A stretch of DNA of 64,000 nucleotides, from assembly GCF_000374625.1 (NCBI RefSeq), contig NZ_KB894767.1, positions 124,001-188,000 on the forward strand, written 5' to 3'. Made by a program: the position numbers and the translations under genes. Shown here one piece after another: positions 1-64,000 of the stretch. The notes under the pieces were generated by a model that was given only the letters and a program-made list of their open reading frames with translations, did not search any database and was not told the DNA's origin. Within the stretch, counting starts at the first letter, position 1; each line of letters opens with the position of its first letter. Origin of the DNA: Allobrachymonas chironomi DSM 19884. Its GTDB lineage: Bacteria > Pseudomonadota > Gammaproteobacteria > Burkholderiales > Burkholderiaceae_C.

Positions 1-2855
<2,855 letters not shown>

Positions 2856-2859
<4 letters not shown>

Positions 2860-2883
2860 CCTTGCCTGCCATTTGGGCATAAT
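2856..2883 (+). promoter_or_regulatory. Predicted sigma-70 promoter of greA
   Basis: TTGACC at 2856-2861 and CATAAT at 2878-2883 are separated by 16 bases. The -35 box overlaps the carB stop codon. This would start a transcript near 2890, just before a terminator-like hairpin and about 80 bases upstream of greA. Predicted from sequence only. Confidence 0.55.
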
Positions 2884-2898
2884 GAGGCCCACTCATGA

Positions 2899-2934
2899 CC
2901 GCCGGGACGCAAGACCCGGCGGTTTCGCTTTATT
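2899..2934 (+). terminator. Intrinsic terminator in the carB-greA gap (greA leader)
   Basis: Perfect 8-bp stem CCGCCGGG / CCCGGCGG (2899-2906 and 2915-2922) with an eight-base loop, followed by TTTCGCTTTATT. It can end carB transcripts. Because it lies downstream of the predicted greA promoter, it could also terminate greA transcripts early. Confidence 0.7.
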
Positions 2935-2972
2935 GGACCGATTCCGGTCATTACCAAGAACAACACGAGACC

Positions 2973-3449
2973 ATGACTACCTATCCCATCACCGTCAACG
3001 GTGCCGAAAAACTCAAGACCGAACTGCAACGCCTGAAGAGCAAGGATCGCCCCGAGGTCATCAATGCCATCGCCGAAGCCCGTGCACAGGGTGACCTGAG
3101 CGAGAACGCCGAGTACGAGGCCGCCAAGGACCGCCAGGGCTTTATCGAAGGCCGCATCAAGGAAATCGAGGGCAAGCTGGCTGCTGCCAAGATCATCGAC
3201 CCGGTGGCACTGGATGCCGGCGGCAAGGTGGTGTTCGGTGCTACCGTTGATCTGGAAGAGGAAGAATCCGGCGAAGCCGTTACCTACCAGATCGTGGGCG
3301 AAGACGAGGCCGACCTCAAGCTGGGCCTGATCAACGTCGGCAGCCCGATTGCGCGCGCGCTGATCGGCAAGGAAGAGGGCGATACCGCCGTGGTGCAGGC
3401 TCCTGGCGGCACCAAGTCCTACGAAATCGTGGGCGTGCGCTACATCTGA
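2973..3449 (+). CDS. greA: Transcription elongation factor GreA
   Basis: Rescues backtracked RNA polymerase by stimulating cleavage of the nascent RNA through the secondary channel. The 158-residue length matches the family. The N-terminal coiled coil carries the acidic tip residues D41 and E44 in [16 protein letters not shown], at the same positions as in E. coli GreA; the C-terminal FKBP-like globular part ends in EIVGVRYI. The frame is open further upstream (an ATG at 2895), but that would run through the leader hairpin; ATG 2973 begins the conserved [10 protein letters not shown] and has GAGA upstream. The stop overlaps an alternative start of the next gene, so the pair is probably co-transcribed. 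Confidence 0.97.
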
Positions 3450-3463
3450 TGCCGGGAGTTGCC

Positions 3464-3934
3464 ATGAAAGAACGTCATCACCTGATCAGTACCATCGTGG
3501 CAGCCATCTGGCTGGGCAGCATGTCGGTGATCGGCTTCATGGCCGTGCCCCTGCTGTTCCGTTACCTGCCAAGCGCGGCCGTGGCCGGCAACATGGCGGG
3601 CCAGCTGTTTCTGGCGCAGGGCTGGGTTTCCATCATCAGCATCGTGCTGCTGCTGATGGTCTTCCGCGCCCGTCTGCGCGATTACGCCATGACACGCTAT
3701 GAAGCGGATGGCCAGCTCAAGGCGCTGGACCCGGAACACAAGCCCAACATGCTCTACTTTGGCGTGCTGGTTGGTGGTCTGCTGCTGACCCTGCTGCTGG
3801 TCCTGGTGGCGGCACCGCGCATCCAGGCCAGGGACAACCTGGCGCTGTGGCATGGCGTGGGTACCTTCCTGTATGTGGCGCAGTGGCTGTGCGCCCTGAT
3901 CGCCGTCATCAGGCTGCAGCAGCGCCGCACCTGA
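3464..3934 (+). CDS. DUF4149 family membrane protein
   Basis: Small integral membrane protein of about 156 residues and unknown function. Four hydrophobic segments are visible: around residues 8-27, 37-58, 90-112 and 125-145. Betaproteobacterial genomes commonly carry this family directly after greA, as here. ATG 3464 is preferred because GGGAG lies eight bases upstream; an ATG at 3449 overlapping the greA stop would add five residues (MPGVA) and cannot be excluded. Downstream, where many relatives continue with yhbY-ftsJ-ftsH, this genome has a minus-strand protease gene, so the local order is rearranged. Confidence 0.85.
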   Translation: MKERHHLISTIVAAIWLGSMSVIGFMAVPLLFRYLPSAAVAGNMAGQLFLAQGWVSIISIVLLLMVFRARLRDYAMTRYEADGQLKALDPEHKPNMLYFGVLVGGLLLTLLLVLVAAPRIQARDNLALWHGVGTFLYVAQWLCALIAVIRLQQRRT

Positions 3935-3958
3935 TCAGCCAGCCCTGTCTATATCCCT

Positions 3959-5110
3959 CTAGCGCTGGCTTGGCTGTTGCGCTTCCGGGCGCGGTCGCTG
4001 GGCCGGCACCAGCTCCATGGCCTGCGTCTGGCCTTCACGCAGCACGGTGAAGCTGGCTGCCACGCCGGGTGTCAGGGCCGACACGGCCGACAGCACTTCC
4101 TGCACGTTGCGGATCGGTTTGCCGTTGACTGCCGTGATGATGTCGCCCGGACGCAGCAGCGCCAGCGCAGCCGGGCCTCCCTGCACGATGCCGGTCACGA
4201 TCACGCCCTGGTTCGGCTTGGCCTTGAAGGCCTCCGCCATTTCCGGTGTGATGTCGTTCGGCTCCACGCCAATCCAGCCACGCGTGACATGGCCATTGGT
4301 GACGATGCTGTCCAGTACGTGCTTGGCGGTGCTGGTGGGCGTGGCAAAGCCGATACCCATGTAGCCGCCGGTACGGGAATAGATGGCAGTATTGATGCCG
4401 ACCAGGTTGCCGTGGATATCCACCAGGGCGCCGCCCGAATTGCCCGGGTTGATGGCGGCATCGGTCTGGATGAAGTTCTCGAAGGTGTTGATGCCAAGCT
4501 GGCTGCGCCCCAGCGCGCTGACGATGCCGCTGGTCACGGTCTGACCGACGCCAAACGGGTTCCCGATGGCCAGTACCGGATCGCCCACCTGCAGGCTCTC
4601 GGAATCTCCCAGCGTAATGGCTGGCAATTCCTTGGTTTCGGTCTGCAGCACGGCCAGGTCGGTATCCGGATCGGTACCAACAACGCGTGCCATGGTGCGA
4701 CGGCCATCGTGCAGCAGCACTTCGATGGTGGTGGCGCCTTCGACCACATGGTTGTTGGTCAGGATATAGCCGGACGGGCTGACGATCACGCCGCTGCCGA
4801 CACCGGAAAACAGGTCTTCTTCTTCAGGGTTGCTGCCGTCCCCGGGACGGCCTGGCGCAGGCGGTGCCGGGCGCTCATCCGGGTTGGTCAGGATGCTGAC
4901 CACGGAGGGAGCGGCTTTCTGCGCGGCCGTGCGCAGGGTTTCGGTACTTTCGCTGGCAACCGGCTTGTCGCGTGCCGGAGCCTCAATCACGGTCACGCTC
5001 TTGTAATCGCCAGCACCCTTGATCCAGTCCGGACGTACGGCCGAAACGACAAGGAACAGCGCCAGCGCAACCGTCACAACCTGCGAGAATAGCAACCAGA
5101 ATCTTTTCAT
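3959..5110 (-). CDS. htrA: Do/DegS-type serine protease with one PDZ domain
   Basis: Trypsin-like HtrA protease of 383 residues anchored in the inner membrane and facing the periplasm, where such enzymes degrade or sense misfolded envelope proteins. An N-terminal hydrophobic anchor (residues ~7-25) has no obvious cleavage site. The catalytic triad is complete: H121 in TNNHVVEG, D151 in DPDTDLAVL and S225 in NPGNSGGAL. One C-terminal PDZ domain (~275-365) and a short Pro/Gln tail follow. A single PDZ plus an N-terminal anchor resembles DegS rather than DegP, but the exact orthologue is uncertain. It is divergent from the Nif3-like gene, an arrangement common in Burkholderiales. Confidence 0.93.
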   Translation of the reverse strand: MKRFWLLFSQVVTVALALFLVVSAVRPDWIKGAGDYKSVTVIEAPARDKPVASESTETLRTAAQKAAPSVVSILTNPDERPAPPAPGRPGDGSNPEEEDLFSGVGSGVIVSPSGYILTNNHVVEGATTIEVLLHDGRRTMARVVGTDPDTDLAVLQTETKELPAITLGDSESLQVGDPVLAIGNPFGVGQTVTSGIVSALGRSQLGINTFENFIQTDAAINPGNSGGALVDIHGNLVGINTAIYSRTGGYMGIGFATPTSTAKHVLDSIVTNGHVTRGWIGVEPNDITPEMAEAFKAKPNQGVIVTGIVQGGPAALALLRPGDIITAVNGKPIRNVQEVLSAVSALTPGVAASFTVLREGQTQAMELVPAQRPRPEAQQPSQR

Positions 5111-5183
5111 CCGGACATTGTCGCTGAAATTGCCTCACTCCACGGGAGAGGCTCAGGCGCAATGCCATCACGGGAGCCGAGCG

Positions 5184-5942
5184 ATGTTGCGATCCGACTT
5201 GCTGCAGGAGCTGGACCAGATCCTGCAGCCCTGGAACTTCAAGGACTATGGTCCGAATGGCCTGCAGGTCGAGGGCCGAGCCGAGATCCGACGGCTGGTT
5301 ACCGGTGTCACGGCCAGCCGGGCCCTGATCGAAGCGGCGATCGAGGCACAGGCCGATGCCATCCTGGTGCACCACGGCCTGTTCTGGCGCGGCCAGACCG
5401 GTGTTGTCACCGGCTGGATGCGCCGGCGCCTCGGCTTGTTGCTGGGCCATGACATCAACCTGCTGGCCTACCACTTGCCACTCGATGCCCACCCCGAGCT
5501 GGGCAATAACGCGCAGCTGGCGCGTCAGCTCGGCCTGGTCACGCAGCGCCAGTTTGGCGAGCAGAACCTGATCAGCATTGGCCAGCCGGAGCAGGGCGAG
5601 TTTGCCAGTGCCCAGGCGCTGGCCGATCATGTCAGTGCCCGGTTGGGGCGCTCCGTGATGTTGGCCGATGGCTTGCCGCCAGGCCGGCCGGTCCGCCGTA
5701 TTGCCTGGTGCAGCGGCGGTGCCCAGGGCCAGTTCGAGGCGGCCCTCGAGGCTGGTGCCGATGCCTATATCACCGGTGAAATGTCCGAACCGCAGCCGCA
5801 CTATGCGCGTGAATGCGAAGCGGCTTTCCTCGCCTGCGGGCATCACGCGACAGAGCGTTATGGTGTACAGGCCCTTGGGGCTGATATCGCCCGCCGCTGC
5901 GGTCTGGAACATCTGCACATCGATATCGACAATCCGGCATGA
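5184..5942 (+). CDS. Nif3-like dinuclear metal-centre protein
   Basis: NIF3/YbgI family protein of 252 residues. The family forms toroidal hexamers with a di-metal site; a GTP cyclohydrolase-like or hydrolase role has been proposed but is not settled. Putative metal ligands are visible: H63-H64 in LVHHGLFWRG, H98 and D102 in AYHLPLDAHPELGN, and the C-terminal CGHHATERYG. The frame is open upstream to 5019, but ATG 5184 with CGGGAG seven bases before it is the natural start. Its stop overlaps the pdxA start by four bases (ATGA), so the two are translationally coupled. Confidence 0.92.
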   Translation: MLRSDLLQELDQILQPWNFKDYGPNGLQVEGRAEIRRLVTGVTASRALIEAAIEAQADAILVHHGLFWRGQTGVVTGWMRRRLGLLLGHDINLLAYHLPLDAHPELGNNAQLARQLGLVTQRQFGEQNLISIGQPEQGEFASAQALADHVSARLGRSVMLADGLPPGRPVRRIAWCSGGAQGQFEAALEAGADAYITGEMSEPQPHYARECEAAFLACGHHATERYGVQALGADIARRCGLEHLHIDIDNPA

Positions 5943-7015
5943 AGACGCAACTGCTGGCCCTGAGCATGGGCGACCCTGCCGGCATCGGTCCGGAAATCAT
6001 CGTCAAGGCGTATGCCGAACAGCCGCAGCTGATGCAGCAGGTCTGTGTCCTGGGAGATGCGCAAGTCATGCGGCGAGCCCTGCAGCTCTGCCGCGAGCAT
6101 GGGCCCGGACAGTCCTGGCCCGAGCTGCTGCCCGTGCCGGATTGGCAACAGGCCGTGCAGCAGGGCGGACAGGCAGGCCGGCTGCTGCTGTTGCAGGCAT
6201 GCGACATGCCGGAAACGCTACCGGCATTCGGCCAGGTGCAGGCGCTGGCCGGCCGCATGGCAGCCGATTGCATTGTCGCCGGAGCCCGGGCTGCGCTCGA
6301 AGGCCATGCTGCTGCGCTGGTCACGGCCCCCATCCACAAGGAGGCCCTGGCCCTGGGCGGAGTCGACTATCCTGGCCATACCGAATTGCTGCAGGCCTGT
6401 GCAGCACGCCATGCCGGTGTGTCTGTGGCGGAGATGCCGGTACGCATGATGCTGGCCAACCCCGAATTGCGCACCGTGCTCAACAGCATCCATGTCAGCC
6501 TGCGCGATGCCATCGACCAGGTGACGGCGCAGCAGGTGCTGGAGACCATCCGCATCACGCATGATTTCCTGCAGCGCACGGTGTGCGCGCGCCTGTCGCG
6601 GCGGCCGCGCATCGCCCTGGCGGGTCTCAACCCGCACGCCGGCGAGGGCGGACTGTTCGGTCGCGAGGAAATCGATGCCATCCTGCCAGCCATGGCCGCA
6701 GCGCGGGACTTGGGCCTGGATGTGCACGGCCCGTATCCGCCCGATACCGTTTTCATGCAGGCGCGTGCCGGTGCCCGGCAGGAACCGCCATTCTGCGATG
6801 CCGTGATCGCCATGTACCACGATCAGGGCCTGATCCCGGTCAAGTACCTGGGGGTGGAGCAGGGCGTCAATGTCACGCTCGGACTGCCGCTGGTGCGCAC
6901 CAGCCCGGACCATGGCACGGCTTTCGACCTGGCCGGCAGCGCGCGCGCCGACTGTGACAGTCTGGTAGCGGCCGTGCGCATGGCCCGCTGGATGACGGGC
7001 GACCAGCCCGACTGA
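5939..7015 (+). CDS. pdxA: 4-hydroxythreonine-4-phosphate dehydrogenase PdxA
   Basis: NAD-dependent oxidation of 4-hydroxythreonine 4-phosphate in the DXP-dependent pyridoxal phosphate pathway. The 358 residues are somewhat longer than E. coli PdxA (329). Family motifs are clear: MGDPAGIGPEI at the N-terminus, VTAPIHKEAL, YPGHTELL, AGLNPHAGEGGLFGREE, AMYHDQGLIPVKYLG and RTSPDHGTAFDLAG. It overlaps the Nif3-like gene by four bases. In many betaproteobacteria pdxA sits with surA-ksgA instead, so this placement is unusual. The related PdxA2/DtnX four-carbon acid phosphate dehydrogenases are the main alternative identity. Confidence 0.9.
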   Translation: MKTQLLALSMGDPAGIGPEIIVKAYAEQPQLMQQVCVLGDAQVMRRALQLCREHGPGQSWPELLPVPDWQQAVQQGGQAGRLLLLQACDMPETLPAFGQVQALAGRMAADCIVAGARAALEGHAAALVTAPIHKEALALGGVDYPGHTELLQACAARHAGVSVAEMPVRMMLANPELRTVLNSIHVSLRDAIDQVTAQQVLETIRITHDFLQRTVCARLSRRPRIALAGLNPHAGEGGLFGREEIDAILPAMAAARDLGLDVHGPYPPDTVFMQARAGARQEPPFCDAVIAMYHDQGLIPVKYLGVEQGVNVTLGLPLVRTSPDHGTAFDLAGSARADCDSLVAAVRMARWMTGDQPD

Positions 7016-7025
7016 ACCGCAGGCG

Positions 7026-7051
7026 AAAAAAAGCCCCGCCGAAGCGGGGCT
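7026..7051 (-). terminator. Intrinsic terminator of mscL
   Basis: Stem AGCCCCGC (7032-7039), loop CGAA, GCGGGGCT (7044-7051). Read on the minus strand the hairpin is followed by seven T, so it ends mscL transcripts. It also lies just after pdxA, but there is no T-run on the plus side. Confidence 0.85.
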
Positions 7052-7074
7052 GAATACGGTGTCAACTGGAAGAA

Positions 7075-7494
7075 TTACTTCTTCAGGCTGTCACGGATTT
7101 CGCGCAGCAGCACGATATCTTCCGCCGGAGCCTCGGGGGCTGCCTCTTCCGGCTTGCGCAGGCGGTTGACCTGCTTGATCATCATGAAGATCACGAATGC
7201 CAGCAGGAGGAAGTTGATCACGATGGTGATGAAGTTGCCATAGGCCAACACCGGTACACCGGCCTTCTGCAGGTCGGCCAGGTTATTGGCAACACCGGCA
7301 GGGATGCTGCCCAGCACGACGTACATGTTGGAGAAGTCGATGTTGCCGATCACGGCACCAATGACGGGCATCACGATGTCCTTCACCAGCGAATCGACAA
7401 TCTTGCCGAAGGCCGCACCGATGATCACGCCAACGGCCAGATCCATCACATTGCCCTTGGTGGCAAATTCCTTGAATTCCTTGAGCATTCCCAT
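7075..7494 (-). CDS. mscL: Large-conductance mechanosensitive channel MscL
   Basis: Homopentameric inner-membrane channel that opens under membrane tension and releases solutes during hypo-osmotic shock. The 139 residues show an amphipathic N-terminus ([23 protein letters not shown] begins it), TM1 with the [18 protein letters not shown] pore helix, a short periplasmic loop, TM2 ([19 protein letters not shown]) and a charged C-terminal helix ending RDSLKK. An in-frame ATG at 7590 exists, but the conserved start and AAAGGA at a suitable distance fix ATG 7494. Transcribed alone, with a strong terminator. Confidence 0.96.
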
Positions 7495-7579
7495 GATTTT
7501 TCCTTTCTTTGGGTTGAGGGAGGTCAAAAGCGAGTGCGAGTATGGCACAAATAAAATTGCTGCGAACGCTCTGCTTACA

Positions 7580-7609
7580 TTGAATAACACACTGTCACTG
7601 GGCTACAAT
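7580..7609 (+). promoter_or_regulatory. Predicted sigma-70 promoter of petABC
   Basis: TTGAAT at 7580-7585 and TACAAT at 7604-7609, 18 bases apart, lie about 55 bases upstream of petA in the mscL-petA divergent gap. No other convincing promoter was seen there. Confidence 0.5.
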
Positions 7610-7662
7610 CTGACGGTTAACCCTGTTGTGAACAAGCGTAACAGCGCATCGTGAGGATTCCC

Positions 7663-8265
7663 ATGAGTAATACAGTAGAACCAGTAGACGCCAGCAAACG
7701 CACCTGGCTGATCGCATCCGGTTGTGCAGGTGTGGCAGGGGGTGTCGCTGCTGCAGTGCCCCTGGTGCGGTATTTCCAGCCCTCCGAGGCTGCCAAGGCC
7801 GCTGGTGCTGCGGTCCAGGCTGACGTCTCCGCCCTCAAGCCCGGTGAAATGATGACCGTCGAGTGGCGCGGCAAGCCGATCTGGATCCTGCGCCGCACGC
7901 AGGAAATGCTGGAGTCCCTGAAGAACATCGAAGGCCAGCTGGCAGATCCCCAGTCCGATCGCAACAACGTCCCGACGCCGGATTACGCCAAGAACCAGTG
8001 GCGCTCCACCAATCCGGAGTTCTTCGTGGCCATCGGCATCTGTACCCATCTGGGTTGCTCCCCGAGCAGCAAGTTCACGCCGGGTGCGCAGCCGTCCCTG
8101 CCGAATGACTGGCCGGGCGGTTTCTTCTGCCCCTGCCACGGTTCCACCTTCGACCTGGCTGGTCGCGTGTTTGCCAACAAGCCGGCACCCGACAACCTGG
8201 AAATCCCGCCCTATACCTTCCTGTCCGAGACGCAGCTGCTGATCGGCGAGACCCAACAGGCTTGA
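7663..8265 (+). CDS. petA: Ubiquinol-cytochrome c reductase Rieske iron-sulfur subunit
   Basis: Rieske [2Fe-2S] subunit of the bc1 complex, carrying electrons from ubiquinol to cytochrome c1 in the periplasm. The 200 residues begin with a twin-arginine-like anchor (SKRTWLIASGCAG, residues 11-23) and a transmembrane helix to ~35, then the soluble cluster domain with CTHLGC (C127, H129, C132) and CPCHGS (C156, C158, H159). C132 and C158 would form the stabilising disulfide. ATG 7663 follows GTGAGGA. First gene of petABC, 11 bases before petB. Confidence 0.97.
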   Translation: MSNTVEPVDASKRTWLIASGCAGVAGGVAAAVPLVRYFQPSEAAKAAGAAVQADVSALKPGEMMTVEWRGKPIWILRRTQEMLESLKNIEGQLADPQSDRNNVPTPDYAKNQWRSTNPEFFVAIGICTHLGCSPSSKFTPGAQPSLPNDWPGGFFCPCHGSTFDLAGRVFANKPAPDNLEIPPYTFLSETQLLIGETQQA

Positions 8266-8276
8266 GGTGATTCAAC

Positions 8277-9692
8277 ATGGCTGAATTCAAAGAAATTTCT
8301 CCCAACGCGCCGGCAACGGCCAAGCTGGGCAACTGGTTCGAGAACCGCTTCCCGACGCTGTTCTCGGCTTATCGCGTGCACATGTCCGAGTACTATGCAC
8401 CGAAGAACTTCAACTTCTGGTACGTCTTTGGCGTGCTGTCCATGGTGGTGCTGATCATCCAGATCGTGACCGGCATTTTCCTGGTCATGAACTACAAGCC
8501 GGATGCCAACCTGGCATTTGCTTCCGTCGAGTACATCATGCGTGACGTGCCGGCGGGCTGGTGGGTGCGCTACATGCACTCCACCGGTGCCTCCGCCTTC
8601 TTCGTGGTGGTCTACCTGCACATGTTCCGCGGCATGATGTATGGCAGCTACCGCAAGCCGCGCGAACTGGTGTGGCTGTTCGGTTGCGGCATCTTCCTGG
8701 CGCTGATGGCCGAAGCCTTCATGGGTTACCTGCTGCCCTGGGGTCAGATGTCCTACTGGGGCGCCCAGGTGATCGTGAACCTGTTCGCTGCCATTCCGCT
8801 GGTCGGTCCCGACCTGGCGCTGCTGATCCGTGGTGACTACGTGGTGAGCGATGCCACCCTGAACCGCTTCTTCAGCCTGCACGTGATTGCCGTTCCGCTG
8901 GTCCTGATTGGCCTGGTGGCTGCACACATCTTTGCGCTGCATGACGTGGGTTCCAACAACCCCGACGGCATCGAAATCAAGAAGGGCCCGAAGGGCAACC
9001 AGTGGTCTGCCACTGCCCCGGCCGATGGCGTTCCGTTCCATCCCTACTACACCGTGCATGACATCTTTGCCGTGTGCGTGTTCCTGTTCGTGTTCTTTGC
9101 CGTGGTGTACTTCGCTCCCGAAATGGGCGGCTACTTCCTGGAGTTCAACAACTTCATCCCGGCTGACCCGATGGTCACCCCGCTGCACATTGCTCCGGTG
9201 TGGTACTTCACCAGCTTCTACTCCATGCTGCGTGCCATCACCACCGAAATGGTGTATGTGCTGATGGCGTGTGCGCTGCTGGCGGCCCTGTTTGCCGTGC
9301 TGAAGCTCAAGCTGTCCAGCATCACCAAGGCCGTGGTCCTGGTGGCTGCTGTCGTGGCCTGCGTGCTGATGTACTTCCTGGATGCCAAGTTCTGGGGTGT
9401 GGTTGCCATGGGTGGTGCCGTGATCATCCTGTTCTTCCTGCCCTGGCTGGATCACAGCCCGGTCAAGTCGATCCGTTACCGCCCGACCTGGCACAAGGTG
9501 CTGTACGGCATCTTCGTGATCAACTTCATCGTGCTGGGCTACCTGGGTGTGCTGCCTCCGTTCCCGGTGGGTGAGCGTGTGTCCCAGCTGGGTACGCTGT
9601 TCTACTTCGGCTTCTTCCTGCTGATGCCCTGGTGGAGCAAGCTCGGCCAGTTCAAGCCTGTGCCGGAACGCATCACCTACAAGCCTCACTAA
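8277..9692 (+). CDS. petB: Ubiquinol-cytochrome c reductase cytochrome b subunit
   Basis: Integral membrane dihaem cytochrome b of the bc1 complex, 471 residues, which houses the quinol oxidation and quinone reduction sites. Haem-ligand helices are visible in RYMHSTGASAFFVVVYLHMF and SLHVIAVPLVLIGLVAAHIF, and the Qo-site PEWY-like region is seen as the APEMGGYF/APVWYF stretches. Extra C-terminal helices (from ~350) account for the length and are usual in betaproteobacteria. It sits between petA and petC in the standard operon order. Confidence 0.97.
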   Translation: MAEFKEISPNAPATAKLGNWFENRFPTLFSAYRVHMSEYYAPKNFNFWYVFGVLSMVVLIIQIVTGIFLVMNYKPDANLAFASVEYIMRDVPAGWWVRYMHSTGASAFFVVVYLHMFRGMMYGSYRKPRELVWLFGCGIFLALMAEAFMGYLLPWGQMSYWGAQVIVNLFAAIPLVGPDLALLIRGDYVVSDATLNRFFSLHVIAVPLVLIGLVAAHIFALHDVGSNNPDGIEIKKGPKGNQWSATAPADGVPFHPYYTVHDIFAVCVFLFVFFAVVYFAPEMGGYFLEFNNFIPADPMVTPLHIAPVWYFTSFYSMLRAITTEMVYVLMACALLAALFAVLKLKLSSITKAVVLVAAVVACVLMYFLDAKFWGVVAMGGAVIILFFLPWLDHSPVKSIRYRPTWHKVLYGIFVINFIVLGYLGVLPPFPVGERVSQLGTLFYFGFFLLMPWWSKLGQFKPVPERITYKPH

Positions 9693-9715
9693 GCATGCGG
9701 ACTGGAGATACCAAC

Positions 9716-10492
9716 ATGAAAACATTCAAGAAAGTCATTGCCGGTCTGCTGTGTGCTGCAGGCCTGATGATGGGTTCCAACGCCATGGCGGCCGGCGCAG
9801 AAGGCGTCAAGTGGGACAAGGCTCCGGTTGATGTCAACAACCTGCCTTCCCTGCAAAATGGTGTCAAGCTGTTTGCCAACTACTGCCTGAATTGCCACTC
9901 TGCGGCCTTCATGCGTTACAACCGCCTGGAAGAAATCGGCCTGACCGAGAAGCAGATCAAGGAAAACCTGATGTTCACCGACATGAAGTACGGTGAAGGC
10001 ATGAAGGCTGCCATGACCAAGGCGCAGGGCAAGGAGTGGTTCGGCAACGCACCGCCGGACCTGACCTTGGTGGCACGCTCCCGTGCCGGTGCAGGCGGCA
10101 GCGGTGCTGACTACCTCTACACCTATCTGCGCGGCTTCTACCGTGACGACAATGCGCCCACGGGCTGGAACAACGTCGTGTTCAACAACGTGGCCATGCC
10201 CCACGCCATGTGGGAACTGCAGGGCGAGCGCAAGCCGGTCTTCGAAACCCACAAGGTAGGCGATACCGAAACCCATGTCTTTACGGGCAAGTGGGAGCAG
10301 GTGACAGAAGGCACCATGGAACCGGCCCTGTTTGACCAGGCCGTGGGCGATCTGGTCAACTACATGCAGTGGATGGCCGAGCCTGCCCAGCAGACGCGCA
10401 AGACCATCGGCTTCTATGTGCTGGCTTTCCTGGCCGTGTGCATTTTCCTGACCTGGCGTCTGAACAAGGCGTTCTGGAAAGAAGTGCGCTGA
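9716..10492 (+). CDS. petC: Ubiquinol-cytochrome c reductase cytochrome c1 subunit
   Basis: Periplasmic haem c subunit of the bc1 complex that receives electrons from the Rieske protein. The 258 residues begin with a signal peptide (MKTFKKVIAGLLCAAGLMMG, cut near NAMAA), then the haem motif CLNCH at residues 57-61 and a C-terminal anchor helix (FYVLAFLAVCIFLTWRL) ending in KAFWKEVR. The frame is open upstream to 9632 inside petB; ATG 9716 with CTGGAG and a proper signal peptide is the real start. A strong terminator follows. Confidence 0.96.
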   Translation: MKTFKKVIAGLLCAAGLMMGSNAMAAGAEGVKWDKAPVDVNNLPSLQNGVKLFANYCLNCHSAAFMRYNRLEEIGLTEKQIKENLMFTDMKYGEGMKAAMTKAQGKEWFGNAPPDLTLVARSRAGAGGSGADYLYTYLRGFYRDDNAPTGWNNVVFNNVAMPHAMWELQGERKPVFETHKVGDTETHVFTGKWEQVTEGTMEPALFDQAVGDLVNYMQWMAEPAQQTRKTIGFYVLAFLAVCIFLTWRLNKAFWKEVR

Positions 10493-10531
10493 GCACCGTG
10501 CTAAGCTATCCCTGAACTGACAGGGTCATGC

Positions 10532-10574
10532 GGAGTGGACAGTCCTTCAGGAGGTCCACTCCTTTGGTTTTTTT
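10532..10574 (+). terminator. Intrinsic terminator of petABC
   Basis: Nine-bp stem GGAGTGGAC (10532-10540) / GTCCACTCC (10554-10562), followed by TTTGGTTTTTTT. It separates petC from sspA. Confidence 0.85.
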
Positions 10575-10616
10575 GCCAATCGCATTCATTGCGTTGTCTT
10601 ACAGGAGTTTTTTGCC

Positions 10617-11228
10617 ATGATGGTTTTGTATTCGGGAACCACCTGCCCGTTTTCTCACCGTTGCCGTTTCGTGTTGTTCGAGAAGGGCATGGACTTCGAA
10701 ATCCGTGATGTCGACCTCTACAGCAAGCCGGAAGACATCAATGTGATGAACCCCTACGGCCAGGTGCCGATCCTGGTCGAACGCGATCTGATCCTGTACG
10801 AGTCGAACATCATCAACGAGTACATTGACGAGCGCTTTCCGCATCCGCAGCTGATGCCGGGCGATCCGGTGGATCGTGCCCGTGTGCGCCTGTTCCTGCT
10901 GAACTTCGAGAAGGAGCTGTTCACGCACGTGTCCGTGCTGGAAAACCGTACGCTCAAGAGCACCGACAAGTCGCTGGACAAGGCACGCAGCCAGATCCGC
11001 GACCGCCTGACGCAACTGGCCCCGGTGTTCCTGAAGAACAAGTACATGCTGGGCGAGAATTTCTCCATGCTCGACGTGGCCATTGCACCGCTGCTGTGGC
11101 GCCTGGACTACTACGGCATCGACCTGAGCAAGAATGCCTCGCCGCTGCTCAAGTACGCCGAACGCATCTTCTCGCGCCCGGCCTACATTGAGGCGCTGAC
11201 GCCGTCCGAGAAGGTGATGCGCCGCTGA
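10617..11228 (+). CDS. sspA: Stringent starvation protein A (glutathione S-transferase fold)
   Basis: RNA polymerase-associated GST-fold protein without transferase activity in the family; it modulates transcription in stationary phase and under acid stress. The 203 residues show the thioredoxin-like N-terminal half (MMVLYSGTTCPFSHRCRFVL, NPYGQVPILVERDLILYES) and the helical C-terminal half. Two ATG codons are adjacent; AGGAG at 10602-10606 favours the first. It lies after the petABC terminator and 13 bases before sspB, the usual betaproteobacterial pairing. Confidence 0.95.
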   Translation: MMVLYSGTTCPFSHRCRFVLFEKGMDFEIRDVDLYSKPEDINVMNPYGQVPILVERDLILYESNIINEYIDERFPHPQLMPGDPVDRARVRLFLLNFEKELFTHVSVLENRTLKSTDKSLDKARSQIRDRLTQLAPVFLKNKYMLGENFSMLDVAIAPLLWRLDYYGIDLSKNASPLLKYAERIFSRPAYIEALTPSEKVMRR

Positions 11229-11241
11229 TCCGGAGGGCCAC

Positions 11242-11736
11242 ATGTCCGAGATGACCGATATCCGCCCCTACATGATCCGCGCCTGGCACGAATGGTGTAC
11301 CGACAACGGCCTGACACCTTACCTGCTGGTCAAGGTCAACCATACGGTGGCCGTGCCACGCGAGTTCGTGCAGAACGGCGAGATCGTGCTGAATGTGGAT
11401 ATGGATGCCACCGGAGGCCTGAGCCTGGGCAACGACCTGATTCGCTTCAAGGCCCGTTTTTCCGGCAAGGTGCGTGACATCATCGTACCGGTAGACCGGG
11501 TGCAGGCGATTTATGCGCGTGAAAACGGCCAGGGCATGGGCTTCGAGGTAATTGACGCAGACGATGCGCAGACGGATGCACAGGATGCTGCCGAGGTGGA
11601 TGCGGATGCTGCCGCCGACACGGCTCCTGTTGCAGGCCTGCAAGTGGTCGAAAAGACTGCTGCAGACGCACCAACCAAGGTGGGCGACAAGCAGCCTGCC
11701 GGCAAGTCGGGCAGCACGCTGCGCATTGTCAAATAA
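11242..11736 (+). CDS. sspB: ClpXP protease specificity-enhancing factor SspB
   Basis: Adaptor that delivers ssrA-tagged proteins to ClpXP. The 164 residues comprise a folded substrate-binding domain (~1-105), a flexible Ala/Asp-rich linker (~108-155) and the terminal TLRIVK, which matches the ClpX-binding module of SspB proteins. The fold-linker-tail layout is exactly that expected. CGGAGG lies just before ATG 11242. It forms an operon with sspA. Confidence 0.95.
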   Translation: MSEMTDIRPYMIRAWHEWCTDNGLTPYLLVKVNHTVAVPREFVQNGEIVLNVDMDATGGLSLGNDLIRFKARFSGKVRDIIVPVDRVQAIYARENGQGMGFEVIDADDAQTDAQDAAEVDADAAADTAPVAGLQVVEKTAADAPTKVGDKQPAGKSGSTLRIVK

Positions 11737-11773
11737 GTGTGACCTGCATGCGTAAGCATGTGTTTTCCGTGGC

Positions 11774-11779
11774 TATAAT
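11774..11779 (+). promoter_or_regulatory. Predicted -10 box of the tRNA-Thr gene
   Basis: A perfect TATAAT lies ten bases before the tRNA. No good -35 box is seen at 16-18 bases spacing. A small inverted repeat (CATGC-GTAA-GCATG, 11747-11760) sits in the -35 region. Confidence 0.5.
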
Positions 11780-11788
11780 GCAAGCTTC

Positions 11789-11864
11789 GCCGGCTTAGCT
11801 CAGTTGGTAGAGCACCCGCCTTGTAAGCGGTAGGTCGTCAGTTCGAATCCGACAGCCGGCACCA
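11789..11864 (+). tRNA. tRNA-Thr, anticodon TGT
   Basis: A 76-base cloverleaf with encoded CCA. The acceptor arms GCCGGCT and AGCCGGC pair perfectly. The D-arm contains TAGCTCAGTTGGTAGAGC, the anticodon loop is CTTGTAA with anticodon TGT (reads ACA and related threonine codons), and the T-arm is GTCAGTTCGAATCCGAC. It lies downstream of sspB and is followed at once by a terminator. Confidence 0.98.
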
Positions 11865-11867
11865 GGC

Positions 11868-11904
11868 AAAAGGACTATTTTCTAAAAGAAAATGGTCCTT
11901 TTTT
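11868..11904 (+). terminator. Intrinsic terminator of tRNA-Thr
   Basis: Long stem AAAAGGACTATTTTC / GAAAATGGTCCTTTT with a short TAAAA loop and a T-rich 3' arm. It starts four bases after the tRNA CCA end. Confidence 0.85.
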
Positions 11905-11989
11905 CATATCTGCTTCCAGGGTTGGCAGGTGCTGCGTCAAGTTTCTGTTTAGCGCCTGCAGGCCAGCGCCCCGCAGGTAGAATAGCGCC

Positions 11990-14092
11990 ATGTCTTATCT
12001 GGTCCTCGCCCGCAAATATCGTCCGCGCAGCTTCCTCGAAATGGTGGGGCAGGAGCACGTGGTGCAGGCGCTGACCAATGCCCTGAACACGCAGCGCCTG
12101 CACCATGCCTACATGTTCACCGGTACGCGTGGTGTTGGCAAGACCACGGTATCGCGCATTCTGGCCAAGTCACTGAACTGTACCGGGCCGGACGGCCATG
12201 GTCAGGTCACGGCCGAGCCTTGTGGTGTGTGCCAGGCCTGTACCGAGATCGATGCCGGCCGCTTTGTCGATTACATCGAGCTCGATGCCGCCTCCAACCG
12301 TGGCGTGGACGAGGTGCAGGGTCTGCTGGAACAGGCCGTCTACAAGCCGGTGCAAGGCCGCTTCAAGGTCTTCATGATCGACGAAGTGCACATGCTGACC
12401 AATACCGCCTTCAACGCCATGCTGAAGACGCTGGAAGAGCCCCCCGAATATCTCAAGTTCGTGCTGGCCACGACCGATCCGCAGAAGGTGCCGGTGACGG
12501 TGCTGAGCCGCTGTCTGCAGTTCAATTTGCGCCCGATGGTGCCGGAAACCGTGTTTGCCCACCTGGAGCATGTGCTGGGTTCGGAGGGCATTGCGGCCGA
12601 GCCGGGGGCGTTGCATCTGCTGGCGCGCGCGGCGCGCGGCTCCATGCGCGATGCGCTGTCGCTCACGGATCAGGCGATTGCCTTCAGCGGCGGCCAGGGT
12701 GGTGACGGTGGTCTGCGCACCGAATCGATCCGCCAGATGCTGGGCAGTGTCGATGCCGGCTATGTGCATCGCATGGTCGAGGCGCTGGCGCTGGCGCAGC
12801 CGGCACAGCTACTGGAGCTGGTCAAGGCGCTGCAGACGCATGGCCTGTCGGCGGCGAATGCCCTGGAGGACATGACCCAGATCCTGCAACGCATGGCGGT
12901 CTACCAGATGGTGCCTGATGCGGCCGGGCAGCCGCATCCGGACGAAGAGGAAATCCGCCGTCTGGCAGCGCTGATGCCGGTGGACGAAACGCAGCTGCTC
13001 TACAGCATTTGTCTGCAGGGTGGCCAGGAGCTGGGTCTGGCTCCTGATGAATATGCGGCCCTGGTGATGGTGTTGCTGCGCCTGCTGGCCTTCAAGCCTG
13101 CGGTAGCCAGCGCAGAAAAAAAAACACTGAAGGCGCCTGAACAGGCTGCGGCTCCGGCTGCTGCGCCAGCCGGGGTGGCACCTGCAACGGTGGCTCCTGC
13201 GGAACAGCAAGCGCAGATGACCACCGGCGTGGAGCAGGCCGGGCCCGGCGATCAACCTGTCGCGCAGGCTGTGCCGACCGGGACAGCACGCGTTGCTGCG
13301 CCCGAAAAGACGGTTGTTGCCGTGCCGCCAGAGCCTGTGGCAGTGCCTGATGCTGAGGCGGTGGTGGCGGACATGCAACCAGCCGGAGAGCCGCAGGCCG
13401 GCATCCCTCCGTGGGAAGATATTCCTCCAGCAGTTCCTGGGGCCGAAATCGCAGTGGCGCCGGTACAGGAAGCTGCCACGGTGCCGGTGGAACCCGCACC
13501 GGAGCAGGCTGCCGATGCCGCACCGGCTGCATCGTCCATAGCGCCCCCCGCGGCAGAAGCGCTGGTGCGGCTGCCCGTGGTCAGCATGACAGCGCCGCGT
13601 GCAGAGCCGGCCGCGCCGGCTGACAGCAGGATCAGCGAGGCGCGCCGTTTGCTGCCGACCGAATACGGCGATCTCTGGAGCCAGCTCGCCGGACAGATCG
13701 TGCAGCAGGGCCTGGTGACAGCCTTCACGCGCGAATTGCTGCTGCAGTCGCAGCTGCTGGAGCAGACGCAGAACGACGGTGGACAGGCGCTCTGGACGCT
13801 GCGTGTCGAGTCCGAAACCCTGCAGCATGAGCCCAGCCGCAAACGGTTGGAGCAGGCACTGGCCGATATCGGCTATCCGGTGCTGCTGCAGGTGTCGCTC
13901 GGCCGGGTGGTGGACAGTCCGGCCATGCGCACGTCGCAGGCACGCGAAGAGCAGCGCCTGCATGCCGAGCAGCTGTTTGGCAGCCATCCCTTCGTGCAAC
14001 AGATGGTGCAGCAGCTGGATGCCCAGATTGTGCCCGGCAGCGTGCAGCTGCTGGAATCCGTGGTGCCGGATCCTGAGGGTCCGGCTGCCTGA
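11990..14092 (+). CDS. dnaX: DNA polymerase III subunits tau and gamma
   Basis: Clamp-loader ATPase of the replisome; tau also tethers the core polymerases and DnaB. The 700 residues show the AAA+ module with Walker A GTRGVGKT (45-52), a four-cysteine zinc knuckle (C64 and the CGVCQAC stretch), Walker B with MIDEVHML and an SRC sensor motif, then a lid and collar to ~370. A long Ala/Pro/Glu-rich linker (~385-545) and a C-terminal tau-specific domain follow. A nine-A run at 13116-13124 lies at the end of domain III and probably makes the short gamma form by frameshifting. dnaX-ybaB-recR is a conserved operon. Confidence 0.97.
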   Translation: MSYLVLARKYRPRSFLEMVGQEHVVQALTNALNTQRLHHAYMFTGTRGVGKTTVSRILAKSLNCTGPDGHGQVTAEPCGVCQACTEIDAGRFVDYIELDAASNRGVDEVQGLLEQAVYKPVQGRFKVFMIDEVHMLTNTAFNAMLKTLEEPPEYLKFVLATTDPQKVPVTVLSRCLQFNLRPMVPETVFAHLEHVLGSEGIAAEPGALHLLARAARGSMRDALSLTDQAIAFSGGQGGDGGLRTESIRQMLGSVDAGYVHRMVEALALAQPAQLLELVKALQTHGLSAANALEDMTQILQRMAVYQMVPDAAGQPHPDEEEIRRLAALMPVDETQLLYSICLQGGQELGLAPDEYAALVMVLLRLLAFKPAVASAEKKTLKAPEQAAAPAAAPAGVAPATVAPAEQQAQMTTGVEQAGPGDQPVAQAVPTGTARVAAPEKTVVAVPPEPVAVPDAEAVVADMQPAGEPQAGIPPWEDIPPAVPGAEIAVAPVQEAATVPVEPAPEQAADAAPAASSIAPPAAEALVRLPVVSMTAPRAEPAAPADSRISEARRLLPTEYGDLWSQLAGQIVQQGLVTAFTRELLLQSQLLEQTQNDGGQALWTLRVESETLQHEPSRKRLEQALADIGYPVLLQVSLGRVVDSPAMRTSQAREEQRLHAEQLFGSHPFVQQMVQQLDAQIVPGSVQLLESVVPDPEGPAA
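13116..13124 (+). other. Nine-A slippery run in dnaX (probable tau/gamma frameshift site)
   Basis: The zero frame reads GAA AAA AAA ACA (residues 376-379). Both other frames close at once: TGA at 13128-13130 in +1 and TGA at 13138-13140 in -1. A 7-bp hairpin, CCGGCTG / CAGCCGG (13154-13160 and 13167-13173), lies about 30 bases downstream. Slippage would give a product of about 380 residues, the size of a gamma subunit. Confidence 0.7.
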
Positions 14093-14152
14093 ATCCCTGA
14101 ATCCATGAAGCGGCCCTGAGCAGGGCTGCCTTGACAAGCAAAGGAAAGAACC

Positions 14153-14488
14153 ATGTTCAACAAAGGACAACTCGCCGGCCTGATGAAGCAGGCGCAAGCC
14201 ATGCAGGACAACCTGAAGAAGGCGCAGGACGAACTGGCCAACGTCGAAGTGACGGCCGAATCCGGGGCCGGTCTGGTCAAGGTCACCATGACCTGCAAGC
14301 ATGATGTCAAGCGTGTCGAAATCGATCCGAGCCTGCTCGAAGACGACAAGGAGATGCTGGAAGACCTGGTGGCTGCGGCCTTCAACGCCGCGGTCCGCAA
14401 GGCCGAGGAAGTCAGCTCCGAAAAGATGTCCAAACTGATGCCCGCCGGCATGCCGGGTCTGCCGGGCGGCATGAAGTTCCCGTTCTGA
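14153..14488 (+). CDS. ybaB: YbaB/EbfC family nucleoid-associated protein
   Basis: Small DNA-binding protein of 111 residues in the family that binds DNA as a dimer and is encoded between dnaX and recR in most bacteria, as here. It starts [20 protein letters not shown], continues with an N-terminal helix (~8-30), a central sheet ([20 protein letters not shown]) and C-terminal helices, and ends in a Met/Pro/Gly tail ([12 protein letters not shown]). AAGGAAAG precedes ATG 14153. Its exact role, perhaps in recombination or nucleoid shaping, is unsettled. Confidence 0.95.
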
Positions 14489-14495
14489 TGGCATC

Positions 14496-15086
14496 GTGAG
14501 CCAGGCCCACGCGCTGGATGCGCTGATCGAGGCCCTGCGGTGTCTGCCCGGGGTCGGGGTGCGCTCGGCTTCGCGCATGGCTTTTCATCTGCTGCAGCAT
14601 GACCGTGCCGCGGCCGAACAGCTGGCGCAAGCGCTGCAGCATGCCTGCCAGAGCGTGCGTCATTGCCGTCTGTGCAATACCTTCACCGAGCAGGACATCT
14701 GCAGTACCTGCCAGGATCCGACACGCGATTCCGGTCTGCTGTGCGTGGTCGAAACGCCGGCGGACCAGTCGGCGCTGGAACGCACCCAGGCCTATCGCGG
14801 CCTGTACTTCGTGCTGATGGGCAAGCTCAGCCCGCTGGATGGCATCGGACCGAAGGATATCGGTCTGTCCCGATTGTTGCGGCGGGTGGAGGAGGGGCAG
14901 GTCAGGGAGGTGATTCTGGCCACCAATTTCACTGCCGAAGGCGAAGCCACCGCCCATGTGCTGTCCGAACTGCTGAAGACACGCGGCGTGCAGGTGACCC
15001 GACTGTCCCGCGGGGTTCCGGTGGGCAGTGAGCTGGAGTATGTCGATCTGGGTACCATTGCCTATGCGCTGAGTGACCGGCGCTGA
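14496..15086 (+). CDS. recR: Recombination protein RecR
   Basis: RecFOR pathway protein that helps load RecA on gapped DNA. The 196 residues contain the N-terminal helix-hairpin-helix ([17 protein letters not shown]), the C4 zinc finger ([16 protein letters not shown], ~58-73) and a Toprim domain starting near VVETPAD. The start codon is GTG at 14496, seven bases after the ybaB stop; no in-frame ATG exists close by. Third gene of dnaX-ybaB-recR. Confidence 0.95.
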
Positions 15087-15104
15087 TACTGACAAGGACG
15101 ACCC

Positions 15105-15554
15105 ATGGCTGGACTGAGCCCCGATACCCCGCATCCCACCGGCATTACCGTACACACCCAATCGCGACAGCTGGAAATCGGCTTTGCCGATGGCAAGACC
15201 TTTCTGCTGCCGTTCGAGCTGTTGCGCGTGTATTCTCCTTCTGCCGAGGTCAAGGGCCATGGCGAGGGTCAGGAAGTGCTGCAGACCGGCAAGCGCCTGG
15301 TCGACATCGTGGATCTGACACCGGTCGGGCATTACGCGATCCAGCCACGCTTCAGTGATGGCCATGACAGTGGCATCTATTCCTGGGATTACCTCTACAA
15401 GCTCGGCAACGAACAGCAGTCGCTGTGGCAGGCCTACGAGCAGCGGCTGGAGCAGGCCGGTGCCTCGCGTGATCCCTTGCCGCACGAGCAGGTGGTGGCC
15501 AGCTCCGGCCAGGGGGGTGGCTGCGGATCGGGCGGTTGTGGCAGCAAGCACTGA
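15105..15554 (+). CDS. DUF971 (butyrobetaine hydroxylase N-terminal-like) protein
   Basis: Stand-alone DUF971 protein of 149 residues. The domain (residues ~10-105, with LEIGFADGKTFLLPFELLRV and HYAIQPRFSDGHDSGIYSWDY) is also found at the N-terminus of gamma-butyrobetaine hydroxylases and at the C-terminus of plant Mrp/HCF101 iron-sulfur carriers. Here it is followed by a helical segment and a Gly/Cys tail, GGGCGSGGCGSKH, with two cysteines and one histidine that could bind metal. In betaproteobacteria it regularly precedes ubiE; function unknown. An iron-sulfur or ubiquinone-related role is only an inference. Confidence 0.88.
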   Translation: MAGLSPDTPHPTGITVHTQSRQLEIGFADGKTFLLPFELLRVYSPSAEVKGHGEGQEVLQTGKRLVDIVDLTPVGHYAIQPRFSDGHDSGIYSWDYLYKLGNEQQSLWQAYEQRLEQAGASRDPLPHEQVVASSGQGGGCGSGGCGSKH

Positions 15555-15612
15555 TCGGCACGGCTAGAATGGGGGTTCCGCTCCCCGTGAGCCCTATTTG
15601 CAGTAGCCAGCC

Positions 15613-16344
15613 ATGAGCCAGACCCATTTCGGATTCCAGACCGTCGACGAACAAGACAAGGCCAAGCGTGTGCGCGGGGTGTTCGACTCCGTCGCGTCCA
15701 AGTACGACATCATGAACGACCTGATGTCGGGCGGAATGCATCGCGCCTGGAAAGCCTATACCGTGATGGTGGCCAACCTGAAGGAGGGCGATCGCGCACT
15801 CGATATCGCGGGCGGTACCGGTGACCTGTCGCTGGCATTCGCCAAAAAGGTCGGCAAGACCGGTCATGTGGTGCATACCGATATCAACTATGCCATGCTC
15901 AGCACGGGCCGTGAGCGCCTGCTGAACAAGGGACTGGTGTTGCCGACCGTGGTCTGCGATGCCGAGAAGCTGCCGTTTCCCGACGGTCACTTCGATCTGG
16001 TCAGCGTGGCGTTCGGCCTGCGCAACATGACGCACAAGGACGCGGCGCTCAAGGAAATGAACCGCGTGCTCAAGCCGGGCGGCAAGCTGCTGGTGCTGGA
16101 GTTTTCGCGCGTGGCCAAGCCGCTGGAAAAGGTCTATGACTGGTACAGCTTCAATGTGCTGCCGCGCATGGGCAGCATGGTGGCGGGCGATGCCGAAAGC
16201 TATCGCTATCTGGCGGAATCGATTCGCATGCACCCGGGTCAGGAAGAACTCAAGGCCCTGATGAAGCAGGCCGGTTTTGGTCATGTGGACTACCACAACA
16301 TGACGGCCGGTGTGGTGGCGCTGCATGTGGGCATCAAGTGCTGA
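15613..16344 (+). CDS. ubiE: Ubiquinone/menaquinone C-methyltransferase UbiE
   Basis: SAM-dependent methyltransferase that methylates the benzoquinol ring in ubiquinone synthesis. The 243 residues show the family start [20 protein letters not shown], motif [12 protein letters not shown], the [14 protein letters not shown] signature and the [20 protein letters not shown] segment. It lies upstream of the Tim44 gene, ubiJ and ubiB, so this is a ubiquinone gene cluster feeding the bc1 complex. Confidence 0.97.
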
Positions 16345-16381
16345 TGCAATCCATAGACCACAATTCACATTGATATCGCTT

Positions 16382-16409
16382 GCAAATGGGGTCCTGGGAC
16401 CCCATTTGC
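16382..16409. repeat. Perfect 13-bp inverted repeat between ubiE and the Tim44 gene
   Basis: Arms GCAAATGGGGTCC (16382-16394) and GGACCCCATTTGC (16397-16409) are separated by TG. It may be the terminator of ubiE, although the following TTCATAATC is not a good T-run, or a protein-binding palindrome in front of the next gene. Confidence 0.75.
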
Positions 16410-16420
16410 TTCATAATCAA

Positions 16421-16439
16421 GCGAATCATTTTCATTATC
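16421..16439 (+). promoter_or_regulatory. Candidate Fur box
   Basis: The 19 bases GCGAATCATTTTCATTATC match the classical Fur consensus GATAATGATAATCATTATC (with A or T in the centre) at 15 of 19 positions by my count. They end 12 bases before the Tim44-gene start, at its ribosome-binding site, where a repressor could act. Confidence 0.35.
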
Positions 16440-16451
16440 AGGAGATCCCTT

Positions 16452-17420
16452 ATGCGACGACTTCCGACCATCCTGCTGGCACTGACGCTGGCCCTGACCA
16501 GCGTACACGCCGAAGCCAAGCGCATGGGCGGTGGCAAGTCCATGGGTCGCCAGTCTTCCAATGTCACGCAGCAGCAGTCCACCACGCCTCCGGGTGGTGC
16601 AGCCCAGGGTACGGCCACGCAGGCACAGCAGCAGCCTGGCCGCCAGGCCAACCAGACGGCTCCGGCAGCCAACGCGGCTCCCAAGCGTCCGTGGGCCGGC
16701 ATGCTGGGTGGCCTGGCTGCAGGTCTGGGCCTGGCCTGGCTGGCGAATGCACTGGGCTTTGGCGAAGGCCTGGCCAATGTGATGCTGATCCTGCTGGTGG
16801 TCATGGCTGGCGTGTTCCTGTGGCGCATGTTCCGCCGCAATACGGCATCGGCACGTCCGAATCGGCCGGATCTGGCCTACCAGGGGGCTGCCGAAGCGCC
16901 GCGCAGCTACAACCCCAAGAACGTGGGTAATGACGCTTCCGCCCGCCCGTGGGAGCAGCAGACCAGCAACTTCCAGGCCAGCCAGCCGGCCGCCAGTGGC
17001 AGCATGATTGGCTCGGCCCTGTCCGGTTCGCAGAACTGGGGCGTGCCGGCAGGTTTTGACATCGACGGCTTCCTGACGGCAGCCAAGCGCAACTTCACCA
17101 CGCTGCAGGACGCCTGGGATCGTGCCGATGCCAGCAGCCTGCGTGCCATGATGACCGACGAGATGCTGGCCGAGGTGCGCCAGCAACTGGCCGAGCGCGA
17201 GGCAGCGGGCAAGACCAGCAAGACGGTGGTCGAGAAGCTGGACGCCCAGCTGCTGGGGATCGAGGAAACCGCTGATGACTACCTGGCCAGCGTCGAATTC
17301 TCCGGCATGGTGAACGAGGACGACTCCGGTCTGAGCCCGTTCCGCGAAGTCTGGAACATGAGCAAGTCCAAGTCCGGCCAGAGCGGCTGGCTGGTGGCGG
17401 GTATCCAGTCCATGCAGTAA
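16452..17420 (+). CDS. Tim44-domain membrane protein
   Basis: Bacterial Tim44-family protein of 322 residues. It has a signal peptide (MRRLPTILLALTLALTSVHA), a low-complexity Gln/Ala-rich region with GGGKSMGRQ, two closely spaced hydrophobic segments (~82-97 and ~103-122) and a C-terminal Tim44/lipid-binding-like domain (~195-322). The family is known for membrane-associated lipid binding, but the bacterial role is unknown. It sits between ubiE and ubiJ, as in many Burkholderiales, which suggests a link to membranes or quinone lipids. ATG 16452 follows AGGAGA; an upstream in-frame ATG at 16380 overlaps the palindrome and is unlikely. Confidence 0.85.
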   Translation: MRRLPTILLALTLALTSVHAEAKRMGGGKSMGRQSSNVTQQQSTTPPGGAAQGTATQAQQQPGRQANQTAPAANAAPKRPWAGMLGGLAAGLGLAWLANALGFGEGLANVMLILLVVMAGVFLWRMFRRNTASARPNRPDLAYQGAAEAPRSYNPKNVGNDASARPWEQQTSNFQASQPAASGSMIGSALSGSQNWGVPAGFDIDGFLTAAKRNFTTLQDAWDRADASSLRAMMTDEMLAEVRQQLAEREAAGKTSKTVVEKLDAQLLGIEETADDYLASVEFSGMVNEDDSGLSPFREVWNMSKSKSGQSGWLVAGIQSMQ

Positions 17421-17432
17421 GAGCCAGTCCGG

Positions 17433-17454
17433 CCGTGGCGCCCGGCCACGGTTT
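17433..17454 (+). terminator. Weak hairpin after the Tim44 gene
   Basis: CCGTGG (17433-17438) pairs with CCACGG (17446-17451), followed by only TTTGTG. It could be a weak terminator before ubiJ. Confidence 0.3.
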
Positions 17455-17515
17455 GTGACACGGCAGTGTCGCCCGGGGCGGCAGCTGTCATCAAAATCAG
17501 GGAGAATGGGGGACT

Positions 17516-18094
17516 ATGGAAACACCACAGTCCCCCTTTTCTATTCTTGGCCGTCTGGCCGACTCCGCGTCCGGCCTGCTGGACAAATTCTCCCTGCCTG
17601 CAGGTCTGGTGCAGGAGCTGCAACGCCGTGTCGTGCTGCTGCTCAATCATGTCGTGATGCAGGAGCCCGAGGCGCAGCAGCGTCTGGTGCGCCAGAAGGG
17701 CCGTGTCGTGCTGGCGCAGTGGCGCCAGTTCGACATGCGGCTGCAGATCACGCCGGCCGGCCTGTTCGATCTGGCCGATGCTGCCGGCACGCCGGATCTG
17801 CTCATCACCATTGACCAGACTTCGCCGCTGGATCTGGCGAAAACGGCGATCCAGGGAGACAAGCCGGCCGTGCGCATCGAGGGTGATGTGCAGCTGGCTG
17901 CCGAAATCAACTGGATGGCCGATCACCTGCGCTGGGATATCGAGGAAGACCTGGCGCGCCTGGTAGGCGATGTACCGGCGCATACGCTGGCACGCGTGGG
18001 CCGTGGCGTGGCCGATGCGGCGCGCAGCGTGATCGGCAAGGTGGTACCGGGGGCGGACGCTGCCGGTACGCCGAAGCAGGGCGGCGGGCAATGA
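17516..18094 (+). CDS. ubiJ: Ubiquinone biosynthesis accessory factor UbiJ (SCP2 domain)
   Basis: SCP2-domain protein of 192 residues; in E. coli UbiJ binds ubiquinone intermediates and helps organise the Ubi complex. The lipid-binding domain spans ~25-130 ([59 protein letters not shown]), followed by helical segments. Its stop overlaps the ubiB start by four bases, so the two are translationally coupled. The assignment rests on the domain plus the ubiE/ubiB context. Confidence 0.9.
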
Positions 18095-19686
18095 AATTTG
18101 CACGTGGCCTGTACATCATCTGGGTCTTTTTCCGCTACGGGCTGGATGAACTGCTGCTGAGTTCCGTGCCGCACCGGGGCTTGCGCATGGTGTCGCGCGT
18201 GCTCACGGTGGGACGCAAGCTGGATGAACCGCGTGGTGTGCGGCTGCGCATGGCGCTGCAGACCCTGGGCCCGATCTTCGTCAAGTTCGGCCAGGTGCTG
18301 TCTACCCGACGTGACTTGCTGCCGCCGGATATTGCCAATGAGCTGGCGCTACTGCAGGACCAGGTCGAACCGTTTCCGGCCGAACAGTCGGTAGCCATCA
18401 TCGAGCGCTCGCTGCGCAAGCCGGTCAATGTGTTGTTCACGGCGTTTGAACGTGAGCCGGTAGCCAGCGCCTCGATTGCCCAGGTGCACTTTGGCCGCAT
18501 GCGGGACCGCCACGGGGTGGAGCGCGATGTGGCGGTGAAGGTGCTGCGACCGGGCATGCGTCAGGTGATCGGCAAGGATCTGGACCTGATGCGCATGATG
18601 GCTGGCTGGGTCGAGCGCCTGAACGAGGATGGCCGCCGCCTGAAGCCGCGTGAGGTCGTGGCCGAATTCGACAAGTATCTGCACGACGAGCTGGACCTGG
18701 TACGCGAGGCGGCCAACGCGGCGCAGCTGCGACGCAACATGGAAGGCCTGGATCTGGTGCTGATTCCGGAGATGTACTGGGAGTGCATCACCCAGGACGT
18801 GCTGGTGATGGAGCGCATGCGCGGCATCCCGGTGAGCCAGACGGAGCGCCTGCGCGAACTGGGCGTGGATATTCCGCAACTGGCGCGTGATGGCGTCAAC
18901 ATCTTCTTCACCCAGGTGTTCCGCGACGGTTTTTTCCATGCCGACATGCACCCGGGCAACCTGCTGGTCAGTGTCGAGCCGGGCAGCTTCGGCCGCTTTA
19001 TCCTGCTGGATTTCGGTATCGTCGGTACGCTGACCGAGTACGACAAGGAGTACCTGGCGCAGAATTTCACGGCCTTCTTCCGCCGTGACTACAAGCGTGT
19101 GGCCGAACTGCACGTGGAAAGCGGCTGGGCTCCGGCCACAACCCGTATCGACGAGCTCGAGGCCGCCATCCGGAGCGTGTGCGAACCGTATTTCGACCGT
19201 CCGCTGAGCGAGATTTCGCTGGGCATGGTGCTGATGCGCCTGTTCCAGACCTCGCGCCGCTTCCAGGTGGAAATCCAGCCGCAACTGACGCTGCTGCAGA
19301 AGACTCTGCTGAATGTGGAGGGTCTGGGCCGTGACATGGATCCGGATCTGGACCTGTGGAGTACCGCCAAGCCCTTCCTGGAAAAGTGGATGATGGACCA
19401 GATGGGGCCGAAGCGCTTTATCGAGGAGCTCAAGCGCGAGGCGCCTTCGTATGCGCGCATGCTGCCCGAGCTGCCGGTGCTACTGCACCGCTTTCTGCGT
19501 GAGCAGGGCAAGCCGGCACAGCAGCAGGCCCTGCAGCTGCAGCAGAAAGAGCTGCTGGCCCTGCTGAAGGAGCAGCGCCAGACCAACCGTCTGTTGCAGG
19601 CGGTGCTGTACGGCGCTGTCGGCTTCGCACTGGGCTTGCTGTCGATGCAGCTGCTGTCGCACTTCGGCATGTTCCTGAGGCTGTAA
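18091..19686 (+). CDS. ubiB: Ubiquinone biosynthesis regulatory protein UbiB
   Basis: Atypical ABC1/UbiB kinase-like ATPase needed for aerobic ubiquinone synthesis. The 531 residues contain the KxGQ-type segment [19 protein letters not shown], an Ala-rich loop in place of a Gly-rich loop ([13 protein letters not shown]), the lysine segment [19 protein letters not shown] as catalytic loop and [10 protein letters not shown] as the metal-binding DFG equivalent. The C-terminal helix ([17 protein letters not shown]) anchors it in the membrane. Last gene of the ubiE cluster. Confidence 0.97.
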
Positions 19687-19745
19687 GCAGCTGCGGCAAT
19701 TGTCGCAAATATGCTGCATTCGGTGGCCGGAATAGGCTACTGTCC

Positions 19746-19784
19746 AAGGCCCGGACGGGTTTCTGCCTGTCCGGGCCTTGCTTT
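19746..19784 (+). terminator. Intrinsic terminator of ubiB
   Basis: AAGGCCCGGAC (19746-19756) pairs with GTCCGGGCCTT (19769-19779); the sequence continues GCTTT. The stem is strong, the T-run short. Confidence 0.7.
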
Positions 19785-19837
19785 GCCCGGATAATGCGCT
19801 CCATGGAAATCAGGCTTGATGTCTGAGGGATAACTCT

Positions 19838-21307
19838 ATGCTGCTTTTTCTTGTCTTCCTGTACCTGACGGTGACTATCGGCATCGGCCTGTACGCTGCC
19901 CGCCGCGTGAAGAATACGGCGGACTTTGCCGTGGCCGGCCGCCATCTGCCGTTGACCATGATCATCACGCTGACCTTTGCCACCTGGTTTGGTTCCGAGC
20001 TGGTACTGGGCATTCCGGCCAAGTTCATGCAGGACGGCATGGGCGGCATCGTGGAAGACCCGTTTGGCGCAGGCATGTGCCTGATTCTGGTTGGCGTGTT
20101 CTTTGCGGCCCGGCTGTACAAGATGGACCTGCTGACCATCAGCGACTACTACAAGGTGCGTTACGGCACGTTCGTCGAAGTGTTCTGTTCGATCCTGATC
20201 ATGATCAGCTACCTGGGCTGGGTGTCTGCGCAGGTGGTGGCGCTGGGCCTGGTGTTCAACCTGCTGTCGAATGACCTGATTTCCGTGCCCTGGGGCATGG
20301 CACTGGGTATGGTGTCCATCCTGGCCTATACGCTGATCGGCGGCATGTGGTCGGTTGCCGTGACCGACTTCGTGCAGATGATCGTGCTGATCGTCGGTCT
20401 GCTGATCCTGGCCTACTTTGCCAGCGATATGGCCGGTGGCGCCGACAAGGTGATCGAACTGGCATCGAGCAAGGACCTGTTCAAGTTCTGGCCGGAGCCG
20501 ACCTATGGCGAAATCATGGCCTTTGTTGCGGCGGCGATCACCATGATGCTGGGCTCGATTCCGCAGCAGGACGTGTTCCAGCGCGTGATGTCGGCGCGTG
20601 ACATGCGCGCTGCCACCGTTGGCCCGGTGATCGGCGGCAGCATGTATATCCTGTTTGCCTTTGTGCCAATTTTCCTGGTGGCCACGGCACTGATCGTGAT
20701 GCCGGAGCAGGCCGCCGCGCTGATTGCCGATGACCCGCAGAAAGTGCTGCCGACGCTGGTGATGGAGAAGATGCCTTTCATCATGCAGGTGATCTTCTTT
20801 GGTGCGTTGCTGTCGGCGATCAAGTCCTGCGCCTCGGCCACCTTGCTGGCCCCGACCACGACCTTTGTGGAAAACATCCTGCGCCACTTCGTGCAGATGG
20901 ATGACCGCACCACGCTGAAGGCGATGCGCCTGTCCGTGCTGGGCTTTTCCGGCATCGTGCTGGCCTATGCGATTGCGATGGAAGGCACCTCGATCTACGA
21001 GATGGTGTCCGGAGCCTACCAGGTGCCGCTGGTGGGGGCCTTCATTCCGCTGACTTTCGGCCTGTACTGGAAGCGTGCGACCAGCCAGGGGGGCATTTTT
21101 GCCTGTGTGCTGGGTGTGTCTGTCTGGCTGCTGTTCATGTTCATGCCCGGCTGGGACGCCGCTTTCCCGCAGCAGCTGGCCGGTGTGCTGGCCTCGCTGA
21201 CCGGCATGCTGGCCGGTTCGCTGCTGCCGCAGTGGATACCCAATATGCAGGGCCATGTGCCGCACTTTGAAGGCACGCCGCCGCAGGAAGGTCGCCTGAT
21301 TGCCTGA
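19838..21307 (+). CDS. Sodium:solute symporter (SSS family)
   Basis: Polytopic permease of 489 residues with about 13 hydrophobic helices. It has typical SSS features: an N-terminal periplasmic start with a first helix FLYLTVTIGIGLYAARR, ADFAVAGRHLPLTMIITLTFATWFG (a helix-1/2 region near the sodium site), GIPAKFMQDGMGGI and the AIKSCASATLLAPTTTFVENI segment near the second sodium site. The family couples sodium influx to uptake of sugars, amino acids or organic acids; the substrate cannot be told here. It is flanked by the ubiB terminator and fmdB and may be monocistronic. GAGGGA precedes the start. Confidence 0.88.
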   Translation: MLLFLVFLYLTVTIGIGLYAARRVKNTADFAVAGRHLPLTMIITLTFATWFGSELVLGIPAKFMQDGMGGIVEDPFGAGMCLILVGVFFAARLYKMDLLTISDYYKVRYGTFVEVFCSILIMISYLGWVSAQVVALGLVFNLLSNDLISVPWGMALGMVSILAYTLIGGMWSVAVTDFVQMIVLIVGLLILAYFASDMAGGADKVIELASSKDLFKFWPEPTYGEIMAFVAAAITMMLGSIPQQDVFQRVMSARDMRAATVGPVIGGSMYILFAFVPIFLVATALIVMPEQAAALIADDPQKVLPTLVMEKMPFIMQVIFFGALLSAIKSCASATLLAPTTTFVENILRHFVQMDDRTTLKAMRLSVLGFSGIVLAYAIAMEGTSIYEMVSGAYQVPLVGAFIPLTFGLYWKRATSQGGIFACVLGVSVWLLFMFMPGWDAAFPQQLAGVLASLTGMLAGSLLPQWIPNMQGHVPHFEGTPPQEGRLIA

Positions 21308-21417
21308 GCATTCTGCTGCGCTGCGGGGACAGTGCGGCAGTTTTCGCCCCAGACTTTATAATCGGGGATGGCTTGCCTGCGCTTGCAGGTTTCGCGTTTT
21401 TCCGTATTGATTATTCC

Positions 21418-21687
21418 ATGCCGATTTATGCCTATGGCTGCCAAGCGTGCGGCCACACCTTCGATGTGCTCCAGAAAATCAGCGATGCGCCGCTGACCAC
21501 CTGTCCCCAGTGTTCCGCCGAGGCCCTGCAGAAGCAGGTGACCGCCGCCGGCTTCCAGCTCAAGGGATCCGGCTGGTACGTGACCGATTTCCGCGGCGGT
21601 GCCAGTGGCAGTGCCGGCTCCAAGCCGGCTGAGACCAGCCCGGCTCCGGCAGCATCCGGCAGCACTTCCTCCACTTCTACCGACTGA
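21418..21687 (+). CDS. FmdB family zinc-ribbon protein
   Basis: Small protein of 89 residues with an N-terminal zinc ribbon (MPIYAYGCQACGHTFDVLQ with CQAC, then CPQC near residue 36) followed by a low-complexity Ser/Ala/Pro/Thr tail. The family name comes from a putative regulator of formamidase genes, but its role is unknown. ATG 21418 is the conserved start; the frame continues upstream to 21373 without support. It precedes aspS directly, whereas many betaproteobacteria have a DUF502 gene in between; that gene is absent here. Confidence 0.88.
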   Translation: MPIYAYGCQACGHTFDVLQKISDAPLTTCPQCSAEALQKQVTAAGFQLKGSGWYVTDFRGGASGSAGSKPAETSPAPAASGSTSSTSTD

Positions 21688-21761
21688 GCGCCTGACGGCG
21701 CCTGGTCTCCAAGACACAAACCAAGCATGTGCCCGTTGCAACGGGCCAGAAAGACTGAAAA

Positions 21762-23570
21762 ATGGCAATGCGTTCGATGTACTGCGGTCAGGTGACCGAA
21801 GCCCAGATGGGCGAAACCGTGACCCTGTGTGGCTGGGTCAACCGCCGTCGCGACCACGGTGGCGTGATCTTCATCGACCTGCGTGACCGCGAGGGTTATG
21901 TGCAGGTGGTGTGCGATCCGGATCGTCCCGAGATGTTCCAGGTTGCCGAAGACATCCGCAACGAGTTCTGCGTGCAGATCAAGGGCCTGGTGCGCGCGCG
22001 CCCCGAGGGCACGACCAATGACAACATCGCCTCCGGCAAGATCGAGGTGCTGTGCCACGAGCTGAACGTGCTGAATGCATCGGTGACACCGCCGTTCCAG
22101 CTGGACGACGACAACCTGTCCGAGACGACGCGCCTGACGCATCGCGTGCTGGACCTGCGTCGCCCCTACATGCAGCGCAACCTGATGCTGCGCTACAAGG
22201 TGGCCATGGAGGTGCGCAAGTTCCTGGATGCCAACGGTTTCATCGACATCGAGACGCCGATGCTGACCAAGAGCACGCCCGAAGGTGCGCGTGACTACCT
22301 GGTGCCGAGCCGTGTGCATGATGGCCACTTCTTTGCGCTGCCGCAGTCGCCGCAGCTGTTCAAGCAGCTGCTGATGGTGGCCGGCTACGATCGCTACTAC
22401 CAGATCACCAAGTGCTTCCGCGACGAAGACCTGCGCGCCGACCGTCAGCCTGAATTCACGCAGATCGACATCGAGACTTCCTTCCTGGGCGAAGACGAGA
22501 TCCGTGCGCTGTTCCAGGAAATGATCAAGACCGTGTTCCGTAACACCATGGATGTGGATCTGGGCGAATTCCCGGTGATGCAGTTCTCCGAGGCGATGCA
22601 CCGTTTCGGCTCCGACAAGCCGGACCTGCGTGTCAAGCTCGAATTTACCGAGCTGACCGACGTGATGGCCGATGTGGACTTCAAGGTGTTCAGCACGCCT
22701 GCCACCATGGCCGGAGGCCGCGTGGTGGCCCTGTGCGTACCGGATGGTGGCAAGATGAGCCGCGGCGACATCGATGGCTACACCGAGTTCGTCAAGATCT
22801 ACGGTGCCAAGGGTCTGGCCTGGATCAAGGTCAACGAGAAGGCCAAGGGTCGCGAAGGCCTGCAGAGCCCGATCGTGAAGAATCTGCACGATGCCGCGCT
22901 GCAGTCGATTCTGGAGCGTACCGGTGCCAAGGATGGCGACCTGATTTTCTTCGGTGCCGACAAGGCCAAGGTGGTCAACGATGCGATCGGCGCGCTGCGC
23001 CTGAAAATTGGCCACAGCGAATTCGGCAAGACCAACGGCCTGTTCGAGGATCGCTGGGCTCCGCTGTGGGTGGTGGACTTCCCGATGTTCGAATACGACG
23101 AGGACGAAGACCGCTGGAACGCCATGCACCACCCCTTCACCTCGCCCAAGGACGGCCACGAGGATTACATGGACAGCGATCCGTCCAAGTGCGTGGCCAA
23201 GGCCTATGACATGGTACTGAACGGCTGGGAGCTGGGTGGCGGCTCCGTGCGTATCCACCGTGCCGACGTGCAGAGCAAGGTGTTCAGCGCGCTCAAGATC
23301 GGTCCGGAAGAGGCGCAACTCAAGTTCGGCTTCCTGCTGGATGCGCTGCAGTACGGTGCGCCGCCGCACGGTGGCCTGGCTTTCGGTCTGGACCGCCTGA
23401 TCACGCTGATGACGCGTGCCGAGTCGATCCGTGACGTGATCGCCTTCCCGAAGACGCAGCGCGCCCAGTGTCTGCTGACGCAGGCCCCGAGCACGGTGGA
23501 CGAGAAGCAGCTGCGCGAGCTGCACATCCGCCTGCGCAACCCGGTCGCCAGCGAAGCGCGCCAGGGCTGA
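21762..23570 (+). CDS. aspS: Aspartyl-tRNA synthetase
   Basis: Class II synthetase charging tRNA-Asp (and perhaps tRNA-Asn, if non-discriminating; not decidable here). The 602 residues contain the OB-fold anticodon domain (~1-110), the flipping loop and motif 2 region [17 protein letters not shown], a GAD insertion domain (~280-420) typical of bacterial AspRS, and motif 3 [13 protein letters not shown] near the C-terminus. A second ATG two codons in (MRSMYCGQV) is an alternative start. It follows fmdB by 74 bases. Confidence 0.97.
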
Positions 23571-23582
23571 TCCGGCTCGTCC

Positions 23583-24377
23583 ATGACGCCGCCGATTCCA
23601 ACCGACCTGCCACGCGAGCAAGTGCTGCGCGTGGCCACCTACAACATCCACAAGGGTGTGCAGGGCATGGGTCCGATGAGCCGGCTGGAAATCCACAACC
23701 TGCAGCAGGCGATTCGCCAGCTCGATGCCGATGTGGTCTGTCTGCAGGAGGTGCGCAAGCTGAATCGCCAGTGGGAGCGCAAGTTCAACGACTGGCCGCG
23801 CCAGAGCCAGGCCGACTTTCTGGCCGATACGCATTACCAGGCGGTGTACGTCACCAATGCCACCACCAAGCACGGCGAGCATGGCAATGCGCTGCTGACA
23901 CGCGGCGAGGTGGCGCGTCACCAGCATGAGGATATGTCGGATCACCGCTTCGAGCAGCGCGGGCTGCTGCACAGCGAAATCACGATGCGGGGCCAGCGTA
24001 TCCATGTGATCGTGGTGCATCTGGGCCTGATTGCCGCCAGCCGTGTGCGTCAGATCCAGCAGCTGATCCAGTTCGTACTGCGCGAAATTCCGGAAGAGGA
24101 GCCGCTGGTGATTGCCGGCGACTTCAACGACTGGGGCAAGCGCCTCACCCGTTTCATGGACCAGGCCGGCCTGTTGTGCGAACACGGGCTGCCGGCCTAC
24201 CGCACTTATCCGTCCACGCTGCCGCTGACGCAGCTGGATTTCATCTATTACCGCGGCCTGCAGATGCTGCGCCAGTTCGTGCCGCAGAAGACCACACTCG
24301 AATCCAGTACCGGCATCCGTTCCTGGGCGCGTCTTTCCGACCATTTGCCTTTGGTCGCCGATTTCGTTCTCGAATAA
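23583..24377 (+). CDS. Endonuclease/exonuclease/phosphatase family protein
   Basis: EEP-fold hydrolase of 264 residues. Metal and catalytic motifs are present: RVATYNIHKGVQG (Asn and His near the N-terminus), VVCLQEVRKL (metal-binding Glu), VVHLGLIAASR, VIAGDFNDWGKR (Asp/Asn) and a terminal SDHLPLVADF (Asp-His). No signal peptide, so probably cytoplasmic. The substrate could be DNA, RNA, phospholipid or a phosphoester. It lies 12 bases after aspS, so it is likely in the same operon; in relatives a cardiolipin synthase (clsB) often follows, but here folE does. Confidence 0.88.
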   Translation: MTPPIPTDLPREQVLRVATYNIHKGVQGMGPMSRLEIHNLQQAIRQLDADVVCLQEVRKLNRQWERKFNDWPRQSQADFLADTHYQAVYVTNATTKHGEHGNALLTRGEVARHQHEDMSDHRFEQRGLLHSEITMRGQRIHVIVVHLGLIAASRVRQIQQLIQFVLREIPEEEPLVIAGDFNDWGKRLTRFMDQAGLLCEHGLPAYRTYPSTLPLTQLDFIYYRGLQMLRQFVPQKTTLESSTGIRSWARLSDHLPLVADFVLE

Positions 24378-24473
24378 ACGCCTGTCTGTCAGGACTTGCC
24401 ACAAGTCCGCTCAGGCGGGGCAGGGTGATGGTATCCTGTGCTTTTGCCATTCTGTTGCGATAACCCCGAATCC

Positions 24474-25181
24474 ATGACTACTCCCCAGCCTCCCCAAGAC
24501 GAAGGGACACCGGTATCGGTGAAGATCCGCGAGCGCCTGCTGGCCGCCCGCAAGCGTTTCCATGCCAACGACAACATTGCCGACTATCTGCAGCCGGGCG
24601 AGCTGGAGTTGCTGCTGGACGAGGTCGAGCAGAAGATGCAGGGCGTGCTCGACAGCATGGTGATCGATACCACCAACGATCACAACACCGACAACACGGC
24701 ACGCCGGGTTGCCAAGATGTACCTGAAGGAAGTCTTTGCCGGGCGCTACGTCAAGCCGCCGGTGCTGACCGAGTTTCCGAATGCAGAGCACCTCAACGAG
24801 CTGATGATTGTCGGCCCCATTACCGTGCGCAGCGCCTGCTCGCACCATCTGGTGCCGGTGATCGGCAAGCTGTGGATCGGCGTCATGCCGAACGAGCACA
24901 CCAACGTGATCGGCCTGTCCAAGTATGCGCGCCTGGCCGAGTGGGTGATGAGCCGTCCGCAGATCCAGGAAGAGGCGGTGATCCAGCTGGCCGACCTGAT
25001 CCAGAAAAAAACCCATCCCGATGGCCTGGCGCTGGTGATGCAGGCCAGCCATTACTGCATGGCCTGGCGCGGCGTGAAGGACATGGACAGCAAGATGCTG
25101 AACTCGGTGATGCGCGGCGTGTTCCTGAAGGACCCCAACCTGCGTCGCGAATTCCTGTCGCTGATTCCGTTCAAGGACTGA
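24474..25181 (+). CDS. folE: GTP cyclohydrolase I FolE
   Basis: First step of tetrahydrofolate synthesis: GTP to 7,8-dihydroneopterin triphosphate. The 235 residues carry the zinc and active-site motifs CSHHLVPVIGKLWIGVMP and HYCMAWRGVKD, plus GLSKYARLAEW. An N-terminal extension of about 50 residues precedes the conserved core. The frame is open to ATG 24438, but ATG 24474 begins MTTPQPPQDEG; neither has a strong ribosome site. A BLUF photoreceptor gene follows after 28 bases. Confidence 0.96.
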   Translation: MTTPQPPQDEGTPVSVKIRERLLAARKRFHANDNIADYLQPGELELLLDEVEQKMQGVLDSMVIDTTNDHNTDNTARRVAKMYLKEVFAGRYVKPPVLTEFPNAEHLNELMIVGPITVRSACSHHLVPVIGKLWIGVMPNEHTNVIGLSKYARLAEWVMSRPQIQEEAVIQLADLIQKKTHPDGLALVMQASHYCMAWRGVKDMDSKMLNSVMRGVFLKDPNLRREFLSLIPFKD

Positions 25182-25209
25182 TGTTTCCCGATTTTCCAGG
25201 AGAGAGACC

Positions 25210-25632
25210 ATGCTGGTCAGATTGTTGTATGTAAGCCGCGCCACCGAGTTCACCACCGAGAGTCTGGAGGCGATCCTGCAGCGTGCGCGCCGCCACAACG
25301 CCGAGCACGGCATTACTGGTATCCTGTGCTACAGCAACAACATCTTCATGCAGCTGCTGGAAGGCAGTCGCGAAGAGGTCAATTGCCTGTACAGCGAAAT
25401 CCAGCGCGACAGCCACCATACCAATGTGCAGCTATTGCATTACGATGAAATCACCGAGCGCGAGTACCCGGGCTGGACCATGGGCCTGGTGGATATCGAT
25501 CAGCTCAACACCTCCATCATCCTGAAGTACTCCGAAGGGCCGGATTTCAACCCGTACGCCAATTCCGGCTGGATGTCGCTGGCGATGCTGGAAGAGCTGG
25601 CTGCCACGGCCCAGGTGGTGGGGCGCGGCTGA
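25210..25632 (+). CDS. BLUF-domain blue-light sensor
   Basis: Short BLUF protein of 140 residues (FAD-binding blue-light receptor). The photocycle residues are in place: Y7 in MLVRLLYVSRA, N30 in RRHNAEHGITGIL and Q48 in NNIFMQLLEGS, with W91 and M93 in the GWTMG segment. The remaining ~45 residues are the helical cap; no output domain is fused, so it probably signals by protein contact, like PixD-type proteins. GAGAGA lies upstream. It is likely co-transcribed with folE (28-base gap). Its partner is unknown. Confidence 0.93.
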   Translation: MLVRLLYVSRATEFTTESLEAILQRARRHNAEHGITGILCYSNNIFMQLLEGSREEVNCLYSEIQRDSHHTNVQLLHYDEITEREYPGWTMGLVDIDQLNTSIILKYSEGPDFNPYANSGWMSLAMLEELAATAQVVGRG

Positions 25633-25669
25633 AGGCCTTGCCTGCCTGGCCTGCTGCATCTGCCGCATG

Positions 25670-25703
25670 AAAAAAGCGCCGTACCCGCAAGGGACGGCGC
25701 TTT
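25670..25703. terminator. Bidirectional intrinsic terminator
   Basis: AAAGCGCCGT (25673-25682) pairs with ACGGCGCTTT (25694-25703), with six A on the left and three T on the right. It serves the plus-strand folE-BLUF unit and the minus-strand gene that ends at 25728. Confidence 0.8.
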
Positions 25704-25727
25704 GTCATGGCTGGCGTCTGGGCGTGG

Positions 25728-26432
25728 TCAGTTCGACTTGCCGTTGCGCAGCAGGCTGTCGGTCACCATGCCCCACAGGGAGGACAGGCGCAGGCGACGG
25801 ATTTCGCGGTTGACGCTGCTGCGGGCCAGCAGGCGAGTGCGGTTCCAGCACCACGGGCGCAGTACCACGACAGCAGCACCCACGGCTGCGGCCAGCGCCA
25901 GTACCTGCAGCGGCTTGCGTTTGGCATAGCGCGTCAGCAGCGGCGTACCGATCGTCAGGGCCATCCGGGCCGGGTGACGTGCCCACCAGGCGCGCAACAG
26001 CTGCTGGCCGGCCGACAGCGCGGCCGTGGCTACCGGCCCCAGATCACGTTCCTGCAGCGAAAAACCGCTGCCCGAGGTTGCCTGGCGTGCCTTGCGGGCG
26101 CTGGCAGGATGATCGTCCTGCCGTGGCACTGCGGGCATGGCGGCAACTGCTTGCGGCGGGCGTGGCGCGATCGGCTCAGGGGGCGGGGCGGGAGCGGGTT
26201 CCGGCTCAGGGGGTTGACCGGTGCTGGCGGTTTCCGGCAGGGTGACGGCAGGCTGGGGCAGCGAGGCATTCCAGGCCTTTTCCAGCTCCAGCAGGCGCTG
26301 CAGATCGGGATCGTCCTCAATCGATACCGGCTGGTTCAGGCTGCGGCGCAGCTTGTAGCGCGACAGCGCCAGGCGCAGCTGGGGCGGCAGGGTATCGATG
26401 AACTGGAGTTGTGGCGGTGCTTTATCGGTCAC
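25728..26432 (-). CDS. Unrecognised proline-rich membrane protein
   Basis: I do not recognise this 234-residue protein. It has an N-terminal helical part (~8-58) with Leu/Arg- and Asp/Glu-rich stretches, a Pro/Ala/Glu-rich linker (~60-105), a Lys/Arg segment, and a C-terminal half with one or two hydrophobic helices (~147-160 and ~172-192) before a basic tail. It overlaps the upstream YqjE-like gene by 11 bases and is the last of three genes in the order DUF883, holin-like, unknown. By position it resembles the YqjK-like third member of the E. coli yqjDEK cluster, but I see no sequence proof. Confidence 0.7.
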   Translation of the reverse strand: MTDKAPPQLQFIDTLPPQLRLALSRYKLRRSLNQPVSIEDDPDLQRLLELEKAWNASLPQPAVTLPETASTGQPPEPEPAPAPPPEPIAPRPPQAVAAMPAVPRQDDHPASARKARQATSGSGFSLQERDLGPVATAALSAGQQLLRAWWARHPARMALTIGTPLLTRYAKRKPLQVLALAAAVGAAVVVLRPWCWNRTRLLARSSVNREIRRLRLSSLWGMVTDSLLRNGKSN

Positions 26433-26802
26433 GACGATCTCCTGCAGCTTGCAGCAATTCGATATCGGCGCTGAACTGGCGCTTGACTTCGGCCACTTCC
26501 AGTTGCACCACGGGTTTGCGCGTCATGGACCAGCCGATCAGTGCCAACAGCAGGAACAGGCAGGGCACGACAGCCAGGATCCAGTGGAAACTGCCTTGCA
26601 GCAGCCCCAGCATGAGGGCGATGCTACCCAGGATCAGGAACAGCAACAGGCCGGCGGCCAGTAGAACCCATCCGATCAGGACATGGACCAGATTGGATGC
26701 GGCACCACGGGTTTCCTGCTTGAACAGGTCCAGGTAGTTGTGCAGGTGATCGATGATCAGTTCCGGACGCTTGATCATCACCTTGAGCAGAGGGTGAAGC
26801 AT
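26422..26802 (-). CDS. Phage holin family / YqjE-like membrane protein
   Basis: Membrane protein of 126 residues with an amphipathic N-terminus (LLKVMIKRPELIIDHLHNYLDLF), two long hydrophobic helices (~39-66 and ~72-92) and a charged C-terminal helix. This matches the so-called phage holin superfamily III (YqjE) proteins, which are chromosomal and not lytic. It lies between a DUF883 gene and an unknown gene on the same strand, as in E. coli elaB/yqjD-yqjE. Role unknown, perhaps ribosome or membrane association in stationary phase. Confidence 0.8.
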   Translation of the reverse strand: MLHPLLKVMIKRPELIIDHLHNYLDLFKQETRGAASNLVHVLIGWVLLAAGLLLFLILGSIALMLGLLQGSFHWILAVVPCLFLLLALIGWSMTRKPVVQLEVAEVKRQFSADIELLQAAGDRRDR

Positions 26803-26858
26803 AGTGGCAGCGGGTAAGGGTTCCGGAGGTGCGAAAAGGCCGAGACCGCTTTCGCAAG

Positions 26859-26917
26859 AAAAAAGACCGCAGTAGCAACGTACAGGATAGAAGTTCCTGC
26901 ACGGCAGGCTGCGGTCT
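26859..26917 (-). terminator. Intrinsic terminator after the DUF883 gene
   Basis: On the minus strand AGACCGCAG and CTGCGGTCT form a 9-bp outer stem (arms at 26864-26872 and 26909-26917) around a smaller hairpin, followed by six T (26859-26864). It may reduce read-through from the DUF883 gene into the YqjE-like gene. Confidence 0.6.
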
Positions 26918-26992
26918 GTGCTGGCCGGGACTGCCGGAGGTGTCAGCCCATCAGCGGACGGGCTTGCTCTTCACGGCAGTCTGCAAGCCGGA

Positions 26993-27364
26993 TCAGCGGT
27001 CGCGGCCACGCAGCATCAGCAGAACGGCAGCCGTCAGGGCACCCACGCCAGCGGCGATGGCCACGGACCTCAGCGGCTGCTCTTCCACGTAGTGGCTGGT
27101 GACGTCAGCAGCATGCTGGACCTGGCGCTTGGCGCGATCACGTGTCTCGCCAGCCTTTTCCAGGCCAACGCGGGCGTACTCGTGGGCACGCTGGTTCAGG
27201 CTGTCGATAGCTTCACCTGCACGCGAGCGGGCAGCGGTCAGGCGCTCGCTGGCGGAATCCAGCACATTGCTGGCAGTACGCAGGGTCTTGTCAGCAGCTT
27301 CCTGGGTGGTGTTTGCAGCGTCGTCGATCAGCTTCTCGGCAGAGTGTTGCAGGTTGTTTTCCAT
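26993..27364 (-). CDS. DUF883 / ElaB-YqjD family membrane-anchored protein
   Basis: Protein of 123 residues: a long amphipathic, Ala/Glu/Arg-rich helical region (~1-95), then a C-terminal transmembrane helix (SVAIAAGVGALTAAVLLML) with the GLRG-like end LRGRDR. This is the pattern of E. coli YqjD/ElaB, which bind inactive ribosomes in stationary phase and anchor them at the membrane. GGAGACTT precedes the start. First gene of the minus-strand trio, but a terminator-like hairpin follows, so it may also be transcribed alone. Confidence 0.88.
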   Translation of the reverse strand: MENNLQHSAEKLIDDAANTTQEAADKTLRTASNVLDSASERLTAARSRAGEAIDSLNQRAHEYARVGLEKAGETRDRAKRQVQHAADVTSHYVEEQPLRSVAIAAGVGALTAAVLLMLRGRDR

Positions 27365-27463
27365 CGAAGTCTCCTTAAGTGAGGGAAATGGGCTTGTCGA
27401 TATGTATATGGTACCTGTATCCGTGAGTTCAAGCGTAGTCGGGCCGTGACAAGACGTGTAGGA

Positions 27464-28867
27464 CTAGGCCGGGCGATCCTGCGGCAGCCGCGCCGAGATG
27501 CGCGAGCCCTGACCCGGAGCGGAGTCGATCTGGATGCTGCCCTGCTGGGTTTCCACGCGGTAACTCATGCCGGCCAGACCGTGCGAACCCGGTGGCAGGT
27601 GGTCCGGCTCAAAGCCGATACCGTTGTCTTCCACCAGGATGCGCGCCATTTCCCCCTCGTCTGTCAGCGTGATGCGGACTTCGCTGGCCCTGGCGTATTT
27701 GGTGATGTTGGTCAGGGCTTCCTGGATCAGGCGGTAGACCGTCAGCGCCTTGTCCTTGCCCATCGTGACCGGATCGAAATGCGTGACGACTTTCAGGCCG
27801 CTCTTGTCAGCGTATTCGCGCGCCTGGATTTCCAGGGCCGGAATCAGGCCCAGATTGCTCAGTGCAGAAGGCGACAGGTCCTCGATGATGCGGCGCTTCA
27901 GGGCGATGCCCTGGTTCAGCGTATCGGTCAGGTGCTGGATGCGCCCCGACAGTTCACCACTATCGGGCAGCTGGTTGATGCGCGATTTCAGGCGCGCCAC
28001 ATCGAGCTTGGCGGCGGTCAGCAGGGCGCCCAGTTCGTCGTGCAACTCGCGTGACAGGCGGGCACGCTCGTTCTCGCGTACCTGCTGCAGGTTGGCGGCC
28101 AGCTTGCGGAGGCTGGAAGTGCGTTCCTGCACCATGTGATCCAGCTTGTTGCGCTCGTCGGCCAGCTGCTGGCGCGAGCTGGCCTCGAAATCCTGGTGCT
28201 TGTTGGTTTCGCGCCAGAGCAGCAGAAACAGGGCAATCACCAGCAGGATGGCGCTGCCCATGGTGATGCGGGTGGTGGTCAGGGCATCCTGCATGCGGTT
28301 TTCGAAACGCTGGATGCGCAGGGTGTTGAAGCTGATCAGCTGCATGCCCTGGGCACGGATTTGCGTCATCACGCGTTTCTTGTGCGGGATAGTCGTGATG
28401 CGCACCCAGGGCTGGGTGTCACCGGCCAGATACTTGTCGAGTGTGCCCTGCATCAGCGACTTCTTGTCGCGGATCAGCCCGACCAGGTTCTGCATGCCCT
28501 TGAGTGTGCTGATGTAGCCGGCATCGGCCCCGGGCTGGGGCGTTTCGGCAATCAGCGACTCGATGCTGGCGAGCTGTTTGTCCACATGGATCATGTAGGC
28601 AATGAAGTCGTTGTGGAACTCTTTGTCGCCGGTGAGCATGAAGCTGCGCTGGCTGGATTCGGCATTGGTCACGCCCAGCAGCAGGTTGGTGATGACCAGG
28701 TTGCTGCGTTCGGCGTGGGTGGCATCGCGAAACGCGGCCAGGTTGCTGCGATAGGACATCTCGTTCAGTATCAGCATGCCGATACAGGACAGCAACACCA
28801 GGACGGTGAGAATTTTTCGCATGCGCGGACTGGGGGTCCAGTTGCCGCTGGAGTCTCGGGTTAACAT
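27464..28867 (-). CDS. CHASE3-type sensor histidine kinase (NarL-class)
   Basis: Membrane-bound sensor kinase of 467 residues. A first transmembrane helix (~17-35), a periplasmic CHASE3-like helical sensor (~40-195, with SQRSFMLTGDKEF), a second helix (~203-218) and a coiled coil lead to the HisKA_3 dimerisation domain with phospho-acceptor H276 in RARLSRELHDELGALL, then the ATPase domain with N-box EALTNITKYARA and DNGIGFEPDH. Start uncertain: a second ATG (MRKILTV, 28822) sits closer to the first helix and neither has a clear ribosome site. It is divergent from a NarL-type regulator gene 77 bases away, its obvious partner. Confidence 0.92.
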   Translation of the reverse strand: MLTRDSSGNWTPSPRMRKILTVLVLLSCIGMLILNEMSYRSNLAAFRDATHAERSNLVITNLLLGVTNAESSQRSFMLTGDKEFHNDFIAYMIHVDKQLASIESLIAETPQPGADAGYISTLKGMQNLVGLIRDKKSLMQGTLDKYLAGDTQPWVRITTIPHKKRVMTQIRAQGMQLISFNTLRIQRFENRMQDALTTTRITMGSAILLVIALFLLLWRETNKHQDFEASSRQQLADERNKLDHMVQERTSSLRKLAANLQQVRENERARLSRELHDELGALLTAAKLDVARLKSRINQLPDSGELSGRIQHLTDTLNQGIALKRRIIEDLSPSALSNLGLIPALEIQAREYADKSGLKVVTHFDPVTMGKDKALTVYRLIQEALTNITKYARASEVRITLTDEGEMARILVEDNGIGFEPDHLPPGSHGLAGMSYRVETQQGSIQIDSAPGQGSRISARLPQDRPA

Positions 28868-28944
28868 CGCGTCAGAAGAGGGGAGCAGGTGCTGCCTTCA
28901 CGCATGGCCATCGCAGCAGCGTATCGGCAGGGAGTTCTTGGATC

Positions 28945-29577
28945 ATGATCAAGGTAGGTATCGTAGACGACCACGCGATTGTTCGTGCAGGCTTGCGCCA
29001 GTTTTTTTCCGAACAGGTGGATTTGCGCGTCGTGGGTGAGGCTGCCAGTGGCCGTGAAGCCATCGATCTGGTGCGCCAGGAAGAGCTGGATGTGCTGGTG
29101 ATGGACTTGTCGATGCCGGAGCAGAGTGGCATGGATGCGCTGGGCATGATCCGCGCCAAGGCTCCGGATCTGGGCGTGCTGATCCTCAGCGGCTATCCGG
29201 AGGAGCATTACGCGACCAACCTGATTCGTCAGGGCGCCAGCGGCTTCCTGAACAAGGAGTGCGAACCGGACGAAATCGTGACGGCGATTCGCACGATTGC
29301 CACCGGCAAGCGCTATATCAGTGCCAGTGTGGCGGATCTGCTGGCACAGCAGCTGGGCAAGTCCGGTGACGGCCTGCCGCACGAGCAGCTGTCCGAGCGC
29401 GAGTTCCAGGTGTTCCTGAAGCTGGCCAAGGGCGTGACGGCCAGCGATATCGCCGAGGAATTGTCGCTGAGCGTGAAGACGGTGAGTACCTACCGCACGC
29501 GTCTGATGGAAAAGATGAACCTCAATACCAACAGTGATTTGACCTATTACGCGCTGAAAAACCGGCTGATCGACTGA
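28945..29577 (+). CDS. NarL/FixJ-family response regulator
   Basis: Two-component regulator of 210 residues. The receiver has acidic pocket D8-D9, phospho-acceptor D54 in LVMDLSMPEQSG and K104 in GFLNKE. A LuxR-type helix-turn-helix occupies ~145-205 (LSEREFQVFLKLAKGVTASD, LSLSVKTVSTYRTRLMEKMN). It is divergent from the histidine kinase gene and convergent with a stand-alone receiver gene, suggesting one phosphorelay. Its targets cannot be told from the sequence. Confidence 0.93.
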   Translation: MIKVGIVDDHAIVRAGLRQFFSEQVDLRVVGEAASGREAIDLVRQEELDVLVMDLSMPEQSGMDALGMIRAKAPDLGVLILSGYPEEHYATNLIRQGASGFLNKECEPDEIVTAIRTIATGKRYISASVADLLAQQLGKSGDGLPHEQLSEREFQVFLKLAKGVTASDIAEELSLSVKTVSTYRTRLMEKMNLNTNSDLTYYALKNRLID

Positions 29578-29578
29578 A

Positions 29579-29622
29579 GGCCGCCGCATGGCGTGGCGCG
29601 GCAGCGCCAGTCTGCGGCCACA
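29579..29622. terminator. Nested hairpin between convergent regulator genes
   Basis: Outer arms GGCCGC (29579-29584) and GCGGCC (29614-29619) enclose TGGCG / CGCCA (29594-29598 and 29605-29609). There is no T-run, so its action as a terminator is uncertain. Confidence 0.3.
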
Positions 29623-29623
29623 T

Positions 29624-29995
29624 TCAGGTCGAAATCTCGACAAAGTATTCGATCAGCGCATCGATTTCCTTGGACTTGTCAAAGAAACGGTCCACCCCCA
29701 GGTGGTGGCAGCGTTCGCGCACGTCTTCGTTGGCGTAGTTGCTGAACACCACCATTTTCTTGTCGATCGGGCGATCCTTGCAGGCTTCGAGCACGCCAAG
29801 ACCGCTACCCTCCTTGAGAAACAGGTCGACGATGGCGACATCCCATTCGGGCAGGTGCTGGTGCAGCCAGTCGACGCCTTCCTGTTCGGTTTCGGCCATG
29901 CCGACGGTCTCGACAGAGGCCAGCTCTTCGAGGGTATCGACCAGGTTGTCACGAATGACGGGATTGTCTTCGACGATGAAGATTTTGAGTCCCAC
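29624..29995 (-). CDS. Stand-alone receiver-domain protein
   Basis: Single REC domain of 123 residues without output domain. Acidic pocket in IFIVEDNP, phospho-acceptor D57 in VAIVDLFLKEGSG, a Ser/Asn switch (VVFSNYANE) and the lysine DKSKEIDAL are all present. I chose GTG 29995 (GAGA upstream, normal receiver N-terminus); an in-frame ATG at 30034 would add 13 residues (MPEPCLPYQPEIA) but has no ribosome site. It ends head-to-head with the NarL-type gene and may act as a phosphate sink or a protein-binding switch for the same kinase. Confidence 0.87.
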   Translation of the reverse strand: MGLKIFIVEDNPVIRDNLVDTLEELASVETVGMAETEQEGVDWLHQHLPEWDVAIVDLFLKEGSGLGVLEACKDRPIDKKMVVFSNYANEDVRERCHHLGVDRFFDKSKEIDALIEYFVEIST

Positions 29996-30133
29996 GGCTA
30001 TCTCGGGTTGGTACGGCAAACAAGGTTCGGGCATGGTGCTGAGGTATTGGGCTGGACAAGAAGGGCTTGTCCATGGGCACCATGATCACCTTCGCAAGGA
30101 AGAAAGTATGCCAGCGTTGCGACCCTTGGCATG

Positions 30134-30910
30134 TCAGACCTTTCCGACAGCCTGTGGCATTTCTGCAGCACATACCGGACAGGTCGGGCGACGCTGCAGG
30201 CCGATCGGCATGAAGGACATGCGCAAGGCATCTACCAGCAGCATGGCGCGGTGCAGTTCGCTGTCATGCATGCCGAGCAGCAGCTTGAGGGCTTCGGCGG
30301 CCTGGATGCAGCCGACTATGCCGACGATAGGCGCGAAGACCCCCATGGTGGCACAACGTTCCTCTTCCGGCGGGTGGGCCGGGTCAAAGGTGCAGGCATA
30401 GCATGGGCTGTCGGCATCGTGCGCGGCGCGCACGCCGAGCTGTGCCTGGAAACGGATGGCTGCGCCCCAGACCAGATGCGTGCCCTGGGCAACACAGGCC
30501 TGGTTGACCAGTTGGCGCGTGGCAAAGTTGTCGGTGCAGTCCAGCATCACGTCGGCTTCGGCAGCCAGTCCGTTGAGCAGGGCGGCATCGGCGCGCTGGT
30601 GCAGCGCACGGATGTCGATGGTGGAGTTGACCTGTTGCAAGGCCTGGCGCACCGACAGCGTCTTTTCCATGCCGACGCGCTGTTCGGTGTGGGCGATCTG
30701 GCGCTGCAGGTTGGTCAGGTCCACCGTATCGTGATCCACCAGGGTGATGCGGCCGACGCCGGCGCTCGCCAGGTAGAGGGCAGCCGGTGAGCCGAGGCCA
30801 CCGGCACCAATGATCACGACATGCGCGTCCAGCAGCTTCTGCTGTCCGTCCACGTCGATTTCGGGCAGCAGGATATGGCGCGAATAGCGCAGCAGTTGGC
30901 TGTCATCCAT
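30134..30910 (-). CDS. moeB: HesA/MoeB/ThiF family adenylyltransferase
   Basis: E1-like enzyme of 258 residues that adenylates the C-terminus of a sulfur-carrier protein (MoaD or ThiS type). Motifs: nucleotide loop VVIIGAGGLGSPAALYL, LTNLQRQIAHTE, DCTDNFATRQLVN, and two zinc CxxC pairs (CYAC and CPVC). No rhodanese domain is fused. It starts eight bases after ctpA in the same direction, so gpmA-ctpA-moeB-like forms one minus-strand unit, as in other Burkholderiales. Whether it serves molybdopterin or thiamine synthesis is not decidable. Confidence 0.88.
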   Translation of the reverse strand: MDDSQLLRYSRHILLPEIDVDGQQKLLDAHVVIIGAGGLGSPAALYLASAGVGRITLVDHDTVDLTNLQRQIAHTEQRVGMEKTLSVRQALQQVNSTIDIRALHQRADAALLNGLAAEADVMLDCTDNFATRQLVNQACVAQGTHLVWGAAIRFQAQLGVRAAHDADSPCYACTFDPAHPPEEERCATMGVFAPIVGIVGCIQAAEALKLLLGMHDSELHRAMLLVDALRMSFMPIGLQRRPTCPVCAAEMPQAVGKV

Positions 30911-30918
30911 GGCCGGAA

Positions 30919-32421
30919 TCAGCGCGAGGCGGGTTTGCTGGCAGGCTTGGCGCTGTCGTTGCCGGAGGATTCGCTGTTTTCTTCAGGTTCGCGCACTTTC
31001 TGTGTCTTGCTGACCTGGACCGGCTGGCCCTTGAGCTGGTTCAGTGCCTGGATCAGCGGGAAGTCCTTCTCGCTGCCATATTCGGGCAGGCGCAGCTCCT
31101 CGGGGTTTTTCTTCGAATCCGCCTCGAGCTGTTTCAGGGCCTCGTCGCGTGCTTCCTCGCGTGCCTTTTCGGCCGCCGGATCCAGCTTGTCGGTACTGGA
31201 CTGGCCGTTGCTGATGTGGTGGTCCAGATCGGCTTCGCGGGTGCGCAGGGCGGCATAACGCGTGCCTTCGGCCGATTCATCGACCATCACATCGGGCACG
31301 ATGCCGGTGGCCTGGATCGCCTTGCCGGTGGGGGTGTAATAGCGGGCGGTGGTGATCTTCAGGGCGGTGTCCGGGCCCAGCGGACGCACGGTTTGCACCG
31401 AGCCCTTGCCAAAGGTCTGGCTGCCCATGATGGTGGCGCGCTTGTAGTCCTGCAGCGCACCGGCCACGATTTCGCTGGCCGAGGCCGAGCCTTCGTTCAC
31501 CAGCACCACCAGTGGCACCTTCTTCAGGGCTTCGGGCAGATCCTTCAGCGGATCGCCGGCGGTCAGCGTGCGCACATAGTCCTGCGGCACGGCGCGGTAG
31601 GTCTGGTTGCTTTCGGGAATCTGTCCCTTGGTGCTGACGATGACCTTGCCCTGGGGCAGGAAGGCCGCAGAGATGGCGATGGCGGCATCGAGCAGGCCAC
31701 CCGGGTCATTGCGCAGATCCAGTACCAGGCCCTTGAGGTTGGGGTCGGCAGCGTAGAGTTCGTTGACCTTGCGCACGAAGTCGGGCACGGTGCGTTCCTG
31801 GAACTGCGTCAGGCGCACCCAGCCGTAGCCGGGCTCGATCATCTTGCTGCGCACGGATTGCGTACGGATTTCGGCACGCGTGATGGTGACCGGGAAGGTG
31901 CGGCTCTCGGACTTGCGCCAGACTGTCAGCACCACCTTGGTGTTGACCTGGCCGCGCATGCGCTTGACCGCGTCGCTGAGTGACATGCCGCGTACCGCCT
32001 TGTCGTCCACGCGGGTGATCATGTCACCGGCCAGGATGCCGGCCTTGTCGGCCGGGGAGCCTTCAATCGGGGAGACGACCTTGATCAGGCCGTCTTCCTG
32101 CGTGATTTCGATGCCGACACCGACGAACTTGCCGGAGGTGCTTTCGCGGAATTCCTTGTAGGCCTTCTTGTCGTAGTACTGGGAGTGCGGATCCAGGCCG
32201 GACACCATGCCGGAGATGGCATCGGTGATCAGCTTCTTGTCATCAACGGGCTCCACATAGCTGTTCTTGACCATGCCGAAGACGGCAGCCAGCTGCTGCA
32301 GCTCTTCGAGTGGCAGCGGATCAGTCGTGCCACGCGCCAGCGACTGTACCGAAACGGTGGCCATGGCACCTGCCAGGATGCCGGCCGATACCCAGCCTGC
32401 CGCTTTCAACTTGGAACCCAT
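30919..32421 (-). CDS. ctpA: Carboxy-terminal processing protease (S41 family)
   Basis: Periplasmic S41 protease of 500 residues that trims or degrades proteins from their C-terminus. A signal/anchor helix (~7-27), an N-terminal helical region, a PDZ domain (~95-180, VGVGIEITQEDGLIKVV) and the catalytic domain with Ser in GSASASEI (S314) and Lys in FGKGSVQT (K339) are visible. The last ~100 residues are charged and disordered-looking (Lys/Glu/Ser/Pro-rich). In relatives the enzyme needs a lipoprotein activator or processes envelope proteins; none lies next door. Confidence 0.94.
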   Translation of the reverse strand: MGSKLKAAGWVSAGILAGAMATVSVQSLARGTTDPLPLEELQQLAAVFGMVKNSYVEPVDDKKLITDAISGMVSGLDPHSQYYDKKAYKEFRESTSGKFVGVGIEITQEDGLIKVVSPIEGSPADKAGILAGDMITRVDDKAVRGMSLSDAVKRMRGQVNTKVVLTVWRKSESRTFPVTITRAEIRTQSVRSKMIEPGYGWVRLTQFQERTVPDFVRKVNELYAADPNLKGLVLDLRNDPGGLLDAAIAISAAFLPQGKVIVSTKGQIPESNQTYRAVPQDYVRTLTAGDPLKDLPEALKKVPLVVLVNEGSASASEIVAGALQDYKRATIMGSQTFGKGSVQTVRPLGPDTALKITTARYYTPTGKAIQATGIVPDVMVDESAEGTRYAALRTREADLDHHISNGQSSTDKLDPAAEKAREEARDEALKQLEADSKKNPEELRLPEYGSEKDFPLIQALNQLKGQPVQVSKTQKVREPEENSESSGNDSAKPASKPASR

Positions 32422-32586
32422 GTATGCCCTCTCCTGTAGGGGAATGTTTTGCTTGCAGGACCGACAGGAGGCTTGTCAGTCAACGGCATCCACTATACAC
32501 GCTGCATAAAAACCACACGGGCATGCACTCGCCGACAGTTGTAACGCATCGTCAGGCGGGCATGCCCGGTGGCAGGGGGCAGCGGC

Positions 32587-33321
32587 TTATTGCTTGCCTT
32601 GCGCGGCCACGGCCTTGGCAGCCGCTTCGGCAGCGGCGGAGTCGCCCAGGTAATGGTGGCGGATCGGCTTCAGGTTGGCGTCCAGTTCGTAGACCAGCGG
32701 AATGCCGTTGGGGATGTTCAGGCCGACGATATCGGTTTCGGAGATGTCGTCCAGGTACTTGATCAGGGCGCGGATGGAGTTGCCGTGGGCCGCGATCACG
32801 ACGCGCTTGCCGGAGGTGATGGCGGGCGCAATGGAATCGTTCCAGAACGGCAGCACACGGGCCACGGTGTCTTTCAGGCACTCGGTCAGCGGTACCTCGA
32901 CGCCGGCGTAGCGGCGGTCATCGCGTTCGCTGCGCGGATCGTCGGCAGCCAGGGACGGCGGCGGCGTATCGTAGCTGCGGCGCCAGACCAGCACCTGCTC
33001 GTCGCCATATTTCTGTGCGGTTTCGGCCTTGTTGAGGCCCTGCAGGCCGCCATAGTGGCGCTCGTTCAGGCGCCAGGACTTGATGGTGGGCAGCCACTGG
33101 CAGTCCATGGCGTCCAGGCAGTGCCACAGCGTGTGGATGGCGCGCTTGAGCACGCTGGTGTAGGCCAGGTCGAATTCGTAGCCGTTCTCACGCAGCAGCT
33201 TGCCGGCCTGCTGGGCCTGCTGCACGCCGGTGTCGGTCAGGTCGACATCGGTCCAGCCGGTAAAACGGTTTTCGAGGTTCCAGGTGGATTCGCCGTGGCG
33301 GATCAGGACGAGTTTGTACAT
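32587..33321 (-). CDS. gpmA: 2,3-bisphosphoglycerate-dependent phosphoglycerate mutase
   Basis: Glycolytic interconversion of 3- and 2-phosphoglycerate. The 244 residues show the phosphohistidine motif [20 protein letters not shown] at the N-terminus, the second acid/base segment [19 protein letters not shown] and the late histidine in [17 protein letters not shown] chose ATG 33321 ([12 protein letters not shown]), with GTGAG upstream; a GTG four codons earlier is possible. An Ala-rich tail ends the protein. First gene of the gpmA-ctpA-moeB-like run and divergent from the rhodanese gene. Confidence 0.96.
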
Positions 33322-33443
33322 GTCAGTGCTCACAATACTGGGGGAACAGGGACTTTTCCGTGCGCGTTACGCACGGGGCAATCTGCTATTCTAGAATCCA
33401 TCCTTGTCCCATGGACACAATTAACTCCCAAAAGAGGTTTTAC

Positions 33444-33860
33444 GTGGATTTTTTGCTGAATAACTGGATGCTGATCCTGGTTGCACTGCTGTCTGGCGGC
33501 ATGCTGATCTGGCAGGCGAAGAATGGTGGCGGTGCCCAGGCCGGCCTGACGGTGGCCGATGCGGTGCAGAAAATGAACCGCGAGAAGGCCGTGATGGTCG
33601 ATGTGCGCGACGCGGCCGAATACGCTGCAGAACGCATCGCCCAGTCCAAGCATGTGCCACTGGCCGAGCTGGCCGACAAGCTGCCGCAGGTGGTCAAGAA
33701 CAAGAAGACCCCGGTGCTGTTCATCTGCTCCACCGGCATGCGCTCCGGCCGTGCTGCTGCCGTGGCCCGCAAGATGGGCTACGAGGAGTGCCACAATGTG
33801 GCTGGCGGCATGCGCAGCTGGAAGGCGGCCAACATGCCGCTGCAGACGGCCAAGGCCTGA
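33444..33860 (+). CDS. Membrane-anchored rhodanese-like protein
   Basis: Rhodanese-domain protein of 138 residues (E. coli YibN type). An N-terminal transmembrane helix (MDFLLNNWMLILVALLSGGM) is followed by one rhodanese domain (~40-130) with the active-site loop ICSTGMRSGR carrying the catalytic Cys. The start is GTG 33444 with AAGAGG six bases upstream; a longer in-frame reading from ATG 33411 would add 11 residues. The order rhodanese-grxC-secB-gpsA is common in proteobacteria. Likely role in sulfur transfer at the membrane; substrate unknown. Confidence 0.9.
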   Translation: MDFLLNNWMLILVALLSGGMLIWQAKNGGGAQAGLTVADAVQKMNREKAVMVDVRDAAEYAAERIAQSKHVPLAELADKLPQVVKNKKTPVLFICSTGMRSGRAAAVARKMGYEECHNVAGGMRSWKAANMPLQTAKA

Positions 33861-33917
33861 GACCCCCGGTGCCGGCAGCCCGGTGGCAGCCGGTATCGCT
33901 TTTACGAGAACAAGAAG

Positions 33918-34175
33918 ATGCAACCCGTCACCATTTACACCACGCCGTACTGCCCGTACTGCATCCGTGCCAAGATGCTGCTGGATGAACGCGGCGTGAC
34001 CGAACTGAACGAAATCCGTATCGACCAGGATCGTGAGCTGCGCAAGCAGATGATCGAGCGCACCGGTCGCCGCACAGTGCCGCAGATTTATATCGGCGAT
34101 CACCACGTGGGTGGCTGCGACGATCTGGTCGCCCTGGACCGCGAAGGCAAGCTCGAGGCTCTGCTGCAGGGCTGA
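33918..34175 (+). CDS. grxC: Glutaredoxin 3
   Basis: Thiol-disulfide reductase of 85 residues. The dithiol active site is CPYC near residues 12-15 (TTPYCPYCIRAKMLL), with the conserved cis-Pro segment RRTVPQIYIGDHHVGGCDDL that binds glutathione. AAGAAG precedes ATG 33918. It lies 57 bases after the rhodanese gene and before secB. Confidence 0.95.
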   Translation: MQPVTIYTTPYCPYCIRAKMLLDERGVTELNEIRIDQDRELRKQMIERTGRRTVPQIYIGDHHVGGCDDLVALDREGKLEALLQG

Positions 34176-34215
34176 TGCCCGCCCTCATCGTTGTCGCAGA
34201 TATGTCCTGAACAGC

Positions 34216-34224
34216 TGCGATAAT
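34216..34224 (+). promoter_or_regulatory. Predicted extended -10 element before secB
   Basis: TGCGATAAT has the TG-N-TATAAT pattern of an extended -10 box, about 30 bases before the secB start. No -35 box of normal spacing is seen. Confidence 0.35.
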
Positions 34225-34256
34225 GTTTTTTTACCGTAACCGCAAGGCAGATGACC

Positions 34257-34712
34257 ATGGCAGAAACCGATAACCAAGATCCCGTATTCAGCATTCAGCG
34301 CATGTACCTGAAGGAAGCATCGCTGGAGCAGCCCAACTCGCCCGCCATCCTGCTGGAGCAGGTGGCTCCTGGCGTGGACATCCAGCTCAGCGTGGGCAGC
34401 GAACAGGTGGCTGACGGCATCTACGAAGTGGTGGTGACCGCCAATGTGCATACCAAGCTGGAAAACCGCACCGTGTTCATGATCGAGGCGCGTCAGGCCG
34501 GCATCTTCGAGATCCGCAACCTGCCCGAAGAGCAGATGGGTGGCGTGCTCGGCGTGGCCTGCCCGCAAATCATCTACCCCTATCTGCGTGGCAATGTGGC
34601 TGACCTGATCCAGCGCGCCGGCTTCCCGCCCGTGCATCTGGCCGAGATCAACTTCCAGGCCATGTACGAGCACCAGCTGGCCGAAGCGGCCGAGCAGCCG
34701 CAGGTGCAATAA
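34257..34712 (+). CDS. secB: Protein-export chaperone SecB
   Basis: Tetrameric cytosolic chaperone that keeps preproteins unfolded and hands them to SecA. The 151 residues show [26 protein letters not shown]-type strands (here [19 protein letters not shown]) and the SecA-binding [16 protein letters not shown] segment. ATG 34257 (MAETDNQD) is better spaced from AAGG than ATG 34251. It follows grxC and precedes gpsA, the order seen in E. coli. Confidence 0.96.
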
Positions 34713-34717
34713 TGGCT

Positions 34718-34774
34718 ACCGGCGCAAGCCGGTGTTCCATGTGGTTCGGGGCGCTGCGGCGCCCTGAACTGTTT
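34718..34774 (+). terminator. Two hairpins after secB
   Basis: ACCGGC-GCAA-GCCGGT (34718-34733) and an 11-bp stem GTTCGGGGCGC / GCGCCCTGAAC (34744-34754, 34759-34769) followed by TGTTTCT. They could attenuate transcription between secB and gpsA. Confidence 0.5.
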
Positions 34775-34809
34775 CTGCGTCGTCCGTGACGGCGTTTCGG
34801 GAGAAAGGA

Positions 34810-35838
34810 ATGAAGATTGCCGTCCTGGGTGCCGGCGCGTGGGGCACAGCGGTCGCCATCAGCGCAGCACAAGGCCACAGCGTCGATCTGTGGACGCGCC
34901 AGCCGGCGCATGCCGATGCCATGCGCAGCGAAGGCGTGAACACGCGCTACCTGCCGGGCATTGCCTTGCCGCCAGCGCTGCGTGTGCATGGCGGGCAGGC
35001 CACGGTGGCCGCGCTGCAAGAGCACGATCTGGTGATCGTGGCAACGCCGACGGCGGCGCTGCGTGAGCAGCTGCTGCAATTGCGCGGCTGCCAGGTGCCG
35101 CTGGTCTGGCTGTGCAAAGGGTTCGAGCAGGTGCAGCCGGGAGCGGGCTTTGGCCTGCTGCCGCATGAGGTAATGGCCGAAGTGGCGCCGGAACTGCAGG
35201 CCGGCGTGCTGAGCGGGCCGAGCTTTGCCCAGGAGGTGGCGCATCTGCAGGCCACCGCGCTGGTGGTGGCGAGTCCGAACGAGGGCGTGTGTGAGCGCGT
35301 GGTGGAGACACTGCACAACAGCACCTTGCGCGTCTACCGCAGCCAGGACTGGATTGGCGTGGAAGTGGGCGGAGCTGTCAAGAACGTGCTGGCGATTGCC
35401 ACCGGCGTGCTTGATGGCCTGCGCGAGTTGCAGCAACCCGGTCGCAGCGTGCCGGGCCTGAATGCGCGTGCGGCGCTGCTGACACGTGGTCTGGCCGAAA
35501 TGACGCGGCTGGGCGTCGCCATGGGGGCGCAGCCGGCGACCTTCATGGGCTTGAGCGGCATGGGCGATCTGGTACTGACGGCGACTGGCGAGCTGAGCCG
35601 CAACCGCAAGGTCGGCCTGCTGCTGGCGCAGGGCATGCGTGCCGAACAGGCCGTGCAAAGCCTGGGCCATGTGGCCGAAGGGGCATACAGTGCGCACACG
35701 GTGCTGGCACGTGCACGCACGCTGGGAGTGGACATGCCGATTACGCGCTGCGTGGTGGGCCTGCTTGATGGCAGTATCGACGCCGAGCGTGCCGCGCGCT
35801 TCCTGATGGAGCGCGACGCCAAGACCGAGCACGGATAA
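34810..35838 (+). CDS. gpsA: Glycerol-3-phosphate dehydrogenase [NAD(P)+]
   Basis: Reduces dihydroxyacetone phosphate to sn-glycerol 3-phosphate for phospholipid synthesis. The 342 residues start with the Rossmann motif [16 protein letters not shown] and contain VSGPSFA-type sequence ([11 protein letters not shown]), the catalytic Lys in [30 protein letters not shown] and [16 protein letters not shown] lies six bases before ATG 34810; an upstream ATG at 34786 is less likely. Last gene of the rhodanese-grxC-secB-gpsA run. Confidence 0.96.
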
Positions 35839-35847
35839 CAGGCGGAT

Positions 35848-36699
35848 TCAGCTGGGGGTAAAGGCCAGGCGCACGTAGATCGGCGCAAAGGCCTCGCCCT
35901 GGGTGATGTCGACCAGGCCTTCCTTGGCCAGTTCCAGCAGGGCGACGAAGGTGACGACCAGTACCGGTACGCCACGCGAGGGATCGAACAGTTCGCCAAA
36001 CTCCAGGAAGCGGCGGCCCTGCAGCCGCTTGAGCACCTGGCTCATGTGCTCGCGTACGCTGAGGTGTTCGCGGCCGATGCGGTGGTGCTGCACCAGCCGG
36101 GCGCGCTTGAGGATGTCGGCCCAGGCCTGACGCAGATCATCCAGATGGACATCGGGAAAGCGTGGCTGCAGCGATTGCTCGACATGGCCATGGGCACGGA
36201 AGAAATCGCGGCCGTATTGCGGCAGCGTGGCCAGCTGTGCGGCTGCCAGCTTGATGCGCTCGTATTCCTGCAGGCGGCGTACTAATTCGGCACGCGGGTC
36301 TTCGGCTTCTTCGCCGTCGGCGCTCTTGCGCGGCGGCAGCAGCATGCGCGACTTGATCTCGATCAGCATCGCGGCCATGAGCAGGTATTCGGCGGCCAGT
36401 TCGAGGTTGCGGCTGCGGATTTCATCGACATATTCCAGATACTGGCGCGTGACAGCGGCCATGGGAATGTCGAGGATATTGAAGTTCTGCTTGCGGATCA
36501 GGTAGAGCAGCAAGTCCAGCGGGCCCTCGAAGGCTTCGAGGAAGATCTCGAGGGCATCGGGTGGGATGTAGAGATCCTGCGGAACGGAAAACAGCGGCTC
36601 GCCGTACAGCCGTGCCACGGCCACGTGGTCGATGACATCGGGAAGCTGCAGTTCAGGGTCAAGGCTTACCTGACCCGCGTTGGATAGCGGGGTACTCAC
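35848..36699 (-). CDS. scpA: Segregation and condensation protein A
   Basis: Kleisin subunit that bridges the SMC ATPase heads with ScpB. The 283 residues contain the family signature FEGPLDLLLYLIRKQNFNILDIPM near residue 55, ELAAEYLLMAAMLIEIKSRMLLP, and a C-terminal winged-helix part (VVTFVALLELAKEGLVDITQ). The likely start is GTG 36699 (MSTPLSNAG), just after the DUF3460 gene; the frame is open further upstream to 36828, overlapping that gene, without a conserved N-terminus. scpB is not in the window. Confidence 0.92.
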   Translation of the reverse strand: MSTPLSNAGQVSLDPELQLPDVIDHVAVARLYGEPLFSVPQDLYIPPDALEIFLEAFEGPLDLLLYLIRKQNFNILDIPMAAVTRQYLEYVDEIRSRNLELAAEYLLMAAMLIEIKSRMLLPPRKSADGEEAEDPRAELVRRLQEYERIKLAAAQLATLPQYGRDFFRAHGHVEQSLQPRFPDVHLDDLRQAWADILKRARLVQHHRIGREHLSVREHMSQVLKRLQGRRFLEFGELFDPSRGVPVLVVTFVALLELAKEGLVDITQGEAFAPIYVRLAFTPS

Positions 36700-36734
36700 G
36701 CCAGGGGTGGGCGACCAGCGGGCCGCCGCGGGGA

Positions 36735-36941
36735 TCAGTCGGCGTTGGTGCCGTAGACGTAAGGCTTTTGCGCAACGCGGCCGGCTTCGTACTGGGCACG
36801 GATTTCCGGATCCTGCTCGCGGTCCCACAGCAGGGAGCGGCCATGTCGTTGCTGGGCTTCGAGTTCGGGGTTCTGCTTTTTCAGGGCGTTGATGAACTCG
36901 GTGGCGTCGGAGCGGTAGTCAGGGCGGCGGAACAGATACAT
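36735..36941 (-). CDS. DUF3460 family small protein
   Basis: Short protein of 68 residues, MYLFRRPDYRSDATEFINAL at the start, followed by a charged helix (KKQNPELEAQQRHGRSLLWD) and ending YVYGTNAD. This family is seen in betaproteobacteria directly before scpA, as here (35-base gap). Function unknown. ATG 36941 begins the conserved sequence; an in-frame ATG at 36977 would add 12 residues. Confidence 0.85.
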   Translation of the reverse strand: MYLFRRPDYRSDATEFINALKKQNPELEAQQRHGRSLLWDREQDPEIRAQYEAGRVAQKPYVYGTNAD

Positions 36942-37058
36942 GATGCGACAATCCAGAGAAAATGAGGCGCGCAACAATGCGCAATATCCTGTATTTTAGC
37001 GTTTCCCGCAGCGCTTGCGGGCTATCGGGCCTTGCGTCCATCTGAAGGAGTGTCTGAC

Positions 37059-37589
37059 ATGCGTTTTCCGTTCCGTTCTTCCCGTGGCTGGTGGCTGGGT
37101 GCTGCGGCAGCCACCCTGTGCAGCGTGCTGCTGCTGCAGGGCTGTGACAACGAACGCATCACCACCACCGAAGAGGGCTTTACCACCGAGAACGAGGTGT
37201 ACGCCAAGTGGGGGCAGCCGGAGAACGTGTGGGATGGCCCGGATGGCGAGCGCATTCTGGAGTACAACCGCCAGCCGCAAGGCGTGGTGAACTACATGAT
37301 CAGCGTGGGTCCGGATGGCAAGGTGTCGGCGCTGCGCCAGGTGCTGACGCGCGTCAATTTCGACAAGGTGCAGCCGGGCATGATGATGGAAGATGTGCGC
37401 CGCATGCTGGGCAAGCCGGCCAAGCAGACGACTTACCCGATCAAGGGCGAGACAGTCTATATCTGGCGTTTCCGCGAAGGCAATGCGCTGAGCAACCAGT
37501 TCGTGGTGACCTTTGACCGCGACCTGCGTGTGCTGTCCACTGCCATTACCGACGATCCGATGGATCCGCACAGCCCGGACAAGTCCTGA
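37059..37589 (+). CDS. SmpA/BamE-type outer-membrane lipoprotein
   Basis: Lipoprotein of 176 residues: a signal peptide with lipobox LLLQGC (acylated Cys near residue 27), then a domain resembling the SmpA/OmlA (BamE) fold, with two similar halves, YAKWGQPENVWDGPDGERIL and DVRRMLGKPAKQTTYPIKG. This suggests a duplicated BamE-like repeat. It is not next to bam or fur genes, so it is more likely a BamE-like paralogue than BamE itself. GAAGGAG lies before ATG 37059. Confidence 0.8.
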   Translation: MRFPFRSSRGWWLGAAAATLCSVLLLQGCDNERITTTEEGFTTENEVYAKWGQPENVWDGPDGERILEYNRQPQGVVNYMISVGPDGKVSALRQVLTRVNFDKVQPGMMMEDVRRMLGKPAKQTTYPIKGETVYIWRFREGNALSNQFVVTFDRDLRVLSTAITDDPMDPHSPDKS

Positions 37590-37610
37590 GCCGTGTCGGG
37601 CCTGAACTGA

Positions 37611-39347
37611 TCAGGCCTGTGCCGGCGTGGCTTCAGGCTCCGGATCGGCAGCCCCGAGGGACGAGGCCGGCAGCAGGGCGGTGGCCTGCTGCAGGGCATC
37701 GTGCAGCTTGCTGGCGTGCCGTACGCCTTGCCGCTGCAGCAGCTGCACGCGCTGCACCATATCCTGCGGCTGGCGCTTGATGCCGCACAGGATCAGCGTG
37801 ATGCCGCGGCTGTGGCAGACCTTGGCCAGGTGCAGCAGCTCGTCGGCCCCCGAGCTGTCGAGGTAGAGCACACCGTCCAGATCCAGCACGATCACGCGGC
37901 GGGGCAGCTGTTTTTCCAGATCCTGGATCAGCTTGACCGCGCCGAAGAACAGTGCACCGTGCAGCTGTCGCACCTGCATGTCACCCGGATCCCAGCGCGG
38001 AATGTCCTGGTACTGGCCGGGCTCGATGGTATCGGCATAGGACAGGCTGGAAATGCGGTAGATGAAGGTCAGACAGGTGGCTACCAGGCCGACCTCGACC
38101 GCTACCGTGAGGTCAAACACCACGGTCAGCAGGAACACCGCCAGCAGCGTGATGCGGTAGGGCATGCGGTAGCTGCGCAGGCGGGAGAATTCGCGCCACT
38201 GGCCGATGTTCCAGGCGGTGAACATCATGATGGCGGCCAGCGTGGGCAGCGGAATATTGGCCGCCAGCGGGGCAGCCACCAGCACGATCAGCGCCAGCGC
38301 CAGTGCATGCACCATGCCGGCAATCGGACTGGTGGCACCGCTGCGGAAGTTGGTATAGGTGCGCGAAATGGTTCCGGCTGCCGGCATGCCGCCAAACAGC
38401 GGCGTGATGAAGTTGGCCGTGCCCTGTGCCATCAGTTCCTGGTTGGGGTTGTGGCGCTCATCCAGCAGGTTGTCGGCCACGCGCGCGCACAGCAGCGATT
38501 CGATGGCGCACAGAATGGTCAGCGTCAGCGCCGGCATGAACAGGAAGCGCGCCGTTTCCCAGTCCATGCTGGGGATGCTGAGACTGGGCAGGTGGGCCGG
38601 AATGCCGCCAAAGCGTGTGCCGATGGTATCGACCGGCAGCTGCAGCAAGGTGGTGGCCAGGCTGCCCACCACCAGGGCGATGATGGTTCCGGGGATGATG
38701 GTCAGTTTGCCGCGGGCGCTGGGCTGGTCCGGCCCGAGCGCCGGCATCAGGCGCTGCCAGCCCAGCAGCACCAGCGATGTCACCAGCGCCAGGCCCAGGG
38801 CGTAGTAGTTGATGGTGTGCAGGTGGTTGCCCAGCGTCGACACGATGCCGAAGAAGTTGCCCGGCATCTTCTCGATGCGCAGACCGAGGAAATCGCGCAA
38901 CTGCGACAGGATGATGAGCGCTGCAATGCCGTTGGTAAAGCCGATGACCACCGCCACCGGGATGAAGCGTACCAGCGTGCCGAGCTTGAACAAGCCCATC
39001 AGGAACAGCATGATGCCGGACATCAGGGTCGCAATCAGCAGGTTGGGAATGCCGTAGCGTTCAACGATGCCGTAGACGATGACGATGAAGGCGCTGGACG
39101 GGCCGCCGATCTGGATGCGGCAACCGCTGAACAGCGCGATCAGGAAACCGGCGATGATGGCAGTGACCAGTCCGGTCCCCGGTGGCAGGCCGCTGGCAAT
39201 GGCAAAGGCCAGGGCGACCGGCAGCGTCATCAGGCCCACGGTGATGCCGGCGGTGGCATCATGCGCCAGGCGCGAGCGGTTGTAGCCCTGCAGCGAGCGC
39301 AGGATGCTGGGCTTGAAGATCAGGATCGAGGTGGGCAGTCGTCGCAT
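37611..39347 (-). CDS. SulP family anion transporter with STAS domain (copy 1)
   Basis: SLC26/SulP transporter of 578 residues. About 10-14 transmembrane segments run from ~28 to ~420 (GITVGLMTLPVALAFAIASG, QIGGPSSAFIVIVYGIVERY, GGMPAAGTISRTYTNFRSGA), followed by a cytoplasmic STAS domain (~455-555) with VLDLDGVLYLDSSGADELL. The family moves sulfate, bicarbonate or other anions; the substrate is unknown. I chose ATG 39347 (MRRLPTSILIFKPS); the open upstream extension is Pro/Arg-rich and overlaps copy 2. It lies 88 bases after a close homologue. Confidence 0.9.
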   Translation of the reverse strand: MRRLPTSILIFKPSILRSLQGYNRSRLAHDATAGITVGLMTLPVALAFAIASGLPPGTGLVTAIIAGFLIALFSGCRIQIGGPSSAFIVIVYGIVERYGIPNLLIATLMSGIMLFLMGLFKLGTLVRFIPVAVVIGFTNGIAALIILSQLRDFLGLRIEKMPGNFFGIVSTLGNHLHTINYYALGLALVTSLVLLGWQRLMPALGPDQPSARGKLTIIPGTIIALVVGSLATTLLQLPVDTIGTRFGGIPAHLPSLSIPSMDWETARFLFMPALTLTILCAIESLLCARVADNLLDERHNPNQELMAQGTANFITPLFGGMPAAGTISRTYTNFRSGATSPIAGMVHALALALIVLVAAPLAANIPLPTLAAIMMFTAWNIGQWREFSRLRSYRMPYRITLLAVFLLTVVFDLTVAVEVGLVATCLTFIYRISSLSYADTIEPGQYQDIPRWDPGDMQVRQLHGALFFGAVKLIQDLEKQLPRRVIVLDLDGVLYLDSSGADELLHLAKVCHSRGITLILCGIKRQPQDMVQRVQLLQRQGVRHASKLHDALQQATALLPASSLGAADPEPEATPAQA

Positions 39348-39435
39348 GCGGCAAGCTATGGGGCCAGCCGGGGCGGGGCTGGTGGTCGGTTCGGGAATCG
39401 CGCGGGAGGCGCGGTGGCGGGGCCTGGGGCGGCGT

Positions 39436-41163
39436 TCAGGCGGCGGGCGGGGCTCCGGCTGGGACAAGGGGCAGCAAAGTCTGGGCACGTGCCAGGGCGC
39501 TGGCGAGATCCGGTTCGTGCAGCACGCCGGGCTGATGGAGCAGGCGCATGCGGCGTACCATGTCCAGCGGCTGTTCGGTGATGCCGCACAGGATCAGGGT
39601 CACGCCGCGCTTGTGGGCGCTGCGGATCAGGTGCAGCAGCTCTTCGGCGCCGGAGGAGTCGAGGTAGATCACGTGCTCCAGATCCAGGATGGCAACCTGG
39701 CGCGGCAGCTGGCGCTCGATGTCTTCCAGCAGCTTGACGGCACCGAAGAACAGCGCGCCGTGCAGGCGCCAGGCCCGCAGCTGCTGCGGGTCCCAGGGGG
39801 TGGAGAGCACGACCGGCGGTGCCGGAGCTGCGTTGGCCGGCGTCACCTGTTCCGAGCGTGACAGGCTGGAAATGCGGTAGATGAAGGTCAGGCAGGCCGC
39901 TACCAGACCGACCTCGACCGCCACCGTCAGGTCGAATACCACGGTGAGGAAGAACACCGCCAGCAGCGTCAGGCGGTAGGGCAGACGGTAATCGCGCAAA
40001 TGGGCGAATTCGCGCCATTCGCCCATGTTCCAGGCCACGAACATGAGTACTGCAGCCAGCGTGGGCAGCGGCACCAGCGCCGCCAGCGGTGCGGCCACCA
40101 GCACGATCAGCAGCAGGACCAGCGCATGCACCATGCCGGCAACCGGGCTGCTGGCGCCGCTCTTGATGTTGGTGACAGTACGGGCAATCGTGCCTGTGGC
40201 CGGCATGCCGCCAAAGAAGGGGGTGATGAAGTTGGCCGTGCCCTGCGCCATCAGCTCCTGGTTGGGGTCGTGGCGCTCATCGGTCATGCCGTCGGCCACG
40301 CGCGCGCACAACAGTGATTCAATGGCGCCCAGAATGGCCAGCGTCAGTGCCGGAATGAACAGGAAGCGCGCCGTGTCCCAGTCGATGGCGGGTAGCACGA
40401 AGGCCGGCAGTTCGGCAGGAATGCCGCCAAAGCGGCCGCCAATGGTCTCGACCGGCAGCTGCAGTGTGGTGACGATCACGCTGCCCAGGATTAGCGCCAC
40501 GATGGAGCCGGGGATGATGGTGAGCTTGCCGTTCAGCACCTGCTTGCTGGGCCCGAGCGCCGGCAGGAGTTTCTGCCACACGATGATGACCAGCAGCGAG
40601 CCGACCGATAGCGCCAGCGCGTAGGGGTTGAAGGTGTGCAGGTGGGCCCAGAGTGTGGATAGCACACCGAAGAAATCGGCTGGCATCTTGGGAATATCCA
40701 GGCCGAGGACATCCTTGAGCTGCGACAGGCCGATCAGCACCGCAATGCCGTTGGTGAAACCGATAACGACCGCCACCGGAATGAAGCGTACCAGCGTCCC
40801 CATGCGGAACAGACCCATCAGGAACAGCAGCACGCCCGACATGGCGGTGGCAATGATCAGGCTGGGCACACCATAGCGTTCGACGATGCCATAGACGATG
40901 ACGATGAAGGCCCCGGCCGGGCCGCCGATCTGTACCTTGCTGCCGCCAAACAGGGCCACCAGAAAACCGGCAATGATGGCGGTGAAGATGCCGGTTTGCG
41001 GCGTCAGTCCGCTGGCAATGGCAAACGCCATGGCCAGCGGCAGGGCCACCACGCCCACGGTGATGCCGGCGGTAACGTCCTTGATGAATCGCTCCCGGTT
41101 ATAGCCGCGCATCGCTTGCAGGATGCTGGGCTTGAACATGAGGATGGATTCGGGCAGCTGCAT
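39436..41163 (-). CDS. SulP family anion transporter with STAS domain (copy 2)
   Basis: SulP transporter of 575 residues, closely similar to the next gene over its whole length (shared segments include LVRFIPVAVVIGFTNGIA and VFDLTVAVEVGLVA). STAS domain at ~460-560 with ILDLEHVIYLDSSGAEELL. It lacks the aspartate of the other copy in the strand before the STAS serine and differs most at its C-terminus. It follows metG by 38 bases on the same strand, so metG and both transporters may form one transcript. Confidence 0.9.
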   Translation of the reverse strand: MQLPESILMFKPSILQAMRGYNRERFIKDVTAGITVGVVALPLAMAFAIASGLTPQTGIFTAIIAGFLVALFGGSKVQIGGPAGAFIVIVYGIVERYGVPSLIIATAMSGVLLFLMGLFRMGTLVRFIPVAVVIGFTNGIAVLIGLSQLKDVLGLDIPKMPADFFGVLSTLWAHLHTFNPYALALSVGSLLVIIVWQKLLPALGPSKQVLNGKLTIIPGSIVALILGSVIVTTLQLPVETIGGRFGGIPAELPAFVLPAIDWDTARFLFIPALTLAILGAIESLLCARVADGMTDERHDPNQELMAQGTANFITPFFGGMPATGTIARTVTNIKSGASSPVAGMVHALVLLLIVLVAAPLAALVPLPTLAAVLMFVAWNMGEWREFAHLRDYRLPYRLTLLAVFFLTVVFDLTVAVEVGLVAACLTFIYRISSLSRSEQVTPANAAPAPPVVLSTPWDPQQLRAWRLHGALFFGAVKLLEDIERQLPRQVAILDLEHVIYLDSSGAEELLHLIRSAHKRGVTLILCGITEQPLDMVRRMRLLHQPGVLHEPDLASALARAQTLLPLVPAGAPPAA

Positions 41164-41201
41164 GTCGGGCCTCCGGAAACGGGCTGCGGATGGCTAGCTG
41201 G

Positions 41202-43340
41202 TCAATGGATGCGCATGCCCGGTTGTGCGCCGGGGAAGGGCTCCAGCACGTAGATGCCGGGGTGCGCGGCCTCATCAGCGTGGCTGGCGGCCAGCACCAT
41301 GCCTTCGCTGAGACCGAACTTCATCTTGCGCGGTGCCAGGTTGGCGACCAGCACGGTGAGCTTGCCCACCAGCTGCTCGGGCTGGTACATGCTGGCGATG
41401 CCGCTGAACACGTTGCGTGTCTTTGGCTGGCCGGCCTCGTCCTTCTCGCCGGCATCGAGCGTGAGCTGCAGCAGCTTGGTCGAGCCTTCCACCGGCTGGC
41501 AGTCCAGGATCTTCGCGATGCGCAGATCCACCTTGGCAAAGTCCTCGATGCCGATCACCGGGGCGACCGGTTCGCCGCCGGGCGCGTTGGGGTCGACGAC
41601 CGGTGCAGCCGCCTTTTTGGCTGCCTTTTTCTCGGGGGCCTTGGCCGGAGCGGCATCTGCGGGCGGCTCGAACAGGGCGTCGAGCTGCTTGGCGTCGACG
41701 CGCTGCATCAGATGCCTGAATTCGTCCATCTGGTGGCCTTCGCCCAGGGCGCGGGCGGCATCGGCAAAGTTCTCCGGCGGCAGGATCAGCAGGTGGGCGA
41801 CTTGCGCGGCCAGCTGCGGCAGGATCGGCTTGAGGTAGATGGTGAGCACGCGGAAGGCTTCGATGCACAGTGTGCAGACCTGGTGCAGGCGTTGCTCCTG
41901 GCCTTCCTGCTTGGCCAGTTCCCAGGGCTTGTGCTGGTCGACATAGACGTTGACCTTGTCGGCCAGCGCCATGATGTCGCGCACGGCACGGGCGTAATCG
42001 CGCGCTTCGTACAGCGCGGCAATGCTGTCACCGGCCTGCTGCAACTCGGCCAGCAGGGCGCTGCCCTGGTCGTCCAGGCTACCCAGTTTGCCGGCAAAGC
42101 GCTTGTTCAGGAAGCCGGCCGAGCGCGAGGCGATGTTGACGAACTTGCCGATCAGGTCGGCGTTGACGCGGGCCATGAAGTCGTCGGCATTGAAGTCGAT
42201 GTCCTCGTTGCGGCCGTTGAGTTTGGCCGCCAGGTAGTAGCGCAGCCACTCGGGGTTCATCTTCAGGCTCAGGTACTTGAGTGGGTCCAGGCCGGTGCCG
42301 CGGCTCTTGCTCATTTTTTCGCCGTTGTTCACGGTCAGGAAGCCGTGCACGAAAATGGCATCGGGCGTCTTGCGGCCGCTGAAGTGCAGCATGGCCGGCC
42401 AGAACAGGGTGTGGAAGGTGATGATGTCCTTGCCGATGAAGTGGTACTGCTCCAGATCCGGGTCGTTGACGTAGCCTTCGTAATCGACGCCCTGCAAGCT
42501 CAGCAGGTTCTTCAGGCTGGCCAGGTAACCGACCGGGGCGTCCAGCCAGACGTAGAAGTACTTGCCCGGCGCATCGGGAATCTCGATGCCGAAATAGGGC
42601 GCATCGCGCGAGATGTCCCAGTCGCCCAGCTGGGCCTTGCCGGATTCGTCCGGCTGGAACCATTCGCGGATCTTGTTCAGCACCTCGGGCTGCACGTGGG
42701 GCACGCCATGGCGGTTGCGGCTGGCCGTCCACTCCTGCAGGAAGGCGATCGCGCGCGGATCGGACAGGGTAAAGAAGAAGTGCTCGCTCTGGCGCAGCTC
42801 GGGTCTGGCACCGGACAGCGCGGAGTAGGGTTCGATCAGCTCGGTCGGGCTGTAGACGGCGCCGCAGACCTCGCAGTTGTCGCCGTACTGATCCTTGGCG
42901 TGGCACTTGGGGCATTCGCCCTTGATGAAGCGGTCGGGCAGGAACATGCCCTTGTCGGGATCGTAGAACTGCTCGATGGTGCGCGATTCGATCAGGCCGG
43001 ACTGCTTCAGGTCACGGTAGATGGATTGCGCCAGTTCGGTGTTTTCCGGGCTGTCGGTGCTGTACCAGTGGTCGTGGCTGATGTGGAAGCCATCCAGGTA
43101 CTGCTTGCGGCCAGCGGCGATATCGGCCACGAACTGCTGCGGCGTCTTGCCGGCCTTTTCGGCGGCGATCATGATGGGCGCGCCGTGGGCATCGTCGGCA
43201 CCGACAAAGCGGACATCGTGGCCCTGCATGCGCTGGAAACGCACCCAGATATCGGCCTGGATGTACTCCATGATGTGACCGATGTGGAAAGTGCCATTGG
43301 CATAGGGCAGGGCGGTGGTGACAAACAGTTTGCGCGACAT
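41202..43340 (-). CDS. metG: Methionyl-tRNA synthetase
   Basis: Class I synthetase charging both tRNA-Met types. The 712 residues contain the HIGH motif [16 protein letters not shown], a four-cysteine zinc knuckle (CPKC and CEVC near residues 145-160), the KMSKS motif [14 protein letters not shown] and a C-terminal tRNA-binding (Trbp111-like) domain (~605-712) after an Ala/Lys-rich linker. Divergent from apbC, a conserved neighbour pair in betaproteobacteria. Confidence 0.97.
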
Positions 43341-43517
43341 GGGACGGGAAAATCGGGTAATGACAAGACTTGCCGGCAGTGCGGGACTGCAGCAGAAAGC
43401 ATCATTCTACTGGCGGCTGTCATTCCGGTGCAGCGACAAGACCGTGCCCGACAACGGACACTCGCCATTCGCTACACTTGCCGGCATTCCTGACATCACA
43501 TGCAAGAGGTATTTCCG

Positions 43518-44615
43518 ATGACGATTCCTGCTTCCCTGCTGCAGGCCCTGGCCGGCGTGACCGATGAACTGGGCCAGCCGCTGGCAACCGAGAAGACGAT
43601 CAAGAACCTGGTCTGGACCAGCGGCTCGCTGAGCTTCACACTGGAAATGGGCTATCCGGCGGCCAGCCAGCACGAGCGTATCCGCGCCGAGCTGCAGCAG
43701 GCCGCTGCCGCGCTGCCCGATGTGCGCACGGTGCAGGTCGACATCGGCACGCGCGTGATCGCCCATGTGGTGCAGTCCGGCCTGCAGCTGATCAAGGGCG
43801 TGAAGAACGTGGTGGCGGTGGCTTCCGGCAAGGGGGGCGTGGGCAAGAGCACGACGGCATCCAACCTGGCGCTGGCGCTGGCCGCCGAAGGCGCACGCGT
43901 CGGCCTGCTCGATGCCGACATCTACGGCCCGAGCGTACCGACCATGATGGGCGTCCACGGCCGCCCGCAATCGCTGGACAACAAGAGCATGGAGCCGCTG
44001 GAATCGCATGGCGTGCGCCTGATGTCGATCGGCTTTCTGGTGGGCGAAGACCAGGCCATGGTCTGGCGCGGCCCGATGGCCTCGCAGGCGCTGGACCAGC
44101 TGCTGTACCAGACCAACTGGGGCCGCCCGGACGACGAGCTGGACTACCTGGTGGTGGACATGCCACCCGGCACTGGCGATATCCAGCTGTCTCTGAGCCA
44201 GCGCGTGCCGGTGACCGGTGCCGTGATGGTGACGACGCCGCAGGACATCGCGCTGATCGACGTGAAGAAGGGCATCGACATGTTCCAGAAGGTCGGCGTG
44301 CCGATTCTGGGCGTGGTGGAAAACATGGCCATGCACGTGTGCAGCCAGTGCGGTCATGCCGAACACATCTTTGGCCACGAAGGCGGCAAGCGCCTGGCCG
44401 AACAGCAGGGCATGCGCTACCTGGGCGGGCTGCCGCTGGCTATGCATATCCGTGAACAGGCGGACAGTGGCAACCCGACCGTGGTGTCGGCACCGGACAG
44501 CGAGGCGGCCGGCATTTACCGCCACATTGCGCGTCAGGTGAGCTGTCTGGTAGCCGGTCGCGGCAAGGATTACAGCCACAAGTTCCCCACCATCAAGGTG
44601 TCGCACAACAGCTGA
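43518..44615 (+). CDS. apbC: Iron-sulfur cluster carrier protein ApbC/Mrp
   Basis: P-loop ATPase of 365 residues that assembles and transfers Fe-S clusters. An N-terminal MIP18-like domain (~8-85) is followed by the deviant Walker A ASGKGGVGKSTT (~104-112), DADIYGPSVPTM, PPGTGDIQLSL and the cluster-binding CSQC pair (MHVCSQCGHAEH). No DUF971 domain is fused (compare the DUF971 gene at 15105). ATG 43518 has AAGAGG eight bases upstream; ATG 43500 is less likely. Divergent from metG. Confidence 0.96.
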   Translation: MTIPASLLQALAGVTDELGQPLATEKTIKNLVWTSGSLSFTLEMGYPAASQHERIRAELQQAAAALPDVRTVQVDIGTRVIAHVVQSGLQLIKGVKNVVAVASGKGGVGKSTTASNLALALAAEGARVGLLDADIYGPSVPTMMGVHGRPQSLDNKSMEPLESHGVRLMSIGFLVGEDQAMVWRGPMASQALDQLLYQTNWGRPDDELDYLVVDMPPGTGDIQLSLSQRVPVTGAVMVTTPQDIALIDVKKGIDMFQKVGVPILGVVENMAMHVCSQCGHAEHIFGHEGGKRLAEQQGMRYLGGLPLAMHIREQADSGNPTVVSAPDSEAAGIYRHIARQVSCLVAGRGKDYSHKFPTIKVSHNS

Positions 44616-44694
44616 TGCGGGACAGCCGCGTGCGCTGCGGGCTTTGCCACCGGACGTGGCACAAAAGGTTGGCAAAAGCTAGAATGTCGGGTTC

Positions 44695-45621
44695 ATGTCT
44701 GCCATATCCATCCAATCCCTGACCAAGACTTATCCGCGCCGCGGCAATGCGCCCGCAGTGCATGCGCTCGATAACGTCAGTTTCGATATCCAGCACGGCG
44801 AATTCTTCGGCCTGCTGGGTCCCAACGGCGCGGGCAAAACCACGCTGATTTCCATCCTGGCCGGGCTGGCGCATGCCAGCAAGGGTACCATCCGGGTGCA
44901 CGGCCACGATGTGCGCACCGACTACATCCAGGCACGCCGTCACCTGGGCATCGTGCCGCAGGAACTGGTATTCGACCCGTTTTTCACGGTGCGCGAAGCC
45001 CTGCGTTTCCAGTCCGGTTATTTCGGCATGCGTGACAACGATGCCTGGATCGATGAATTGCTGCATAGCCTGGGGCTGGCAGACAAGGCCGCATCCAATA
45101 TGCGCCAGCTCTCGGGCGGCATGAAGCGCCGTGTGCTGGTGGCGCAGGCGCTGGTGCACAAGCCGCCGGTGATCGTGCTGGACGAGCCTACCGCGGGGGT
45201 GGACGTCGAACTGCGCCAGACCTTGTGGAAATTCGTTTCCGAACTGAACCGCCTGGGTCATACCGTGCTGCTGACCACCCACTATCTGGAAGAAGCCGAG
45301 GCGCTCTGCCACCGCATTGCCATGCTGAAGCAGGGCAAGCTGCTGGCGCTGGAAAAGACCAGCACGCTGCTGGCCGGTGCCAGTGCCAGCGTGCTGCACT
45401 TCAAGACCGACAATCCGCTGCCGCCAGCGCTGGCCGCCAGGGCGCGCGTGACCGGGCGCATGGTCGAGCTGCCGGCGCAGACCCCGGACGAGATCGAGCA
45501 CTATCTGGGCAGCCTGCGTACTGCCGGTGTGCGCGTGGAAGACATCGAGATCCGCAAGGCGGATCTGGAAGACGTGTTCATCACCCTGATGCAGGGCAAG
45601 GGCGCGGAGGTGCGCACATGA
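44695..45621 (+). CDS. ABC transporter ATP-binding protein
   Basis: ABC ATPase of 308 residues of the YadG/CcmA-like multidrug or exporter type. Walker A GPNGAGKTT (42-50), signature LSGGMKRRVLVAQALVH and Walker B VIVLDEPTAGVDVEL are intact, followed by TTHYLEEAE and a C-terminal extension. It overlaps the permease start by four bases, so the two are made together. Substrate unknown. In Burkholderia and relatives this pair regularly precedes ibaG-murA. Confidence 0.93.
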   Translation: MSAISIQSLTKTYPRRGNAPAVHALDNVSFDIQHGEFFGLLGPNGAGKTTLISILAGLAHASKGTIRVHGHDVRTDYIQARRHLGIVPQELVFDPFFTVREALRFQSGYFGMRDNDAWIDELLHSLGLADKAASNMRQLSGGMKRRVLVAQALVHKPPVIVLDEPTAGVDVELRQTLWKFVSELNRLGHTVLLTTHYLEEAEALCHRIAMLKQGKLLALEKTSTLLAGASASVLHFKTDNPLPPALAARARVTGRMVELPAQTPDEIEHYLGSLRTAGVRVEDIEIRKADLEDVFITLMQGKGAEVRT

Positions 45622-46433
45622 ACAACGATCAGATCCGCCAGGGCGGTTTTGCCGGCCTGCAGGCCTTGCAGGCCCCGAATGACGGCTGGAAGATGCTGCT
45701 CTACAAGGAAGTGCTGCGCTTCTGGCGCGTCGGCGTCCAGACAATTGCGGCCCCCGTGCTGACGGCCGTGCTCTACCTGATGATCTTCGGCCATGTGCTG
45801 TCCGATCGCGTGCAGGTCTATCCGGGCGTGAGCTATGTGGCCTTTCTGGTGCCCGGCCTGGTCATGATGAGCATGTTGCAGAACGCCTTCGCCAACAGTG
45901 CTTCCAGCCTGGTGCAGAGCAAGATCATGGGCAATCTGGTGTTCATCCTGATGACGCCGATGCATGCCTGGCACTGGTTCATCGCCTACGTGGGTGCAGC
46001 GCTGGTGCGTGGCCTGCTGGTGGGGCTGGGCGTGTATCTGGTGACGCTGTTCTATGCGCCGGCGCAGGCCGCCTCGATCACCTGGATCCTGGCCTTTGCC
46101 GTGCTGGGCAGCGGCCTGATGGGCGCGCTGGGCCTGCTGGCCGGGCTGTGGGCCGACAAGTTCGACCAGATGGCCGTGTTCCAGAACTTCATCGTGATGC
46201 CGATGACCTTCCTGGCCGGCGTTTTCTATTCGATCCACTCGCTGCCGCCTTTCTGGCAGTTCCTGAGCCATCTGAATCCGTTCTTCTACATGATTGACGG
46301 TTTCCGTTTTGGCTTTTTTGGCGTCAGCGACGTCTCTCCCTGGCTGAGCCTGGGCATTGCCGGCGTTGCCATGCTGCTGGTATCGCTCCTGTGCCTGTAT
46401 CTGCTCAGGACGGGATACAAGCTGCGCACCTGA
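45618..46433 (+). CDS. ABC-2 type transporter permease
   Basis: Membrane partner of the preceding ATPase, 271 residues with six hydrophobic helices (~45-68, 80-98, 120-145, 155-175, 195-215, 238-258) and the ABC-2 signature region MPMTFLAGVFYSIHSLPPFWQ. The N-terminus (MNNDQIRQGGFAGLQAL) is cytoplasmic. The start codon lies inside the ATPase stop (ATGA). Exports an unknown substrate. Confidence 0.92.
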   Translation: MNNDQIRQGGFAGLQALQAPNDGWKMLLYKEVLRFWRVGVQTIAAPVLTAVLYLMIFGHVLSDRVQVYPGVSYVAFLVPGLVMMSMLQNAFANSASSLVQSKIMGNLVFILMTPMHAWHWFIAYVGAALVRGLLVGLGVYLVTLFYAPAQAASITWILAFAVLGSGLMGALGLLAGLWADKFDQMAVFQNFIVMPMTFLAGVFYSIHSLPPFWQFLSHLNPFFYMIDGFRFGFFGVSDVSPWLSLGIAGVAMLLVSLLCLYLLRTGYKLRT

Positions 46434-46446
46434 TATCCTAGACACC

Positions 46447-46692
46447 ATGACTGCTGACGAACTGCGTTCCCTTCTTGCCGCCGGCCTGCCGTGTGACCAC
46501 CTCGAAGTCGAGGGTGATGGTCGCCACTGGTTTGCCGTGATCGTATCTCCCGCTTTCGAGGGCAAGCGCGCCATTGCGCGTCACCAGCTGGTGTATGCCG
46601 CGCTGGGCCAGCGCATCCAGACCGACGAGGTCCATGCGCTGTCCATGAAGACGCATACCCCGGCAGAGTGGGCGCAGCTGTCTGCGGCCTGA
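46447..46692 (+). CDS. ibaG: BolA-like protein IbaG
   Basis: BolA-family protein of 81 residues with the characteristic HWFAVIVSPAFEGKRAIARHQLVY core and late conserved IQTDEVHALSMKTHTPAEW. It precedes murA, the classical IbaG position; the family binds monothiol glutaredoxins and Fe-S clusters and links to acid stress and envelope maintenance. It begins 13 bases after the permease gene. ATG 46447 is the family start. Confidence 0.94.
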   Translation: MTADELRSLLAAGLPCDHLEVEGDGRHWFAVIVSPAFEGKRAIARHQLVYAALGQRIQTDEVHALSMKTHTPAEWAQLSAA

Positions 46693-46719
46693 TTCCCTTT
46701 TCCTCTACAGAATCCTCAC

Positions 46720-48003
46720 ATGGACAAACTCCTGATCCGTGGCGGCAAGCCCCTCAACGGGACCATTGCCATCTCCGGTGCCAAGAATGCGGCACTGCCC
46801 GAAATGTGTGCCACGCTGCTGACCAGCGAACCGGTGCGCCTGTACAACGTGCCGCGCCTGCGTGACGTGGCCACCATGCGCCGCCTGCTGGAAAACATGG
46901 GCGTCCAGATCCAGACCCATGGCGAACGCGGCGGCATGAGCTTCCAGTCGATGGAACCGGTCAATTCCGAAGCCCCGTACGAGTTGGTCAAGACCATGCG
47001 CGCCTCGGTGCTGGCACTGGGCCCGCTGCTGGCGCGTACCGGTCGTGCACGTGTATCGTTGCCCGGCGGCTGCGCGATTGGTGCGCGCCCGGTAGAACAG
47101 CACATCAAGGGCCTGCAGGCCATGGGTGCCGAGATCCGCGTCGAGCATGGCTATATCGAAGCCAGCCTGCCCGCCGGCCGGACGCGCCTCAAGGGTGCGA
47201 GCATTACCACCGACATGATTACCGTCACCGGTACCGAGAACTTCCTGATGGCGGCCACGCTGGCAGAAGGGACCACGGTGCTGGAAAACGCTGCGCAGGA
47301 GCCGGAAATCCCCGACCTGGCCGAGATGCTGATCAAGATGGGTGCAAAGATTTCGGGTCACGGCACCAGCCGCATCGTGATCGAGGGCGTCGAGAAGCTG
47401 CACGGTTGCGAGCACGCCGTGGTGGCCGACCGCATCGAATGCGGCACTTTCCTGTGCGCCGTGGCCGCCACCGGTGGCGATGTGCTGCTGGAGCATGGTC
47501 GTCCCGAGCATCTGGATGTGGTGATCGACAAGCTGTGCGAGGCCGGCGTCGACATCGTGCGTGAAGGCGATGGCATCCGCGTGCGCGCGGCCGGCCCGGC
47601 CTGGCAACACCTGAAGGCGCAAAGCTTCCGCACCACCGAATATCCCGGCTTTCCGACCGACATGCAGGCGCAGTTCATGGCGCTGAATGCCGTGAGTCAG
47701 GGCAGCAGCCTGGTGACCGAGACCATTTTCGAGAACCGCTTCATGCACGTGAGCGAGCTGTCGCGCCTGGGTGCCAACATCACCATCGATGGCAAGAATG
47801 CCATGGTCGAAGGCGTGGAGCGCCTGTCCGGTGCCACCGTGATGGCGACCGACCTGCGCGCCTCGGCCGGCCTGGTGATCGCCGGCCTGGTGGCCGAGGG
47901 TGAAACCACCGTGGATCGCATCTACCACCTGGACCGTGGCTACGACCAGATGGAAGTGAAGCTGCGCACCCTGGGAGCCGATATCGAACGGGTGGCCGGA
48001 TGA
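46720..48003 (+). CDS. murA: UDP-N-acetylglucosamine 1-carboxyvinyltransferase
   Basis: First committed step of peptidoglycan synthesis: enolpyruvyl transfer to UDP-GlcNAc. The 427 residues start [20 protein letters not shown] with KNAALP; the active-site cysteine is C118 in [11 protein letters not shown] (the fosfomycin target in sensitive enzymes). RAS-type signature [20 protein letters not shown] is present near the C-terminus. Its stop overlaps the hisG start by four bases. Confidence 0.97.
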
Positions 48004-48662
48004 TCACGCTGGCACTGTCCAAGGGACGCATTTTTGACGAGACGCTGCCCTTGCTGGCGGCGGCCGGTATCGAGGTGCTGGAAAGCCCGGAAAGCTCGCG
48101 CAAGCTGATCCTGCCGACCAACCAGCCCGATGTGCAGGTGGTGCTGGTACGCGCCACCGATGTGCCGACCTATGTCCAGTACGGCGGTGCCGATCTGGGC
48201 GTGGTGGGCAGGGACACCCTGATCGAGCACTGTGCCGAATGGGGCCAGACCAGCCTGTTCCAGCCGCTGGACCTGCAGATTGCGCGCTGCCGCATGAGCG
48301 TGGCGGTGCCGGTCGGCTTTGACTATGCCGGCAAGGTCAAGCAGGGCGCACGTCTGCGCGTGGCAACCAAGTACGTCAACATCGCGCGCGAGTTCTTCGC
48401 CGAGAAGGGCGTGCACGTCGACATCATCAAGCTCTACGGCAGCATGGAGCTGGCCCCCCTGATCGGCATGGCCGATGCCATCGTGGACCTGGTGTCCACC
48501 GGCGGCACGCTCAAGGCCAACAACCTGGTCGAGGTTGAGCACATCATGCCGATCAGCTCGCGCCTGGTGGTAAACCAGGCCGCGCTCAAGCTGCAGCAGG
48601 AACCGATCCGCCGCCTGATCGACACCTTTGCCGAGGCCATTGCCCATCCGGCTGTGGCCTGA
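48000..48662 (+). CDS. hisG: ATP phosphoribosyltransferase, short form (HisG-S)
   Basis: Commits phosphoribosyl pyrophosphate to histidine synthesis. The 220 residues are the short form, which lacks the C-terminal regulatory domain and needs a HisZ partner; no hisZ is in the window. Motifs: [19 protein letters not shown], a central [14 protein letters not shown] and the PRPP-binding [14 protein letters not shown]. Translationally coupled to murA by ATGA. The next gene hisD follows 99 bases later, with a hairpin between. Confidence 0.96.
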
Positions 48663-48719
48663 TGCCGGTGGCGCGGCCTGATCCGCGCCATGGTTTTTGC
48701 CTATTCCGGCCATGCCACC

Positions 48720-48749
48720 GGCCCGCGTGACCACGCGGGCCATTTCGCT
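48720..48749 (+). terminator. Hairpin in the hisG-hisD gap
   Basis: GGCCCGCGT (48720-48728) pairs with ACGCGGGCC (48733-48741) around a GACC loop, then ATTTCGCTT. It resembles a terminator with a poor T-run, inside the his operon. Confidence 0.5.
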
Positions 48750-48761
48750 TACAGTAATCGC

Positions 48762-50084
48762 ATGACAATCCTGAAAGCCACCCCTCTGCGTCTGTCCACC
48801 TCCCAGCCCGATTTCGAGGCCGCGTTCCAGGCGCGCCTGCACTGGAGCGCCGATACCGATGCCGCCATCGAGCAGCGTGTGGCCGATATCCTGGCCGACG
48901 TGCAGCAGCGGGGCGATGCTGCCGTGATCGAGTACACCGCGCGCTTTGACCAGCTGCAGGCCGAAAGCATGGCGCAGCTGGAACTGGACCAGGCCGAGCT
49001 GAAGGCAGCCTTTGACAGCCTGCCGCAAGACCAGCGCAGTGCGCTGCAGGCGGCAGCGACCCGCGTGCGCAGCTACCACGAGGCACAGAAACAGGCCAGC
49101 GGCGAAAGCTGGACTTACCGCGATGCCGACGGCACCCTGCTGGGCCAGAAGGTGACCCCGCTGGACCGCGTCGGCATTTATGTGCCGGGCGGCAAGGCCG
49201 CCTATCCGTCCTCGGTGCTGATGAACGCGATTCCGGCGCATGTGGCCGGCGTGCAGGACATCATCATGGTGGTGCCCACGCCGCGCGGCGAGAGAAACCC
49301 GCTGGTGCTGGCCGCCGCCCATGTGGGCGGTGTCAGCCGCGCCTTCACCATTGGCGGTGCCCAGGCCGTGGCAGCGCTGGCCTATGGCACGGCGACGATT
49401 CCGAATGTGGACAAGATCACCGGCCCCGGCAACGCCTATGTCGCCAGCGCCAAGCGCCGCGTATTCGGCACCGTCGGCATCGACATGATTGCCGGCCCGA
49501 GCGAAATCCTGGTACTGGCCGATGGCAGCACGCCAGCCGACTGGGTGGCGATGGACCTGTTCAGCCAGGCCGAGCACGACGAACTGGCGCAATCCATCCT
49601 GCTGTGCCCGGATGCGGCCTATATCGATGCCGTGCAGGCGGCCATTGACCGCCTGCTGCCCGACATGCCGCGCGCCGAAATCATCGCCAAAAGCCTGAAT
49701 GGCCGTGGTGCACTGATCCACACTGCCAGCATGGAAGAGGCCTGCGCCATCAGCAACCGCATTGCGCCCGAGCACCTGGAAGTCAGCAGCAACGATCCGC
49801 ACCGCTGGGAGCCGCTGCTCAGGCATGCCGGAGCGATCTTTCTGGGGGCCTACACCAGCGAGAGCCTGGGCGATTACTGCGCCGGCCCCAACCATGTGCT
49901 GCCGACCAGCGGCACGGCACGCTTCAGCTCGCCGCTGGGCGTGTACGATTTCCAGAAGCGCAGCAGCCTGATCGAGGTGAGCGAGCAGGGCGCGCAGGAG
50001 CTGGGCCGCATTGCCAGCGTGCTGGCGCATGGCGAAGGCCTGCAGGCGCATGCGCGCGCGGCGGAGATGCGGCTCAAGGATTGA
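48762..50084 (+). CDS. hisD: Histidinol dehydrogenase
   Basis: Last two steps of histidine synthesis, from histidinol to histidine, with zinc and NAD. The 440 residues contain [52 protein letters not shown], the zinc/base segment [11 protein letters not shown] and the C-terminal [23 protein letters not shown] 48762 ([11 protein letters not shown]) is chosen; the open extension to 48690 contains the hairpin and no conserved sequence. It ends 86 bases before an unrelated methyltransferase gene instead of hisC. Confidence 0.96.
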
Positions 50085-50170
50085 GTTGGCGATGCACGGC
50101 TGCGGGCAGGACGACAGGGCGGTGACATGCGTTACCATGGCAGACAGGTCTTGCCCTTAGCCCGGAGAAT

Positions 50171-51715
50171 ATGCCCATGTCAGTCTGGTCAGACGGATAC
50201 GTCAGCGACATCAACTACACCTACGGCTATTACGCCGAGCTCGACCCGCAGCGCGCCGTATTGCCCTTGCTGATGGCAGGGCTGGCGGTGCCGCCTGTGC
50301 GTACCGCCTGTGAGCTGGGTTTTGGCCAGGGCCTGTCGATCAATGTCCATGGGGCAGCGGGGCCGGCAGGCTGGTGGGGAACGGACTTCAATCCGGCGCA
50401 CACCAGTTTTGCCCAGGAACTGGCCACCCAGTCCGGCGGCCAGCTGCATCTGGTGGATCAGGCCTTCAGCGAATTTTGTGCACGCGAGGATCTGCCCGGC
50501 TTCGACTTCATCGGCCTGCATGGCATCTGGTCCTGGGTGTCGGATGACAACCGCCGTATCCTGGTCGATTTCATCCGCCGCAAGCTGAATGTGGGCGGCG
50601 TGCTTTACATCAGCTACAACACCTTGCCGGGCTGGTCGGCGGCAGCGCCCATTCGTCACGTGATGGCCGAACATGCCCATGTCATGAGCGCTCCCGGCCA
50701 GGGCATGGTGCAGCGCGTCAAGGATTCGGTCCATTTCACGCGGGAACTGCTCAAGCTCAGCCACAGCTACCAGAGGCAGGTGCCCTCCATCCTCGAACGG
50801 GTGGAGCAGGTCAGCGGGCAGAATCCGCACTATCTGGCGCATGAATATTTCAACCGCGACTGGCATCCGGTCTACTTTTCCGAGATGCAGGACTGGCTGG
50901 AACCGGCCAAGGTCAGCTTTGCCTGCTCGGCCAATTACCTGGATGATTTTGCCCCCTGCCTGCTGGACGAGCAGCAGCAGGCTTTCCTGGCAGCGATTCC
51001 CGACGCCGCATTTGCGCAAACCGCCAAGGACTATCTGCTGAACAAGCAATTCCGCACCGATTACTGGGTCAAGGGCGCGCGCCGCATCAGCAGTGTGCAG
51101 GCCGAAAAAGCCTGGAATGCCTTGCGCTTCATGCTGATTTCCCGGCGCGATGCGGTGCAACCCAGCATCCGGCGACAGCGCGAGGTCAATCTGGTTCCGG
51201 AGATTTACCAGCCGGTGCTGGACCTGCTGGCCGACCATGAGGTGCATGCCGTGGCCCAGCTGGCCGAAGGGTTGGCCGGCAGTGGCATCACGCGTGCACA
51301 GCTGCACGAGGTGCTGACCATTCTGCATGCCACAGGGGATCTGGTGCTGGTGCAGGATGCGGACAGTATTGCGCAGGCACGGCCCCGTTGCGAGGCACTC
51401 AACCGTCACCTGTTGCAACTCAACCGGGTCAATGGCGATATCCGCCACCTGGTCAGCCCGGTCAGCGGCGGCGCCGTGGCTTGCGATCGCATCGTGCAGC
51501 TGTTTGTGCTGGCGTATACCAAAGGCTTGCGCGAACCGGCGCAGTGGGCCGGCTTTGCCTGGGAGGCCTTGCAGATGCAGGGGCAGTGCCTGGTGCATGA
51601 AGGCAAGACCCTGGAGACTGAAGCGGACAATCTGGCCGAGCTGCAGCGGCTGGCCGATGCATTTGCCTTGCACCAGCTGGCCATTTTCCGCCGTCTGGAG
51701 TTGCTGGGCGACTAG
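50171..51715 (+). CDS. Class I methyltransferase with methyltransferase-regulatory domain
   Basis: Protein of 514 residues. The N-terminal half is a SAM-binding methyltransferase fold (motif I ACELGFGQGLSINVH near 48-62, GTDFNPAHTSFAQELA, DFIGLHGIWSWVSDDNRR, GGVLYISYNTLPGW). A methyltransferase-regulatory domain (~215-305, HEYFNRDWHPVYFSEM) and a winged-helix-like C-terminus follow. Family members with this layout occur in proteobacteria and Rickettsiales, often near surface-polysaccharide genes; the substrate is unknown. It interrupts the usual hisD-hisC order. GGAG precedes ATG 50171; a second ATG two codons later is possible. Confidence 0.88.
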   Translation: MPMSVWSDGYVSDINYTYGYYAELDPQRAVLPLLMAGLAVPPVRTACELGFGQGLSINVHGAAGPAGWWGTDFNPAHTSFAQELATQSGGQLHLVDQAFSEFCAREDLPGFDFIGLHGIWSWVSDDNRRILVDFIRRKLNVGGVLYISYNTLPGWSAAAPIRHVMAEHAHVMSAPGQGMVQRVKDSVHFTRELLKLSHSYQRQVPSILERVEQVSGQNPHYLAHEYFNRDWHPVYFSEMQDWLEPAKVSFACSANYLDDFAPCLLDEQQQAFLAAIPDAAFAQTAKDYLLNKQFRTDYWVKGARRISSVQAEKAWNALRFMLISRRDAVQPSIRRQREVNLVPEIYQPVLDLLADHEVHAVAQLAEGLAGSGITRAQLHEVLTILHATGDLVLVQDADSIAQARPRCEALNRHLLQLNRVNGDIRHLVSPVSGGAVACDRIVQLFVLAYTKGLREPAQWAGFAWEALQMQGQCLVHEGKTLETEADNLAELQRLADAFALHQLAIFRRLELLGD

Positions 51716-51731
51716 CGCCCGCCTGGCCCGC

Positions 51732-51765
51732 AAAAAAGCCGGAAGTCCTGACGGACATTCCGGCT
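51732..51765 (-). terminator. Intrinsic terminator of sodC
   Basis: AGCCGGAA (51737-51744) pairs with TTCCGGCT (51758-51765). The minus-strand reading ends in six T, so it serves sodC; it also lies just after the methyltransferase gene. Confidence 0.8.
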
Positions 51766-51798
51766 GGCGTCAGAGGCGGCTGGTACAGCCGCCCGTGA

Positions 51799-52374
51799 TC
51801 ACTTGTAGTCGGTGATGATGCCGCAACCGATGCGTGCACCGGCGTTGCCGGTGGGCTGCGCCGTGTAGTCGTCGTCATCCGCGTGCACGATCACGGCCTT
51901 GCCGATCACGCTGTTGGGGCCGCTCAGGGCCACGCTGTCGCTGGTGATGTCGACCAGGGCCACACCCTTGCTGTCGGTGCGCAGGGCCGGCAGGTCGCCG
52001 ACGTGGTGATCACCGGCACCGTGCATGCCGTGCGGCTTGGCGGTCGGGTTGAAGTGACCGCCAGCGGCATTGCCGGCATCGGCGCAGGAGCCATTCTCGT
52101 GCACATGGAAGGCGTGCCAGGCGTTCGGCTTCAGGCCGCTGATGCTGCCGCTGATCAGCACGCTGCCGTCCTTTTGCTGGAACTTCAGGTTGCCCTTGGC
52201 CGTGCTGTCTGCCGTGGTCGGGGCGATATCGGCCAGGATGCCGGATTTCTTTTCGGCAGGCTGGGTCTTGGCCTGGGGCGCGGCGGGTGTCTTGGTGTCC
52301 GTGGCGCAGGCACCCAGCAGGGCGACAGAAGCCGTGGCCAGGACGGCCGCTGCAGTGCGGGAGATGCAAGTCAT
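51799..52374 (-). CDS. sodC: Cu/Zn superoxide dismutase, lipoprotein form
   Basis: Periplasm-facing superoxide dismutase of 191 residues. A signal peptide with lipobox LLGAC (Cys near residue 23) is followed by a Lys/Pro/Ala linker and the SOD domain: copper ligands in HAFHVHENGSC, the shared zinc/copper loop GGHFNP and HHVGDLPAL, and the terminal VIVHADDDDYTAQPTG segment with Cys in RIGCGII for the disulfide. ATG 52374 is chosen; the upstream extension to 52437 is not a signal peptide. Divergent from nothing: it and hisC both read minus, with sodC downstream of hisC. Confidence 0.95.
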   Translation of the reverse strand: MTCISRTAAAVLATASVALLGACATDTKTPAAPQAKTQPAEKKSGILADIAPTTADSTAKGNLKFQQKDGSVLISGSISGLKPNAWHAFHVHENGSCADAGNAAGGHFNPTAKPHGMHGAGDHHVGDLPALRTDSKGVALVDITSDSVALSGPNSVIGKAVIVHADDDDYTAQPTGNAGARIGCGIITDYK

Positions 52375-52489
52375 GATCAGTTTCCTTGTGAGTTGGTGCT
52401 TGTTGTCTTGGGGCCTGCGCCAGGCGCAGACAGCCACCCAGCAATGTAGAGTCTGATCATGACGGTTGCGTGAACCTGCTGCCGGCGAT

Positions 52490-53563
52490 TCAGGCTTGCA
52501 GGATCTCCGTCAGTGCATCAACCAGCAGCTGGCATTCGTCCTCGGTGCCGATCGAGATGCGCAGAAAGGCATCGATGCGCGGCTTGGCAAAATGGCGCAC
52601 GATGATGGAGCGCTCGCGCAGGGCGCTGGCCAGTTCGGCTCCGCCATGCTGTGGGTGGCGCGCAAACACGAAGTTGGCGCAGGAAGGCAGCACTTCGAAG
52701 CCCAGCTGTTGCAGCTGGCCCGTGAGCTGGCTACGGGTGGCGATGACACGGTCGACGCATTCCTCGAAATAGGCTTCGTCCTCGACCGAGGCCACGGCGG
52801 CGGCCTGGGTCAGCCAATCCAGCGGGTAGGAGTTGAAGCTGCTCTTGACCCGGTCCAGGGCCTCGATCAGGCCGGGATGGCCCATGGCATAGCCCACCCG
52901 CATGCCGGCCAGCGAGCGGCTCTTGGAGAAGGTGTGTACCACCAGTAGGTTGGGGTAACGGTCAATCAGCGAGACGGCACTGGTGCCGCCGAAATCGACA
53001 TAGGCCTCGTCCACCACCACCACGGCCTGCGGGTTGCCGGCCACGATCTGCTCCACTTCATCCAGCGGCAGCGGGCGGCCGGTGGGCGCGTTGGGGTTGG
53101 CAAAAATGATGGCACCGGCCTGGCGACCGGGTTGCGGCAGGTAGTCGCGGGCCTGGATGCCGTACTCGGCATCCAGTGGAATCAGCTCGTAGCGGATGTC
53201 GTACAGCCCGCAATAGGTGGGGTAGAAGCTGTAGGTGATGTCAGGCATCCACAGCGCATGGTCGTGGCGCAGCAGGCCCATGAAGGCATGGGCCAGCACT
53301 TCGTCCGAGCCGTTGCCGACAAAAATCTGGCCGGGTTGCAGGCCAAAGCGCTGTGCCAGCACGCTGCGCAGCTGGTCGGCATTGGGATCAGGATAGAGTC
53401 GCAGGCGCGCGTCGGCGGTGGCGCAAATGGCTTCCAGTGCGCGCGGAGAAGGCCCGTAGGGATTCTCGTTGGTGTTGAGCTTGATCAGGCGGCTCAGCTT
53501 GGGCTGTTCGCCGGGGACATAGGGGGTGAGCGCGTGGACAATGGCGCTCCAGTAGCGGTTCAT
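52490..53563 (-). CDS. hisC: Histidinol-phosphate aminotransferase
   Basis: PLP-dependent aminotransferase converting imidazole-acetol phosphate to histidinol phosphate. The 357 residues carry [50 protein letters not shown] and the PLP lysine in [18 protein letters not shown] 53563 has GGAAG upstream; the frame runs further upstream to 54028 without support. It lies on the minus strand, opposite to every other his gene here, and is divergent from hisB. Confidence 0.95.
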
Positions 53564-53750
53564 GCGAGGCTTCCGGAAAGAGGCTGAAACCTGAATGGTA
53601 GCAGTCTGCGCGGATATCGCCACGACAGCTGCCGATGGAGCCGGGAAGATGCGACAATCGGAGTCTTTCCCGCCCAGGTCTGCACGCCTGCAGACCGTGA
53701 TGTTGTTTTGTGCCGGCAGCCGTGCTGCCGTGCGCTTTTCGAGAGTTGTC

Positions 53751-54362
53751 ATGAGTAGCACACAAGCGATGCCCGCACGCACCGCAGAGGTCAGCCGCAA
53801 GACCGCAGAAACCGATATTTCCGTGGCCATCAACCTGGACGGCACTGGCGTTTCCCGCCTGGAGAGCGGCATCGGCTTTCTGGACCACATGCTGGAGCAG
53901 ATTGCCCGACACGGCCTGATCGACATGGACATCCGCTGCCAGGGTGACCTGCACATCGACGGCCACCATACGGTGGAAGACATCGGCATTACGTTTGGCC
54001 AGGCCGTGGCGCGTGCCGTGGGCGACAAGAAGGGCCTGCGCCGCTATGGTCACGCCTATGTGCCGCTGGACGAGGCACTGAGCCGCGTCGTGATCGACCT
54101 GTCCGGCCGTCCGGGCCTGACCTTCGAGGTGCCGTTTACCGCGGCCATGATCGGCCAGCTGGATACGCAGCTGGTGTACGAATTCTTCCAGGGTTTTGTC
54201 AACCATGCCGGAGCCACCGTGCATGTGGACAACCTGCGTGGCATCAACGCCCACCACCAGTGCGAAACCGTGTTCAAGGCCTTTGGCCGTGCGCTGCGCA
54301 TGGCGCTGGAGCACGATGACCGCTCCGCCGGCATGATTCCCTCTACCAAAGGCAGCCTTTGA
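53751..54362 (+). CDS. hisB: Imidazoleglycerol-phosphate dehydratase
   Basis: Dehydrates imidazole glycerol phosphate, manganese-dependent. The 203-residue monofunctional form (no phosphatase domain) contains the metal-binding repeats [31 protein letters not shown] and [24 protein letters not shown] lies six bases before ATG 53751. It overlaps hisH (ATGA-type, one-base frame step). First gene of the plus-strand part of the split his locus. Confidence 0.96.
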
Positions 54363-55009
54363 TGCAAAAATCCTCGGTCGCGATCGTCGATTATGAGATG
54401 GGCAACCTGCGCTCGGTGCAGCAGGCCGTGCTGCATGTGGCCGATGACGGCTTCGATGTTGTCATTGCACGCCAGCCGGAGCAGATCCGGGCGGCCGAGC
54501 GCGTGATCCTGCCGGGGCAGGGCGCCATGCGCGACTGCATGCAGCACCTGCGCGACAGCGGCATGATGGAGGCCGTGCTCGAAGCCGCCGCCAGCAAGCC
54601 GCTGTTCGGTGTCTGCGTAGGCATGCAGATGCTGCTGCAGCACAGCGAGGAGGGGGATACGCCCAGCCTGGGCCTGATTCCGGGCGAAGTGCGCCGCTTC
54701 CGGCTGGAAGGCAAGACCCAGGCCGATGGCAGCCGCTTCAAGGTGCCGCAAATGGGCTGGAACCAGCTGCACATCACGCGACCGCATCCGGTCTGGGACG
54801 GCATTGCCGACCAGGAGTGGTTCTATTTCCTGCACAGCTACTACGCTGATCCGGCCCGGCCTGCAGATTCCGTGGGTGAATCCGACTACGGTGGCCGCTA
54901 CACCGCGGCGGTGGCGCGTGACAACCTGTTCGCCACCCAGTTCCACCCGGAAAAGAGTGCTGATGCCGGACTGGCGCTGTACCGCAATTTTCTCCACTGG
55001 AAGCCCTGA
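54362..55009 (+). CDS. hisH: Imidazole glycerol phosphate synthase, glutamine amidotransferase subunit
   Basis: Supplies ammonia to HisF. The 215 residues are a class I glutamine amidotransferase with nucleophile Cys in [11 protein letters not shown], the catalytic His/Glu in [11 protein letters not shown], and the N-terminal [14 protein letters not shown] and [11 protein letters not shown]. Start ATG 54362 overlaps the hisB stop. Its partner hisF is not found downstream of hisA in this window, so it must be encoded elsewhere. Confidence 0.95.
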
Positions 55010-55066
55010 GCCTGCCGGCTTCCGATTCTTTTTCTTTTTCCCGTTCGTGTTTTTCCGAGAACCACC

Positions 55067-55816
55067 ATGCTGCTGATTCCCGCCATCGATCTGAAAGACG
55101 GCCAATGCGTTCGCCTGCAACAGGGCGACATGAACCGTGTCACTACCTTCAACACCGACCCGGTGGAGCAGGCACTGCACTGGCTGGAACAGGGCGCACG
55201 CCGCCTGCACCTGGTGGACCTGAATGGTGCCTTTGCCGGCAAGCCCAAGAACCTGGGCGTGGTCAAGGAAATCCTGCAGGAAATCGCAGGCGAAATTCCG
55301 GTGCAACTGGGTGGCGGCATCCGCGATCTGGACACCATTGAGCAGTACATCGATGCCGGCATGCGCTACGTCATCATCGGCACCGCAGCGGTCAAGAACC
55401 CCGGTTTCCTGGCCGATGCCTGCAGTGCCTTTGGCGGCCACATCATCGTCGGCCTGGATGCCAAGGACGGCAAGGTCGCCACCGATGGCTGGAGCAAGCT
55501 GACCGGCCACGAGGTCACCACGCTGGCCAAGAAGTACGAGGACATGGGTGTGGAAAGCATCATCTACACCGATATCGGTCGTGACGGCATGCTGAGCGGC
55601 GTCAATATCGAAGCCACGGTGCGCCTGTCGCAGGCCAGCAGCATTCCGGTGATCGCCTCGGGCGGCCTGTCCAACATGGACGACATCGACAAGCTGTGCG
55701 CGGTCGAGGAAGAGGGCGTGATCGGCGTGATTGCCGGCCGTGCCATCTACAGCGGCGATCTGGATTTTGCCGCAGCCCAGGATCGTGCCGACGAGCTGGG
55801 ACAGGCGCAGGACTGA
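55067..55816 (+). CDS. hisA: ProFAR isomerase HisA
   Basis: Isomerises ProFAR to PRFAR in histidine synthesis. A (beta-alpha)8 barrel of 249 residues with catalytic Asp in [17 protein letters not shown] and Asp in [17 protein letters not shown], and phosphate-binding [14 protein letters not shown] and [12 protein letters not shown]. It follows hisH by 57 bases. The expected next gene, hisF, is missing; a mutarotase gene begins four bases after the stop. Confidence 0.97.
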
Positions 55817-55820
55817 TCGC

Positions 55821-56663
55821 GTGGGCGACAGCGCGGACCTGTTGCAGCTGCAGGCTCCGGACGGGGCCCGTGCCACGCTGTCGCTGTTGGGCGGCCAGCT
55901 GCTGTCCTGGATCACGCCGGACAGGCTGGAGCGCTTTTATCTGAGCCCGCAGGCGGTGCGTGATGGCAGTGCGGCCATTCGTGGCGGTGTGCCGGTGTGC
56001 TGGCCGCAATTCAACCGGCGCGGACCCTTGCCCAAGCACGGCTTTGCGCGCCTGTCGCGCTGGTGCGTGCAGGCACGGCAGGCCGATCGTGCCGTGCTGC
56101 AGCTGACACTGGATGATGTGCCGGCGCAACTGCTGCAGGATGCGCAGGGCCGCACGGTCTGGAATCATCCCTTTGTGCTGACGCTGGACGTGCAGCTCCT
56201 GCCGGGTGCACTGGCGCTGGACTTGCAGGTCCGCAACAGTGGCGCACAGGCCTTGCGCTTTACCACGGCGCTGCACAGCTATCTGGCGGTGGACGATATC
56301 GCCGGCTTGCAGATCCACGGTGCCGATGGCCTGCGTTACTGGGATGCGGTGGCCGGCGCCGATCCGGCGTTTCCGCTGCAGCAGGGAGCCATTACCTTCC
56401 AGGCCGAAACCGATCGCGTCTACCCGCGTCTGGCCCGGGCGCAACTGCTTGAACCGGGACGCCAGCTGTGGTTGCAGCAGCCGGACAGCATGCAGCAAAG
56501 CGTGGTCTGGAATCCCGGGGCCGCGCTGTGTGCCACGCTGCCCGATCTGCCGGCAGATGGCTACCGGCATTTTGTCTGCGTGGAAGCGGCACAAATCGAT
56601 GACGAGGTGCTGCTGCCGCCGGGCGAGCTTTGGCAGGGTGGTCAGCACCTGCACGTGGCATGA
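55821..56663 (+). CDS. D-hexose-6-phosphate mutarotase (aldose epimerase-like)
   Basis: Aldose-1-epimerase-fold protein of 280 residues, YeaD type. Features: SLLGGQLLSWITPDRL, GGVPVCWPQFNRRGPLPKHGFARLSRW with the active-site HGFAR, LHSYLAVDDI and a C-terminal FVCVEAAQ with the catalytic Glu. The start is GTG 55821, with AGGAC upstream. It begins right after hisA and ends in the start of the FtsX-like gene, so hisA-mutarotase-permease-globin is one tightly packed run. Role in sugar phosphate metabolism; the link to its neighbours is unclear. Confidence 0.87.
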   Translation: MGDSADLLQLQAPDGARATLSLLGGQLLSWITPDRLERFYLSPQAVRDGSAAIRGGVPVCWPQFNRRGPLPKHGFARLSRWCVQARQADRAVLQLTLDDVPAQLLQDAQGRTVWNHPFVLTLDVQLLPGALALDLQVRNSGAQALRFTTALHSYLAVDDIAGLQIHGADGLRYWDAVAGADPAFPLQQGAITFQAETDRVYPRLARAQLLEPGRQLWLQQPDSMQQSVVWNPGAALCATLPDLPADGYRHFVCVEAAQIDDEVLLPPGELWQGGQHLHVA

Positions 56664-59242
56664 GCGGTAGCGCGCGACGCATGCCATTCTGGCAGCTCGG
56701 CTGGCGCAACCTGTGGCGCGATGTGCGATCGGGCGAGCTCGGCATGCTGGTACTGGCCGTGCTGCTGGCAGTGGCGGCGCTGACAGCCGTCGCCTTCTTT
56801 TCCGATCGTCTGGATCGTGCGCTGCAGCGTGATGCGGCACAGCTGCTCGGCGGTGATGTGGTGGTCAGCGCGGACCAGCCGATTCCGCCAGCGTTTGCAC
56901 AGCAGGCGCAGGATCTTGGCTTGCGCCATACCAAGACGCTGACATTCCCGACCATGGCGCGTGTGGCGCCGGCACAGGGCATGACAGCGCGGCTGGTATC
57001 GCTCAAGGCAGTGGACCAGGGCTATCCGCTGATCGGTCAGGTGCGCGTGAGTGATGATCCGGCCTGGCAGGCCGGCATGCCTGACAGCGGAATGCGCCAG
57101 GGGCCGGCTGCCGGCGAGGCCTGGGCCGAACCGGCGCTGTTTGATGCGCTTGGCCTGCGTCCCGGTGACACGCTGATGCTGGGCGAGAGTGCCTTCCGCC
57201 TGAGCCGGGTGCTGACGCTGGAGCCGGACCAGGGCAACAGCCTGGTGAGTTTTGCGCCGCGCGTGATGATCCACGCCGCCGATTTGCCGGCCACCGGGCT
57301 GGTACAGCCGGCCAGCCGCATCCGCTACCGTCTGCCGCTGGCAGGCCCGGAGACGGCGGTGCAGGCCTATGTGCAGTGGGCCGAGGCGCAGCTCGGGCAG
57401 CAGGACATGCGTGGTATCGAGCTGCGCACGCTGGATCAGGATGGCGGCAACCCCCAGCTGCAGAAGACGCTGGACCGTGCCGGCAATTTCCTGAATCTGG
57501 TGGCGTTGCTGGCGGCCCTGCTGAGTGCTGTGGCAGTGGCTCTGGCCGCACGCGCCTTTGCGGCCCGCCATCTGGACGATTGCGCCATCTTGCGTGTGCT
57601 GGGCGTGCGTCAGCGCACCATGGCGGCGGCCTACACGATGGAGTTTGTGCTGTTGGGCCTGCTCGGCAGCGTGCTGGGGCTGCTGCTGGGCTATCTGGTG
57701 CACCTGGGCTTTGCCAGCCTGCTGGCCGGACTGGTCAAGACCACGCTGCCGCCGGCCGGCTGGCAGCCGCTGCTGCTCGGTTTGGGCGTGGGATTGACGC
57801 TGCTGCTGGCCTTTGGCCTGCCGCCGGTGCTGCAGCTGTCGGGTACGCCGCCGCTGCGCGTGATCCGGCGCGAGGTTGGACAGCTCAAGCCGGCGTCGTT
57901 GCTGACAGTAGTGCTGGGCGTGGGCGGTTTTGCGCTCTTGCTGCTAGCCAGCAGCAGTGACCGCCAGCTGGGACTGATCGCCGTTGCCGGTTTTGGCCTG
58001 GCGGTGCTGCTGTTTGCCGTACTGGCCTGGCTGGTGCTGTGGGCGCTGCGTCGCCTGCTGCAGTCGGCCATCGGCGAGCGCCTGCCGCGCTGGCTGGCGA
58101 TGGCGCTGCGCCAGCTCACGGTGCGGCCGTGGCGCGCCGTGATCCAGGTCAGCAGCCTGGCACTGGGGCTGCTGTCCTTGCTGCTGCTGGTGCTGGTGCG
58201 TACCGATCTGGTCGATGGCTGGCAGCAGGTCACGCCGGCCGATGCCCCCAACCGTTTTGTCATCAACATCATGCCGGACCAGGCCGGTGCCTTTCGCCAG
58301 GCGCTGCTGGCTGCTGGCGTGACCCAGTTTGACTGGTATCCGATGGTGCGTGGCCGGCTGGTGGCGGTCAATGGCCGGCAGGTCAGCCCGGAGCATTTTG
58401 CCGAGGATCGCGCACGCCGGCTGGTGGATCGCGAATTCAACCTGAGCTACAGCGCCGAGCCGCCAGCGCACAATCCGATTGTGGCCGGCCAATGGCAGTC
58501 CGGCGAGGCCGACGGCATCAGCATGGAGCAGGGCATCATGGACACGCTGGGGCTCAGGCTGGGTGACCGGCTGCAGTTCGACATGGGTGGCGTGTTGCGC
58601 GAAGCGCGCATCAGCTCGGTGCGGCAGGTGGATTGGGCCTCCATGCATGTCAACTTCTTTGCCATGTTCCCGCAGGCGTCGTTGGGCGACGAGCTGGCGG
58701 TGACCTGGATCACCGCCTATCGCAACCCGCCTGCCGTGGCGGGTCAGCCCAGTCTGGACACGCAACTGCTGCAGACTTTTCCCAATGTGACCCAGATCGA
58801 CATGAGCAGCACGATCCAGCAACTGCAGCGCGTGCTGGCGCAGGTGATTCGCGCCGTGGAACTGTTGTTCGGTTTTGGCCTGATGGCCGGGGTGGTGGTG
58901 CTGTTTGCCATGATCGGTGCCTCGCGCGAGGAGCGTGCGCGCGACATGGCCATCATGCGTGCCATCGGTGCCAGCCGCGGCCTGCTGGCGCGCATCCAGA
59001 GCGCCGAACTGATCGGCAGCGGTGCCCTGGCCGGCCTGCTCGCCAGCGTGGTGGCGCTGGTGCTGGCCTGGATTCTGGCGCAGCAGGTGTTCGGTTTTGC
59101 CTGGGTGCCGATCCCGTGGATCGTGCCGGTGGGCATGCTCGCGGGAGCGATACTGGCCTGGGCCGCCGGCTGGTGGAGTTTGCGCGGACTGCTGTCACGA
59201 CCGGTGGTGGACACGCTGCGCAGCGTGCAAGAGGAAGGATGA
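56660..59242 (+). CDS. FtsX-type ABC transporter permease (YbbP-like), no ATPase nearby
   Basis: Membrane protein of 860 residues with an N-terminal helix (~25-48), a periplasmic MacB-like domain, a first FtsX block (~275-425), further helices around 415-480 with a second periplasmic region, and a second FtsX block near the C-terminus (~725-860). This matches E. coli YbbP, which works with the YbbA ATPase, and the LolC/E-MacB superfamily. No ABC ATPase gene lies next to it, which is unusual for this family. Start ATG 56660 overlaps the mutarotase stop; the stop overlaps the globin gene. Confidence 0.9.
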   Translation: MSGSARRMPFWQLGWRNLWRDVRSGELGMLVLAVLLAVAALTAVAFFSDRLDRALQRDAAQLLGGDVVVSADQPIPPAFAQQAQDLGLRHTKTLTFPTMARVAPAQGMTARLVSLKAVDQGYPLIGQVRVSDDPAWQAGMPDSGMRQGPAAGEAWAEPALFDALGLRPGDTLMLGESAFRLSRVLTLEPDQGNSLVSFAPRVMIHAADLPATGLVQPASRIRYRLPLAGPETAVQAYVQWAEAQLGQQDMRGIELRTLDQDGGNPQLQKTLDRAGNFLNLVALLAALLSAVAVALAARAFAARHLDDCAILRVLGVRQRTMAAAYTMEFVLLGLLGSVLGLLLGYLVHLGFASLLAGLVKTTLPPAGWQPLLLGLGVGLTLLLAFGLPPVLQLSGTPPLRVIRREVGQLKPASLLTVVLGVGGFALLLLASSSDRQLGLIAVAGFGLAVLLFAVLAWLVLWALRRLLQSAIGERLPRWLAMALRQLTVRPWRAVIQVSSLALGLLSLLLLVLVRTDLVDGWQQVTPADAPNRFVINIMPDQAGAFRQALLAAGVTQFDWYPMVRGRLVAVNGRQVSPEHFAEDRARRLVDREFNLSYSAEPPAHNPIVAGQWQSGEADGISMEQGIMDTLGLRLGDRLQFDMGGVLREARISSVRQVDWASMHVNFFAMFPQASLGDELAVTWITAYRNPPAVAGQPSLDTQLLQTFPNVTQIDMSSTIQQLQRVLAQVIRAVELLFGFGLMAGVVVLFAMIGASREERARDMAIMRAIGASRGLLARIQSAELIGSGALAGLLASVVALVLAWILAQQVFGFAWVPIPWIVPVGMLAGAILAWAAGWWSLRGLLSRPVVDTLRSVQEEG

Positions 59243-59661
59243 AAGACAAGAGCATGACGCAGCAACAACAGCAACAGCAGCCCGCAACGGTGTTCGACTG
59301 GCTGGGCGGAGAAGCCGGGATCCGGCAACTGGTGACACGCTTCTATGACCTGATGGACCTGGAGCCGGCATACCGCGCATTGCGCGAGGTACATGGCACG
59401 GATCTGGAGCGGGCGCGCCAGCACCTGTTCTGGTTCCTGTGCGGCTGGAGTGGCGGCCCGGATTACTTTGTCGAGCGCTTTGGCCATCCGCGCCTCAAGG
59501 CGCGGCACCTGCCGTACCGGATCGGTATCCTGGAGCGCGACCAGTGGGTGGCCTGCATGGACCAGGCCATGGGCGAGGTCGGCATCGATCCGGCGCTGCA
59601 TGCGCGGCTCAACCAGAGCTTTTTCCAGACTGCCGACTGGATGCGCAACGTTGGCGCGTAA
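59239..59661 (+). CDS. Group II truncated haemoglobin
   Basis: Haem protein of 140 residues. The globin core has the distal FYDLMD region, HLFWFLCGWSGG, the proximal histidine in RLKARHLPYRIG and the tryptophan of group II at QWVACMDQAM. Such globins handle oxygen or nitric oxide. The N-terminus has a run of seven Gln (59260-59280). GAGGAAGG and ATG overlap the permease stop, so translation is coupled. An ATG at 59254 is an alternative start. Confidence 0.92.
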   Translation: MKDKSMTQQQQQQQPATVFDWLGGEAGIRQLVTRFYDLMDLEPAYRALREVHGTDLERARQHLFWFLCGWSGGPDYFVERFGHPRLKARHLPYRIGILERDQWVACMDQAMGEVGIDPALHARLNQSFFQTADWMRNVGA

Positions 59662-59664
59662 GCC

Positions 59665-60324
59665 TCAGTACGGATGCGCCGCCGGAGCCAGCAGCACGAT
59701 CAGCGCACCGGCCCCGCCATCATTGGGGCGTGCCTGGACAAAGGCCAGCACCTCCTTTTTTTGCACCAGCCAGCCATAGGTCTTGTGCTTGATGATCGAT
59801 CGCTTGCCCGGTGATCCCAGTCCCTTGCCGGTGATCACGCGCACGCAGCGCACTCCCTGGCGCTGGCACTCGCGGATGAAGGCGCCGAGCGTTTCGCGCG
59901 CGCCGTCGCGGCGCAGCCCGTGCAGATCCAGCTGGCGCTGCACGCTCCAGTAGCCCTTGCGCAGCTTCTGCACCACATCCGGCCCGACACCGGGCTGACG
60001 GTAGCTCAGGCGGTCATCGGTTTCCAGCATGCTGCTGATGTCGATCTCGTCGCTGAGCGATTCCAGCAGCACCGATTGCTGATCACGCTCGCGCTGCAGC
60101 GGCCGTGGCTGTGCCGGGGCAGGGCGCAGGTCGATGCGCTGGTGATGGTGTTGCGGCAGTGGCGTGACCGGCCCGATGGCCTGGGCAAACACGTGGCCGG
60201 CCGATGGCTGGCGTCGCCGTGCGGCCTCTTCTTCGCGGGCGCGATGCCGGGCCTGTTCGCGCCGCTCTTCCAGGATGGTCTTGAGCTGCTTCAGCTCATG
60301 CAGGGAACCGACTCCGTACTTCAT
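59665..60324 (-). CDS. Smr-domain protein
   Basis: Protein of 219 residues with an N-terminal coiled, Arg/Glu-rich part (~5-40), a linker, and a C-terminal Smr domain (~130-215) with QLDLHGLRRDGARETL and VRVITGKGLGS. The Smr domain is the nicking endonuclease module also found in MutS2; stand-alone versions act in DNA or RNA metabolism. It converges with the globin gene with only three bases between stops. Specific role unknown. Confidence 0.88.
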   Translation of the reverse strand: MKYGVGSLHELKQLKTILEERREQARHRAREEEAARRRQPSAGHVFAQAIGPVTPLPQHHHQRIDLRPAPAQPRPLQRERDQQSVLLESLSDEIDISSMLETDDRLSYRQPGVGPDVVQKLRKGYWSVQRQLDLHGLRRDGARETLGAFIRECQRQGVRCVRVITGKGLGSPGKRSIIKHKTYGWLVQKKEVLAFVQARPNDGGAGALIVLLAPAAHPY

Positions 60325-60342
60325 GATGGGGAGAGTATCGCA

Positions 60343-60795
60343 TCAGCCGTCCAGACTGGCGCTCCAGCGCGATCCCCAACCGGACGCGGCATCCGGGTTT
60401 TCGCGTGCCTGCTGCAGCTGGCGGCGGTCCCGCTTGGTCGGGCGGCCGTGCTGGATGGCATGGGCCGGTTCGGCAGCATAGTGGCGCTGCTCGGCCAGCG
60501 CCGTGCGCAGGGCGATGCTGTCGGCAGTTTCCTGGTACAGCTGTTGTGCCTCGGGCGCCGGGCCACGTCGCGGTGACAGGCCCTGCACGATCACGGTGCG
60601 CGTGCAGTAGCCCTGTCGCAGGCTGATCCGGTCACCCACCTTGATGTCGCGTGCCGGCTTGCAGTCCTGGTCGTTGACGCGCACGCGGCCCTTGTGGATT
60701 TCGTCAACCGCCAGCGCACGCGTCTTGTAGAAACGCGCAGCCCAGAGCCACTTGTCGATGCGCATGCGGTCATTCGTCGGGGAGGTCTCGTGCAT
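60343..60795 (-). CDS. hslR: S4 RNA-binding protein, Hsp15/HslR-like
   Basis: Protein of 150 residues with an N-terminal S4 domain (~11-70, RIDKWLWAARFYKTRALAVDEI and GRVRVNDQDCKPARDIKVGD) and a basic C-terminal tail. E. coli Hsp15 binds free 50S subunits carrying nascent chains after heat shock. Length (133 in E. coli) and order of features fit. Start may be ATG 60795 or 60765 (MRIDKWL). It lies 18 bases before the Smr gene on the same strand. Confidence 0.88.
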   Translation of the reverse strand: MHETSPTNDRMRIDKWLWAARFYKTRALAVDEIHKGRVRVNDQDCKPARDIKVGDRISLRQGYCTRTVIVQGLSPRRGPAPEAQQLYQETADSIALRTALAEQRHYAAEPAHAIQHGRPTKRDRRQLQQARENPDAASGWGSRWSASLDG

Positions 60796-60931
60796 AGGGG
60801 CAAATATCCAGTCGATCCGGTCTACAGCTTAGCGAAAAATCCTGTCCGCTCCAGGAAAATCCGGCCTGTTACGGAAAGCTTGCGGGATTCCACTACCATG
60901 GGGGCATCGTTTCTGAAACCAAGCCTTCAGC

Positions 60932-62026
60932 ATGAGCAACACCAAGCCCCAGCCCCAGCACCAGCCTGATCAAACCCGATGCATCAACCTGGCCCTGCAG
61001 GGCGGCGGCTCGCATGGTGCCTTTACCTGGGGCGTTCTGGACTGCCTGCTGGAAGATGGCCGGCTGGAGTTTGGCGGTATCAGCGGCGCCAGTGCCGGCG
61101 CCGTGAATGCGGTGGCGGTAGCGCACGGTCTGGCCATCGGTGCCCGTGATGGTGTCGATGGCCGGCAGCTGGCGCGCAACAAGCTCAACAGCATCTGGCG
61201 CAGCGTGATGGCCACTGGCACCGTGAGCAGCCTCAGCGGCAACCTGGGCAATGTGCTGTCCTTCTGGTCGCTGCTGCCCGATCCGGGCCGCATGCTGGGC
61301 AATGCGCTGATGCAGTTCACCTCGCCCTACAGCATGAATCCGCTGGACCTGAACCCGCTGCGTGCGCTGCTGGGCCGCGAAATCGATTTCGATGCGATCC
61401 GCGCCCACCGCAACGGCCCCAAGCTGTTCATCTCGGCTACCGAGGTCAGCTCCGGCAAGGCCGAGATCTTCACCAGCAAGGAGATCACGCTGTCCACCGT
61501 GGTGGCATCCACCTGCCTGCCGCAGGTCTACCAGGCGGTCACCATCGATGACCGCGCCTACTGGGATGGCGGCTATGTGGCGAATCCGCCGATCACGCCG
61601 CTGATTGCGCAGTGCCGTCCGGCCGACATCCTGCTGGTGCAGATCAGTCCGCTCACGCGTGCCGGCGTGCCGACCACGCCTTCGGCCATCATGGACCGCA
61701 TCAACGAGATCACATTCAACACCAATCTGCTGTCGCAGATGCAGATGGTGAGCTTCATCAACCGCCTGATCGACGAAGGCAAGCTGCAGGAGCCCGAGTA
61801 CCGGAAGGTGCTGTTCCACCGTATTGATGGCGGCGAGATGATGCACAATTTCGGCGCCTACTCGCAGGGCAGCACCGACACGGTGATGATGCAGCAGCTG
61901 TTTGACCTGGGGCGCAGCCAGGCGGCGGCCTGGCTGAAGAAGAACTTTGGCGCACTCGGCGTCAAGAGCAGCGTCAATATCCGCCGTGACTACGAGGACG
62001 ACAACGCCGTGAGCATGCGCTGCTGA
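60932..62026 (+). CDS. Patatin-like phospholipase
   Basis: Patatin-family hydrolase of 364 residues. The oxyanion motif LQGGGSHGAFTWGVL, the nucleophile elbow GISGASAGAVNA (Ser54 in GASAG) and the catalytic Asp in YWDGGYVANPP give the Ser-Asp dyad. No signal peptide, so cytoplasmic or secreted by another route. Related proteins act on phospholipids or PHA. Flanked by a convergent ppsR gene and a minus-strand S4 gene, so it is probably transcribed alone. Confidence 0.9.
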   Translation: MSNTKPQPQHQPDQTRCINLALQGGGSHGAFTWGVLDCLLEDGRLEFGGISGASAGAVNAVAVAHGLAIGARDGVDGRQLARNKLNSIWRSVMATGTVSSLSGNLGNVLSFWSLLPDPGRMLGNALMQFTSPYSMNPLDLNPLRALLGREIDFDAIRAHRNGPKLFISATEVSSGKAEIFTSKEITLSTVVASTCLPQVYQAVTIDDRAYWDGGYVANPPITPLIAQCRPADILLVQISPLTRAGVPTTPSAIMDRINEITFNTNLLSQMQMVSFINRLIDEGKLQEPEYRKVLFHRIDGGEMMHNFGAYSQGSTDTVMMQQLFDLGRSQAAAWLKKNFGALGVKSSVNIRRDYEDDNAVSMRC

Positions 62027-62035
62027 AGCCGCCGC

Positions 62036-62057
62036 GCGCCGGGCAGGGCGCCGGCGC
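62036..62057. terminator. GC-rich hairpin between patatin and ppsR genes
   Basis: GCGCCGG (62036-62042) pairs with CCGGCGC (62051-62057). It lies between convergent genes, but no T-run follows on either strand. Confidence 0.35.
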
Positions 62058-62906
62058 TTACAGATCGGCCTGGTGCAGCTCCAGTTCCTGCAGGATGGTG
62101 GTGGCGATTTCCTCGATCGACTTGGTGGTGGTCGACAGCCAGCGCACGCCGGCGCGGCGCATCATCGATTCGGCGGCGGCCACTTCGGCGCGGCAGTTGG
62201 CCAGATCGGCGTAGCGCGAGTTGGGGCGGCGCTCGTTGCGGATCTCGCTCAGGCGCTCGGGCTGAATCGTCAGGCCGAACAGCTTGCTCTTGTAGGGCAT
62301 CAGTGCCGGCGGCAGCTGCATGCGCTCGAAGTCTTCCGGGATCAGCGGGTAGTTGGCGACCTTGAGACCGTGCTGCATGGCCAGATACAGTGATGTTGGC
62401 GTCTTGCCGCTGCGACTGACCCCGATCAGGATCACATCCGCCTGCGACAAGTCACGGCTCGTCTGGCCGTCATCGTGCATCAGGCTGTAGTTGATGGCAT
62501 CGATGCGCGCGCGGTAGGTATCGCTCTTGCTGACATCGGAGAAGCGGCCGACGCGGTGGTGCGACTTGACACCAAATTCCGCTTCCAGCGGGTTGATGAA
62601 CATGGAGAACATGTCCATCACCATGGCGTTGCAGGCCTCGTTGATGCGCTTGACGATCTCGTTGTTGACCAGCGTCATGAACACCACCGGGCGCACGCCG
62701 TCCTTCTCGTGCACGGCATTGATCTGGGCGATCACCTTGTCGGCCTTTTCCAGCGTGTCGACAAAGGGCACGCGCACCTGGCGTGCCGGCATGTCGAACT
62801 GGGCCATGATGGCCTTGCCGAACGTCTCGGCAGTGATGGCGGTACCGTCGGAGAGGTAGACCACGGTGCGTTGCGGCTTGTTGTCGTTCGGGGCAGAGAA
62901 AGGCAT
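62058..62906 (-). CDS. ppsR: Pyruvate/phosphate dikinase or PEP synthase regulatory protein
   Basis: Bifunctional kinase/pyrophosphorylase of 282 residues (DUF299) that inactivates and reactivates PEP synthase by ADP-dependent threonine phosphorylation. N-terminal VYLSDGTAITAETFGKAIM, the P-loop VILIGVSRSGKTPTSLYLA (~155-173) and the C-terminal SKLFGLTIQPERL and NSRYADLANC segments match the family. Named for its known partner class; ppsA is not in the window. Followed on the minus strand by nothing close; upstream is an unknown gene in the same direction. Confidence 0.93.
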   Translation of the reverse strand: MPFSAPNDNKPQRTVVYLSDGTAITAETFGKAIMAQFDMPARQVRVPFVDTLEKADKVIAQINAVHEKDGVRPVVFMTLVNNEIVKRINEACNAMVMDMFSMFINPLEAEFGVKSHHRVGRFSDVSKSDTYRARIDAINYSLMHDDGQTSRDLSQADVILIGVSRSGKTPTSLYLAMQHGLKVANYPLIPEDFERMQLPPALMPYKSKLFGLTIQPERLSEIRNERRPNSRYADLANCRAEVAAAESMMRRAGVRWLSTTTKSIEEIATTILQELELHQADL

Positions 62907-62913
62907 GGGGCAC

Positions 62914-63510
62914 TCAGTTCAGGTACTTGGGACGTTCGAGATTATCCAGCGGGTTGCTGTCGGTGTCGGATTTGACCGGTGCTGTCGTGGCCGGGGCGGT
63001 CGGATCGGGCAGATCCCAGCCGGAGCGGCCAAGGGCGGCATCCAGCATCGACATGCAGGCGTGCAGGGTTTTTTCATCCAGCTCGATCGCCCACTGGCGC
63101 GCCTGACGCTGGTCGTCGGGCTTTTCCTGCAGCGAAATCTTCAGCCGCTTCTGCTTGGGTAGCGGCTGCATCTGCACGGTGTGTACCAGCAGCGGATCGT
63201 CGTTGGCCGAGGTGGCGGCAAAGGGCTTGCTGAAATCGGCCTTTTGCCGGACTTCCTCGCGCTTCAGGTCGGACAGCATCTGGCGCGTATCGGCACTGGC
63301 CAGGGCCACGCTGGAAGCCGCGGTACCGTGCAGCGCCTGCAGTTGCGAAACATGATCGGTGACGACCTCGTTCAGGCGTGGCCACAGGCCGAGGCAGAGC
63401 CGGCGCGTCAGCCAGGCCGATTGCTCGCCGGCATCATCGGTAAAGTTGACACGCCAGAGGATGCGGTCTTGCAGCGCATCATAAAGAATGCTGATCTGAT
63501 GGACATTCAT
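62914..63510 (-). CDS. Unrecognised protein
   Basis: I do not recognise this 198-residue protein. It begins MNVHQISILYDALQDRILWR, has a probably folded middle with strands (LLVHTVQMQPLPKQKRLKIS, AIELDEKTLHACMSMLDAAL) and an Ala/Thr/Pro-rich end. No signal peptide or membrane helix is seen. It sits seven bases upstream of ppsR on the same strand and is divergent from clpB. An in-frame ATG at 63516 would add two residues. Confidence 0.75.
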   Translation of the reverse strand: MNVHQISILYDALQDRILWRVNFTDDAGEQSAWLTRRLCLGLWPRLNEVVTDHVSQLQALHGTAASSVALASADTRQMLSDLKREEVRQKADFSKPFAATSANDDPLLVHTVQMQPLPKQKRLKISLQEKPDDQRQARQWAIELDEKTLHACMSMLDAALGRSGWDLPDPTAPATTAPVKSDTDSNPLDNLERPKYLN

Positions 63511-63580
63511 GGGCAATCAGGCAGGAGCAGTCATGGATAAGGCACAGTGTAACCGTGCGTGAGCAATACCCGCGTACTCT

Positions 63581-63608
63581 CTTGAAACCCGGAGATTCAT
63601 ACGTACAT
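63581..63608 (+). promoter_or_regulatory. Predicted heat-shock (sigma-32) promoter of clpB
   Basis: CTTGAAA at 63581-63587 matches the sigma-32 -35 box. CGTACAT at 63602-63608, 14 bases later, is a partial match to the CCCCAT -10 box. It lies about 30 bases before the clpB ribosome-binding site. Confidence 0.45.
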
Positions 63609-63636
63609 GGGATGCATTGAAGGAGGATACTTTCCT

Positions 63637-64000
63637 ATGCGACTAGACAAACTGACAACCAAGTTCCAGGAAGCCCTGTCCGACGCGCAAAGCATGGCGC
63701 TCGGCAAGGACCATGCCTATATCGAACCCGCCCACCTGGTGCTGGCCATGCTGCGCCAGGACGATGGCCCGCGCGCGCTGCTGCAGCGCGCCGGCGTCAA
63801 CGTGCCCGGCCTGCTGGCCGCCGCCGAAGGCGTGGTCAACCGCCTGCCCCAGGTACAGGGGCAGGAACAGGTGCAGGTCGGCCCCGATCTGGCCCGCCTG
63901 CTGCAGGCCACCGAAAAAGAGGCCATCAAGCGCGGTGACCAGTTCATTGCCAGCGAACTGTTCCTGCTGGCCCTGGCCGATGCCAAGGGCAGCGCTGGTG
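63637..64000 (+). CDS. clpB: ATP-dependent disaggregase ClpB, 3' part outside window
   Basis: First 121 codons of ClpB, the Hsp100 disaggregase working with DnaK. MRLDKLTTKFQEALSDAQSM and the EPAHLVLAMLRQDDG segment are the ClpB N-domain (ClpN repeats), and the frame stays open to the window edge. AAGGAGGA lies nine bases before ATG 63637, downstream of a heat-shock-type promoter. The AAA+ domains are outside the window, so the name rests on the N-domain. Confidence 0.93.
   Translation, partial: MRLDKLTTKFQEALSDAQSMALGKDHAYIEPAHLVLAMLRQDDGPRALLQRAGVNVPGLLAAAEGVVNRLPQVQGQEQVQVGPDLARLLQATEKEAIKRGDQFIASELFLLALADAKGSAG

Follow-up and report, generated by a model that had tools for sequence, protein, structure and literature searches.

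The dnaX gene of the window, by which we mean the whole 64,000-nt stretch of DNA that was analysed, contains a run of nine adenines (A9) that is likely a programmed recoding site, where RNA polymerase slippage would allow one gene to supply two clamp-loader subunits. The run, the two stops that follow it in the shifted frames, their conservation in relatives and an excess of two-frame closure are read directly from the sequences. According to the proposed mechanism, RNA polymerase would slip on the T9 template and produce dnaX mRNAs with nine and with other numbers of A's. Full-length tau would be translated from mRNAs with nine (or 9 ± 3) A's, while on mRNAs with other A numbers the ribosomes would enter a shifted frame, reach a stop within a few codons and release a gamma of 379–383 aa.

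Tau occupies a single uninterrupted frame (the zero frame) of 700 codons, with ybaB/ebfC and then recR located 3′ of the gene. Pfam places domain III (PF12169) at aa 244–367 and tau domain V (PF12170) at aa 561–681, the latter with 27.2 bits, which is below the curated cut-off of 28.8. Alignment to 1jr3, the solved structure of the E. coli gamma construct, covers aa 1–375. The A9 lies directly after domain III, because it covers codons 376–379, and in its phase (phase 1) the codons GAA AAA AAA ACA CTG AAG encode E376 K377 K378 T379 L380 K381. The computed product after loss of one A ends in EKKH (379 aa, 41.3 kDa), the product after gain of one A ends in EKKNTEGA (383 aa, 41.6 kDa), and gain of two A's gives 380 aa and terminates at the same TGA as the loss of one (Table 1). 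The predicted gamma would thus retain the ATPase and domain III and lack the C-terminal part of tau. These results agree with the earlier note on this DNA, which had placed a nine-A run where gamma should end, with stops within a few codons in both shifted frames and a gamma of ~380 residues and ~41 kDa that is nearly identical for either direction of slippage.

Table 1. Coordinates of dnaX features in the window, and loci of E. coli-type sites in relatives
Feature	Position	Strand	Evidence or remark
dnaX, full-length tau, 700 aa	11990..14092	+	TIGR02397 E 2.9e-118; Pfam; 1jr3 alignment
Predicted gamma core (AAA+ ATPase, lid, domain III; aa 1-376)	11990..13117	+	Pfam, 1jr3
A9 run, candidate slippage site (template T9)	13116..13124	+	codons GAA AAA AAA ACA; A_AAA_AAA in phase
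TGA for one A lost or two gained (379/380 aa)	13128..13130	+	
TGA for one A gained or -1 ribosomal shift (383 aa)	13138..13140	+	place varies in relatives, function kept
Downstream hairpin	13152..13175	+	9 bp, 13152-13160/13167-13175; not conserved in genus
A_AAA_AAG loci of g99: L380-L408, L342, L343	hinge region		
A_AAA_AAG loci of g29: L150, L345, L346, L409, L410	hinge region		

The dnaX run is the sole A9 of the window, where 0.03 are expected and 2 of 100 shuffled sequences have one, and the genome (2.5 Mb, both strands) contains only two A9 runs in total, including this one. The genome's other A9 (G000:C4:84910-84918, L002) is a T9 located immediately 3′ of a GC-rich hairpin and 3′ of, or beside, a 476-aa transporter-like ORF. 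By inspection, it is probably the tail of an intrinsic terminator; a TTG-started ORF in the mechanical ORF list also spans it. Across 100 genomes of the family, there are between 0 and 28 A9 runs per genome, both strands together, and therefore the repeated appearance of an A9 at one hinge by chance is unlikely.

Retention of the run in close relatives, which the earlier note had named as a check, is borne out within the genus, among the nearest titled records and in a majority of the family's genera. Eight dnaX genes of the genus extend to the hinge, counting the window's own, and each of them has exactly nine A's in identical phase; in a ninth genome of the genus, dnaX stops short of the hinge and was not counted. 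The alignment of these eight genes has an invariant block, A9-C-N-CTGAA, after which only 4 of the next 69 columns are invariant. Among the best matches listed with titles, A9 is found in 80 of 80 loci from Comamonadaceae and other betaproteobacteria, a set that is biased to near relatives and in part repeats genomes that were also counted under code labels. The carriers include Acidovorax, Rhodoferax, Hydrogenophaga, Ramlibacter, Comamonas, Delftia, Variovorax and a MAG labelled Sulfuritalea, and the linker surrounding the run does not align across them. Of 128 genera in the family, 76 have A9 in every row read and 52 were called run-less, one of which (g25) later proved to be mixed, with A9 in L347 and without the run in L203 and L349. 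Loci L011 and L228 were dropped, the gene being cut short or the match ending short of the hinge. We built a FastTree phylogeny from the N-terminal part of 310 of the 312 rows, omitting two for length or stops. One of its clades has 180 tips, of which 175 carry the run and 5 do not, and over the whole tree the presence of the run changes at least 12 times.

The closure of the two shifted frames was characterized on 166 non-identical sites of the family that had been selected for carrying the run; identical surrounding sequences were counted once, and L325 (A8) is outside the set. Their codons are (G/C)AA AAA AAA A(CN/GY/AG), and 164 of the runs are exactly A9 while two are A10 and keep the frame through AAG. 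A stop lies within 11 codons in the A-loss frame of 164 sites, in the A-gain frame of 161 and in both frames of 159, bearing in mind that the sequences are related and that 166 sites are not 166 independent tests. As a control, the remaining codons of these linkers (18,617) have closure rates of 17.6% (A-loss), 23.2% (A-gain) and 5.1% (both). When the downstream codons were redrawn synonymously, the corresponding rates were 72.5, 26.0 and 18.1%, and consequently the A-loss stop is largely due to the conserved CTG-A pair. The A-gain stop arises mostly from XXT-GAX codon pairs at varying positions; on a tree of 176 A9 rows, its place changes at least 65 times, but there are only 5 changes between open and closed. 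Because the stops move while closure of both frames is kept, bidirectional RNA polymerase slippage like that of Thermus thermophilus is indicated. Termination in two frames is what RNA polymerase slippage needs and is hard to reconcile with −1 ribosomal shifting, which uses one frame; the transcriptional reading is therefore favoured.

Programmed −1 ribosomal frameshifting on A_AAA_AAA could also make gamma, with the stop in the other frame being incidental, but that frame is closed at nearly every A9 site (164 of 166) compared to 11 of 37 ribosomal A_AAA_AAG sites, and all nine A's are kept though seven would suffice. The heptamer does lie in phase inside the A9, so −1 ribosomal shifting can contribute, and the A-gain frame, which equals the −1 frame, is the one closed at 161 sites. 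In families f49 and f7, there are three A9 sites where early closure is limited to this frame, and folding downstream of A9 is slightly stronger than in controls. Shifting on poly-A runs in E. coli, measured with cassettes of a different gene, amounted to 10, 40 and 63% for runs of 7, 9 and 11, according to the portion of PMC3711429 available to us. SD-like motifs are not enriched at the A9 sites, however, and overall we consider a purely ribosomal origin of gamma to be unlikely. The comparative evidence thus supports a gamma-making slippage site, which the earlier note had proposed to be either ribosomal or Thermus-like, and it favours the Thermus type (both frames closed at 159 of 166 sites, no SD enrichment). 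We infer that most shifts are due to RNA polymerase and not to the ribosome, and that the cell produces gamma and uses it.

Without any recoding, the residues E-K-K-T/S could be kept for the protein, and the A's would be codon choice. All 166 sites do encode E/Q-K-K-T/S/K, although they were chosen for the run, and the zero synonymous change at the two Lys codons of the site is circular in the same way, as the rows were chosen for A9. At the other Lys codons of these genes, however, AAG is used 1554 times and AAA 901 times. A Lys codon in the neighbouring LAFK motif undergoes at least 21 changes in 151 rows, whereas the complete A9 is missing from only 5 of the 180 clade tips. Both flanking residues vary (E/Q on one side, T/S/K on the other) while the nucleotide stays A, which suggests that the nucleotide run is kept rather than the residues. 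Codon choice also gives no reason for stops in two unused frames, and we regard it as quite improbable. Homopolymers of about this length can vary at the DNA level, and phase variation at the A9 tract would be another source of altered frames. Such variation would leave out-of-frame dnaX genes without tau, and the observed runs are exactly A9 at 164 of 166 sites, the other two being A10 in frame via AAG; its probability is negligible. Lastly, gamma could be cut from tau by proteolysis, with the run being irrelevant, as has been reported for Caulobacter crescentus (PMC5009743, in the part available). This explanation leaves both the run and the stops unexplained and is very improbable.

We also examined potential stimulators of slippage. 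A downstream hairpin had been described in the earlier note as having 7 bp; it is present, but it has 9 bp and is not conserved across the genus alignment, which argues against it as a defined stimulator. It begins 28 nt past the A9, and in a 61-nt fold a longer stem begins at 13142. The 51-nt stretch folds no better than its shuffles (z −0.52, 52 of 200 as good), and the 61-nt stretch folds somewhat better (z −1.79, 7 of 200 as good). The window's hairpin is probably no defined part of the slippage site. Across the family, the stretches downstream of A9 have lower folding energies than same-gene controls (−22.3 versus −20.2 kcal/mol), and a dinucleotide-corrected comparison yields a mean z of −0.57 for A9 sites and −0.14 for controls (Mann-Whitney p 5e-6 if the rows are independent). 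Clearly stable folds (z below −2) occur at similar rates, in 13 of 166 A9 sites and 11 of 163 controls. There may be a weak ribosomal stimulator downstream of the A9 sites.

Reading the bases upstream of the window's A9 revealed no SD-like motif, and such motifs were not enriched upstream of the family's A9 sites (8.4%, compared to 15.8% in control stretches). A second tRNA-Lys (CUU) has been tied to slippage, an idea taken from the available part of PMC5009743, but it followed no rule across 21 genomes and was rejected as the reason for slippage. Both tRNA-Lys CUU and UUU were found in 13 of the 21 genomes, including the window's own, while G001 and G002, which are of the same genus and have A9, had UUU only. 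Among genomes with A_AAA_AAG sites, the three of g29 had UUU only and the three of g99 had both. The pattern search did not find tRNA-Lys(CUU) in G001, G002, G036, G161, G242 and G351; it allowed up to 2 mismatches to a single pattern, which diverged genes may escape, and it included G104, whose dnaX was not itself read.

In E. coli, gamma is produced from dnaX by −1 ribosomal frameshifting at A_AAA_AAG, aided by an upstream SD-like motif and a downstream stem-loop. The window shares the gene and the logic, by which an early stop gives a shorter gamma, but it differs in having an A9 with A_AAA_AAA instead of A_AAA_AAG, in the missing SD-like motif and in the closure of both frames. Its hairpin lies 28 nt from the run and is not conserved. 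We searched the family's genes that lack the A9 run for A_AAA_AAG and found it at the hinge in 31 of 31 genomes read of g99, in 5 of 5 of g29 and in 1 of 1 of g83; for g99, 36 of 41 genomes were matched and 6 matched places were left out. In these 37 genes, a stop always follows within 6 codons in the −1 frame (37 of 37), whereas only 11 of the 37 have one within 11 codons in the +1 frame. Just upstream of the heptamer, the 35 unique g99 and g29 sites share GGGGAG(T/C)GCCG(C/T)CGAGCC, an element in which two third codon positions are invariant and a further one is 97% conserved. Of these 35 sites, 32 have a G-rich SD-like motif upstream, in a motif table that is without the G106 site (L381); this search and the one for A9 sites used different motif lists and distances. 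The A9 and A_AAA_AAG sites therefore have different surroundings, each of which fits a different machine.

The relationship between the two kinds of site was assessed with trees. A single clade of g29 and g99 was not rejected (p-AU 0.789), the constrained tree outscoring the free one, and thus one switch may suffice. The 310-row tree gathers the A9 rows into a single clade, which also contains g99 and g29. A 73-row tree, whose forks are weak, intersperses run-less members of the family with A9 rows; given this conflict, neither the direction of the exchange nor the order of A9 gains and losses is fixed by the trees. We lean towards a history in which this betaproteobacterial lineage uses polymerase slippage and at least one of its sub-lineages (g99 and g29) replaced it by a ribosomal site of the E. 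coli type that has a conserved upstream element of its own. If so, recoding by transcription and recoding by translation have taken each other's place at a single gene inside one family, and one- versus two-frame closure would be a readable mark of the shifting machine.

Larsen and colleagues reportedly described programmed transcriptional slippage in the Thermus thermophilus dnaX gene in 2000. That gene, in the parts of PMC5009743 and PMC1088944 available, has an A9 that is soon followed by a stop in each of the other frames and undergoes transcriptional slippage. The window resembles it in its nine sense-strand A's, its tau in one open frame, its stops in both other frames and its truncated gamma. 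It differs in belonging to another phylum, in that slippage here is predicted from sequence, and in the position of the run, which is ~54% through the window's dnaX, compared to seven-eighths in Thermus (PMC1088944, same portion). A further group of dnaX genes, the two-ORF genes of GeneTack (Antonov et al. 2013; PMC3711429, available portion), has poly-A runs like the window's, but there slippage is needed to make tau, whereas the window's tau is already in the zero frame. A search for overlapping ORFs is therefore not expected to detect a site of the window's type. Caulobacter crescentus obtains two DnaX forms from one gene, as proposed here, but its proteolytic gamma, as described in the available part of PMC5009743, needs no recoding site.

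No report of a dnaX slippage site in Comamonadaceae, betaproteobacteria or Acidovorax was found among the titles and abstract openings of the literature searched, which mostly excluded subscription journals, and the strings Burkholder- and Comamonad- do not occur in the first 300,000 characters of PMC5009743. The mechanism is already known; what appears to be new, judging from these searches, is its use throughout a lineage, closure of both frames as its mark and the swap to a ribosomal site. According to the portion of PMC1088944 available, truncating slippage is hard to predict comparatively, and only cases with a longer product were kept there; closure of both frames that persists while the stops move provides a workable comparative test for this class. 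If confirmed, the finding would extend Thermus-type production of gamma to a large group of mesophiles, some of them in culture, and would argue for selection on gamma in that group. Related genera with A9 and A_AAA_AAG architectures would allow a direct comparison.

Outside the order, dnaX genes have a run of A8 or longer in 3 of the 29 class-level genes read (of 61 matching, the window's own genome not counted), and one of these three (L437, A10) has stops within 11 codons in both shifted frames. The architecture with both frames closed is uncommon there, but not unique. In other families of the order, A9 or A10 runs are present in f49 (3 of 3), f12 (2 of 3), f7 (2 of 4), f4 (1 of 4) and f47 (1 of 1), partly at other places in dnaX. 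Six of these nine sites close both frames within ~11 codons (L181, L188, L250, L262, L333 and L335), while L179, L199 and L332 have early closure in the A-gain frame only.

The A9 runs of f49 are located at aa 387–394 (L199, L332 and L333), and those of f7 at aa 523 (L179) and 495 (L181). All five have the codons (C/G)AA AAA AAA ACT with an immediate stop in the A-gain frame, while only L181 and L333 close the A-loss frame early as well. In f12, the runs of L250 and L335 are A10 followed by G (GAA AAA AAA AAG CTG A); they occur late in dnaX, at aa 459 and 437, and both frames are closed early. In three other families, L233, L247, L251 and L336 have A8 or A9 in another phase, just before FDG(D/N)W and near the start of the C-terminal tau part, which is possibly a different truncation point.
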